From Candidatus Fermentithermobacillaceae bacterium (GTDB lineage Bacteria > Bacillota > Sulfobacillia > Fermentithermobacillales > Fermentithermobacillaceae), in the NCBI GenBank assembly GCA_018052455.1, contig JAGPNE010000006.1, positions 37,521 through 80,072 on the forward strand: a stretch of DNA of 42,552 nucleotides, in the 5' to 3' direction. Below, one piece after another: positions 1 to 42,552 of the stretch. The position numbers and the translations under genes were made by a program. The notes below the pieces were generated by a model. The model made no database searches, had not been told where the DNA came from, and was given only the letters and a program-made list of their open reading frames with translations. How positions within the stretch are numbered: position 1 is the stretch's first letter; the number at the start of each line of letters is the position of its first letter.

Positions 1-380
1 GCGTTATCGCCTGCTACGCTTCCTAGTATGCCGTGAAGGTTCATTCCGTCAATTGCCTCTCCTACTGCAGCTGCTGTTCCAGTTATAGTTTTGACAACTA
101 TGATATTTGCGGCTTTCTCCATGTTTATGCAACAATCTTTGAACAATCTGTTGAATCTCTGTTTGTACACCAAGGTGGGATCACCGGGCATAAGAGAATA
201 CTTGTAGCGCCCGTCGCCTGAAGGGACGCGCACCAAGTGGAGTTCTTTTATGTCTCGAGAGACCGTAGCCTGGGTCACTTTTATGCCTTCTTCTGCAAGC
301 AGTTTACACAGCTCTTCCTGGCTGGTGATGATGTTGTTGGATACCAGTTCAACGATTCTCATTTGCCTCTTGGCCTTCAT
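1..380 (-). CDS. argR: Arginine repressor ArgR (3' end cut off by window edge)
   Basis: Transcriptional regulator that senses arginine and controls arginine synthesis and breakdown genes. About 126 residues are visible. The N-terminal winged-helix DNA-binding domain carries the typical recognition segment 'VTQATVSRDIKEL'. The start of the C-terminal hexamerisation and arginine-binding domain follows ('VKTITGTAAAVGEAID'). ArgR proteins are usually about 150 residues, so roughly 25 are missing past position 1. The ATG at 380 is preceded by AGGAGG (390-395), which fixes the start. It lies 46 bases after nadK and is the last visible gene of the asp23-to-argR operon. In many Firmicutes recN follows, which would lie outside this window. 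Identification is secure. Confidence 0.95.
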   Translation of the reverse strand, partial: MKAKRQMRIVELVSNNIITSQEELCKLLAEEGIKVTQATVSRDIKELHLVRVPSGDGRYKYSLMPGDPTLVYKQRFNRLFKDCCINMEKAANIIVVKTITGTAAAVGEAIDGMNLHGILGSVAGDN

Positions 381-426
381 TGGGAAATGCCTCCTAACTT
401 AATCATTTGCGCTCACTCAGCCAGAA

Positions 427-1320
427 TTACCCTCGAGGTAACCTGCCTATCCCTTCTTTCATCTTTTTGCGCAGTACATCGTAGAAAGACCATCCTTTTG
501 TCCTAAGTAACGACGCTTTATATTCTGACTTCTTGACCACAATAATGTCATTCTTTTCGAGGCGGAAAAATTCCTGCCCATCGAGAGCTAGCGTCGTCGA
601 TTGACTAGGCAGTGTAACCTCAATTTCGCAGGATTCTGATGCGGGAACCACTATGGACCTGGAGTACAGGGTATGCGGACATATCGGAGTAGCCAGAAAT
701 GCCTCGATCTGAGGAGACAGAATAGGTCCACCTGCTGAAAGAGAATAAGCGGTAGAGCCTGTAGGTGTTGAGACAATCAGCCCGTCCGCGCCATAGACAT
801 CAACATCTTTACCGGAAACTCCAAACGATAGCACAGTCAAGCGCCCATAGGGCCCTTTTGAGACACAAGCTTCGTTTAGAGCAATACTGTGAAAGACTGA
901 CTCTTGCTGTCGAATCACCTCTGTAGATAGCATCAGCCTCTCATCCTTTTCGAAATTCCCTGAAATAAAATCGGGTAGATATTCAAAAAGGTCGTTCGCT
1001 TCCAACTCGGTAAGAAAACCAAAATGTCCAATATTCACCCCTAGAATGGGTATCCCCAAGGGGCCAAGAGACCTTGCGGCGCCCAGTAGGGTACCATCAC
1101 CTCCCATCACAACTGCAAAGTCGACGTTTAGGGGCCAATCAGCCAGAGGCAGTATATGCTGTCGCCACTTTTCGAATACACTGGCACAAGGGAGCAGATA
1201 GGCCTGGATACGTCTATCGTCAAGCCACTGTACTAGTTGATCTACCAAATCGTCGCTTTCTGCCTTATCAAGATTGGGCAGAATCCCTATGCCTTTTCTA
1301 GACACGCTCACGTCTCCCAT
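427..1320 (-). CDS. nadK: NAD kinase
   Basis: Phosphorylates NAD to NADP in the cytoplasm, using ATP or polyphosphate. The family signature 'GGDGTLLGAAR' lies near residue 75. The second conserved block 'GADGLIVSTPTGSTAYSLSAGGP' (key residues G-x-P-x-G-S-T-A-Y) lies near 180, and 'LDGQEF' near the C-terminus. Length is about 297 residues, usual for the family. The ATG at 1320 shares one base with the dxs stop (TGATG), giving tight translational coupling. A TTG three bases upstream (1323) is an alternative start with slightly better spacing to GAGG. It sits between dxs and argR in one operon, and NADPH supply also links it to nfnAB in the same operon. Identification is secure; the start is uncertain by one codon. 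Confidence 0.95.
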   Translation of the reverse strand: MGDVSVSRKGIGILPNLDKAESDDLVDQLVQWLDDRRIQAYLLPCASVFEKWRQHILPLADWPLNVDFAVVMGGDGTLLGAARSLGPLGIPILGVNIGHFGFLTELEANDLFEYLPDFISGNFEKDERLMLSTEVIRQQESVFHSIALNEACVSKGPYGRLTVLSFGVSGKDVDVYGADGLIVSTPTGSTAYSLSAGGPILSPQIEAFLATPICPHTLYSRSIVVPASESCEIEVTLPSQSTTLALDGQEFFRLEKNDIIVVKKSEYKASLLRTKGWSFYDVLRKKMKEGIGRLPRG

Positions 1321-3188
1321 CAACGTATGATTTCCTCAACTCTGTCAACTATACCTGACACATCCATACAGTACAGCTTTCGAAGATCTTTTTGGGGACC
1401 GTGCTCTATGTACCTCATTGGAAGGGTCAGTCTACTTACATTACATCTCCCAGAAGAACCGACAGCATCCAAAACTGCTTCCCCAAATCCGCCGGCAGAT
1501 ACATTTTCCTCAACTACTAACAAAGGTCCTGCGTTGGCTAGTTCACCTATTGTATTTCCGTCCAAAGGCACCACAAACCTAGCATTTACCACGCCGCACG
1601 ATATATTGCGTTCTTTTAGCGCCTTGGCAGCTTCTATAGCAGGATAGACCATGCTTCCAACAGCAACAATGTTTGCGTCTTCGCCGCGGGATATTACTTC
1701 GGCTTTCCCAATTTCTAGCATTTGGGGATTATCCAAAAACTCTTTGTAGGACACCCCTTCACCGCTGCCCCTAGGATACCTGATCGCGCTTGGCCCAGAA
1801 AGGTTAAGCGCAGACCACAACATATTGACCAGCTCACTCTCGTCTTTAGGCGCCATTATAGTCAATCCCGGGGCAGTCCTAAAATAACTTACATCGAATT
1901 GCCCATGATGGGTTTCTCCGTCTTCGCCGACCAGACCCGCCCTATCTACCGCGAAAACAACCTTAAGCTTCTGCAGACATACATCTTCAATTATTTGATC
2001 GTAAGCCCTTTGTAGAAATGTGGAGTAGATTGCGACGACCGGCAGTTTGCCGGATTGAGCGAGCCCGGCAGCAAACGCGACTGCATGACTTTCCGCAATC
2101 CCTACGTCAAAGACTCGATCGGGAAACTCTTGGGCAAATTCGTCAAGACCGGTGCCGTCAGCCATCGCTGCAGTAATCCCTACCAGTTCTTTATTCTGCT
2201 TGGCAAAACTCGTCATAGCTTGCCCAAAGACCTTGCTGTAGCTCGGAGGTCCCGAGTTCTCCGAAACAGGCTCACCACTATCTGGATCGAAAGGACCTAC
2301 CCCGTGGAATTTCTCAGGATTCTCCTCGGCGAATTTGTAGCCTTTTCCTTTTACGGTTACGGCATGCACTAACACAGGTTCATTTATTGTCTTTACCTCT
2401 TCAAATACCTTTATGAGCCCTTCTATGTTATGCCCATCGATGGGGCCGTAGTATCTAAAACCCAAAGACTCGAACCAGGCTTCCGGGAACAGGAAGTACT
2501 TCACTCCGCCTTTTAGGCGCCGCAACCAGTTGATGGTCCACTGTCCCACGTTTGGCATCCGATCTAGAACCTTCTCTAATGCAGATTTGGCAGATCTGTA
2601 CGACGGGGCGAGCCTAAGCAGGGTGAGGTACCGCGTGATTCCTCCTACGTTCTTTGATATAGACATCGAATTATCATTAAGTACTACGATTAACCGGGTC
2701 CCCAATTCCCCTGCATTGTTGAGACCTTCGTAGGCTACTCCAGAAGTGAGCGCACCATCTCCTATGACATCTATGACATTCCAATCGCCACCGTCTAGAT
2801 CCCTTGCCTTTGCCAAGCCTAGCGCGTACGAAATAGACCCTGAAGCATGCCCAGTATCATAAACGTCATAGGGACTCTCGGCCCGTTTCGGAAAACCAGA
2901 GATCCCGCCAAGTTTGCGCAAGGTTCCAAATGTGTGATAGCGTCCTGTAATTAGTTTGTGTCCGTAACTTTGATGCCCAACATCCCAAACGATTTTGTCT
3001 CGAGGAGTATCAAATACCTTATGCAAGGCGAGGGTAATCTCTACTGTCCCAAGGGACGATGCAAGATGACCACCGTTGGTAGATACAACCCGCACGATTT
3101 CGCTCCTGATTTCTCGCGCTAAAGACTCAAGTTCATCGACTGAAAGGTTTCGGATGTCCTCTGGAGATTTAACATTACAGAGCTGCAA
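1320..3188 (-). CDS. dxs: 1-deoxy-D-xylulose-5-phosphate synthase
   Basis: First enzyme of the MEP isoprenoid pathway. It condenses pyruvate and glyceraldehyde 3-phosphate with thiamine diphosphate. The protein is 622 residues, typical for Dxs. Visible features are the N-terminal 'WDVGHQSYGHKL' block, the ThDP/Mg motif starting 'GDGALTSG' and ending 'NDN', the transketolase central block around 'DVGIAESHAV' and 'YSTFLQRAYDQ', and a C-terminal transketolase domain ending near 'IEHG'. The start is TTG at 3188, chosen because GGAGGA lies six to seven bases upstream and no better start is nearby. It is directly upstream of nadK and downstream of ispA, so the substrate-making and prenyl-chain enzymes are co-transcribed. 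Identification is secure. Confidence 0.96.
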   Translation of the reverse strand: MQLCNVKSPEDIRNLSVDELESLAREIRSEIVRVVSTNGGHLASSLGTVEITLALHKVFDTPRDKIVWDVGHQSYGHKLITGRYHTFGTLRKLGGISGFPKRAESPYDVYDTGHASGSISYALGLAKARDLDGGDWNVIDVIGDGALTSGVAYEGLNNAGELGTRLIVVLNDNSMSISKNVGGITRYLTLLRLAPSYRSAKSALEKVLDRMPNVGQWTINWLRRLKGGVKYFLFPEAWFESLGFRYYGPIDGHNIEGLIKVFEEVKTINEPVLVHAVTVKGKGYKFAEENPEKFHGVGPFDPDSGEPVSENSGPPSYSKVFGQAMTSFAKQNKELVGITAAMADGTGLDEFAQEFPDRVFDVGIAESHAVAFAAGLAQSGKLPVVAIYSTFLQRAYDQIIEDVCLQKLKVVFAVDRAGLVGEDGETHHGQFDVSYFRTAPGLTIMAPKDESELVNMLWSALNLSGPSAIRYPRGSGEGVSYKEFLDNPQMLEIGKAEVISRGEDANIVAVGSMVYPAIEAAKALKERNISCGVVNARFVVPLDGNTIGELANAGPLLVVEENVSAGGFGEAVLDAVGSSGRCNVSRLTLPMRYIEHGPQKDLRKLYCMDVSGIVDRVEEIIR

Positions 3189-3256
3189 TCCAACTCCTCC
3201 CTAATCACTCACGAATGCACCAAGCACATCCGGCGACATTCCACTAATCTAGGAAT

Positions 3257-4147
3257 CTACCCATCTCTCGAAAGTGACAACAAATCTAACCTATTCATAT
3301 ACAGCCTAGACAGATCGACAAAAAACGAGTCGCTTAGGTCTAGGGAGAATAGACAGTCAAGACTACCTATGAGGGCTTTCCTCGCCTCTTTGCATGCGCC
3401 TTCAAAAGACAATGCATCAATAAGAGTGCTTTTATCTTCTTCTTTTTCGTTCTCGCCAATATCCTCGAGGTCATCAATGATTTGGAATGCGTATCCAAAA
3501 TGTCTGCCCCAAGATGAAAGACCCTCTAAGGAATCTTGTGATGCTTGAGCCAGCATGGCTCCTACTCTTGCAGATACCTCAAACAACGCCGCAGTCTTCA
3601 TATAGTACATCTTCATTACCTGTTCGGCATCGGCATGTTTCCCTTCGCACAAAAGATCCAGCACTTGCCCACCGACCATTCCTCTCGGACCCGCCGCGGC
3701 TGCTATCTCACGTGCCGCATTGCACTTTACATCGTCGCTGGTGTTTCCCGGAGATAACATAATCTCAAACGCCATAGTTAAAAGCGCATCGCCACAAAGC
3801 ACCGCCAAAGCTTCACCGAACTTCTTATGGCAAGTAAGTTTCCCCCTACGGTAGTCGTCATCATCCATACACGGAAGGTCATCGTGCACAAGCGAGTATG
3901 CATGAATCATCTCTAGGCCCGCGCCAAATGGAATTGCCAGATCCGTATTGCCGCCTTGGCTCTCGCAAGCAGCAAGCAAAATAATGCTCCGCAGCCTCTT
4001 GCCGCCAAAAAGGGTGTAATCAACACACTCTCTAAGAACTGGCGGATCCCATTCGCAAGAATCCAAGATCTTCGTGATTGCGTCGTCAATCTGACTACGC
4101 CTTGACTTAAGGTACGGATCAAGGCCATTCATATCTATAGCACCCAT
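3257..4147 (-). CDS. ispA: Farnesyl/geranylgeranyl diphosphate synthase (IspA family)
   Basis: Short-chain trans-prenyl transferase. It builds C15 or C20 diphosphates from IPP and DMAPP for quinone and wall-lipid precursors. The first aspartate-rich motif is 'DDLPCMDDDDYRRG' near residue 92. The second is 'DDLEDIGE', which is DDxxD-like but ends E-D-I rather than the usual D-D-I-L-D. The conserved 'GGKRLR' lies near residue 50. It is 296 residues, normal for IspA. The start ATG at 4147 directly follows the xseB stop at 4148, with GAGGAA about 12 bases upstream inside xseB; an internal ATG five codons later has a poorer site. Product chain length cannot be told from the sequence. Operon neighbours xseB and dxs match the usual Firmicute order. 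Confidence 0.92.
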   Translation of the reverse strand: MGAIDMNGLDPYLKSRRSQIDDAITKILDSCEWDPPVLRECVDYTLFGGKRLRSIILLAACESQGGNTDLAIPFGAGLEMIHAYSLVHDDLPCMDDDDYRRGKLTCHKKFGEALAVLCGDALLTMAFEIMLSPGNTSDDVKCNAAREIAAAAGPRGMVGGQVLDLLCEGKHADAEQVMKMYYMKTAALFEVSARVGAMLAQASQDSLEGLSSWGRHFGYAFQIIDDLEDIGENEKEEDKSTLIDALSFEGACKEARKALIGSLDCLFSLDLSDSFFVDLSRLYMNRLDLLSLSRDG

Positions 4148-4390
4148 TTATTCTTGTGTTTCCTCACTGGTCTTTAGAATCTCCTGAATTCGGCTATCCG
4201 CCTTATCTAGAATTGCCTCCAATTGTCTAGCCAATCTAATCCCTTCTTCAAACTTCTGAAGCGACTCCTCGAGCGAAAGCTCACCACTTTCAAGACATTT
4301 CACTATTTCTTCGAGTCTCTTTAGACTGCTGGCGAAATCCAAACCTTCTGGCTGGTCTTTTACCCTGTTGTCTTCTGGCAAATCAGTCAT
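4148..4390 (-). CDS. xseB: Exodeoxyribonuclease VII small subunit
   Basis: Small subunit of exonuclease VII, which degrades single-stranded DNA from both ends. It wraps around the large subunit XseA in several copies. It is 80 residues, mostly helical, with the family pattern 'FASSLKRLEEIVKCLESGEL' followed by 'SLEESLQKFEEGIRLA'. The ATG at 4390 overlaps the xseA stop by four bases (ATGA), so translation is coupled. Its stop abuts the start of ispA. Identification is secure from sequence and from position beside xseA. Confidence 0.94.
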   Translation of the reverse strand: MTDLPEDNRVKDQPEGLDFASSLKRLEEIVKCLESGELSLEESLQKFEEGIRLARQLEAILDKADSRIQEILKTSEETQE

Positions 4391-5616
4391 TTTCGCACCA
4401 ACCCCTCCTCACAATCATGTCTTTCTTCCACACGACAAACAATCGACCCTTTATGGAGGGTAACAACTACCCTACTGCCAGGTGTTACTTCACTAGAATC
4501 TCTCACAACGGAAAGACCAGGAAAAGTCCGGGTCACACTGTATCCTCTAGACAGTATCTTGAGTGGACTCAGAGCATCTAGCTTGGCCAACTCCGAATTG
4601 AGTCTCTGATGCCTTTCGTTAGACACGTTCATGATAGCATCTTCGAGATCCTTTCTGAGCCTATACAGAGTCTCTCTAGCGGCAACAAGAAACCAATCCG
4701 GTCTTTCAAAGCAAGGACGCGATGCAAGATTTTCGAGTCGCCTGCGGTTATGGTCAATCTGCATCCGCACACAGATGTTGGCTCTCTTTACCAGATTCTC
4801 TACCGTAGTCCTTATCTCCTCGACGTTCGGAACCACCAATTCGGCAGCCGCAGAAGGAGTGGCGGCTCGAACATCAGCCACTAGATCAGCTATAGTAACG
4901 TCTCTTTCATGCCCCACTGCAGATACTATAGGTACTTTTGACAAGAATATGGCTCGTGCCACGTCTTCATCGTTGAACACAAAGAGGTCCTCTTGAGAAC
5001 CTCCACCTCTACCAACAATTATAACATCGACATCGGGTATCTCGTTCAGGGCTCTTATGCCCGCTGCAATATCCTGCGCGGCTCCTTCGCCCTGAACCTT
5101 GCAATCAGCCAAGACAAATTCCACCCCGTGGTAACGCCTCTTGCCCACTGATATGATGTCTCTTATTGCGGCACCTCTTTTTGAGGTGACCAGACCAATC
5201 TTCCGTGGAAACATGGGAAGGGGTCGCTTGCGCTCCTCTTTGAAAAAGCCTTCTTTCTCTAGTTTTTCCTTGAGTTTTTCCAATGAAGCGTAAAGTGCGC
5301 CCAGTCCAAATGGCTCCATGTAGGTGGCATAGATCTGATAGATGCCATCGCGCTCGAAAACCGAAACGTTTCCTGCAAGAATAACCTGCATTCCATCTTC
5401 CGGTACAAACGAAATGCCGCTTCTCGCACTCTGCCACATAACAGCCCTAACACTCGCATTTTGATCCTTAAGCGTAAAGTAGAGGTGACCCCTGTAATCT
5501 CTAAGGTTAGCTATCTCACCCTGCACAAACACCTCTTTCAAGAAATCATCTTCCCAAAACATTTTCCGAATATAAGCGTTTAGCTGGCTTACTGAAATAA
5601 CATCCTTGTAATGCAA
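4387..5616 (-). CDS. xseA: Exodeoxyribonuclease VII large subunit
   Basis: Catalytic subunit of exonuclease VII, acting on single-stranded DNA in repair. The N-terminal OB-fold domain begins at 'VISVSQLNAYIRKMF' and contains 'VQGEIANL' and 'GHLYFTLKD'. The nuclease core has 'TSKRGAAIRDI', 'GRGGGSQEDLFVFND' and 'SAVGHERDVTIADLVAD', all diagnostic. I place the start at TTG 5616 (409 residues). An AGGGGGTGG ribosome site sits about eight bases upstream, and the OB domain begins a few residues later. An ATG further up at 5712 would add 32 non-conserved residues and overlap nfnB. The gene follows nfnB by 70 bases and overlaps xseB by four. Function is secure, start moderately so. Confidence 0.93.
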   Translation of the reverse strand: MHYKDVISVSQLNAYIRKMFWEDDFLKEVFVQGEIANLRDYRGHLYFTLKDQNASVRAVMWQSARSGISFVPEDGMQVILAGNVSVFERDGIYQIYATYMEPFGLGALYASLEKLKEKLEKEGFFKEERKRPLPMFPRKIGLVTSKRGAAIRDIISVGKRRYHGVEFVLADCKVQGEGAAQDIAAGIRALNEIPDVDVIIVGRGGGSQEDLFVFNDEDVARAIFLSKVPIVSAVGHERDVTIADLVADVRAATPSAAAELVVPNVEEIRTTVENLVKRANICVRMQIDHNRRRLENLASRPCFERPDWFLVAARETLYRLRKDLEDAIMNVSNERHQRLNSELAKLDALSPLKILSRGYSVTRTFPGLSVVRDSSEVTPGSRVVVTLHKGSIVCRVEERHDCEEGLVRK

Positions 5617-5686
5617 CCGGGTGCCACCCCCTTTTTGACATACCGTAAGTTCAGCGAAAAATCTCCTCAGCCGAAAATGAACTCCA

Positions 5687-7087
5687 TTACCACTCTTCTG
5701 TTCCACTTTCAAGGTATTCGTGGATATCCTTTGCGGCGGTTTTCCCTGCGCCCATGGCCAGGATCACGGTAGCCGAGCCGGTTACCGCATCTCCCCCAGC
5801 CCAAACTCTTGGTCTACTCGTCCTACCAGTACATTCGTCGGCTATGAGACCACCCCAAGGCTGTGCATTGAGACCATCCGTAGTTTTTACCAATATGGGA
5901 TTGGGAGATGTCCCCAAAGCCATGACAACAGTATCCGCTTCCATAACAAACTCAGAACCTGGAATTGGTATCGGACGCCTTCTACCAGACCGATCAGGCT
6001 CTCCTAGTTCCATTTTAATGCACTCTATGCCGCTAACCCAACCTTTTTCGTTGCCAAGGATCCGCACCGGATTTGTAAGAAGGTGAAACTCAACACCTTC
6101 TTCTTCAGCGTGATGAATCTCCTCCACCCGGGCCGGCATTTCTTCCCTGCCTCGTCTATAGACTATCATTGCTTTTTCGGCTCCAAGCCTCAAGGCGCAT
6201 CTGACCGAGTCCATAGCTACGTTTCCCGCACCTACTACTACGACTTTTTTGCCGGATGCTATGGGTGTATCGTACTCTGGAAACATGTATGCCTTCATAA
6301 GGTTTATTCGAGTGAGATATTCGTTAGCGGAATAGACTCCGTTTAAGTTCTCTCCTGGTATATGCATAAACATTGGTAACCCTGCACCGCTACCTACAAA
6401 CACAGCATCAAAGCCCTGTTCGAAGATTTCGTCTATGGTAAGGGTTCGCCCGACTACGAAATTAAGTTGGATGCTAACCCCTAGTTTCCTTACGTAGTCA
6501 ACCTCTTTTTTCACTATGCTCTTGGGAAGACGAAACTCAGGAATTCCATACATTAGAACTCCGCCCGGCTCATGGAGCGATTCGAAAATGGTCACATCAT
6601 AACCTAATTTGGCCAGATCTCCTCCGCAAGTAAGCCCAGCAGGACCTGCGCCAACAATAGCAACCTTCTTACCGTTTCGAGGCACATCCAGACCATCCGA
6701 ATTCCCGTTGGCCATTTCCCAATCGGCTACAAACCTCTCCAACCGTCCGATCGCTACAGGTTCGCCTCTCCTACCAAGTATGCACTTAGACTCACATTGC
6801 GTTTCCTGAGGACAAACTCTTCCGCACACCGCAGGCAGACTGTTAGTGGCTTTTACTACATCAATTGCTCCTTGAAAGTCACCCTCTTTTATGAGTTTGA
6901 TAAACCCTGGAATATCAACGGACACAGGACACCCTTGCATACACTGGGGGTTCTTACAGTTAAGGCATCTAGATGCCTCTTCCAAAGCCATCTCCTCGGA
7001 ATAGCCGAGCGCAACTTCCTGAAAATTGTGCCGCCTAACCTCCGGATCTTGGCTAGGCATTTCGACTCTATTCTTAACGGCCATCAT
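5687..7087 (-). CDS. nfnB: NfnB: large subunit of electron-bifurcating NADH-dependent ferredoxin:NADP+ oxidoreductase
   Basis: Large subunit of NfnAB. The complex couples NADPH, NADH and ferredoxin by flavin-based electron bifurcation in the cytoplasm. The N-terminal region has two cysteine clusters for [4Fe-4S] centres ('CLNCKNPQCMQGCP' and 'CGRVCPQETQCESKC'). An FAD-binding 'VAIVGAGPAGLTCGGDLA' follows, then an NADP-binding 'VVVVGAGNVAMDSVRCALRLG'. It is 466 residues, matching NfnB and the related glutamate synthase small subunit. The start is ATG 7087 (or ATG 7084), because GGAGG lies five to eight bases upstream; a longer frame to 7231 would be buried in nfnA. It overlaps nfnA by 14 bases. 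A GltD-type role is possible by homology alone, but the nfnA partner argues strongly for Nfn. Confidence 0.9.
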   Translation of the reverse strand: MMAVKNRVEMPSQDPEVRRHNFQEVALGYSEEMALEEASRCLNCKNPQCMQGCPVSVDIPGFIKLIKEGDFQGAIDVVKATNSLPAVCGRVCPQETQCESKCILGRRGEPVAIGRLERFVADWEMANGNSDGLDVPRNGKKVAIVGAGPAGLTCGGDLAKLGYDVTIFESLHEPGGVLMYGIPEFRLPKSIVKKEVDYVRKLGVSIQLNFVVGRTLTIDEIFEQGFDAVFVGSGAGLPMFMHIPGENLNGVYSANEYLTRINLMKAYMFPEYDTPIASGKKVVVVGAGNVAMDSVRCALRLGAEKAMIVYRRGREEMPARVEEIHHAEEEGVEFHLLTNPVRILGNEKGWVSGIECIKMELGEPDRSGRRRPIPIPGSEFVMEADTVVMALGTSPNPILVKTTDGLNAQPWGGLIADECTGRTSRPRVWAGGDAVTGSATVILAMGAGKTAAKDIHEYLESGTEEW

Positions 7088-7916
7088 GTCCACCTCCACA
7101 GCGGCAACGTTCATTTGCAATTTGCTCTTGTTCTTTGTAGGCATTGGAACGTCTCCACGCTTCAGCCCAATCCACAAGATGGCCATCAAACATTGGCCCA
7201 TCGACACATGCGAACTTGGTCTCTCCGCCAACTGATACTCTGCACGCCCCGCACATTCCTGTGCCGTCTACCATAATAGGGTTCATGGATACCCACGTCT
7301 TAATCCCGTATTCTTCGGTTACCTGGCAGACAGCTTTCATCATGAGCATTGGGCCTATCGCGATCACTTCGTCCATGGTAAGACCCTGTTCTATTAGTTC
7401 CTTGAGCTTATCCGATACGAAACCCTTGAACCCCCGGCTTCCATCATCAGTACAAATATGAAGCTCATCAGAGTACTCTCTCATCTCGTCTTCAAGAATT
7501 ACAAGGTCTTTTGAGCGGGCCCCTATTATGCTGATCAAGTTCACTCCACGCCGATGCAGTTCCTTACACTTGGGCAAAAGAGGAGCTACACCTACTCCAC
7601 CACCAACAGCAACTACCTTTCCCGTCTCGGGGAGCTCCGCAGGTAATCCCAAGGGTCCTGCGAGATCCATTATCTTATCATTTACTTCCAGTTGTCCAAG
7701 CTGGGCTGTAGTAAAACCGACTTCCTGATAGATCAGGGTAATCGTTCCCGCCTCAGCATCATAATCTGCTATTGTCAAAGGGATCCTCTCCCCCTCTTCT
7801 CGGATCCTTAACATAACAAATTGACCTGGCTTTGCTTTTTCTGCAATGAAAGGAGCGTTGACCACTATTTTTTTGGTAACTGGAGTCAGCACCTCTTTAT
7901 GTATTATTTCATTCAT
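7074..7916 (-). CDS. nfnA: NfnA: small subunit of electron-bifurcating NADH-dependent ferredoxin:NADP+ oxidoreductase
   Basis: Small subunit of NfnAB. It binds FAD, NAD(H) and a [2Fe-2S] cluster. The FAD domain (residues 1-95) has 'FVMLRIREEGERIPLTIAD'. The NAD domain starts at 'VVAVGGGVGVAPLLP'. The C-terminal cluster segment is 'VDGTGMCGACRV' with a further Cys in 'FACVDGP'. That gives three Cys plus a nearby Asp, fitting the unusual Asp/Cys3 ligation known for NfnA. It is 280 residues, usual for NfnA. A closely related alternative is the dihydroorotate dehydrogenase electron-transfer subunit PyrK, but no pyrD is adjacent and the nfnB partner is. ATG 7916 has GGAGGG eight bases upstream. 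It lies between nusB and xseA, where folD often sits in relatives. Confidence 0.9.
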   Translation of the reverse strand: MNEIIHKEVLTPVTKKIVVNAPFIAEKAKPGQFVMLRIREEGERIPLTIADYDAEAGTITLIYQEVGFTTAQLGQLEVNDKIMDLAGPLGLPAELPETGKVVAVGGGVGVAPLLPKCKELHRRGVNLISIIGARSKDLVILEDEMREYSDELHICTDDGSRGFKGFVSDKLKELIEQGLTMDEVIAIGPMLMMKAVCQVTEEYGIKTWVSMNPIMVDGTGMCGACRVSVGGETKFACVDGPMFDGHLVDWAEAWRRSNAYKEQEQIANERCRCGGGHDGR

Positions 7917-7971
7917 CTACACACCCTCCAAAATATAGTCTCACAAGCTCTGGACACGCGACACAGCTTAC

Positions 7972-8418
7972 TTATTTATTGTAACGATCTGCACCCTCTT
8001 GTGACCACCCTGATCTCGTGAAAATACTCACAAGAACTCCGTTTACAAAACTCGGAGAAGCATGGGACCCATAATCCTTTGCGAGTTCTATAGCTTCGTT
8101 CAAGATTACCTCAACGGGGGCGCTTTTGAGGATGAGAGCCTCAGCGTAAGCTAGCCTAATGATGCACAGATCAGCTCGGGGCATTCTGGACACAGCCCAA
8201 CCTTTCGATACCTGATTAATCAGATCATCAATCTCACGGACATGTGAAGTAACGGCTTCCACCAAGTCTCGAGCATAATCCACATCTCCCAAGGAGGTCC
8301 TATTGTCTTGATCTGACTCTGCCTCCGAAATTCGGAAATACTCATCGGGTTCTATTTTCCCTACTTCCCAACAAAAAAGCGCATTGAGCGCCAATATCCT
8401 TGAATCACGTCTGCTCAT
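7972..8418 (-). CDS. nusB: Transcription antitermination factor NusB
   Basis: RNA-binding factor that forms the antitermination complex on rRNA operons with NusE (S10). All-helical family features are visible: an N-terminal 'SRRDSRILALNALFCWE' helix, the central 'DYARDLVEAV' segment, and the C-terminal 'VILNEAIELAKDYGSHASPSFVNGVL' block, which is highly typical. It is about 148 residues. I start at ATG 8418, nine bases after GAGG; the upstream TTG at 8433 overlaps the preceding stop and has no site. It follows the DUF2273 gene by 11 bases, as in many Firmicutes. Identification is secure. Confidence 0.95.
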   Translation of the reverse strand: MSRRDSRILALNALFCWEVGKIEPDEYFRISEAESDQDNRTSLGDVDYARDLVEAVTSHVREIDDLINQVSKGWAVSRMPRADLCIIRLAYAEALILKSAPVEVILNEAIELAKDYGSHASPSFVNGVLVSIFTRSGWSQEGADRYNK

Positions 8419-8429
8419 TCTTGTTATCC

Positions 8430-8684
8430 TCAATGAAAATGCGGTCTTCCTGGAAATCTATCCTCCAGAAGCTCCCTAAATCCCTTTCCTTCATCATCTG
8501 ACGATCTCCCTATTGAATAACCGAGCCAAGTAGCCACTATAACTATTAGAGTTTTCCACAAGCCCAAAGTGATCAGTGACAAACCGATCAGAAAACCAAT
8601 GCCGGTCCCAAGGGCTCGACCAGGATTGCTCTCAATCCATACCACGAGCCTATCCAGTATTTTCTTGCCCGTTCCCGGTTCCAT
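8430..8684 (-). CDS. Small DUF2273-type membrane protein of the Asp23 operon
   Basis: Small membrane protein (about 84 residues) of unknown biochemical role, seen between amaP and nusB in many Firmicutes. It has two close hydrophobic stretches ('ALGTGIGFLIGLSLITLGLW' and 'LIVIVATWLGYSIG') with a short basic turn, then a charged C-terminal tail. The order amaP - this gene - nusB supports the DUF2273 assignment. ATG 8684 is chosen because GGAGG lies eight bases upstream; a GTG at 8693 would fall on the ribosome site. It probably sits in the cytoplasmic membrane with AmaP as part of the envelope-stress module; this is inferred from context. Confidence 0.85.
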   Translation of the reverse strand: MEPGTGKKILDRLVVWIESNPGRALGTGIGFLIGLSLITLGLWKTLIVIVATWLGYSIGRSSDDEGKGFRELLEDRFPGRPHFH

Positions 8685-8696
8685 TAGGGCCACCTC

Positions 8697-9221
8697 CTAC
8701 CGATTCCCATCTGCGGATACATCAGCGATGGATACGGTTACACTTTCAACGCTAATGCCTGCAACGTCCCACACATAAGAAGACACAGCTTTTTGAAGCT
8801 TGTCCGCTAATTCTGGAACATTGGCATCCATTCCAACTCTGAGTTCTAGGGCTACGCGCAAACCTTCCTCGCCTAGGCTAACCCCAGCTTTGACATTTTT
8901 TACTCCGGGAACTTTGGAGACTACCCGTTTGACCAAATTCCTTACAGCAACGAGAGATATCCGTACCTCTCCCATTTCAGTATCATGGACCACGGCGTGG
9001 ATCGGTGCCCTCCGAACTCCTACATGGACAAATCGGAGGCTCATTATGAACAAAATGCCTGACATTACCCCTATCACAATCTGACCATTTGGAACGCCAA
9101 GAGCCTGCTGAAAAGCATCAAGGGGCACAGTCCAGCCAAGACTCACAAGGAGAATAAGGAAAGATATTACAGAAAGCGATATCGCATAGATGCTCAAGAC
9201 AATTTTGTCAATTATATGCAC
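8697..9221 (-). CDS. amaP: Alkaline shock response membrane anchor protein AmaP
   Basis: Membrane anchor that tethers Asp23-family proteins to the cytoplasmic membrane. The N-terminus has two hydrophobic helices (about residues 7-30 and 47-65, the second containing 'IVIGVMSGILFIMSLRF'). A soluble Asp23-like domain of about 100 residues follows, with 'GEVRISLVAVRNLVKRVV' and 'VPGVKNVKAGVSL'. It is 174 residues, as expected. The start is GTG 9221, preceded by GAGGTG. It lies directly downstream of asp23 and upstream of the DUF2273 gene, the standard arrangement. Role is inferred from the family. Confidence 0.88.
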   Translation of the reverse strand: MHIIDKIVLSIYAISLSVISFLILLVSLGWTVPLDAFQQALGVPNGQIVIGVMSGILFIMSLRFVHVGVRRAPIHAVVHDTEMGEVRISLVAVRNLVKRVVSKVPGVKNVKAGVSLGEEGLRVALELRVGMDANVPELADKLQKAVSSYVWDVAGISVESVTVSIADVSADGNR

Positions 9222-9246
9222 GGAATCACCTCTTCCTCTCAGACGC

Positions 9247-9633
9247 CTAGGTGTCGTTCTCAGAACCCTGAGAAATTCCCTGGATGTGTATGTTGACCCG
9301 GGAGACTTTCAAGTCAGTCATGCCTTCTACGGATTTCTTCACATTTTCCTGTACTCTGTAGGCTACCTCTGGAATTCTCGCTCCGTACTTCACGTTAATA
9401 TATAGGTCTAACTCCACCTCGTCTTGACCCGAAGAAACTCTGACACCTTTTCCCCCGCTCTTCTTTCCGAGAAACACATCCCCAATATCATTTACCAAAT
9501 TGCCTGACATGGCAGAAACACCTTCTACCTGTGCAGCAGCCACGCTAGCAATTGACGCTATCACTTCGTCAGATATGCGGATTGATATGTTTTCACTTCC
9601 GCGGTTTTCGAAGCCCTTCTCTTCATACGGCAC
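9247..9633 (-). CDS. Asp23/Gls24 family envelope stress response protein
   Basis: Member of the Asp23 (alkaline shock) family, abundant membrane-associated proteins linked to cell-envelope stress in Firmicutes. About 128 residues. The family core runs from 'ISIRISDEVIASIASVAAAQVEGVSAM' (key pattern I-x-D-E-V-I-x-x-I-A) through 'LYINVKYGARIPEVAYRVQENV' to 'VNIHIQGI'. The start is GTG 9633 with GGGAGG nine bases upstream; the frame open to 9741 adds basic, unconserved residues and runs into the promoter. It is the first gene of the operon that extends left to argR. Confidence 0.9.
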   Translation of the reverse strand: MPYEEKGFENRGSENISIRISDEVIASIASVAAAQVEGVSAMSGNLVNDIGDVFLGKKSGGKGVRVSSGQDEVELDLYINVKYGARIPEVAYRVQENVKKSVEGMTDLKVSRVNIHIQGISQGSENDT

Positions 9634-9711
9634 TTGACGGTGCCTCCCTTGCCTCGTATACAAGCTAACATCACGATAATATCTGTCTTGATTTCGGTTT
9701 TCCCAATTTCG

Positions 9712-9741
9712 ATTATACAAACTAATCAAGATGGCTCGCAA
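9712..9741 (-). promoter_or_regulatory. Sigma-A-like promoter for the asp23-amaP-nusB operon
   Basis: On the minus strand, TTGCGA (9736-9741) and a consensus TATAAT (9712-9717) are separated by 18 bases. Transcription would begin near 9705, about 70 bases before the asp23 GTG at 9633. A terminator lies just upstream (9763-9796), so this is a logical start of the operon. No regulator site was recognised. The call rests on sequence match only. Confidence 0.65.
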
Positions 9742-9762
9742 GCCGCAATTATCGTAACACAG

Positions 9763-9796
9763 TAAAAGGCAGCTACTCTGTTGCTAATAGCTGCCT
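9763..9796 (-). terminator. Rho-independent terminator after the CD1247-type gene
   Basis: On the minus strand, arms AGGCAGCTA and TAGCTGCCT (9788-9796 and 9767-9775) form a perfect 9-base stem with a 12-base loop, followed by a short TTTT run. It lies between the stop of the zinc-ribbon gene (9858) and the asp23 promoter, so it separates the efp unit from the asp23 operon. Confidence 0.7.
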
Positions 9797-9857
9797 AATA
9801 AAGAGTGCTCATCTTTTTACATATCCTATATGATCGCTTTTACTGGAAGTCCTGGGC

Positions 9858-10337
9858 TTACTCTTCGTCATCTTCGTCTTCATCTTCATGTTCATCTTCG
9901 TCTTCGTCGCAATACCAATCGTCGTCAAACTCCCAATCTTCATCTTCTTCACAACAATGTAGTAGAGAGTGACACATTTGCTTTATGACATCTTCAGTCG
10001 TGAAAGACTCACCACACTCAGGACATACAATTTCTGCATCGCTGTCCTCGAGAATTGATAAGTCAATAGAAACCGTCTCACCACAATTCGGGCATTCTAT
10101 CTCAATGAATCTCTCTCCGTACACTTCGTCTTCCAATGCAGCTAGATCCTCGTCTATGCAGTCTACGTAATCAAGAATATCTTCTTGAGCGTAAGCAAGA
10201 TCTGTTACCGCATCTACAATCTCGTTAAGCACTTCGGCTACAGCCTTTATAGCCTTGCCTTCTTTGGTAGCGTCCGAAATCTCAAGACCATCTAGCAAAC
10301 CATTGAGATAGGAAATTCTCTCCTTTAGTTCGAACAC
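9858..10337 (-). CDS. CD1247-type zinc-ribbon protein with very acidic tail
   Basis: Protein of unknown function, 159 residues. Residues 1-75 are helical and resemble the N-terminal domain described for Clostridioides CD1247 homologues ('LKERISYLNGLLDGL', then 'YAQEDILDYVDCIDEDL'). Residues 80-115 form a zinc ribbon with two CxxC pairs ('CPNCGETV' and 'CPECGESF'). The last 30 or so residues are almost entirely Asp and Glu with scattered Cys and Trp. It sits 20 bases downstream of efp, its common neighbour in clostridia. An ATG at 10337 follows GGAGGAGA-like sequence. Zinc binding is inferred from the four Cys. Confidence 0.82.
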   Translation of the reverse strand: MFELKERISYLNGLLDGLEISDATKEGKAIKAVAEVLNEIVDAVTDLAYAQEDILDYVDCIDEDLAALEDEVYGERFIEIECPNCGETVSIDLSILEDSDAEIVCPECGESFTTEDVIKQMCHSLLHCCEEDEDWEFDDDWYCDEDEDEHEDEDEDDEE

Positions 10338-10358
10338 ATCAATCTCCTCCTTTAGACG

Positions 10359-10916
10359 TCATACTCTTTCAATATATTCTCCGGTTCTTGTGTCAATCTT
10401 CAGAACGTCTCCTACGTTTACGAAAAGCGGCACCTTCACCACTGCGCCCGTTTCCAGCTTGGCTTGCTTAGTGCCCCCTGTAGCGGTATCACCCTTGAAA
10501 CCGGGTTCAGTCTCTACGACCTCAAGTTCGACAAAATTGGGGATTTCGACTCCGATCACTCGACCCTCATAACTCATTATGTAAACATTGGTGTTTTCCT
10601 TTAGATACCAAACCCCTTCGCCAACTGCTTCTCGGGACAAAGTGACCTGCTCATATGTTGTGACATCCATAAACGTGAGTTCGTCGCCCATGCTGTAAAG
10701 ATACTGTGCTTCTCGGCGTTCTATATGAGCTCTGGGCAGCTTCTCTCCAGCGTTGAATGTTCGCTCCAAAACTGCCCCTGTTATCACGTTCTTAATCTTC
10801 GCCCTCACAAACGCAGATCCTTTGCCTGGTTTGACGTGCTGAAAATCGACTACAACCCAGGGCTGCCCGTCAATTTCTATAGTAACTCCCGTACGAAAGT
10901 CATTAGTTGATATCAC
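10359..10916 (-). CDS. efp: Elongation factor P
   Basis: Binds stalled ribosomes between the P and E sites and promotes peptide bond formation at polyproline stretches. It is 185 residues with three beta-barrel domains. The N-terminal KOW-like domain has the loop 'KPGKGSAFV' whose tip Lys32 is the position modified in many species. The conserved '[20 protein letters not shown]' starts the middle domain, and the C-terminal signature '[25 protein letters not shown]' is complete. The start is GTG 10916 with a GGGG-type site eight bases upstream. It follows the M24 peptidase gene by 60 bases. Identification is secure. Confidence 0.97.
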
Positions 10917-10976
10917 AATACTTACCCCGCCTTTTAAAAAACTAATTGAAACGCCATGAACTTGCCGAATTCCACC

Positions 10977-12044
10977 CTAGATTACTATGAGTTCTTTTTC
11001 ACAGGCAGTCAAGTTCCTTTTGCCGTCTTCAGTAACCAACACCATGTCCTCGATTCTTACTCCCCCGAAACCCTCGATGTATATCCCTGGTTCCACCGTT
11101 ATTACTGCGCCAGGCTCCAAAACGTCTTCCGAAGTTCTTCCTACTGAGGGCCTCTCATGTACGTTTAGCCCTACCCCATGACCTATACCGTGGCCAAAAT
11201 ACTCACCGTAACCTGCCTCTTCAATTACCTTCCGACCGGCAAGATCGACTTCCTTGGCAACAATTCCAGGACCTATGACATCCAAAGCTGCCAGCTGAGC
11301 ATTGAGCACGGTATCGTATATCTCTTTGTGCTTGTCATCTATGGGACCAACCACAACCGTCCTGGTCATATCTGAGCAATAACCGTTGAATCGAGCCCCA
11401 AAGTCAAAAGTCACAAAATCGCCAGGTTCAAGTTTCTTGCTAGTAGGCTGACCGTGAGGCAGAGAAGAACGCGAACCTGACACAACTATGAAGGGAAAAG
11501 CCACTCCCTCTGAACCCATTCTCCTCATTGAAAACTCGAGTTCCAGAGCGAGTTCAATCTCAGACACTCCTACCTTAATCGACGGCATGAGAAGTTCGAA
11601 CCCCTTCTCAGCAATCTGCTGGGCCTTAGATATGTAGCCGACTTCCTCTTTTCTCTTTATCATTCTCAAGTCCTCTACCCAGTTCGATACGCCGACGAGT
11701 TCTTGTTCCTCGAATTTATCCCTCAGCGTTTCCCATCCAGCATAAGTAATATAGTGTTTCTCAAAGGCTAATCGCTTAATACCTAGATCATTAACCGTGT
11801 TTTTTAGGACGTCTTCTTCCAAGACTGTCTTCACAACAGTAAAACCTGGAGCCTCATTTCGGGCCTGTTCTGTGTAGCGCGAATCCGTAAACAAAAAGCC
11901 GTCCGTGGCAGTTATGAGCAATACTCCCGAATCGCCTGTAAATCCAGAAACGTACCTCCAGTTCTCTGGTTTTGAGATCAAAAAACCGTCGGCTGAAATC
12001 TCATCCATTTTAGCCCGCAGTTCGTAGATGCAATTACTGGTCAT
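10977..12044 (-). CDS. M24 family Xaa-Pro aminopeptidase
   Basis: Cytoplasmic metallopeptidase that removes N-terminal residues before proline. About 355 residues: an N-terminal creatinase-like domain ('FLISKPENWRYVSGFTGDSG') and a C-terminal pita-bread catalytic domain. Metal ligands are visible in 'FDFGARFNGYCSDMTRT' (two Asp), 'HGIGHGVGLNVHE' (His), 'VEPGIYI' (Glu) and 'VRIEDMV' (Glu). The start is ATG 12044, preceded by AGGAGG at 11 bases; a frame open to 12098 adds 18 residues without a site. It is directly upstream of efp, a common pairing in Firmicutes, which fits a role in proline-rich peptide turnover. It resembles YqhT/PepP-type enzymes; exact specificity is not readable. Confidence 0.92.
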   Translation of the reverse strand: MTSNCIYELRAKMDEISADGFLISKPENWRYVSGFTGDSGVLLITATDGFLFTDSRYTEQARNEAPGFTVVKTVLEEDVLKNTVNDLGIKRLAFEKHYITYAGWETLRDKFEEQELVGVSNWVEDLRMIKRKEEVGYISKAQQIAEKGFELLMPSIKVGVSEIELALELEFSMRRMGSEGVAFPFIVVSGSRSSLPHGQPTSKKLEPGDFVTFDFGARFNGYCSDMTRTVVVGPIDDKHKEIYDTVLNAQLAALDVIGPGIVAKEVDLAGRKVIEEAGYGEYFGHGIGHGVGLNVHERPSVGRTSEDVLEPGAVITVEPGIYIEGFGGVRIEDMVLVTEDGKRNLTACEKELIVI

Positions 12045-12099
12045 GTAATAATGAGCCTCCTTCCGATTACACATTCTGTCATCAATTTTACCACACATA

Positions 12100-12148
12100 G
12101 GGCGAATGGTTCTGACATTGTCTATCTACAGCACAGAACCCTTCGCCC
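12100..12148. repeat. Long inverted repeat (hairpin) between glyA and the M24 peptidase gene
   Basis: Arms GGGCGAATGGTTCTG (12100-12114) and CAGAACCCTTCGCCC (12134-12148) pair over 15 positions with a single mismatch and a 19-base loop. Neither strand has a clear T-run after it, so it is a poor intrinsic terminator. It lies 56 bases after the end of glyA and about 56 bases before the peptidase start. It could slow read-through from the glycine operon, protect the glyA mRNA 3' end, or bind a protein. Confidence 0.6.
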
Positions 12149-12203
12149 ATCACCTATTCTAGTTTTGTGCAGCACTACAGACTCCCTTAAGAAATGGCCG
12201 TCC

Positions 12204-13466
12204 TTAGGCGTTATAAAACGGGAATCTCGAGGTAAGGTTCCTTACCTGTTCTGCTATGTCTTTCAACGCGTCTTCGTTTTCCCTCTCGGCTATGGTTCGA
12301 TCTATGAGAGAGGCGATCAACTCCATTTCATGCTCCTTCATTCCCCTAGTTGTGACAGCGGGCGTCCCTATCCGAATTCCACTTGTAACAGTTGGTTTTC
12401 TCTGGTCAAACGGGATCGCATTCTTATTGACCGTAATGCCTACCTTATCGAGTGACTGTTCGGCCTGCCTACCGGTTACACCCTTTGGTGTTAGGTCTAC
12501 GAGCATTAAGTGATTGTCGGTTCCTCCGGATACAAGCCTAAATCCGTAACCTTTTAGAGCTTCGGCCAACGCCTTAGCGTTTTTAACAACTTGAGTCTGG
12601 TAGCCTTTGAAAGACGGCTCTAATGCTTCCTTAAAGGCCACCGCCTTCGCAGCTATTATGTGCATAAGGGGTCCACCCTGTATGCCGGGGAAAATTGCCT
12701 TATCTATTGCGGCGGCCCATTCCCCAGTGCAAAGTATCATGCCGCCCCTGGGTCCTCTTAGCGTCTTGTGGGTTGTTGTGGTCACAAACTGGGCATAAGG
12801 AACCGGAGAAGGATGCAGACCAGCAGCAACCAGACCCGCAATGTGCGCCATATCTACCATGAGAAGAGAACCTGCTTCATCAGCAATTTCTCTGAACTTC
12901 TTGAAATCGATAATCCTCGGATACGCACTCGCGCCGGCAACAATAAGCTTAGGTTTGTGCTCCAAAGCAGTATTCCTGACTTGATCGTAGTCAATCGTCT
13001 CAGTCTCTGCTTCTACTCCATATGCCACAAAGTTGTAGTACTGCCCGGAAATATTAACAGGGCTTCCGTGCGTCAAATGCCCACCATGCGCCAGATTCAT
13101 ACCCAACACAGTGTCGCCTGGTTTGAGCACAGCGAAATACACTGCAGTATTGGCCTGGGCTCCCGAATGCGGTTGAACATTAGCGTGGTCTGCACCGAAT
13201 ATTTCCTTGGCACGGTCGCGTGCCAGATTCTCAGCTACGTCAACTACCTCACAGCCGCCGTAGTATCTCTTTCCTGGATAGCCTTCTGCATACTTGTTTG
13301 TCAAAACCGAACCGGCTGCTTCAAGGACCGCCTTCGAAACGAGATTCTCTGAAGCAATAAGTTCTACTACATCCATTTGACGCTTTTCCTCGTCGCTCAA
13401 GACCCTCTTTATCTCCGGGTCTACGTCTTCGAGTTTTCTAAGCTGGGGTCTCACTCGAACTGTCAC
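12204..13466 (-). CDS. glyA: Serine hydroxymethyltransferase
   Basis: PLP enzyme that interconverts serine and glycine with tetrahydrofolate. It is 420 residues with all hallmark segments: '[10 protein letters not shown]', '[15 protein letters not shown]', '[14 protein letters not shown]', '[13 protein letters not shown]' and the PLP lysine in '[14 protein letters not shown]' (Lys234). The start is drawn at GTG 13466; a second GTG four codons in (13454) has better spacing to AAGGTGA and is equally possible. It is the last gene of the glycine operon. GcvT-H-P would supply methylene-tetrahydrofolate, and GlyA can use it to make serine from a second glycine. Co-transcription from the riboswitch promoter is inferred from continuous same-strand spacing. 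Confidence 0.96.
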
Positions 13467-13514
13467 CTTCCTCTCTGTGAATAAAAAACTCTATTGCTAT
13501 AACGCAAGAAAAAC

Positions 13515-14909
13515 TCACCTGGTTCGCCCTGTCAAAAGATGGATTGGGAAATCTGAAATACCGTGAGCAGCTTCCATGACTGCTTCAGACAGAGTTGGAT
13601 GGGCATGAATAGTATCTGCAATATCCTTTGCTGTAAGACCCATTCTTACGGCAAGCGCGCCTTCATGGATGAGGTCGTCGGCATGCGCACCCAGAATATG
13701 CATTCCCAGAACCTCCCCTGTCGACGCCTCCGCAACTATTTTCACCAATCCGTCTGTTTCGCCCATAGAGAGGGCTTTACCATTTGCGCTAAACGGGAAC
13801 TTTGAAATCTTGGTATTAAATCCCTTCTCAAGAGCGTCCTTTTCAGTAAGACCTACTGAGGCACACTCTGGAATTGAAAACACACAGGCAGGAACCACGG
13901 AATAGTCCATTTTTCGTTCGAGTCCAAAAATGTTCTCCATTACCACAATGCCTTCGCATGATGCCCCATGAGCGAGTAAGGTGCGCCCAACGACATCGCC
14001 TATAGCCCAAATTCCTGGTATGTTAGTTGCCATCCGTTCATCAACTTCAATACCTTTCTTGTTGTACTTCACGCCTACTAGATCCAGATCCAGACCGCCG
14101 AAATTGGGAATCCTGCCCACAGCAGATAGAACCAAATCCGCCCCGAATTCCTTCATGGCGCCATCTTTTCCAGAAGCTACGACAACCTTATCGTTTCCCT
14201 CAGTTCTTACCTCTGACACAGCAGTGTTAGTATTTATTGATATGCCCCTCTTTTTCAGGATCAAAGACAGTCGCTGGGATATCTCTTTATCCATGTTAGG
14301 AAGAATTGAAGGTAGAAGTTCTATGATGGTAACTTCGGACCCGAATGCGGCAAAAACAGATGCAAATTCGACCCCGATGACTCCGCCGCCAATGATAGCC
14401 AATCTCTCAGGCACATACTCCAATTCGAGGATTTCGTCAGAGGATATGGTCTGCCCCTCCATAAATGGCAAATTGAACGGAGAAGAGCCCGTGGCGATTA
14501 CGATATTCCTCGTATTGAGGACTTCCTTTGCGCCGTCTGCCATGGTAACCTCTACCTCACCAGGGGAAAGCAATTGGGCTTGTCCATTTATGATCTCAAC
14601 ATTGTTGCCCTTAACCAAGCGCTCGACACCTGAAACGAGCTGCTCCACGGTGTTCTCCTTATGCGCCATTACCAAACTCATATCCAGGCTGACTTTGTTG
14701 GTCTTTATGCCATACTTTTCACTATCTTTAACTCTCAGATAAGTAGAAGCGCTGTGAACTAGCGCTTTAGTCGGTATGCATCCTACGTTGAGACAGGTAC
14801 CGCCAATTCGCTTGGACTCAACTAGACCGATCTTTCCTCCAAGTTGCGCACCCCTTATGGCAGCAACGTAACCGCCTGGACCTCCACCTATCACGACTAC
14901 ATCAAACAT
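13515..14909 (-). CDS. lpdA: Dihydrolipoyl dehydrogenase (L-protein of glycine cleavage system)
   Basis: Flavoprotein that reoxidises the dihydrolipoyl group of GcvH with NAD+. It is 464 residues. The N-terminal FAD motif is 'VVVIGGGPGGYVAAIRGA', the redox-active disulfide is 'GGTCLNVGCIPTK' (Cys39/Cys44 from the chosen start), the NAD motif is 'LAIIGGGVIGVEFASVFAAFG', and the C-terminal His-Glu pair lies in 'HAHPTLSEAV'. The start is ATG 14909 with GGGAGG eight bases upstream; the TTG at 14915 is less likely. It follows the octanoyltransferase by 28 bases. Its place in this operon points to the glycine cleavage complex as its main partner; no other 2-oxoacid dehydrogenase is in the window. 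Confidence 0.95.
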   Translation of the reverse strand: MFDVVVIGGGPGGYVAAIRGAQLGGKIGLVESKRIGGTCLNVGCIPTKALVHSASTYLRVKDSEKYGIKTNKVSLDMSLVMAHKENTVEQLVSGVERLVKGNNVEIINGQAQLLSPGEVEVTMADGAKEVLNTRNIVIATGSSPFNLPFMEGQTISSDEILELEYVPERLAIIGGGVIGVEFASVFAAFGSEVTIIELLPSILPNMDKEISQRLSLILKKRGISINTNTAVSEVRTEGNDKVVVASGKDGAMKEFGADLVLSAVGRIPNFGGLDLDLVGVKYNKKGIEVDERMATNIPGIWAIGDVVGRTLLAHGASCEGIVVMENIFGLERKMDYSVVPACVFSIPECASVGLTEKDALEKGFNTKISKFPFSANGKALSMGETDGLVKIVAEASTGEVLGMHILGAHADDLIHEGALAVRMGLTAKDIADTIHAHPTLSEAVMEAAHGISDFPIHLLTGRTR

Positions 14910-14937
14910 ACGCAAATCCTCCCTAACCCGATTTCTC

Positions 14938-15786
14938 TTATGTCAAGTCGATATCTGCTGACTGCTTTCCCCTTGTCATTGTCCAAGATTCCTGTCCATA
15001 TTTGTTCTGCGACAGCTCCAAGGATTCCTGTATTTCGTCTTTTGTCAAATATCCTTTCTCTATGTTCCAGCCAAGAGTATGCGTAAACGATAGAACAAGG
15101 GAAGCCTCAACATCTCTGCGTGTAATGTTGGTATTGCAAACTTGGCAAAGACCTGCGGACTTATTGGATAGCATGGACTCCAAGCGATCGGCCTGAGCTT
15201 GTGAGGAAGTCTTTAGGCACTTCACTACCTTAGCGGCATCCATATGAAACGGAATTGACCCATGCTGAAGGATGATCCCACCGCGTCTCACCTGGGCGGA
15301 GCCAACAATCTTTTTCCCCAAGGCAACGACCTCATACCACGAAGGAGCTGAAAAACATGCTGCCTGCTGAAACCTTGAGTCCCTGACCGTAACGCCTCGC
15401 TCAAGCGAGACCATCTCAGCTGCAACTCCAAGCGAACGCAAACCGTTCACAATGGCTTCTGACAATAACTTGTATGTTTCGAGAACCGTCCCTGGTAGAT
15501 CTCGTTCTGGTATTGCCACACTGTAAGTTAGTTCATCATCATGGAGCACTGCCTTGCCGCCTGTTGGACGCCTAACGAGATCAACGCCAAGTCTTTCAAG
15601 CGACTTTATGTCAACTTCTTTGTCCACATCCTGAAAATACCCCAAGGAGAGACAGGCAGGTTCCCACTCATAAAACCGCAACGTAGGACAGGCTTCGCCT
15701 CTCCGCACAGCATTTTGTATGCCCTCATCAACAGCCATGTTGAACTTGCCTTTCATAGGTCCGTGACACAGAAGCCTTACTTTCAC
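14938..15786 (-). CDS. lipM: LipM-type octanoyltransferase (octanoyl-ACP : GcvH)
   Basis: Member of the biotin/lipoate ligase fold family, about 282 residues. It would transfer octanoate from acyl carrier protein to the lysine of GcvH. Conserved blocks are 'FNMAVDEGI', 'LSLGYFQDV', 'VRRPTGGKAVLHDDELTYSV' and 'GSAQVRRGGIILQHGSIP'. The segment 'ACFSAPSWYEVV' carries a Cys (Cys144 from this start) at the place of the catalytic Cys of Bacillus LipM, which separates LipM from LplA ligases. The start is GTG 15786, nine bases after GGAGG and five after the stop of the previous gene; the ATG at 15816 overlaps that gene. It sits next to two radical SAM genes and the glycine cleavage genes. A ligase activity cannot be excluded. 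Confidence 0.85.
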   Translation of the reverse strand: MKVRLLCHGPMKGKFNMAVDEGIQNAVRRGEACPTLRFYEWEPACLSLGYFQDVDKEVDIKSLERLGVDLVRRPTGGKAVLHDDELTYSVAIPERDLPGTVLETYKLLSEAIVNGLRSLGVAAEMVSLERGVTVRDSRFQQAACFSAPSWYEVVALGKKIVGSAQVRRGGIILQHGSIPFHMDAAKVVKCLKTSSQAQADRLESMLSNKSAGLCQVCNTNITRRDVEASLVLSFTHTLGWNIEKGYLTKDEIQESLELSQNKYGQESWTMTRGKQSADIDLT

Positions 15787-15791
15787 AAAAC

Positions 15792-16784
15792 TCACCCTCC
15801 GTGGTATGCCGACCATACATCACCCAAGTCCAGTTCGGATTCTACTAAACACTCCTCTGCTTCTCTCGAGGATAATGGCCTTGGATAGTTCATAGGGATC
15901 TGACCTGGTCGCTCATTATAGTAAGGTCTGTTGCAGAACGGACATCCCGAAGTCTGAAACGGCACGCCCTTTCTTATGTCGCTAAAGAGCCTGTCATCTG
16001 ACATCTCTATGCGGGATATTCGACCCTGGTCAAAAGAAACCTTAGTGATGTCAAGTCCGTTTTTGATTGCGTACGCTGCCAACTGTATCCTTCTATAAGA
16101 ACCCCTTCTAGGCGGCAAAGCATCCTGCATACCTGTTCCCCTCACAGGGGTAAACGCGAACAATCCTACCGTTGTGCCGGCACTTACACATTCATGGATG
16201 CTCTTTACCATTTCCTCCTCAGTCTCGCCTAATCCGGCGATAAAATGAGTGGTCACTCTCCCGGGCCATCTCTGTGAACATTCTTTGACTACTTCCAAAG
16301 AGTGCTCGTGGTTCCGCCCTTTGATTACGGGATACAAATGCTCGGACCCTACATCCATGGGGAGTCCGACCTGTGAAACCTCTTTATCAAGGAAAAGTTC
16401 TACCCTAGAAACAGAAATCGGTGACATACAGACACTTATAGGCAGTTCACTACTTACTCTTCTTATAGAAGAAACCAGTTCAAGCGCTGCCTTGGTAGAC
16501 TCATGAGATTCAACAACCTGTACACATGCCCTTTTGACCGTCCCCGACTCTAGAGCACCTGCAAACAGTCCCGAGATTTGATCCCAGTCTCTTTTGGGCC
16601 ACGTTATTCGGGACAGATAGGAAGGACTTGAAGTGCTGTCCTTTGCCTGGCTGCAAAACTTGCAGGAAAACACGCACTTTTCGCCTACCATGAAGTGAGC
16701 AGTAGTTGGTTTCTCTAAAACGCGGGCATTTGTAAGCCCCAGAAGGCTCAAGGTGCCGTAAGATACTCCTATCTCATTAGTCAA
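15792..16784 (-). CDS. Radical SAM protein, probable LipS1/LipS2-type lipoyl synthase component (second of pair)
   Basis: Radical S-adenosylmethionine enzyme, about 330 residues. The CxxxCxxC cluster motif is in 'GEKCVFSCKFCSQA', preceded by 'VSYGTLSLLGL' and 'KPTTAHFMV', which I recall from LipS-type proteins. The C-terminus has another Cys pair in 'SGCPFCNRPYYNERP', able to hold an auxiliary iron-sulfur cluster, as needed for sulfur insertion. Sequence between resembles BioB/lipoyl-synthase-like barrels ('HFIAGLGETEEEMV'). The start is uncertain: TTG 16784 overlaps the previous gene by 8 bases; TTG 16817 or 16865 would overlap it more. It sits between its radical SAM partner and lipM. Sulfur insertion into octanoyl-GcvH is inferred from context and family memory. 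Confidence 0.75.
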   Translation of the reverse strand: MTNEIGVSYGTLSLLGLTNARVLEKPTTAHFMVGEKCVFSCKFCSQAKDSTSSPSYLSRITWPKRDWDQISGLFAGALESGTVKRACVQVVESHESTKAALELVSSIRRVSSELPISVCMSPISVSRVELFLDKEVSQVGLPMDVGSEHLYPVIKGRNHEHSLEVVKECSQRWPGRVTTHFIAGLGETEEEMVKSIHECVSAGTTVGLFAFTPVRGTGMQDALPPRRGSYRRIQLAAYAIKNGLDITKVSFDQGRISRIEMSDDRLFSDIRKGVPFQTSGCPFCNRPYYNERPGQIPMNYPRPLSSREAEECLVESELDLGDVWSAYHGG

Positions 16785-17736
16785 AAGCGCAACACTCTTC
16801 CTTTCGTAGAATCTCAAGTCCCCTCTCTGTGGCCCCCCTAACAGCTCCCCTATGTGGATGCACAATCCCGTCTACACCTAATTCCAGAGCTCTTAAGTCC
16901 AGCTCCTGCCTATACGCACCGTGAGGTCTCATACATCCCAAAGTGATCTTCATCTCCGGATTGTTTATTCTCGTCCATGCTAAAAGACGCAGAACCGAAT
17001 CCATATCGGGAGGCAAGAGATTCGCCCAACGCGTTTTAGGAGTTGGGATGAAGACTATGAATATGATCTCCCTTACGCCTTCTTTAGACAAAAACTCTAT
17101 TGCCTCATACTCACCTCTAATGCTCCCTTTGTAGAGACCCACTAGAATATGTGGTACCACTTTTGCGCTGCCTTTACGGAGATTTCGCAGAGTATCTACA
17201 TAGTCTTCACCAGACAAGTTGAAGCCAAAACACTCTTTTATAGTACGGTCGTCCAAAACAAAGTCGTAAGAAATCACGGAAGCAAAATCCGCTATGAGCG
17301 CCGCGTCTTCTCGAGTTGCTACTCCAGGGTGAGCATTTACACGCACACTCTTACCGGACTCAGAAATCCGATCCTTTACATAATCGACATGTCCCGCCAG
17401 AGGAACCCGTCCGTTCTCGTTACACCCACCGCTTAGCAAAATGCTCTTTACATCGTTTCTCACTAATACGGAATCAAGCGCCTCCACAGGCTCCATATGA
17501 TGGAGATATTTGCCGCCGCAATGAGGGCATTGCAGCGAGCAGGTATGTCCCGTTACACTAACAGGTACCGTACCAGATGGATAAACGGTTTCAAAAACCG
17601 GCGGTCTTGCTTCTTTCCTTGCTTGCCATGAAACCTTGAAAAGTTCATCCAATGACATTATGTCAGTGACTTTGCTATTCGAGACCAAAGGTTCATTTAC
17701 ATCTCCCATGAAGTTCATTGATGGGAGGAGGTGCAA
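16777..17736 (-). CDS. Radical SAM protein, probable LipS1/LipS2-type lipoyl synthase component (first of pair)
   Basis: Radical SAM enzyme, about 319 residues. The cluster motif is 'GHTCSLQCPHCGGKYL' (CxxxCxxC). Further conserved-looking Cys occur in 'LSGGCNENG', 'TLGCMRPHG' and the C-terminal 'EECCAF', and may bind a second cluster. The protein is clearly different from classical LipA, whose N-terminal CxxxxCxxxxxC motif is absent. The start is hard to place: TTG 17736 has GGGAGG four bases upstream but lies in a perfect hairpin, while ATG 17718 and 17709 lack a site. It begins 37 bases after gcvPB and overlaps the second radical SAM gene. I cannot say which of LipS1 or LipS2 it matches. 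Confidence 0.75.
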   Translation of the reverse strand: MHLLPSMNFMGDVNEPLVSNSKVTDIMSLDELFKVSWQARKEARPPVFETVYPSGTVPVSVTGHTCSLQCPHCGGKYLHHMEPVEALDSVLVRNDVKSILLSGGCNENGRVPLAGHVDYVKDRISESGKSVRVNAHPGVATREDAALIADFASVISYDFVLDDRTIKECFGFNLSGEDYVDTLRNLRKGSAKVVPHILVGLYKGSIRGEYEAIEFLSKEGVREIIFIVFIPTPKTRWANLLPPDMDSVLRLLAWTRINNPEMKITLGCMRPHGAYRQELDLRALELGVDGIVHPHRGAVRGATERGLEILRKEECCAFD

Positions 17737-17746
17737 ACCTCCTCCC
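17723..17746 (-). promoter_or_regulatory. Perfect hairpin covering ribosome site and TTG start of first radical SAM gene
   Basis: GGGAGGAGGT and ACCTCCTCCC form a perfect 10-base, GC-rich stem with a 4-base loop (17733-17736). On the mRNA (minus strand) the 5' arm contains the only strong Shine-Dalgarno sequence, and the TTG start candidate at 17736 falls in the loop and 3' arm. No T-run follows on the minus strand, so it is not a classical terminator. It could lower translation of the lipoate genes relative to gcvPB, or block exonucleases. Confidence 0.6.
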
Positions 17747-17773
17747 TTTCTACGTGTCAATTGTCAATGCGCG

Positions 17774-19237
17774 TCATTCAGGTTTCTGCCACCTTATGTT
17801 CGGGTTACGAGCGGCGGCAGCTTCATCCAATCTTCCAACTATAGTGTCGTGCGGAGCACTCTTTACCATTTCAGGATTCTCATACGCTTCCTTTGCAATG
17901 GCAATAAGGGCATCAGCAAAAGCATCCAGTGTTTCTTTGGATTCGGTCTCAGTAGGCTCCACCATGAGCGCTTCATCAACAATAAGCGGGAAATAGTTGG
18001 TCGGTGGATGGAAACCGTAGTCGAGAAGCCGCTTTGATATATCGAGGGTTCGAACGCCAGTTTCTTTCTTTATTCGTGCAGGGCTTACTACAAACTCGTG
18101 CTTACAGTGACGATCGTAGGGCAAGTCGTAGTATTCAAGAATCCTCCTCAGAATGTAGTTCGCATTAAGCACTGCATTCTCTGATGCTTCCCTCAAGCCG
18201 TCAGGCCCAAGTGCCCTTATATAGGCATACGCCTTCACCATCACCAGGAAGTTCCCATACAGTGACTTCATACGCCCAATGGACTGAGGCCGATCATAGT
18301 TCAGCCGGTACTTCTCACCATCGAAAACCACAGTTGGCACAGGCAAGAACGGCTCCAAGAAAGCCTTCACCGCCACAGGTCCTGAACCGGGGCCTCCACC
18401 TCCGTGCGGGGTAGCGAAGGTCTTGTGCAAATTGAAGTGAAGGACGTCGAACCCCATATCTCCAGGCCTCGAGATACCGAGAATCGCATTTGCGTTGGCG
18501 CCGTCATAGTAGAGAAGTCCGCCCTTTGAATGGACTATCTCTTCGATCTTCTCAATATTCTCATCAAATAACCCTAGAGTGTTAGGGTTTGTGAGCATCA
18601 ACCCAGCGACAGTTTCGTCCATGGCAGTCTCGAGAGCTTCGATACTCACTCCCCCACGCTCGTCGGAGGGAATCTCAACTACCGTAAAACCTCCAAGAGC
18701 CGCTGATGCAGGGTTCGTCCCGTGAGCAGAGTCAGGAACCAGAATCTTGGTTCTTTTGTGATCGTTCCTAGACTTGTGGTACGCACGGATTATTAAGATT
18801 CCAGTGAGCTCGCCATGGGCGCCTGCGGCAGGTTGAAGCGAAACATGTTCCATTCCTGCAATCTCAGCCAGATAGTTCTGGAGCTCATACATCAGTTGGA
18901 GGCATCCCTGGGCAAAGTCCTCGGGAACGTATGGGTGAATGTCAGTGAATCCGCGCAAACTGGCCACTTCTTCGTTGATCTTAGGGTTATACTTCATCGT
19001 ACATGAACCCAAAGGGTAAAACCCAATGTCTACCCCAAAGTTCAATTGCGAGACGCGTGTAAAGTGCCTTACCAAGTCAACTTCAGAAACCTCGGGTAAT
19101 GCAGCTGGCTCTTTCCTGATCTGTGCTTCAGGCAAAAGGCTATCTAGGCTTCTTACAGGCACATCAAGAGCGGGAAGAGAATATGCCTTACGTCCGGGTT
19201 TTGATACTTCAAAAATCAAAGGTTCCAAGCCCTTCAT
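17774..19237 (-). CDS. gcvPB: Glycine dehydrogenase (decarboxylating) subunit 2
   Basis: PLP-carrying half of the split P-protein. With GcvPA it decarboxylates glycine and passes the aminomethyl group to lipoyl-GcvH. It is 487 residues, normal for GcvPB. The N-terminal '[14 protein letters not shown]' and the central '[15 protein letters not shown]' are typical. The PLP lysine is in '[19 protein letters not shown]' (Lys272). The ATG at 19237 overlaps the gcvPA stop by four bases, so the two subunits are translated together. It is the fourth gene of the riboswitch-controlled operon. Identification is secure. Confidence 0.96.
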
Positions 19238-20571
19238 GCCAATTCCTCCAATCCAGCAACAAGATCGTCCATCTCTTGCTTAGTCCGCTTCTCAGTAACG
19301 GCGATAAGCAGATAATTGTTCAACTCGGGATAGAACCGTCCTAATGGACACCCTGCCAAAATACCTTTCTGCGAAAGCACATCTACGACTCTGCTTGCCT
19401 CTGCGGGACATTTGACTGCGAACTCGTTGAAAAATGGAGCGTCCCAGGCGACGCTAAATCCCTTGATCCCTGATATCTCTTCAGCCAAATAGTGAGCCTT
19501 TTGCACACACTGCTCGCTAACTTCACGAATACCTTCCTTGCCCAGCCACGACAAGTAAACAGTAGCCGCAAGTGCATTGAGCGCCTGATTTGAGCATATG
19601 TTAGATGTAGCCTTTTCTCTCCTTATGTGCTGCTCTCTCGTCTGAAGCGTCAGCACAAAGCCCCTTCTCCCCTGGTCGTCAGTGGTCATGCCCACCAGTC
19701 TGCCAGGCATCCTGCGCAGATACTTTTGATTAACAGCCATTATGCCTAGGTGAGGTCCTCCGAAGGCCATAGGATTGCCAAAGACCTGCCCCTCTCCAAC
19801 TACTATATCTGCACCATACTCTGCGGGCGGCGTAAGCACGCCGAGAGACATGGGGTTCACTGAAACAACGAGCGCCGATCCGTTTTCTTTCGCCATGGCA
19901 GATAGTCCATTGACCGATTCCAGGTTCCCAAAGAAGTTCGGTTGCTGAAGCACTACGCAGCATACGTCTTTATCCAGCCTTCTCTTAAGGTCATCTAGAG
20001 ACGTGACCCCCTGTTCATAGTCAACTTCCTCAACCAAGATATCATGCCCCGCTGCATACGTTCTTATTACTTCCCTTGTTTCTGGGTGCACTGTCTTGGA
20101 TACAAGAGCCCTCTTGCGCTTGGTAAGTCCTGCCGCTATGGTCACAGATTCAGCTGCAGCTGAAGCGCCATCGTACATTGATGCGTTTGCGGCATCCATG
20201 CCCGTAAGCTCACATATCATGGTCTGGTATTCGTATATAGACTGCAAAACCGCCTGGCTAATCTCAGCCTGATACGGCGTGTACGCTGTGTAGAATTCTG
20301 ATCTAGACAATACATGTCTAACCACAGATGGAATATAGTGGTCATAGGTTCCCGCACCAATGAAATTCACCATACCGCTGGCTGTGTTCTTCTCAGCCAT
20401 CTCTTTCATGTGATTAAAGAGTTCGTACTCACTTAGTGCAGGAGGCACCCTAAGGCTTCCTTTGTACCTCATGTTGGGTGGAATATCGCTGAACAACTCG
20501 TCAATACTTTGCACCCCTATGGTTTTCAGCATTTCCTCCCGATCTTTTTTCGTGTTCGGTAAGAAATTCAT
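19234..20571 (-). CDS. gcvPA: Glycine dehydrogenase (decarboxylating) subunit 1
   Basis: Non-PLP half of the split P-protein; pairs with GcvPB to form the active site. It is 445 residues, normal for GcvPA. Visible family segments: '[15 protein letters not shown]' at the start, '[15 protein letters not shown]', '[14 protein letters not shown]', '[11 protein letters not shown]', and '[19 protein letters not shown]'. The start is ATG 20571, with GAGG about ten bases upstream and the gcvH stop five bases away. Identification is secure from sequence and operon position. Confidence 0.96.
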
Positions 20572-20576
20572 CAGTC

Positions 20577-20960
20577 TCAGTCCTCTTCCACCAATTTTTG
20601 GTAGTCATCGCGGCTCATCAGATTGTCAAGCTCGGAAACATCAGACAGTTCAATGGCGCATATCCATCCTTCGCCATAGGGGTCGTTGTTGATGGTTTCC
20701 GGCGAATCGGCGAGGCTATCATTAACCTCCACAACTATGCCCGATACGGGTGCATAGACATCGGATACAGCCTTTACTGATTCAACAGTAGCCAAAACCT
20801 CGCCCTGCTTTATTTCTGCGTCTAGCTCTGGCAATTCTACAAAGACTACATCGCCGAGCTGGTCCTGAGCGTGAAAGGTGATCCCAATATAAGCTTTCTT
20901 TCCTTCTACCCGCACGTACTCATGGTCTTTTGTGTACTTAAGATTCTCAGGATAATTCAT
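20577..20960 (-). CDS. gcvH: Glycine cleavage system H protein
   Basis: Carrier protein whose lipoyl lysine moves the aminomethyl group between P, T and L proteins. It is 127 residues. The lipoyl-domain core 'YIGITFHAQDQLGDVVFVELP' is followed by 'VLATVESVKAVSDVYAPVSG', in which Lys63 is the attachment site. In this operon it is also the expected substrate of LipM and the radical SAM pair. The ATG at 20960 overlaps the gcvT stop by four bases. Identification is secure. Confidence 0.97.
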   Translation of the reverse strand: MNYPENLKYTKDHEYVRVEGKKAYIGITFHAQDQLGDVVFVELPELDAEIKQGEVLATVESVKAVSDVYAPVSGIVVEVNDSLADSPETINNDPYGEGWICAIELSDVSELDNLMSRDDYQKLVEED

Positions 20961-22081
20961 TTTTTCTTAACCTCCCTACGATAAAATGGCATTCTTACCA
21001 CTTGTGCCAAAACTTTCTTACCTCTTATGTCTACTGTCAGGTTAGTACCTCTTTGGCTGTATTCTACAGGAACATAAGCCATGGCAAGATACTTTTCGAG
21101 ATAAGGCACAAATGTACCTGTCGTGATGTACCCGATCTCTTTTTCGCCTGTTTCGTCAAACACCTTGTAACCGTTCCGAGGCACGCCTTTCTCCAACATC
21201 TCCAACCCTATGAGCTTTACCCTAAGCCCTTTCTCTCTTTCTTCCATTAGTGCTCTTGCTCCAACAAAATGAGTCCCCTTGTCAAAAGCCACGAACTTGC
21301 CCAGACCTGCTTCGAGAGGAGTGTGGTTCTCGTCGAGCTCGTGTCCATAAAGAGGCAACGACGCCTCGAATCTCAACGTGTCCCTAGCTCCGAGCCCTGC
21401 CAAGACCAGCCCTTCATCCTTACCACTTTCTACAATAGCCTCATAGAGCCGAGGACCTTCCGCGGCCTTGCAGTAAAGTTCAAATCCGTCTTCACCTGTA
21501 TAGCCCGTCCTCGTCACCAAACACTTGATACCCGCTACAACAACTCCTTCGACTCCGTGGTAGTACTTGATCTCGTCCAACGGATATTCAGTTATTCTCC
21601 CTAGTATTTGCAGAGATTTAGGACCTTGAATGGCCAATTGCGCTACTTTGTCAGAGATGTTCTCAAATGTCGTATCATTGAAATACCTGACCAATGGCTC
21701 AATCCATTCTGCATCTTTTTCGATGTTGGCTCCATTTACAATAAGCAGATACTTGTCTTCTCTCAAACACAGAACTAGCAGATCGTCTACGACACCGCCG
21801 TGGGGATAACACATAGGCGAGTAGACAGCCTTGCCGGGATAGGTTTTGGATATGTCATTGACCAAGAGCATCTGGAGAAGGTCAAGAGATTCAGCACCTT
21901 CTACAATGAACTCGCCCATGTTGGACACATCCCAAAGCGCAGCGTTCGTTCTGCAGCCAACATGCTCATCCTTTATACCTGAAAACTGAACAGGAAGAGC
22001 CCAACCACCAAAATCCACAATTCGGCCACCGTTTTTCAAATGAGTTTCATAGAGAGGAGTCTTCTTAAGTTCCTCTGCCAA
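20957..22081 (-). CDS. gcvT: Aminomethyltransferase (glycine cleavage system T protein)
   Basis: Transfers the methylene group from aminomethyl-GcvH to tetrahydrofolate, releasing ammonia. It is about 374 residues. Diagnostic segments: 'TPLYETHLKNGGRIVDFGGWALPVQF', with the folate-site region 'ALWDVSNMGEF' after it, and 'VTRTGYTGEDGFELY' and 'GLGARDTLRFEASLPLYGHEL' in the middle. I place the start at TTG 22081, since AGGAGGTGA lies just upstream with good spacing; a GTG at 22093 sits inside that ribosome site. It is the first gene after the glycine riboswitch. Identification is secure. Confidence 0.96.
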   Translation of the reverse strand: MAEELKKTPLYETHLKNGGRIVDFGGWALPVQFSGIKDEHVGCRTNAALWDVSNMGEFIVEGAESLDLLQMLLVNDISKTYPGKAVYSPMCYPHGGVVDDLLVLCLREDKYLLIVNGANIEKDAEWIEPLVRYFNDTTFENISDKVAQLAIQGPKSLQILGRITEYPLDEIKYYHGVEGVVVAGIKCLVTRTGYTGEDGFELYCKAAEGPRLYEAIVESGKDEGLVLAGLGARDTLRFEASLPLYGHELDENHTPLEAGLGKFVAFDKGTHFVGARALMEEREKGLRVKLIGLEMLEKGVPRNGYKVFDETGEKEIGYITTGTFVPYLEKYLAMAYVPVEYSQRGTNLTVDIRGKKVLAQVVRMPFYRREVKKK

Positions 22082-22174
22082 TTTTGAACTCACCTCCTAT
22101 TTATATTGAAACACCTGAACCTAAAAACTACCAGTTTCCTACAGCCTCTTACCGAAGACACCATGAATACCAAT

Positions 22175-22212
22175 CAAAAAGGGACGGGGTACCAATTGAA
22201 ATTCCCTGTCCC
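22175..22212 (-). terminator. Riboswitch-controlled intrinsic terminator upstream of gcvT
   Basis: On the minus strand GGGACAGGG (22204-22212) pairs with CCCCGTCCC (22181-22189) with one mismatch, loop of 14, followed by TTTTT (22176-22180). The 5' arm overlaps the conserved 3' end of the second glycine aptamer. Aptamer folding and terminator folding should therefore exclude each other: glycine bound means read-through into gcvT. Confidence 0.8.
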
Positions 22213-22385
22213 TTTACCTGAGAGATTCCTCGTCGACTAAGCCAAGCCAACAAGTTACCCCGTTGGTGCCCCTTAAGTGGCTCTCCAGAGATGCGTCCGG
22301 CGGCGGTATCTGTGCCTGAAAGTTTCAGACTGCGTCCTTGCTTCTTCGGCGCTCCTATGTTGGGGAGTCTCTCCCGACGCCATCA
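22205..22385 (-). ncRNA. Tandem glycine riboswitch (gcvT motif)
   Basis: Leader RNA element on the minus strand, directly upstream of gcvT. The 5' aptamer (about 22281-22385) shows GGAGAGA (22368-22374), 'GCGCCGAAGAAGCAA', 'TTTCAGGCACAGATACC' and CTCTGGAGAG (22281-22290), all close to the known glycine aptamer core. The 3' aptamer (about 22205-22280) shows 'GGGGCACCAACGGGGTAA' and 'CTCTCAGGTAAAGGGACAG'. A short linker joins them, as in known tandem glycine riboswitches. The second aptamer's core differs somewhat from consensus. The downstream terminator gives a transcriptional ON switch. Ends are approximate. Confidence 0.9.
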
Positions 22386-22428
22386 TCCGCAAAATATTCA
22401 ATTTTTCGCAAATCCCTCTCGCACTAGG

Positions 22429-22457
22429 TTTCTACACAGTATCGCTAACTCCTTCAA
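22429..22457 (-). promoter_or_regulatory. Candidate promoter for the glycine cleavage operon
   Basis: Minus-strand TTGAAG (22452-22457) and TAGAAA (22429-22434) are spaced by 17 bases and lie about 40 bases upstream of the riboswitch, just after the galE stop. The -10 match is only moderate. This is the best candidate seen in the gap, not a certain one. Confidence 0.35.
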
Positions 22458-22470
22458 ATCAGCCGGCAAA

Positions 22471-23481
22471 TTAGAGGTTCTCTGTTTCAACACACTTTAG
22501 ATGCCACTGCCAGGCAGTACTGATTATGTCCTCGAGGGACGATAGTCTTGGAGCCCAACCTAGAACCGCTCTCGCCTTCTGAGAGGATGCGACGAGAGCC
22601 GCAGGATCTCCCTGACGTCTAGGCCCAATAACATAAGGTACGTGTCTTCCGGTTACCTTCTGTGCTTCTTGAATAATCTCCGCCACCGAATAACCTTTGT
22701 CTGAGCCCAAATTCATAACTGACGTTTCGGCACCTGCATTGAGGGCATTCAGCGCTAACACATGGGCTTCCGCAAGATCTGCAACGTGAACGTAGTCGCG
22801 GACAGGCGTTCCATCACAAGTAGGATAGTCGTTCCCAAATACTGTAATAGGTTCTCCGGTAGAAATCGCCTGCAGAACCAGGGGGATCAAGTGAGTCTCA
22901 GGATCATGTTTCTCACCTATGCTTAGGTCGGGGTCTGCACCCGCAGCATTAAAATACCGTAGCGATATTGACCTGAGACCATAGGCCTTGTCGAACCAAG
23001 CAAGCGCCCTTTCTAGAAACAGCTTGCTTTCAGCATACGGGCTCTTTGGATTGACTTCGGTTTCTTCAGAAATTGGCATCACACTGGGATCACCATATAC
23101 AGACGCAGAAGATGAAAACACTAACTTGGACACGCCATATTTCGCCATAGTTGAGAAAAGTGTTATGCCGCCTATAACGTTGCGCCTAAAGTACTTAGCA
23201 GGATTTGAAACCGATTCGCTAGACTGACTTTCCCCGGCAACATGGACGACGGCATCGTACTGTGAGCTGGAAAACACATCCACAAGAGCCTCTTCGTCCT
23301 CGCAACGCCCTATAATAAGAGGAACTCCCGCTATATGTTCAGGATGACCTCGGGAAAGGTCGTCGAAAACGGTCACTGAATACCCTGCTTCTGAAAGCGC
23401 CTTTACGGTTTGAGCGCCTATATAACCGGCTCCGCCTGTAACCAACACTTTCTCAGTTCTAAGCCTTTTCCCTAACCCCAT
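22471..23481 (-). CDS. galE: UDP-glucose 4-epimerase
   Basis: Short-chain dehydrogenase family epimerase interconverting UDP-glucose and UDP-galactose (or the N-acetyl forms) with bound NAD. It has 'VLVTGGAGYIGAQT' for NAD binding, 'FSSSASVYGD' with the catalytic Ser, 'SPYAESK' (Tyr-x-x-x-Lys), 'RYFNAAGADP' and 'TPVRDYVHVADLAEAH', all typical. Length from ATG 23481 is 336 residues, close to the usual 330. This start has no clear ribosome site; TTG 23514 (GGGAG ten bases upstream) is an alternative. It is monocistronic: the glycine leader follows and a kinase diverges from it. A TTGATA sequence near 23572 could be its -35 region. Confidence 0.9.
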   Translation of the reverse strand: MGLGKRLRTEKVLVTGGAGYIGAQTVKALSEAGYSVTVFDDLSRGHPEHIAGVPLIIGRCEDEEALVDVFSSSQYDAVVHVAGESQSSESVSNPAKYFRRNVIGGITLFSTMAKYGVSKLVFSSSASVYGDPSVMPISEETEVNPKSPYAESKLFLERALAWFDKAYGLRSISLRYFNAAGADPDLSIGEKHDPETHLIPLVLQAISTGEPITVFGNDYPTCDGTPVRDYVHVADLAEAHVLALNALNAGAETSVMNLGSDKGYSVAEIIQEAQKVTGRHVPYVIGPRRQGDPAALVASSQKARAVLGWAPRLSSLEDIISTAWQWHLKCVETENL

Positions 23482-23609
23482 AGACCACGAAGAACCAGAG
23501 TATACATTACCCAATCCTTGTTCACTCCCTGGAATGGCGTCTACGTACCCATATATCATACCTGAGGAAATATCAATATTCCAGCTAACTTCGACTCAAG
23601 ATGCAGGAA

Positions 23610-23637
23610 TTGCGAGCCTCACCAAGAATTGTACAAT
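23610..23637 (+). promoter_or_regulatory. Candidate promoter for the MEDS-domain kinase
   Basis: TTGCGA (23610-23615) and TACAAT (23632-23637) are spaced by 16 bases on the plus strand, about 60 bases before the kinase ATG at 23699. It lies in the gap between the divergent galE and kinase genes. Confidence 0.5.
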
Positions 23638-23698
23638 ATCGTTCATAAAAGGCACACGTCTACGAATATTATCGGTTACACTCGAAAGGATAGGTCGC

Positions 23699-25324
23699 AT
23701 GGATCATTTACAACCTGCCACCAGCCAGTCCCCTAGCGTTCACATACCCTATGGAACCCACATCTGCCACCTCTACGAGAAAGACTCTGAGTTTTTCGAG
23801 GTAACGGTTCCTTATTTGAGCGAAGCGCTAGACCATGAAGAATTGTGCCTGATAATCTGCTCAAAAGAACGACGCTCAGTACTAAGCGCTAGTTTTTCCA
23901 CCGAAAAGCCTATGCTCCGTGAACGTCTAGGCCATGGCCGCGTCGAATTCCTAGAGGCAACTCCTGGCATGTCGAGCATTTCAGATATCTGGGATGAAGC
24001 GTTTTCGAAGGCAGCGAAATATGGCTGCAGAGGGATCAGAGTGTCTTGTGTTTCGGATTGCGCCAACCTCAGTATATTCGACAGTCAGGAGTTCACCTTC
24101 TTTCCTTCGCCCGACATAAGAGCCAGTATTCTATGCTCGTATTGCACTGCAAACATGCAACTATCTGAGATAGTTCAGGTTGTCCAAAAGCATCACTGCA
24201 CATTGGTCAAACAACACGGAGCATGGCAACTGATTGAACAGCCAAATCACATCGATGACCCGCTATCTTCTCTCGATGAACTGGGTCAAATGGCAATAGC
24301 AATGGACAAAGAGGGTAGGATTCTTGGCGCCACCAACGCTTATCGAGGTTTCTTTGATTGCGGAAACTCAAAGACTCTCGGGGAATCTTTGAAATATCTC
24401 GGCCACCAGTTCTGTGTCCAATCTATTGCTGAGACTATACCTCCGGTTGCAACATCGGACCTATCGCACCTGCCGGGACAACTATACGACTACTGGAACG
24501 TCAGATTGCCCTCGCAGGGCAAAAGAACCCTTTTTGTGAGCCTTCAAGAAACAGATTGGCATTCTTATACAGGTAAAGTATGGGTACTTACTTTTTGGGA
24601 CATAACCGCTTTTTGGAAACCTAAAGACTTGACTGAAGACCTTACCCCAATAATCATGCATGAAATGAAAAACCCTTTACAGACCTTAAAAGCAGTAAAC
24701 GATCTCTTGAAGGTATCGATAGAGACCGATCGGGCTGACCTCCACAGGTTGATATCTATGTCAGATTCAAGCATCGACCAAATTGCGACTTTGACTGAAG
24801 ACCTCCTTGCGCTCAAAAAACGAAAAGGATGCAAATTGTCGATAAGCTCTGCCGCATTAGATTTGACATCGCTCCTAAAAGAACTTCTAGGTCCTTATTC
24901 GACTGCCTCTAAACACCAGATAATTCCACTTTTCGATGACGCTACACCTTTATATGTGTCAGGCGAGCCATGCAGAATACGGCAAGTGGTTACAAACCTT
25001 CTTGATAACGCAATAAAGTTCACTCCCTTGGGCAAACGGATATGGGTCAACCTGAAGACCAGCGAAGACTACGCAACCGTCATAGTCGAAGACGAGGGCA
25101 TTGGAGTACCGATCGATGAAAGAGACTACATTTTTGACCCTTTCTACAGATCATCGAACGCTCCTCAAGAAGAAACCGGCGTTGGATTGGGTCTTTACAT
25201 TAGTAAGCGATTAGCTGGCCTCCTAGGCGGTGACCTGGTAGCAGTGGAGCGCCCCCAAGGGGGGACTATTGTCGAATTCTCTTTGCCGCTAGAGCCCGGC
25301 CGTAATACGGCTAGTACGCGATAA
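23699..25324 (+). CDS. MEDS-domain sensor histidine kinase
   Basis: Predicted cytoplasmic sensor kinase, about 541 residues, no membrane helix or signal peptide seen. Residues 14-180 resemble the MEDS domain (found in DcmR and other sensors), starting 'YGTHICHLYEKDSEFFEV' and continuing 'YLSEALDHEELCLIIC'. A PAS-like stretch follows near 200-290. The H-box is 'IIMHEMKNPLQTL' with His321. The ATPase domain has the N-box 'VVTNLLDNAIKFTP', G1 'VEDEGIGVP', F-box 'DPFYRS' and G2 'GVGLGLYISKRLAGLLGG'. The start is ATG 23699, eight bases after AGGA; the frame open to 23534 adds unconserved residues. No response regulator is adjacent. The signal is unknown; MEDS domains are thought to bind small organic or hydrocarbon-like ligands. 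Confidence 0.85.
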   Translation: MDHLQPATSQSPSVHIPYGTHICHLYEKDSEFFEVTVPYLSEALDHEELCLIICSKERRSVLSASFSTEKPMLRERLGHGRVEFLEATPGMSSISDIWDEAFSKAAKYGCRGIRVSCVSDCANLSIFDSQEFTFFPSPDIRASILCSYCTANMQLSEIVQVVQKHHCTLVKQHGAWQLIEQPNHIDDPLSSLDELGQMAIAMDKEGRILGATNAYRGFFDCGNSKTLGESLKYLGHQFCVQSIAETIPPVATSDLSHLPGQLYDYWNVRLPSQGKRTLFVSLQETDWHSYTGKVWVLTFWDITAFWKPKDLTEDLTPIIMHEMKNPLQTLKAVNDLLKVSIETDRADLHRLISMSDSSIDQIATLTEDLLALKKRKGCKLSISSAALDLTSLLKELLGPYSTASKHQIIPLFDDATPLYVSGEPCRIRQVVTNLLDNAIKFTPLGKRIWVNLKTSEDYATVIVEDEGIGVPIDERDYIFDPFYRSSNAPQEETGVGLGLYISKRLAGLLGGDLVAVERPQGGTIVEFSLPLEPGRNTASTR

Positions 25325-25472
25325 AGCAACTAACTCGCGCCGCTAAGACCTCATTCATAGCCCTACACAAGGCCTACCATCTCACCTAATGCCAGAAACT
25401 GTTCTCTTTTGCGAACTATTTTGGCCTCCATGGGAGGAACAACTTAACCTCAACGAGAATGATGCAAAAGTG

Positions 25473-25478
25473 TATACT
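25473..25478 (+). promoter_or_regulatory. Candidate -10 element for the cell-wall recycling cluster
   Basis: TATACT at 25473-25478 lies about 25 bases before the namZ GTG. The matching -35 (TCAACG, 25450-25455, 17-base spacer) is weak. The preceding 150 bases contain no gene; a short CCTCC-ATG-GGAGG palindrome sits at 25425-25437. A promoter is needed here since the upstream gene ends at 25324. Confidence 0.35.
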
Positions 25479-25502
25479 GAAATTATCGAGGGAGATGGTT
25501 GA

Positions 25503-26651
25503 GTGCGAGTTCATCCCGGGCTTGAAGTCCTTTTGAAAAGAGAACTGTTCAAAAACAGAAGAATCGGCCTCATCACAAACCATACAGGGATTAACTATGA
25601 CCTTGAGTCGAATTTCCATATTATGCTTCGTGCCGACTACAAAATTACGAAATTGTTCTCACCTGAGCACGGTATTTACGGGGATCACCCTGATGGGCAA
25701 TATGTAGAGAGCTCCTCTGACACTGTGACAGGAATTCCAATCTACAGTCTTTACGGGGCTACTCAAAAACCTACAAAGAAGATGCTCAAGGATGTTGACG
25801 TATTGCTTTTCGACATACAAGACATTGGAGCGAGATACTATACCTATATGTCTACAATGATCTTATCCATGGAAGCCGCTTCAAAGTATGGAGTTGAATT
25901 TGCAGTGCTTGACAGGCCAAATCCCATCGGTGGGACGGTTCTAGAAGGGAACATGCCAGACGTGTCGTGGATATCGCCGGTGTGTTACGCTCCTGTAACC
26001 ATCCGGCATGCAATGACAGCCGGGGAGATCAGCTTGTTTGCGGCCTCTGAAAAGAACCTGAATACTCCAAGCATTGTCCGTATGGAAGGATGGTCGCGGA
26101 GTATGTGCTTTGATGAAACAGGTTTCCCCTGGGTACCTACCTCCCCGAGCGCACCGAGTCTGGATATGGCTTTGCTTTACCCAGGTACCTGCCTCCTAGA
26201 GGGAACAAACGTCTCAGAGGGCAGGGGAACATCTACTCCTTTTCAAGTTCTAGGAGCACCGTGGATAGATGGCATGGAACTATCCAAGTCCGTTAACGCC
26301 CTAAAACTGCCTGGTATAAAGACACGTCCCGTGTATTTTCGACCCTGCTTCAGCAAGTGGGCAGGCAATATTTGCCAGGGGATTCAAATACACGTATTTG
26401 AGCCAAAGAAGATTCGGCCCGTTGAAATGGGAGTGCATCTTCTCTTCGCACTTAGAGACCACTATCCGGAGCATTTCGAGATTACTCCACCAGGACCAAA
26501 CGGGAAGCACTTCCTTGATCTATTGTGTGGAGGGCCGAGCCTCAGCAACGGAATAAAGAATGATGATTCACCGGATGACTTACTCAATGCTTGGAGCAAG
26601 CAAGCACAACTTTTCGCAAGAAAGCGCGAAGAGTTTCTCATATATGACTAG
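25503..26651 (+). CDS. namZ: Exo-beta-N-acetylmuramidase NamZ (DUF1343 / GH171)
   Basis: Glycosidase that removes MurNAc from the non-reducing end of peptidoglycan fragments. It is 382 residues with family blocks 'RIGLITNHTGI', 'KLFSPEHGIYGD', 'DVLLFDIQDIGARYYTYMSTM', 'VLDRPNPIGG' and 'EGRGTSTPFQVLGAPW'. Unlike the secreted Bacillus subtilis enzyme, it starts directly with the mature-type sequence and has no signal peptide, so it should act in the cytoplasm. GTG 25503 follows GGGAG by eight bases. It heads a five-gene plus-strand cluster (namZ-murK-murQ fusion-nagZ-anmK), and its MurNAc product is the natural substrate of the next gene. Family assignment is secure; location is inferred. Confidence 0.9.
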   Translation: MRVHPGLEVLLKRELFKNRRIGLITNHTGINYDLESNFHIMLRADYKITKLFSPEHGIYGDHPDGQYVESSSDTVTGIPIYSLYGATQKPTKKMLKDVDVLLFDIQDIGARYYTYMSTMILSMEAASKYGVEFAVLDRPNPIGGTVLEGNMPDVSWISPVCYAPVTIRHAMTAGEISLFAASEKNLNTPSIVRMEGWSRSMCFDETGFPWVPTSPSAPSLDMALLYPGTCLLEGTNVSEGRGTSTPFQVLGAPWIDGMELSKSVNALKLPGIKTRPVYFRPCFSKWAGNICQGIQIHVFEPKKIRPVEMGVHLLFALRDHYPEHFEITPPGPNGKHFLDLLCGGPSLSNGIKNDDSPDDLLNAWSKQAQLFARKREEFLIYD

Positions 26652-26669
26652 CAAAGGACGGTTTTTGTT

Positions 26670-27605
26670 ATGGGGTTATTCCTTGGAGTTGACGGAGGAG
26701 GCACCTCCACAAAGGCTTGCATAATTGACGAGAACGTGAACGTCGTGTCTCTTGGCTACGGTGGCCCGAGCAACATATACTCCACACCTGAACACGTAGT
26801 CTCACAGTCTATCGGCGACGCAGTACAAGGAGCTATCAGAAACATTCCCAAACAGGTCCGGGAAGCAGACATTGAGGCGGCATGTATAGGGCTTTCGGGG
26901 GCAGGGAGGCCCGAGGACATAAGCCGGGCAACCAGACTCGTAGGGCCTGTCATGGGAGGAATTCCTTTTTTGCTGGTTGAAGACACGAAGACCGCCCTTT
27001 ATGGAGGACTTGGAGGTCAAGACGGGATAGTCGTGATTTCAGGGACAGGCTCCAATTGTCTTGGGCTCCGAAATGGAGAGTTCAAGAGAGCAGGAGGTTG
27101 GGGCTCGCTCCTTGGCGATGAAGGAAGCGCGTACAGTATAGCAAGGAGAGCGCTGACGGCCGCTCTTAAGGATTACGATGGCAGAGGACCCAACACGTCT
27201 CTTACCGAGAGATTCATGGAGTGCTTTGGTGTGGATACTCCAGAAGGAATACTCCCAGCCGTTCACAGTAAAGGACGGCCTGACATCGCAGACCTTTCAA
27301 TGTTGGTTTTCGAAGAGTCCGAAAAAGGCGATGAGGTTGCCTCGAACATAATCCAAGAAGAAGCCATGGAGCTGGTGAAAATGGCAGACGCGGTTTACAA
27401 GGGACTTCAGTTCCCGGATACTGTATGCATCGTGAAGGTAGGTGGTTGTTTTTGCCAAAAGCAATTTTCCACCTTTTTCGAATCAGGAGTCAGAATCGTG
27501 ATTCCAAGAGCAGTAGTCATGAGCCCCATATTCCCTCCAGAAGTAGGCGCAGGCCTTTTGGCATCGTCAATGGTTAGCGATATACGCAAGCGCAAAAAGG
27601 CTTAG
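26670..27605 (+). CDS. murK: MurNAc/GlcNAc kinase of the BadF/BadG family (MurK-like)
   Basis: ATP-dependent sugar kinase, 311 residues, ASKHA fold. Phosphate-1 motif 'VDGGGTSTKACI' at the N-terminus, 'GLSGAGRPEDI' in the middle, 'VVISGTGSNCLG' for phosphate-2, and 'AGGWGSLLGDEGSAYSIARRAL', the signature of N-acetylglucosamine/N-acetylmuramic acid kinases. Clostridial MurK phosphorylates both MurNAc and GlcNAc at C6. Here it lies between NamZ (makes MurNAc) and MurQ (uses MurNAc-6-phosphate), which argues for MurNAc as a substrate. ATG 26670 follows AGGA by about 11 bases. GlcNAc-only activity is a possible alternative. Confidence 0.85.
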   Translation: MGLFLGVDGGGTSTKACIIDENVNVVSLGYGGPSNIYSTPEHVVSQSIGDAVQGAIRNIPKQVREADIEAACIGLSGAGRPEDISRATRLVGPVMGGIPFLLVEDTKTALYGGLGGQDGIVVISGTGSNCLGLRNGEFKRAGGWGSLLGDEGSAYSIARRALTAALKDYDGRGPNTSLTERFMECFGVDTPEGILPAVHSKGRPDIADLSMLVFEESEKGDEVASNIIQEEAMELVKMADAVYKGLQFPDTVCIVKVGGCFCQKQFSTFFESGVRIVIPRAVVMSPIFPPEVGAGLLASSMVSDIRKRKKA

Positions 27606-27639
27606 AAACAGCAAAGAAAACACAAGGGGGAAACAATCT

Positions 27640-29742
27640 ATGTGCGACACAAATACCTCTTTCCCAAGGACCGAAAAACTAAACCTCTTGACAAGGGGCA
27701 TAGATACATGGCCTACATCAAAGATACTTCAGGTAATGAATCAAGAAGACCATAAGGTTGCTCCAGCCGTTGCCAGAGAACTCCCAAATATCGAGGAATC
27801 CGTAGAACTTGTGGTTCGAGTACTCTCGAAAGGAGGGCGCCTGTTTTATGCGGGCTCGGGTACCAGCGGGCGCCTAGGAGTTCTGGACGCTGCTGAAATC
27901 TACCCCACTTTTGGCTTTGATTCGGACCGGATCATTCCTATCATATCTGGGGGAAAAGACGCTGTGTTCGCCGCAATAGAGGGAGCCGAAGACAGCGAAC
28001 AAGACGGCCGAGACGTCTTTATGTCTTACGAACCGCGCGTGAATGACGTAGTCATAGGAATTTCTGCGAGTGGAAGGACACCCTTTGTAGTCGGAGTGCT
28101 TGAAACCGCGTACAATCTTGGCTTATCTACCATAGCAGTAGTAGGAGATCCTAACGGACCCATCGCCAAAACTGCCACGGTAACTATCTCCCCAGATGTT
28201 GGTCCCGAAGTCATATCTGGTTCTACCAGACTCAAGAACGGCACAGCCCAAAAGCTGGTCCTGAACATGATATCTACCGCATCTATGATACGCTTAGGCA
28301 GGACTTATTCCAACTTGATGGCCGGCACATACATAGGAAATGTGAAATTATCCGTTCGCGCCAGAAGGATCCTTCAAAAAGCGTCTGGCTGCAATTTGCA
28401 ACAGGCGGATACCGCTCTACAGGAAGCAGACGGGAACCTTCCCGTTGCATTAGTAACACTCTTGTGTAGAGTTATGCCCTCTCAAGCCAAGGCAGCTCTG
28501 GATAGCTGCGGTGGATCGATTGGGCGAGCCGTGGAGCTGCTATGCCCACCTACTGACAGTACTTTGGAGCATGGATCAAGAGATCTGAACACTGATTGGG
28601 AATCTATGACCTCCTCAACACTGCGATGCGATGACCTTAGAATTGGCCGACCAGAACAAGCGGGATTCGACCCAGTGAAGATGGAAAGGGCCTTTGAGGT
28701 AGTTGCGGAAACTGTGGGAGATGGACAAGGAGCGATACCCGGTGCGGTTGCAACAGTGGTACGAAATGGAATCGTGCTGTGGCCGAGATGCTGGGGATGG
28801 GCTGTGAGAGAACCCCAGCTTATAGCAATGACTCCCTACACCGTCTTTGATATGGCTTCTTTGACCAAAGTCATGGCCACCACTCCTAGCATCCTTATTC
28901 TAGCCGAAAGAGGTAAATTGCGGCTGGATGATCCCGTCAGCATGTTTGTACCCGAATTCGGAGCAGGTCGCAAAAAGGATATCACCATAAGAGACATTCT
29001 AACCCACACTTCCGGTCTGCCGGATCACATAAGATTCTGGAAGCAAGGACTTCAAGGAGAAGAGATTCTCACAGCCATCTGCAACTTGGAACTAAGTGAT
29101 TACGGAGAGCCTGGCAAACACGTCGTATATAGCGACCTTGGTCTTATCATTCTGGGCGAAGTACTCCGCAGGGTAAGTGGAGTGAACATAGCTGAATTCT
29201 CCCGTAGAGAGATATTCGAACCATTAGGGATGACTAGTACGGGATTTCTCCCACCTGAGTCCATAAAGTACCAGATAGCGGCAACTGAATACCGGGAAGA
29301 CCTAAACAAGATCACTTGGGGCGCAGTACACGATGAAAACGCTTACGCTCTGGGGGGAATAGCAGGGCATGCAGGACTATTCAGTACAGCTCTGGATACT
29401 GCAAGGTATGCTCTCATGTGGTTAGGAGAGGGCGTCCAGGCAGAAAAAAGGGTTTTGAGTCCTGCTACCATATCAGCCGCAACAAAAGAACAAGTAAATC
29501 TAGAAGAGCGGCGAGGCATAGGATGGATGCTCAAGTCAAGGACTCATTCCTCGGGAGGGGATTTCCTATCCGACAGCGCATTTGGGCACACAGGCTTTAC
29601 AGGTACAAGCCTGTGGTGCGATCCTGAAAAGAATCTGGCCATCATCCTACTTACAAATAGAGTACACGCAGGACGTGAGGGCATTGAGCACGTAAGGCTG
29701 CGCGCTAGGTTCGCTAACGCGGTATGTGCTGCAATATGTTGA
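27640..29742 (+). CDS. murQ: Fusion protein: MurNAc-6-phosphate etherase (MurQ) + serine beta-lactamase-family hydrolase
   Basis: A single uninterrupted frame of 700 residues. Residues 1-305 are a complete MurQ, which cleaves the lactyl ether of MurNAc-6-P to give GlcNAc-6-P: SIS-domain segments 'YAGSGTSGRLGVLDAAE' (Glu86) and 'AIEGAEDSEQ', 'GISASGRTPFVVG', 'GSTRLKNGTAQKLVLN', then the C-terminal helical domain. After a linker of about 35 residues, 345-700 form a class C beta-lactamase-like domain: 'MASLTK' (Ser407, Lys410), 'YSD' (Tyr497) and 'HTG' (650-652). No signal peptide. In Bacillus subtilis murQ clusters with separate genes, including the beta-lactamase-like ybbE; here both are fused. 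ATG 27640 has GGGGGA eight bases upstream. The hydrolase substrate is unknown, perhaps a peptide or ester on muropeptides. Confidence 0.9.
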   Translation: MCDTNTSFPRTEKLNLLTRGIDTWPTSKILQVMNQEDHKVAPAVARELPNIEESVELVVRVLSKGGRLFYAGSGTSGRLGVLDAAEIYPTFGFDSDRIIPIISGGKDAVFAAIEGAEDSEQDGRDVFMSYEPRVNDVVIGISASGRTPFVVGVLETAYNLGLSTIAVVGDPNGPIAKTATVTISPDVGPEVISGSTRLKNGTAQKLVLNMISTASMIRLGRTYSNLMAGTYIGNVKLSVRARRILQKASGCNLQQADTALQEADGNLPVALVTLLCRVMPSQAKAALDSCGGSIGRAVELLCPPTDSTLEHGSRDLNTDWESMTSSTLRCDDLRIGRPEQAGFDPVKMERAFEVVAETVGDGQGAIPGAVATVVRNGIVLWPRCWGWAVREPQLIAMTPYTVFDMASLTKVMATTPSILILAERGKLRLDDPVSMFVPEFGAGRKKDITIRDILTHTSGLPDHIRFWKQGLQGEEILTAICNLELSDYGEPGKHVVYSDLGLIILGEVLRRVSGVNIAEFSRREIFEPLGMTSTGFLPPESIKYQIAATEYREDLNKITWGAVHDENAYALGGIAGHAGLFSTALDTARYALMWLGEGVQAEKRVLSPATISAATKEQVNLEERRGIGWMLKSRTHSSGGDFLSDSAFGHTGFTGTSLWCDPEKNLAIILLTNRVHAGREGIEHVRLRARFANAVCAAIC

Positions 29743-29790
29743 TTGTTGCAGCGCACACCCATGATTTGTGGTTTTGAGGAGGAACTGAAT

Positions 29791-31413
29791 TTGGAGTCAC
29801 TAACTCTTGAGGAAAAAGTAGGTCAAGTATTCATGTTCGGATTCCATGGCAAACATCCTAGCGATGCTACCAGGTTATTCGAAGAGCTGCTCCCTGGCGG
29901 AATAATATACTTTGCCAGGAACACGGGGACAGTCGAAGAAGTATCGGCCCTTTCACGCACCTTGCAGGAATATGCGTCTCAAGCGGGTTCTGGGATCCCA
30001 CTACTGATAGCAGCTGACCAAGAAGGTGGAATAGTTTCAAGACTCAAGGCAGATATCCCTGAGATGCCAGGGCCAATGGCTTTGGCTGCGGCTGTATCTG
30101 ATCACGATTTCGATCTGGTGGCTGAAGCATCACGTGCGATGGGAGTCGAACTGCGCGCTGCTGGGATCAACATGAACCTTGCCCCTGTACTAGACGTGAA
30201 CAATAATCCGGAAAACCCGGTGATAGGGATAAGATCCTTCGGCGAAGATCCTAATTTGGTCGCAGATCTCGGAGTCATGGCGCTAAGAGGCTTCCTTTCG
30301 GCGGGAGTCATTCCCGTAGGCAAACACTTCCCGGGGCACGGAAACACATCGGTAGACTCGCATCTTGCGCTTCCGGTGTTATCGCAATCCATGGCCGAAC
30401 TTGACTCGTGCGAACTCATACCTTTCAAGGCAGCCATACAGGCGAATATCCCGGCTATTATGTCGGCTCATATTGTATTTCAAGCAATCGACTCGGAAAA
30501 CCCTGCCACTTTGTCAAGTGCAGTGATAACAGATCTTCTTCGGGGCAATCTCGGATTCGGAGGTCTAGTAATAACCGACTGCCTCGAAATGAATGCCATA
30601 TCCAAATACCCTGGGACACCAAAGGGCGCGGTTTCTGCGTTCAAAGCGGGCTGCGATTTGCTGCTAATCTCCCATACCTACGAGTTCCAGAAACAGGCCT
30701 ATTTCGCGCTGCTGGAGGCTGTGAAAACTGGGGAGATTTCTGAACATCGGCTCGACGACTCCGTTAATCGCATACTCAGGTTGAAGGAGTCTTTTGCACT
30801 GCCAAACGATCTTCCGTCTGAAGCGGCACATAATCCGCTGTTCGATGAACTGTCTCGTAGTCTCCATATTCGTTCCATTACTGTGGTCAGAAACGAAAAT
30901 GGGGTGATCCCGCTGCATCCCGTAGACGGCGAGACCTTGAGGATATGCGTGGCAGCGCCAAAACCAAGAAGACAGGTATTGGTGGAGAATCCTGTTGAAA
31001 AACGCAATCCCTCAACAAGCTCAACTCAGAAATCGGGTTTTATGACTGATTTCGCCGCATCTATAAGCAGGTTGTGCCCTGAGACAGAAATAACAGAAAT
31101 CTCCATGCAAGACCCTAACTCCATTGAACAGTTCGTTTCGGCGTCGCAGAGAACGCATGTGACTTTTGTCCTAAGTGAAAACGCAACGATCAACGAGGAC
31201 CAAGCTGCGTTCATACAACGGGCCTCTTCTGAACTACCAGATTTGGTGCTCATAGCAACCAAGAATCCCTACGACATATCTGTTGCTCCCTCTGTTCACA
31301 CCTACATATGCACTTATGGAAGCCAACCGGAGGCAATGGAAGCTCTTGCCAAAGTCCTTCTCGGGTTGGAGCAGGCAACGGGCAGTATTCCGGTAGCCAT
31401 AGGAGGAATCTAA
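29791..31413 (+). CDS. nagZ: Beta-N-acetylglucosaminidase NagZ (GH3)
   Basis: Glycoside hydrolase family 3 enzyme that removes GlcNAc from GlcNAc-MurNAc or GlcNAc-anhydroMurNAc. About 540 residues: GH3 barrel in residues 1-345 and a second domain in 350-540, as in the longer Firmicute NagZ. 'KHFPGHGNTSVDSH' (Lys178 to His191) holds the Asp-His acid/base pair, and 'LVITDCLEM' has the nucleophile Asp263. No signal peptide. The start is TTG 29791, since AGGAGG (29777-29782) lies eight bases upstream; a longer frame from 29743 begins right after the murQ stop and has no site. It fits between MurQ and AnmK in the recycling cluster. Confidence 0.92.
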   Translation: MESLTLEEKVGQVFMFGFHGKHPSDATRLFEELLPGGIIYFARNTGTVEEVSALSRTLQEYASQAGSGIPLLIAADQEGGIVSRLKADIPEMPGPMALAAAVSDHDFDLVAEASRAMGVELRAAGINMNLAPVLDVNNNPENPVIGIRSFGEDPNLVADLGVMALRGFLSAGVIPVGKHFPGHGNTSVDSHLALPVLSQSMAELDSCELIPFKAAIQANIPAIMSAHIVFQAIDSENPATLSSAVITDLLRGNLGFGGLVITDCLEMNAISKYPGTPKGAVSAFKAGCDLLLISHTYEFQKQAYFALLEAVKTGEISEHRLDDSVNRILRLKESFALPNDLPSEAAHNPLFDELSRSLHIRSITVVRNENGVIPLHPVDGETLRICVAAPKPRRQVLVENPVEKRNPSTSSTQKSGFMTDFAASISRLCPETEITEISMQDPNSIEQFVSASQRTHVTFVLSENATINEDQAAFIQRASSELPDLVLIATKNPYDISVAPSVHTYICTYGSQPEAMEALAKVLLGLEQATGSIPVAIGGI

Positions 31414-31415
31414 CC

Positions 31416-32642
31416 ATGGACCTCCTGTCACGCGCCAGGCAAGAAACTAAAAGGCTGATGGTTGGGCTTATGTCCGGCACTTCCGCTGACGGAATCGACG
31501 CATGTCTTTGTGAGATCCAAGGCTTTGGACCAGATACACAGGTCCAGATCAAACATCTCTCTTCTTTGGAGTATAGTGACCTGATTAGGGGCATGCTTAT
31601 AGAAGGGCTCCAGGAACTTTCCTTAGATGATATTGCCAGACTCAACTTCGTCATCGGCACCCTGTTCGCTAAGACAGCGCTCAAGTGTATTGAAGAAGCA
31701 GGCTACACTCCATCTCAGATCGATGCTGTGTGTTCGCACGGACAGACCCTGGTCCATCTTCCCAACTCAGACCATAAGAGACTACCACAGCCTGCTACTC
31801 TGCAGGTAGGGGACATCTCGGTGATAGCCCAGCTAACTGGAATACTCACTGTAGGAGATTTTCGGCCCGCCGATATGGCTCAAGGAGGTCAGGGTGCACC
31901 ATTGGTCCCATACGCAGACTTCGTTCTGTTTCGAGACGACCACTTGGGTAGAGTCGTCCAGAATATCGGAGGCATATCGAATCTGACTTATTTGCCTCCT
32001 GGATGCTGCATCGACGATGTCGTAGCGTTTGACACCGGCCCTGGCAACATGGTTATTGATGCAACGGTCCGAGTTTTGACCAAAGGTGAACTATCGATGG
32101 ATACCGATGGGCAACTTGCGTTTTCGGGAACGGTAAACAGGAAACTTCTAGATCAGATTCTCTCTCATGGATATTTCCATAAGCCGCCCCCTAAGTCCAC
32201 AGGTCGAGAACTCTTTGGCATTCAGTATGCAGAGGGTCTCATTGATAGGTACAAGCAATTCATCGAAAGCGAACAAGGAAAATGGGAACCGTCATTGCAT
32301 CGAAGCGACATTGTAAGAACGGTGTCAGAAGCAACCGTTCAGACCATAATTGAAGCGTACAAAGCATGGGTCATACCGAAAGGACAAATTGACGAGGTGA
32401 TCTTAGGCGGAGGCGGCGCCTACAATCCCTACTTAGTACAACGGCTAACCGATGAGGTGCTTACGCTAAATCCCAGGGCCCGTCTCTTCACTCATGAGGA
32501 TTTTGGCATCTCCAACAAGGCAAAAGAAGCTCTAGCTTTTTGCATATTGGGAAACGATCTGATTGGCCTACTACCAAACAATGTACCGTCGGCCACGGGT
32601 GCCCGGAAACCAACTATACTAGGCAAGATCGCTTTCCCTTAA
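31416..32642 (+). CDS. anmK: 1,6-anhydro-N-acetylmuramic acid kinase
   Basis: Opens and phosphorylates 1,6-anhydroMurNAc to MurNAc-6-phosphate, the MurQ substrate. It is 408 residues. Hallmarks: 'VGLMSGTSADGIDACL' at the N-terminus, 'SHGQTLVHLP', 'VGDFRPADMAQGGQGAPLVPYAD', 'NIGGISNLTYLP', 'DTGPGNMVID' and 'VILGGGGAYNPYL'. ATG 31416 follows AGGAGG (31401-31406) by nine bases and the nagZ stop by two; an earlier in-frame start would lie deep in nagZ. AnmK substrates come from lytic transglycosylases, while NamZ/MurK handle hydrolase products, so the cluster covers both routes. Identification is secure. Confidence 0.94.
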   Translation: MDLLSRARQETKRLMVGLMSGTSADGIDACLCEIQGFGPDTQVQIKHLSSLEYSDLIRGMLIEGLQELSLDDIARLNFVIGTLFAKTALKCIEEAGYTPSQIDAVCSHGQTLVHLPNSDHKRLPQPATLQVGDISVIAQLTGILTVGDFRPADMAQGGQGAPLVPYADFVLFRDDHLGRVVQNIGGISNLTYLPPGCCIDDVVAFDTGPGNMVIDATVRVLTKGELSMDTDGQLAFSGTVNRKLLDQILSHGYFHKPPPKSTGRELFGIQYAEGLIDRYKQFIESEQGKWEPSLHRSDIVRTVSEATVQTIIEAYKAWVIPKGQIDEVILGGGGAYNPYLVQRLTDEVLTLNPRARLFTHEDFGISNKAKEALAFCILGNDLIGLLPNNVPSATGARKPTILGKIAFP

Positions 32643-32659
32643 AAGGTGGGAGACAATGT

Positions 32660-33697
32660 ATGAGTGAATCCGAAATCAAAGGGTACGTTGAGTTTCCCGG
32701 GAAAATACCCACGAAATACGAAATACTGGATACTCTTTGCGCTGCAAAGGAGCAATTCGTTTCTGGAAACGAACTAGCGGTCATTCACAACATCTCCAGA
32801 ACCGCTGTCTGGAAGAACATACAGGCATTGATCGACGAAGGCTTTCCAATACAAACCGCGAACAGAAAGGGCTACATGCTGACCGCCGCTACTGACATCA
32901 TATCACCCGGCAAGATTATCGAAAGATTGAGTACAACCTGCATTGGGCGCACTATACTGTATACCCCATGTACAAGTTCTACCAACGATGACGCAAAACT
33001 TATAGCAGATTCAGCGAAAGGCGGCACTCTACTCATAGCGGAAACGCAGACCGGGGGCAAGGGCAGGTTGGGAAGACGGTGGGAATCACCCCTGGGCGGT
33101 ATATTCATGTCATTTATTCTAAAGCCTCGCATTAGTCCATCACGGATTCCTGGTTTGGCCCTTATAGTAGGCTATTGCATTGCCAAAACGGTAGGCGAGA
33201 TGTTCAACATCCCCACTCAAGTAAAATGGCCCAATGACGTGCTCGCAAACGGCCGCAAAATCGCAGGTATTCTGTGCGAAATGCGCGCAGAATTAGACTC
33301 TGTTTCGCATGTAATCGTAGGTGTGGGTATCAACGCCAATGTGGAAGCATCATCAATGCCTCATGAGATAAGGGAGAAATCCTCTTCAATTCGGGAGGAA
33401 TTGGGACAGAGTGTCGATAGGAATTGTTTGGTGGCAGCCATACTAAACAGTTTTGAACCGCTATACTCAGAGTTCTTGGACCTAGGGCTGGGAGCTTTCT
33501 TGCCACGTGTAGAAGGTATGCTCGCTTACAAAGGACAGCCGGTTGTAATTCAAAACGTCACCCTTGGGCCCAAAACATGCTGGCACGGAGTATTGCTCGG
33601 TCTTGACTCTGAGGGAAGGCTGGTCTTGTCTGGACCCGACTATGGGCAAATGGCGTTCCCGGCCGGAGATTTGTCTCTGAGGATTGATGGGAAATAA
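32660..33697 (+). CDS. birA: Bifunctional biotin-protein ligase / biotin repressor BirA
   Basis: Attaches biotin to carboxylase carrier proteins and, as biotinyl-AMP-bound dimer, represses biotin genes. About 345 residues. The N-terminal winged helix ('VSGNELAVIHNISRTAVWKNI') is present, so it is the repressor-type (group II). Catalytic blocks are 'AETQTGGKGRLGRRWESPLGG' (biotin/ATP loop, G-R-x-G-R-x-W) and 'KWPNDVLANGRKIAGILCE', followed by an SH3-like C-terminal domain. ATG 32660 has GGGAG seven bases upstream; an earlier frame would overlap anmK. It is 17 bases after anmK and may share its transcript. A matching operator lies about 1 kb downstream at bioY. Confidence 0.94.
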   Translation: MSESEIKGYVEFPGKIPTKYEILDTLCAAKEQFVSGNELAVIHNISRTAVWKNIQALIDEGFPIQTANRKGYMLTAATDIISPGKIIERLSTTCIGRTILYTPCTSSTNDDAKLIADSAKGGTLLIAETQTGGKGRLGRRWESPLGGIFMSFILKPRISPSRIPGLALIVGYCIAKTVGEMFNIPTQVKWPNDVLANGRKIAGILCEMRAELDSVSHVIVGVGINANVEASSMPHEIREKSSSIREELGQSVDRNCLVAAILNSFEPLYSEFLDLGLGAFLPRVEGMLAYKGQPVVIQNVTLGPKTCWHGVLLGLDSEGRLVLSGPDYGQMAFPAGDLSLRIDGK

Positions 33698-33701
33698 AGT
33701 A

Positions 33702-33736
33702 GAAGTGCCCGCCAGCTAAGTTCTGGAGGGCACTTC
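33702..33736. terminator. Terminator hairpin between convergent birA and dppA
   Basis: GAAGTGCCCGCCAG (33702-33715) and CTGGAGGGCACTTC (33723-33736) form a 14-position stem with one mismatch and a 7-base loop. On the minus strand it is followed by TACTTTATTTC, so it is best suited to end dppA. It may also end birA, five bases after its stop. Confidence 0.75.
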
Positions 33737-33765
33737 CAATGAACAACCTAGTTCTCGGGGGTCAC

Positions 33766-34569
33766 CTAGGTGAGTGACATCATAGTTCTGGCACCGCGGT
33801 ACGCTTCCAAATAGTCCTTGCCCGTAAACCGCACGGTTACTGCATCCACTCTGACCGCTCCCGGCATTATCGACGCCCCGTCAGCTTGCCCTGAAGTATG
33901 GAACTGCAGTTCAACTGTGCAGGGAGAAGCCGGCTTCAAAGGTTTGTACTGCGACATGTTTTGAAGAGCTTTCGCGGCTTTTTCGCGGATCAGTTCGTGC
34001 GCTTTATCTGGGTGCAAACACATAGCTGAAAACTGGCTGTGTGGCTCTTTTACGGCCACTGTTTCCACATTGCCTAATAAGTCTACCGCTTCTTTTGTCA
34101 CTTCGGAATCGCCAGAAACAAACACTACAGGCACACCATAAAACCCGGCAACCAGAGAATTCATACCCGTTTCTCCCATGACCTTGCCGTCGACGGCGTA
34201 TTTGGCCACCTGCCCTGTATATGTGTGATTGAGCACTCCTAGTGAAGAAGCCCTAGAATGATATCCTACAAAAAACACTGCATCAAACTCAGGTCCGATA
34301 CCTTCCATCATTGACAATGGCTTCGATGAACCAGTGATCAACTTGATCCTAGGATCCAAATCTTCAATGATAACGTTCCTCATTCTTCCGTGAGAATCGT
34401 TGATAATAACCTCATCAGCACCAGCGTCGTACGCCCCTAAGGCCGCAGCATTAGCTTCTTTAGTCATGAGCTTTCTAAATCGTTCATAACCATCTTTGCC
34501 GTACTCTGTATGGTCCCAATTGACTACGCCTGAGATGCCTTCCATGTCTACTGATATAAATACTCTCAT
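33766..34569 (-). CDS. M55 family D-aminopeptidase (DppA-like)
   Basis: Zinc-dependent aminopeptidase family that, in Bacillus subtilis DppA, cleaves D-Ala from D-amino-acid peptides. It is 267 residues. Metal-binding segments are 'FISVDMEGISGV' (Asp, Glu), 'INDSHGRM' (His) and 'FFVGYHSRA' (His). The segment 'LNHTYTGQ', with the conserved Thr/His, and 'GETGMNSLVAG' (Glu) complete the site. ATG 34569 has GGAGGG seven bases upstream. It is a single gene on the minus strand between birA and bioY. Given the recycling cluster next door, use of D-Ala-containing muropeptides is an attractive but unproven role. Confidence 0.9.
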   Translation of the reverse strand: MRVFISVDMEGISGVVNWDHTEYGKDGYERFRKLMTKEANAAALGAYDAGADEVIINDSHGRMRNVIIEDLDPRIKLITGSSKPLSMMEGIGPEFDAVFFVGYHSRASSLGVLNHTYTGQVAKYAVDGKVMGETGMNSLVAGFYGVPVVFVSGDSEVTKEAVDLLGNVETVAVKEPHSQFSAMCLHPDKAHELIREKAAKALQNMSQYKPLKPASPCTVELQFHTSGQADGASIMPGAVRVDAVTVRFTGKDYLEAYRGARTMMSLT

Positions 34570-34673
34570 GCCGGGTCCCTCCTCATTACTTCCTGCCCTT
34601 TCTAATTGTCAAACATCACTAACTTCTCTAACTAATTGTTTTTTCCTGCCCCAATGCCAACAAATCACACACA

Positions 34674-34702
34674 TTGACGTTTCTTCCCCGTTCTAGTATG
34701 AT
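34674..34702 (+). promoter_or_regulatory. Sigma-A-like promoter for bioY
   Basis: TTGACG (34674-34679) and TATGAT (34697-34702) with a 17-base spacer. The predicted start (near 34709) falls inside the BirA-type operator, as expected for repression. bioY begins about 58 bases after the -10. Confidence 0.7.
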
Positions 34703-34704
34703 TG

Positions 34705-34734
34705 CGTTAACCCGATACTAATTAGGGGTTAACG
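34705..34734 (+). promoter_or_regulatory. BirA-type biotin operator
   Basis: Perfect inverted repeat: CGTTAACCC (34705-34713) and GGGTTAACG (34726-34734) around a 12-base spacer. This contains TTAACC-N14-GGTTAA, the known Firmicute BirA operator pattern. It begins two bases after the bioY -10 and covers the likely transcription start. The window also encodes a BirA with a DNA-binding domain. Confidence 0.85.
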
Positions 34735-34759
34735 TTAAGCGCGAAGGGAGTAGGCAGAG

Positions 34760-35365
34760 TTGCATGAAATCTCTGATAGGGTCAGGTCAGAAAGATGCAG
34801 TACACAGCCGGTAACAACTTCGGGGCTCACCCGCGCTTCCCTAATGGCTTCTATCATCGCGGTACTATCATTTATAGCAGTCCCGCTACCCTTTAGCCCT
34901 GTCCCCATAACGCTGCAGACTTTGGGTGTAATGCTTGCAGGCCTAGTACTGGGGCCGCAGTTAGGAACGATAGCAGTATGCCTATACCTCGTAGCAGGCA
35001 CTTCAGGGTTACCCATATTTGCAGGCGGAGCGGCAGGAATAGGCGTGCTTATGGGGCCTTCAGGAGGATATCTACTCGGTTTCTTACCCGGCACTTGGGT
35101 GATTGGGGTACTGTCACAGGAAAGGAACAGACATAATGGCTCTGCAAAAAGAGCGCAAATTGTTGTGAGAAACTTGCTTTCATGTGCTATTGGAGGAATC
35201 CTGATAATTCACACTTGCGGCATTCTGCATCTTGCGAGAAGTGCTCATCTTTCGCTTGCAAATGCTATGTTACTTGGTACGGTGCCCTTCCTTCTAGGAG
35301 ACGTGCTCAAAGCCGTTATTGCATCGACTCTGGCTCAGAGAATTGCAGTAGCCCTAAAACTCTAA
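34760..35365 (+). CDS. bioY: Biotin transporter BioY
   Basis: Substrate-binding membrane protein (S component) for biotin uptake, working alone or with an ECF energising module (none in this window). 201 residues with about six hydrophobic segments. The BioY core is clear: 'FSPVPITLQTLGVMLAGLVLG', then 'YLVAGTSGLPIFAGG', then 'GPSGGYLLGF', and 'PFLLGDVLKAVIAS' near the end. The N-terminus has about 25 extra polar residues. The start is TTG 34760 with GGGAG nine bases upstream. Regulation by BirA is predicted from the operator in its promoter. Its stop overlaps that of the convergent fapA-like gene. Confidence 0.93.
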   Translation: MHEISDRVRSERCSTQPVTTSGLTRASLMASIIAVLSFIAVPLPFSPVPITLQTLGVMLAGLVLGPQLGTIAVCLYLVAGTSGLPIFAGGAAGIGVLMGPSGGYLLGFLPGTWVIGVLSQERNRHNGSAKRAQIVVRNLLSCAIGGILIIHTCGILHLARSAHLSLANAMLLGTVPFLLGDVLKAVIASTLAQRIAVALKL

Positions 35366-37164
35366 GCATCTATCTCAATTGCTCCTGTACTACTTTGGAT
35401 GATCAGCCTCCCTTTGTCTATGCGAGCCTTCACTGAGTGGAGAGTGTTTTCCGTTCTTACTTTTGTGCGCCCAAAAACAAAAGAAGTATTTGGATAGACT
35501 GTGCCTGCGAGAATTGTACCTTCTTCAGAAACCTTTAGAACTGTAGCGGCGGAGCCTTGACTCCCAGCTACGTTAACCTGGACCATCTCAGTAGCGGATA
35601 CCTGACTGCCCCTTACTATACCAGGCGATCCTTGTACTTTTATGGAACGACCTGCCGACAAGTCCGAATACAAAGCTCCCTGCCCGGTGACTAATATGTC
35701 CCGAGACGCATTGACCGTAGAACTCTGAACATACGGCAAGACTACATCCGACGCTCCCTTTTGCATCTCATAGTCGACCCAAGTCCTCACTGCATCCAAC
35801 TTCTTGCTTATGGCCCGAGTCCTTTCAAAGACTGTGGCCGAGCCCTCTGTCAGATCGCCTCTTGTTGCGAGGATTGAGTCTCTACTCTCCCGGGGTAGCA
35901 ACGATAGATCTTCCCTATATAAGCCCCCAATTGTCATGACCAGCTCGCGGAAATAGTCAAATAGCATTGCTGGATCGCATAACCTACGTACTTGCTCCGC
36001 GCTGACTTCAGAACCAAGTTCCTCAACTAGCCTTGCAGTCTGGGATTCAACTTCCAGTATCCTCGCAATTCTCTCTTCCGCCGATGCAAGCAAAACGTCC
36101 CATTTCTGCACCCACTGAACATCTCGGCCGGCAGATATCTCCGACTTGAATACATTTCCTCTAATCCTAACGCTTTCCCAGGCTTTTATCTTTGCACCGG
36201 TAACTGTTCCGCCAATCTCGAGCCCGCCTTCGCATTCCACTTTTGTACCTTCCGCAACGTTCCCGCTTATCTGAACTCCGCCCGAGGCCCTTATGTTTCC
36301 CGAACCAAGATCCACGTCTCCCTTGTGAAAAAAGACCTCGTCAACTTCAATTATCCCTGAAGATTCATTGTATTTGGGACAGCCTGAGATGGTAGCTATT
36401 GCTAGAACCACCCCGTCTTCCTCCTGCAGCCGAACGCCTTTTCCTCCTCTAATTATTGGGTCTTTTACCTTTGCCGGTGGGATGGGTTTCCCTGTGACCG
36501 TAACGCCAGGAACTCCAGGAACGGGTAGTGTCTTTATAGCGATTACTTCGCCCGCTTTTACGTCTGGAATTTTGACAGACTCCCGAAAATCTACTTGAAT
36601 TTCATCCAACGGCAGGTCAACAACTCTTTCCAGGGGGACCATGAACTCTATTTTGCCGTCTGTGCCAGGTATGCTTGGACGGGCTTGGGCAATTAGAACA
36701 GGCTCTCTTGGTCTTTCGGAGCAAGCCCTAACGCAGGCTTCAGCGTCTAAGCCGTACTCAATGCCTAGTTTCTTCGCGGATTCAATAACTTCCCTAGGGT
36801 CTAGAGTCGCAGGAATGACTTCGGCCTCAACCTCGAGTTGCAGAAGGTTAGAGGGAGGGCTGTCTTTCAGCCTGTATCTGACTCCGTCTTGTATGTCAGC
36901 GATTAGGTGTGCCTCAATGCCATCCTTGCTTACCTGAATTTTGAAAGAACACACAGGCTCCCTATCAGCAAGCACTATCGACACGTCCGACGACTCGAAA
37001 ACTTGCGCCTCTGTCTCGACCAGGTTTCCGGAAACAACAACCTCCACGCCATCCACTGCTCTTATGATGGCAGGTCTGCCACCTGGATCTGGATCTTCTA
37101 CCTTGATTGTTCCTTGTTCTACCCAAGCCAAACCGAAAGACTCATTGCCAAAGCTACCGTCCAT
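35362..37164 (-). CDS. FapA-type DUF342 protein
   Basis: FapA family (flagellar assembly protein A / DUF342), 600 residues. Biochemical role is poorly known; some members bind DNA or act in flagellar or polysaccharide regulation. Around residues 170-275 it has 'PSIPGTDGKIEF', 'VPGVPGVTVTGKPI' and 'RGGKGVRLQEEDG', then a stretch of beta-helix-like repeats ('VDLGSGNIRASGGVQISGNV', 'GNVFKSEISAGRDVQ'), a helical insert (about 355-460), and further repeats to the end. This matches the FapA plan. ATG 37164 is preceded by GGGGGA. No flagellar gene is near. It ends with a stop overlapping that of bioY by three bases, with no terminator between. Confidence 0.82.
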   Translation of the reverse strand: MDGSFGNESFGLAWVEQGTIKVEDPDPGGRPAIIRAVDGVEVVVSGNLVETEAQVFESSDVSIVLADREPVCSFKIQVSKDGIEAHLIADIQDGVRYRLKDSPPSNLLQLEVEAEVIPATLDPREVIESAKKLGIEYGLDAEACVRACSERPREPVLIAQARPSIPGTDGKIEFMVPLERVVDLPLDEIQVDFRESVKIPDVKAGEVIAIKTLPVPGVPGVTVTGKPIPPAKVKDPIIRGGKGVRLQEEDGVVLAIATISGCPKYNESSGIIEVDEVFFHKGDVDLGSGNIRASGGVQISGNVAEGTKVECEGGLEIGGTVTGAKIKAWESVRIRGNVFKSEISAGRDVQWVQKWDVLLASAEERIARILEVESQTARLVEELGSEVSAEQVRRLCDPAMLFDYFRELVMTIGGLYREDLSLLPRESRDSILATRGDLTEGSATVFERTRAISKKLDAVRTWVDYEMQKGASDVVLPYVQSSTVNASRDILVTGQGALYSDLSAGRSIKVQGSPGIVRGSQVSATEMVQVNVAGSQGSAATVLKVSEEGTILAGTVYPNTSFVFGRTKVRTENTLHSVKARIDKGRLIIQSSTGAIEIDA

Positions 37165-37334
37165 TCAGGTTCCCCCGTTCCTATACCACGTTCCAGATGA
37201 CACGATAAATTACAGTTTCGGACACTGACGAGAATCTGTCTCTTTTGTTTATCTATCGGAAAAACTCCGACTTAGATTAGCATGGACTATCGAAACCCCA
37301 AGTCGAATTTGATCACGACTCTGCCGGGAAGAGG

Positions 37335-37363
37335 TTGTCCGTTTCTTTATCTTGTGATATGCT
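37335..37363 (+). promoter_or_regulatory. Sigma-A-like promoter for the PLP-enzyme unit
   Basis: TTGTCC (37335-37340) and TATGCT (37358-37363) with a 17-base spacer, about 34 bases before the start at 37397. The rest of the 230-base gap between this unit and the divergent fapA-like gene holds a small TCGGA-AAAAC-TCCGA palindrome and no gene. Confidence 0.55.
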
Positions 37364-37396
37364 AAACCTGCTCATCGATGATGAGGAGTGATAGAT

Positions 37397-37882
37397 ATGG
37401 CAGAACAAGATCCATACACAAGGAAACTTGTTACCACTAACTACTATGCGGACAAGAGTATCCTGTCAGCAAGAGTTGTAGCAGTGCTGCGCGGCGAATT
37501 GGAAAACCGCAACCTTGAGCTAATCCCCCAACCTTCTAGAGTCGTTAAGCAAGGCGAAATACACGAGCTTATCGTCACCGACGAGGAGTCTTCTCCCGGC
37601 AAAAAGGTACAGAGGATTGCTTACGTAGCTTTTGTGGAGTTTCTGAGCGGCGGAGTCCTGCTAAGTGAAGATCTAGTGTTTGCAGGAAACAGGTTATTGG
37701 GCAGTATCGCGGGATATGATATGGCTCACTTCCCAAACCACATGAACATCGTCATAAACGGTGAGCGGCTCTCAGGCGAGGAGTCAGGAGTAACTGTAGG
37801 AACTCCTGTGTTTTTCACGTTGAAGAAGAACACAGACCCAAATAACGGAAAACCACAACAAAACAAAGGAGGACCAGTTTGA
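37397..37882 (+). CDS. Uncharacterised small protein coupled to a PLP enzyme (possibly DUF6917)
   Basis: Protein of 161 residues with no signal peptide or membrane helix. I do not recognise a function. The pattern 'SRVVKQGEIHELIVTDE', then 'YVAFVEFLSGGVLLSEDLVF' and 'AGYDMAHFPNHMNIVI' suggests a beta-rich domain with a conserved Asp-x-x-His-x-x-Asn-His cluster. From memory this resembles DUF6917, unverified. The last 20 residues are polar and low in complexity. ATG 37397 has GGAG eight bases upstream; an in-frame GTG at 37388 is less likely. Its stop shares one base with the next start (TGATG), so the two proteins are probably made in equal amounts and may form a complex or work in one pathway. 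Confidence 0.75.
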   Translation: MAEQDPYTRKLVTTNYYADKSILSARVVAVLRGELENRNLELIPQPSRVVKQGEIHELIVTDEESSPGKKVQRIAYVAFVEFLSGGVLLSEDLVFAGNRLLGSIAGYDMAHFPNHMNIVINGERLSGEESGVTVGTPVFFTLKKNTDPNNGKPQQNKGGPV

Positions 37883-39342
37883 TGTCTAGTTTCAAATACA
37901 AGTTTCAAATGTACAAACACCTGCAACAAAACACACAGAACATCTATGCAGAGGCAAAGCAAGTAGCTGAAGAACTCGGTATTGGAGATTTGAAAGGTCA
38001 ATTCGGTCTGACCGGAGCAATATCCGGATGTCCTGCACCAATGCGCAAGAATGTTCTAGAAGCAATCGTTGAAGGGGAAAAGAAGGTTGTGCCCCTTGTC
38101 GGTCTGGTTGAGGAAATCAGAGAAATCGTGAAGGACGTCTACGGTGACGAGTATGATGCATGTCCGGTAAGCACATGCGAGGGTGGGCTCTGGGTAACTT
38201 TTGATACCTTGTTCACACCACCTCTTACAGGTCGTGGCGATAAATATCGTGCGAGATATATCGTGCCTCTAGAAAAGCACATGCACCACCAGGCTGGTTA
38301 CGGTCGACCCTTCCCTCCGAAATACAAGGAGATTTTGGCAGACAGAGGAGCTACCGCGGGAGAGCTAGGTTTCTCAGGGAAGCGGCAAGATAATCTTGAT
38401 GTAGTAATAGTACCTCTGGAGGGCGCCAAGTACCCGAATCACGGCATCAAGTATCACCCGGTTCCACTTCTAACTACTGTAGATGCAGACGCATCCTTGG
38501 AAGTTATTGCAACTGTGGCCGAGACTCATGCCCCTTACCTATCGGGATTTGCTTCCTTAGGATATGATACTCCAGGATACGGTTATGGAGACAAAGACGC
38601 TGACGGAACTCCAGTTCTTCAGAGAGGTCTTGGCGACCTGGCAAAGGAGTTCAACGTTCCTTACGTAGTAGACAACGCATGGGGACTTCCTTTCGTCGGC
38701 CATGACCCAAGAAAAACCGGCGCAGACGTGCTCATATATAGCATGGACAAAGCCACAGGTTCCGGAACCTCAGGTCTTATAATCGGCCGCGAGGATGTCA
38801 TGGTACCTATAAGGCGCGCTCTCGGTATGCATGGGGACAGATGGGGTACCACCGCATCTTACGGCAAAGCTGCCTACGTAACGCTCGATCCTGGCAAAGA
38901 GGCGCTTCTAACACAAGTTGCTGTACTTAAAGATCTGAGAGACAACCCTGAAATGTACACCAAACAGGTTGATGAGCTTTATGAGATCGTGACGTCTGAA
39001 GTCGCAAAAGCGAACCCCAAACTTAAGCAAGGACTGAAGATCAGCAAGTCGTACAATTCTACAACTGTTGAGATCAACTACGAAGACACCTGGAAAGACC
39101 AGATGGGCTTCCCCATATTCTCAATTGAGGATATGTACGCAGGCTCTCATTTGCTACAAGTAGGATGCAGCCAAATGGGAATAATCGCGACCATCTCATA
39201 TGATGCGAATATCTTCATCTCTCCTGGACAGGGTACTTGCGATGAAGAAGGAAACATCATCGAAGAGAGAATGAGGCTAGCGGTCAAAGGTCTTCTTGCC
39301 CTTATGGAGATTATCGGACGTTATTCAGGATACTTGTCTTAA
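37882..39342 (+). CDS. Fold-type-I PLP-dependent enzyme of unassigned family
   Basis: Predicted PLP enzyme of 486 residues. A likely PLP site is visible: 'VVDNAWGLPF' supplies the Asp (Asp264) that contacts the pyridine nitrogen, and 'LIYSMDKATGSGTSGLIIG' the Schiff-base Lys290. The N-terminal third ('GAISGCPAPMRKNV', 'CPVSTCEGGLWVTFDTLF') and the His-rich 'LEKHMHHQAGYGRPF' are distinctive. It is not a classical tryptophanase, aminotransferase, SHMT or SelA by motif. Reaction and substrate are unknown: lyase, decarboxylase or transferase are all open. ATG 37882 follows AGGAGG by nine bases. It is coupled to the small gene before it and ends at a strong terminator, so the two form an isolated unit. 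Confidence 0.85.
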   Translation: MSSFKYKFQMYKHLQQNTQNIYAEAKQVAEELGIGDLKGQFGLTGAISGCPAPMRKNVLEAIVEGEKKVVPLVGLVEEIREIVKDVYGDEYDACPVSTCEGGLWVTFDTLFTPPLTGRGDKYRARYIVPLEKHMHHQAGYGRPFPPKYKEILADRGATAGELGFSGKRQDNLDVVIVPLEGAKYPNHGIKYHPVPLLTTVDADASLEVIATVAETHAPYLSGFASLGYDTPGYGYGDKDADGTPVLQRGLGDLAKEFNVPYVVDNAWGLPFVGHDPRKTGADVLIYSMDKATGSGTSGLIIGREDVMVPIRRALGMHGDRWGTTASYGKAAYVTLDPGKEALLTQVAVLKDLRDNPEMYTKQVDELYEIVTSEVAKANPKLKQGLKISKSYNSTTVEINYEDTWKDQMGFPIFSIEDMYAGSHLLQVGCSQMGIIATISYDANIFISPGQGTCDEEGNIIEERMRLAVKGLLALMEIIGRYSGYLS

Positions 39343-39374
39343 GCCTGACATACGTTCAAAAACCTCATGTAAAA

Positions 39375-39406
39375 AGAGAAGCGGTTTTTCGTCAAACCGC
39401 TTCTCT
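39375..39406. terminator. Bidirectional terminator between PLP enzyme and M20 amidohydrolase genes
   Basis: AGAGAAGCGGTTT (39375-39387) and AAACCGCTTCTCT (39394-39406) are a perfect 13-base stem with a 6-base loop. TTTTT follows on the minus strand and TCTTCT on the plus strand. It can end both convergent transcripts. Confidence 0.85.
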
Positions 39407-39424
39407 TCTTCTAACCGCTAACTG

Positions 39425-40621
39425 CTAATTGCGCCTCAGATAGTCTATGCAAGCCTTCGCAAACACGGCTGAAGCAACATGGAGCACATCTTCATCCACA
39501 TCAAACTTTGGGTGGTGATTAGGATACGCAGTGCCTTTTTCACTATTTGCAGTACCAATACCAATGAACGCCCCAGATACTTTCTCCAAGTAGTACGACA
39601 TGTCTTCTGCTCCCATCGTGGCCTCTTCAATATCCACGACTTTGCACGTGCCAACTAATGCGCATGCCGATTCTTTCAAGAACTCGGTGATCTCATCATC
39701 ATTTATGACCGGTCTATAGCCAAAATTGTAGACCACATTTGCATCGGCTCTCATTGCTCTGGCTATTCCTACCGCAATCTCTTCGATTCGTTTTGGCAGA
39801 AATTCTTCAAGTGCCTTGTCGAAGTACCTTACAGTCCCTCGAAGAATACACTGTTCCGGGATAATATTGTGTGCTGTACCGGCTTCAATCCGTCCAACCG
39901 TCACTACCGCAGGATCTACGGGCTTTGTTTCCCTGGAGACAAGCGTTTGAAGAGAAAGGACGATCTGAGCAGCAACTACTATAGGATCAACACACTGGTC
40001 GGGAGCAGCGCCGTGTCCACCGCAGCCCGTAACGGTAATTGTAAATGAGTCTGACGCCGCCATAAAGGGGCCAGGTTTGAAACCAAACTGCCCTGATTCC
40101 AGTGGCCAAAGCGTTCCAACATGGCCTGCGATTATTGCGTCTACCTTTGGATTGTCCAGAGCTCCTTCTTTGATCATAGGTTGGGCCCCGCCTGGGCTTT
40201 CTTCTCCAGGTTGGAATATGAAGCGTACATTGCCATGCAAATCTGTTCTCAGTTGGGAGAGGATTTTTGCCGCTCCTAGAACTATAGCAGCATGAGCGTC
40301 ATGCCCGCACGCGTGCATCCTTCCTGGTATCTCTGAGGCGAAAGGAAGCCCCGTCTGCTCCGTTACAGGCAATCCGTCAATGTCTGCCCTCAGTGCTATT
40401 GTTTTGCTCCCACCTGAGCCTCGTAGGGTTCCAATTACTCCGCATCCTGCTATCCGTCTAACCTCTATCCCCATGATTCTAAGTTGTTCCTCTATGAAAT
40501 CAGAAGTCCTTGGTGTGTCCATACCTAATTCAGGGTACCTGTGAATGGTCCTGCGCCAACTAACTATTAGCGGCTGCGCCTCATCAGCCAACTGCAAAAT
40601 CTTTGCCCTGTCTGCTAGCAT
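39425..40621 (-). CDS. M20D family amidohydrolase (N-acyl-amino acid deacylase / hippurate hydrolase type)
   Basis: Metallo-amidohydrolase that removes acyl groups from amino acids or cleaves related amides. It is 398 residues. Catalytic-domain blocks are 'RRTIHRYPELGMDT', 'LRADIDGLPV', 'GRMHACGHDAHAA' (metal ligands Cys and His), 'FIFQPGEESPGGA' (catalytic and metal Glu) and 'MGAEDMSYYLE'. The dimerisation insert contains 'GHGAAPDQCVDPI', and near the end 'YPNHHPKFDVDEDVL' adds the last His. ATG 40621 has GAGGGGG six bases upstream. It lies downstream of the ABC exporter genes, 29 bases after the permease, and may share their transcript. Substrate is unknown. Confidence 0.92.
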   Translation of the reverse strand: MLADRAKILQLADEAQPLIVSWRRTIHRYPELGMDTPRTSDFIEEQLRIMGIEVRRIAGCGVIGTLRGSGGSKTIALRADIDGLPVTEQTGLPFASEIPGRMHACGHDAHAAIVLGAAKILSQLRTDLHGNVRFIFQPGEESPGGAQPMIKEGALDNPKVDAIIAGHVGTLWPLESGQFGFKPGPFMAASDSFTITVTGCGGHGAAPDQCVDPIVVAAQIVLSLQTLVSRETKPVDPAVVTVGRIEAGTAHNIIPEQCILRGTVRYFDKALEEFLPKRIEEIAVGIARAMRADANVVYNFGYRPVINDDEITEFLKESACALVGTCKVVDIEEATMGAEDMSYYLEKVSGAFIGIGTANSEKGTAYPNHHPKFDVDEDVLHVASAVFAKACIDYLRRN

Positions 40622-40650
40622 GCTGGACCCCCTCTCAAGAGTGTGATTTT

Positions 40651-42363
40651 CTAGATTTCAGCATATCTCGCTGCAGCAACGCTGTCTAGCCATCGAACCA
40701 GGCCATAAGCTGACAATGCTAGCAGCGCCCCTGATATACAGTAAATAAGGAAATATGGAATGCCTAGCCGTATGAGCCCAAACACAATAGCCGCCATTAC
40801 GCCTACGTATAGCAGACTGAACATCCATGATACCATAGTGCCAAAGTTCCCCTTCATGGCTTGCTGAGGATCGGTCCACTCGAGTTTTGGAAAGGAAAGA
40901 TCGTACAGCAGACAAATAGCATTAACGGGAACCGAGACTAATAGGCCAAGGAACGATAGGATTAACAGCCTATAAACATCAAGTTCAAGGAGTAAAACGG
41001 CAGACACAACTAGTATTACCAATTGAACGCATGAAAAGGCCACGCTATACAAGAGCTTTGCTTTAACCTGAATTCCAGGCGATACTGGCATCACTTTGCT
41101 TATCCAGAATGTTTGCCCTTCCCTAGAAACTGCGGTGGAGGAAATCTGGTTCATCCCTGTTATGGCTGCATGTACTGCAACCAATATCAGTAAAGCAATG
41201 TCGAGTATTTCGGGTGTAACAACTGCTCTCAAGGCAGTAAATCCTTCTCCGCCCCCTCCCATATACACGAAAATGAACATTAAGGGAAGAAGCATGAGGT
41301 TCATAAACGCCGTCATAAGATAAGTTGGGTTTCTTACCAAAAGCCTGTGTTCCTTCAGGAAAAGAGCTCCGAATGTGCCTTTTGGGGAGGGCCACACCAA
41401 TTCTCCCTTTCGCGCTTCTTTTGATACCCGTTCTTTCTTTCCAACAGATACTGTTCCTTCGGTCATACCTTCAAAAAACCATCTCTGAGAAAACCATATA
41501 ACCAGGACAAGTGCGCCCACAGAAACTCCCGTATACAGTAGAAAACCTAGAATCTGCTGGCCCAGGGTTCCTCCAGTAAGAGCCCATGCACCCCACCTAA
41601 GGACAGGATAGAACCTGCCTACTGCCGAAACAAGCCCATTGTTTTCCATAAGCAACTGGACAAACCTCTCAGGTCCGTATTGAGTCATGTTGACGTTCAA
41701 GTAGTTAAACACCATTATAAACGCAAATACCACAACCCCTGACAGCACCCGGAACCAGTCTCTTTTGGGAGAATGGGCTGTGAACTTCATTAGGATAGAT
41801 ATGACCAGCACAGAAATTGCCACTGGAATGGCAGGAATCAAAAGAAGGTTCAGAACAGCAGGAACCCAGTATGAGGCGCTTTTCAAATGAGTACCTAGAG
41901 TGACGAAAAATGGACCTGCTATGACCAGAACCCCTAACAATTCAGTGAAATATGCTATCAATACCTTGGACGCCATTATTTGCCACGGTCTTATGGGGAG
42001 AGCCTTGAGCGTCTTCAGATCACGACTATCGTACAGGGTCGACATGAGCTGGCTAAACCCTAGAAATATCACCGTTATCTGGCCAGACATGATGGCCAGG
42101 ACAACCACGAACCCTGGCTGTCCGATGGATACAAAGGCTTCAGATAACGCGTTAGAAAACTTGAACAAAACTCCCATGAAGGGAACAAAAGCTAGAGCCA
42201 ACAGGCCAAAGTATATGTATACTAGTGATTTGTTCTTTGAACCAAGTCCTATTTTCTCAGCCATTCCAGATAAGCTGTAATTTACACGAAACTCAAGTTT
42301 CAATAACGAGGAAAATGGCTTCTTAGGTTTTGGAAATCTCATGCTTTCCAGTCCATTTGACAT
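40651..42363 (-). CDS. ABC transporter permease (large, ABC-2-like exporter)
   Basis: Integral membrane protein of about 570 residues with roughly eleven or twelve hydrophobic helices, in two halves of about six separated by a charged cytoplasmic loop (about 300-345). Examples are 'YIYFGLLALAFVPFMGVLF', 'FVVVLAIMSGQITVIFLGF', 'LNLLLIPAIPVAISVLVISI', 'LMTAFMNLMLLPLMFIFVYM' and 'LIYCISGALLALSAYGLV'. The loop 'LYDSRDLKTLKALPIRPWQI' resembles the ATPase-coupling region of ABC-2 exporters. Substrate is unknown. ATG 42363 has GGGAGG seven bases upstream; an in-frame TTG at 42378 lacks one. It follows the ATP-binding gene by 49 bases. Confidence 0.85.
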   Translation of the reverse strand: MSNGLESMRFPKPKKPFSSLLKLEFRVNYSLSGMAEKIGLGSKNKSLVYIYFGLLALAFVPFMGVLFKFSNALSEAFVSIGQPGFVVVLAIMSGQITVIFLGFSQLMSTLYDSRDLKTLKALPIRPWQIMASKVLIAYFTELLGVLVIAGPFFVTLGTHLKSASYWVPAVLNLLLIPAIPVAISVLVISILMKFTAHSPKRDWFRVLSGVVVFAFIMVFNYLNVNMTQYGPERFVQLLMENNGLVSAVGRFYPVLRWGAWALTGGTLGQQILGFLLYTGVSVGALVLVIWFSQRWFFEGMTEGTVSVGKKERVSKEARKGELVWPSPKGTFGALFLKEHRLLVRNPTYLMTAFMNLMLLPLMFIFVYMGGGGEGFTALRAVVTPEILDIALLILVAVHAAITGMNQISSTAVSREGQTFWISKVMPVSPGIQVKAKLLYSVAFSCVQLVILVVSAVLLLELDVYRLLILSFLGLLVSVPVNAICLLYDLSFPKLEWTDPQQAMKGNFGTMVSWMFSLLYVGVMAAIVFGLIRLGIPYFLIYCISGALLALSAYGLVRWLDSVAAARYAEI

Positions 42364-42412
42364 CTCTTTGCCTCCCAAATTAGTATCTCCAGTACCGAAT
42401 TTCCCAGCATGT

Positions 42413-42552
42413 TTATCTTGTTAAGGAAGCCAACTGCTCTTCTGGAATCTGGGCTTCGGTAATCAACAGGAAGATCTCTTCTAGAGATTTGTCGCCCTCT
42501 TGGGCAAAAAGATGTTTCATTTCTTCCACGGTGTTCACGGCGAGAAGCTTGC
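42413..42552 (-). CDS. ABC transporter ATP-binding protein, C-terminal end (cut by window edge)
   Basis: Only the last 45 residues are in the window. The segment 'SLEEIFLLITEAQ' matches the C-terminal end seen in many ABC-2 type exporter ATPases (S-L-E-E-x-F-L). A stop lies at 42413-42415. With the permease just downstream on the same strand, this is the likely ATPase partner. The nucleotide-binding motifs lie beyond the window. Confidence 0.7.
   Translation of the reverse strand, partial: KLLAVNTVEEMKHLFAQEGDKSLEEIFLLITEAQIPEEQLASLTR

Follow-up and report, generated by a model that had tools for sequence, protein, structure and literature searches.

A glycine cleavage operon that very probably carries the assembly line for its own lipoyl cofactor in a Fermentithermobacillaceae bacterium

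One question raised by the genome of Candidatus Fermentithermobacillaceae bacterium is how the H protein of its glycine cleavage system receives the lipoyl cofactor. The stretch of contig JAGPNE010000006.1 analysed here (42,552 nucleotides, in the following called the window; assembly GCA_018052455.1) contains a glycine cleavage operon in which two radical SAM genes and an octanoyltransferase-like gene are embedded. A first-pass annotation had read the two radical SAM proteins as a LipS1/LipS2 pair that replaces the lipoyl synthase LipA. Our analysis makes it very probable that all components of the glycine cleavage system are encoded in this operon and that LipM, LipS2 and LipS1, encoded alongside them, form a self-contained line for assembling the cofactor of the system.

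Organization and predicted control of the gcv-lip block

A single block on the minus strand runs from 22.4 to 12.2 kb of the window in the order tandem glycine riboswitch-gcvT-gcvH-gcvPA-gcvPB-lipS1-lipS2-lipM-lpdA-glyA, and the comparison of gene order among loci indicates that it is kept through glyA in relatives. The first genes, all on the minus strand like those that follow, are gcvT for the aminomethyltransferase or T protein (20957-22093, above the cut-off of NF001567/TIGR00528), gcvH for the H protein (20577-20960), and gcvPA and gcvPB for subunits 1 and 2 of the P protein (19234-20571 and 17774-19237, above the cut-offs of NF001696 and NF003346). The translated gcvH frame contains the lipoyl acceptor Lys63 in the motif ESVKAVSD, as annotated previously. 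Directly between gcvPB and lpdA lie lipS1 (16777-17760, radical SAM motif CSLQCPHC), lipS2 (15792-16865, radical SAM motif CVFSCKFC) and the lipM-type octanoyltransferase gene (14938-15816), with neighbours overlapping or abutting; the two overlapping radical SAM frames between gcvPB and a LipM-type gene are thus present as first described. The block continues with lpdA for the dihydrolipoyl dehydrogenase or L protein (13515-14915, TIGR01350 557 bits) and ends with glyA, the serine hydroxymethyltransferase gene identified by a profile match (12204-13466).

The start codons within the trio are estimates. LipS1 is numbered here from TTG 17760 and LipS2 from TTG 16865, however, lipS1 probably starts at ATG 17718, 17709 or 17658 instead, lipS2 probably at TTG 16784 and lipM probably at GTG 15786. 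The overlap of the lipS1 and lipS2 frames amounts to 89 nt as called and would shrink to about 8 nt with the start at TTG 16784. Residues 1-28 encoded by the long lipS2 frame are disordered in the predicted structure and fall outside the profile match.

The riboswitch that had been proposed to control the operon was found ahead of gcvT (22203-22386, minus strand) as a tandem of two RF00504 aptamers (22294-22386 and 22203-22291), with scores of 66.1 and 38.4 bits, both above the gathering score of 32. All 7 loci of relatives that were tested likewise have a glycine riboswitch upstream of gcvT, in three of them as a tandem. Riboswitch control and co-transcription of the whole block are what this arrangement suggests. 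A strong hairpin, GGGAGGAGG-TTTGCA-CCTCCTCCC, is located at the gcvPB/lipS1 junction (17723-17746, minus strand; z = -3.26 against shuffled sequences), its stem contains the Shine-Dalgarno-like AGGAGG, and similar hairpins occur at this junction in several relatives. It could tune the expression of the lip genes relative to the gcv genes.

In another part of the window, a plus-strand gene (27640-29742) joins a MurQ-like SIS domain and a domain of the beta-lactamase family in one protein; NamZ, AnmK and a family 3 glycosidase are encoded in the same cluster for peptidoglycan recycling.

Predicted identity of the three lipoate enzymes

Profile searches assigned the two radical SAM proteins to LipS1 and LipS2 as anticipated in the first-pass annotation, since their best matches are the equivalog models NF053742 (270.8 bits, cut-off 230) and NF053743 (320.6 bits, cut-off 270). 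In LipS1, the radical SAM cluster would be held by C74/C78/C81 and the auxiliary cluster by C276/C323/C324 plus H204, while the corresponding sets in LipS2 are C64/C68/C71 and C114/C308/C311 plus H207. Mutagenesis of the Thermococcus enzymes had pointed to C27/31/34, C230/276/277 and H159 as likely ligands in LipS1 and to C39/43/46, C85/276/279 and H178 in LipS2 (PMC9585515). Counterparts of all these mapped ligands are present at similar spacing, the positions being matched by spacing rather than by direct alignment. The extra cysteines that had been noticed in both proteins as able to hold a second cluster therefore include the counterparts of mapped auxiliary-cluster ligands. Among relatives, the LipS2 ligand columns are invariant in 80 of 80 aligned sequences, and those of LipS1 are invariant in 82 sequences apart from one frame that is broken, gaps where contigs end and a single serine, which belongs to a sequence truncated at a contig end. 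Most of the other cysteines vary across about 80 sequences, with C113 of LipS1 being common without being invariant. The structures were predicted with confidence, reaching pLDDT values of 92 for LipS1, in which residues 1-26 are disordered, and of 88 for LipS2. A sequence search of the PDB found no relative of LipS1 and just a weak BioB match for LipS2, which leaves matches at the level of folds. The LipA profile TIGR00510 gave 22 bits for LipS2 against a cut-off of 310. By analogy with the characterised enzymes, the predicted sites of sulfur addition are C8 for LipS2 and C6 for LipS1.

The product of the third gene is a member of the LplA/LipM/LipB family (PF21948, 138 bits) with a single domain (PF03099/PF21948) and no LplB. 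Its assignment as LipM-type transferase or as ligase rests on residues, domain content and context; no curated LipM profile is among its NCBIfam hits. The catalytic-type cysteine reported before corresponds to Cys154, which sits in a segment that is missing from the Thermoplasma ligase LplA. In an alignment of 80 sequences, Lys169 is invariant and 74 sequences retain Cys154; the six lacking the cysteine come from archaeal loci and from non-gcv lipS loci of three class members. The presence or absence of Cys154 is an internal control that separates LipM-type from ligase-type partners, as judged from the aligned sequences.

An alternative would be that the third gene encodes an ATP-dependent lipoate/octanoate ligase of the LplA/sLpl type, which charges GcvH with free octanoate before LipS1 and LipS2 complete the cofactor. 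Such a route would parallel Thermococcus and the sulfur oxidisers, the combination of Lpl with LipS1/S2 being widely published, and the closest profiles and structures point in the same direction: the best NCBIfam matches are LplA_large and LplAB, both below cut-off, and the best PDB match is Thermoplasma LplA. Nevertheless, the Cys154 segment is absent from that ligase and its cysteine is lost only in a distinct set of loci, an acyl carrier protein (ACP) is encoded in the genome, and no LplB-type ligase C-terminal domain (PF10437) was found in it, though an archaeal-type LplB could be missed because the model detected just one archaeal control. A ligase is thus an unlikely identity. The LipM-type transferase appears to be the better reading because of the Cys154 pattern, the invariant Lys169, the missing LplB domain and the presence of ACP.

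Lipoate genes in the genome and among relatives

The assembly comprises 1.54 Mb in 30 contigs and is 92% complete; NCBI classifies Candidatus Fermentithermobacillaceae within the Bacillota. With the LipA profile, no LipA was found in the whole of the assembly, so that its absence, stated earlier for the window on the basis of a motif (CxxxxCxxxxxC), holds for the assembled genome. Likewise, the search for lipA, lplA and lipL elsewhere in the assembly found none of them, and the copy in the operon is the only protein of the LplA/LipM/LipB type, with no second LipB, LipL or LplA. GcvH is the sole GCV_H match, and no other biotin/lipoyl domain was found in the genome. With no LipA, one LipM-type protein, one GcvH and no further lipoyl domain, neither an acceptor nor any assembly machinery was found outside the operon, in agreement with its proposed self-sufficiency.

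The window also carries, on the plus strand, a BirA-type biotin ligase (32540-33697) and a BioY biotin transporter (34760-35365). A biotin carrier domain was not found in the genome, although sister genomes have one; it probably lies in the unsequenced 8%.

With 30 contigs and 92% completeness, a lipA or a second ligase gene could lie in the missing part, and LipS1/S2 would then be accessory to a classical LipA. A few relatives do combine LipA with LipS2. However, LipA was found in none of 16 searched relatives from the family and order, and LipS2 and LipA tend toward mutual exclusion among relatives, which makes a hidden LipA highly improbable; neither a LipA nor a second ligase turned up in the assembly. 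LipS2 scores above cut-off in 36 of 61 genomes (the own genome and 60 relatives) and in 50 of 199 members of the phylum. It occurs together with LipA in 4 of the 61 genomes where 12.4 were expected and in 6 of the 199 phylum members where 17.3 were expected, counts that ignore relatedness. LipS2 thus largely excludes LipA.

Many members of this class and phylum share the gcvT-H-PA-PB-lipS1-lipS2-lipM module. Among about 80 lipS loci fetched with flanks, 66 distinct ones have gcvPB immediately ahead of lipS1 (68 were listed, including one duplicate record and one locus with its best gcvPB match 7 kb away), and lipM follows the lipS genes in nearly all of them. Loci that reach a contig end account for most exceptions together with those of archaea, the ligase-type loci and the lipS1-lipS2-lipM loci of the Desulfosporosinus type, which lack gcv. 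In three genomes, LipS1/S2 loci located outside gcv (L072, L073 and L075 in G024, G032 and G046) are more divergent, and their partner is ligase-like and lacks the LipM cysteine. Three GcvH-like genes are near L073, and G024 carries both types of lipS locus.

Fused genes, proposed mechanism and known systems

In some relatives, neighbouring genes of the trio are fused. LipS1 and LipS2 form a single open frame in three families, represented by L049-L051 (9226-11445, 9260-11431 and 9388-11583), L156 (9016-10944) and L159 (7796-9946), and LipS2 and LipM do so in three other families (L057, 8456-10297; L062, 5094-7721; L149, 8391-10262). The five fusion frames scanned all pass the LipS cut-offs, and in the frames of L049, L156 and L159 each of the two halves, LipS1 and LipS2, exceeds its curated cut-off. 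The fusions preserve the catalytic motifs and, in their LipM parts, the cysteine. A role of the two radical SAM proteins in inserting sulfur into a different substrate, as biotin-synthase-like enzymes or as enzymes of another kind, can practically be dismissed, because their weak BioB profile matches (17.5 and 33 bits) are far under the cut-off of 225 while the LipS1/LipS2 equivalog cut-offs are passed, and although their models match BioB, HydE and lipoyl synthase folds in the PDB structure comparison, the lipoate-only gene context is kept in dozens of genomes and includes fusion to LipM.

The tight operon and the fusions in relatives suggest that the LipM, LipS2 and LipS1 enzymes act as one unit. 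It might even be, as a tentative extension, that they form a physical assembly line on GcvH, in which octanoyl-, mercaptooctanoyl- and lipoyl-GcvH would be handed from active site to active site, and that the fusions, which recur and probably arose independently, represent parts of this line joined by nature in a single chain within the gcv operon of many Bacillota.

In the proposed sequence of events, glycine sensed by the tandem riboswitch would set the expression level of the whole set. LipM would transfer the octanoyl group from the acyl carrier protein to Lys63 of GcvH, LipS2 would first insert sulfur at C8 of octanoyl-GcvH, and LipS1 would insert sulfur at C6 thereafter, both by SAM-derived radical chemistry, the sulfur probably coming from the auxiliary [4Fe-4S] cluster. 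Once complete, the lipoyl arm would shuttle among GcvP, GcvT and LpdA. Family membership, conservation of the cluster ligands, the gene block, the riboswitch match and the genome inventory are direct observations, whereas catalysis, riboswitch control, transcription as one unit, the C8-then-C6 order and octanoyl-ACP as donor are inferred, the order being taken from the Thermococcus enzymes.

The combination of pathways itself is known and not new. The chemistry of LipS1/S2, with LipS2 acting first at C8 and LipS1 second at C6 in Thermococcus, and the clustering of their genes with GcvH have already been published (Neti et al. 2022, PMC9585515), and LipM together with LipS1/S2 has been reported for some Synergistota, Schekmanbacteria and Thermotogota, as has the linkage of lipS1/S2 to canonical genes in Sporomusa (Tanabe et al. 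2023, PMC10332631). The present study adds the full module with a glycine riboswitch in front, the finding that it is widely conserved in this part of the Bacillota, and the fusions. In the main texts of these two papers, the widespread gcv-lip module, the exclusion between LipS2 and LipA and the fusions are not described, and our literature search found no description of gcv-linked lipS1/S2 under a glycine riboswitch. For Thermacetogenium, a gcv operon has been described that includes a gene for a lipoate ligase, with neither a radical SAM protein nor a lipoyl synthase as its partner.

The locus represents a clean case, in which LipS1/LipS2 are apparently the only route and GcvH the only acceptor, and function is testable by moving one operon because both share one gene block. 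Furthermore, roughly one in four sampled members of the phylum has LipS2, which suggests that many LipA-less Bacillota are not lipoate auxotrophs, and the fusions offer ready-made single-chain enzymes for studying the hand-over of the intermediate from LipS2 to LipS1.

Several known systems resemble parts of the operon. In Bacillus subtilis, LipM transfers octanoyl to GcvH, as is predicted for the present operon, but here LipS1/S2 stand in the place of LipA, and neither LipL nor an E2 acceptor was found in the genome. LipS1/LipS2 of Thermococcus kodakarensis (TK2109/TK2248, PMC9585515) share with the proteins described here the CxxxCxxC motif plus three auxiliary cysteines and one histidine at matching positions, and the same sequential insertion of sulfur at C8 and then C6 is predicted; the archaeon, however, uses a two-part ligase, whereas the bacterial proteins are encoded inside a gcv operon with a LipM-type partner. 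In the sLpl(AB)-LipS1/S2 systems of sulfur oxidisers such as H. denitrificans and Thioalkalivibrio, LipS1/S2 are also clustered with an acyl-attaching enzyme and a GcvH-like acceptor, though with a ligase, the acceptor LbpA and often lipT instead of LipM and a true GcvH. Finally, in the LipM-LipS1/S2 bacteria of Tanabe et al. (2023), LipM takes the place of the ligase and LipS1/S2 insert the sulfur, as predicted here, while in the present lineage, a different one, the trio comprises the only lipoate genes found and is located inside a complete gcv operon behind a glycine riboswitch.
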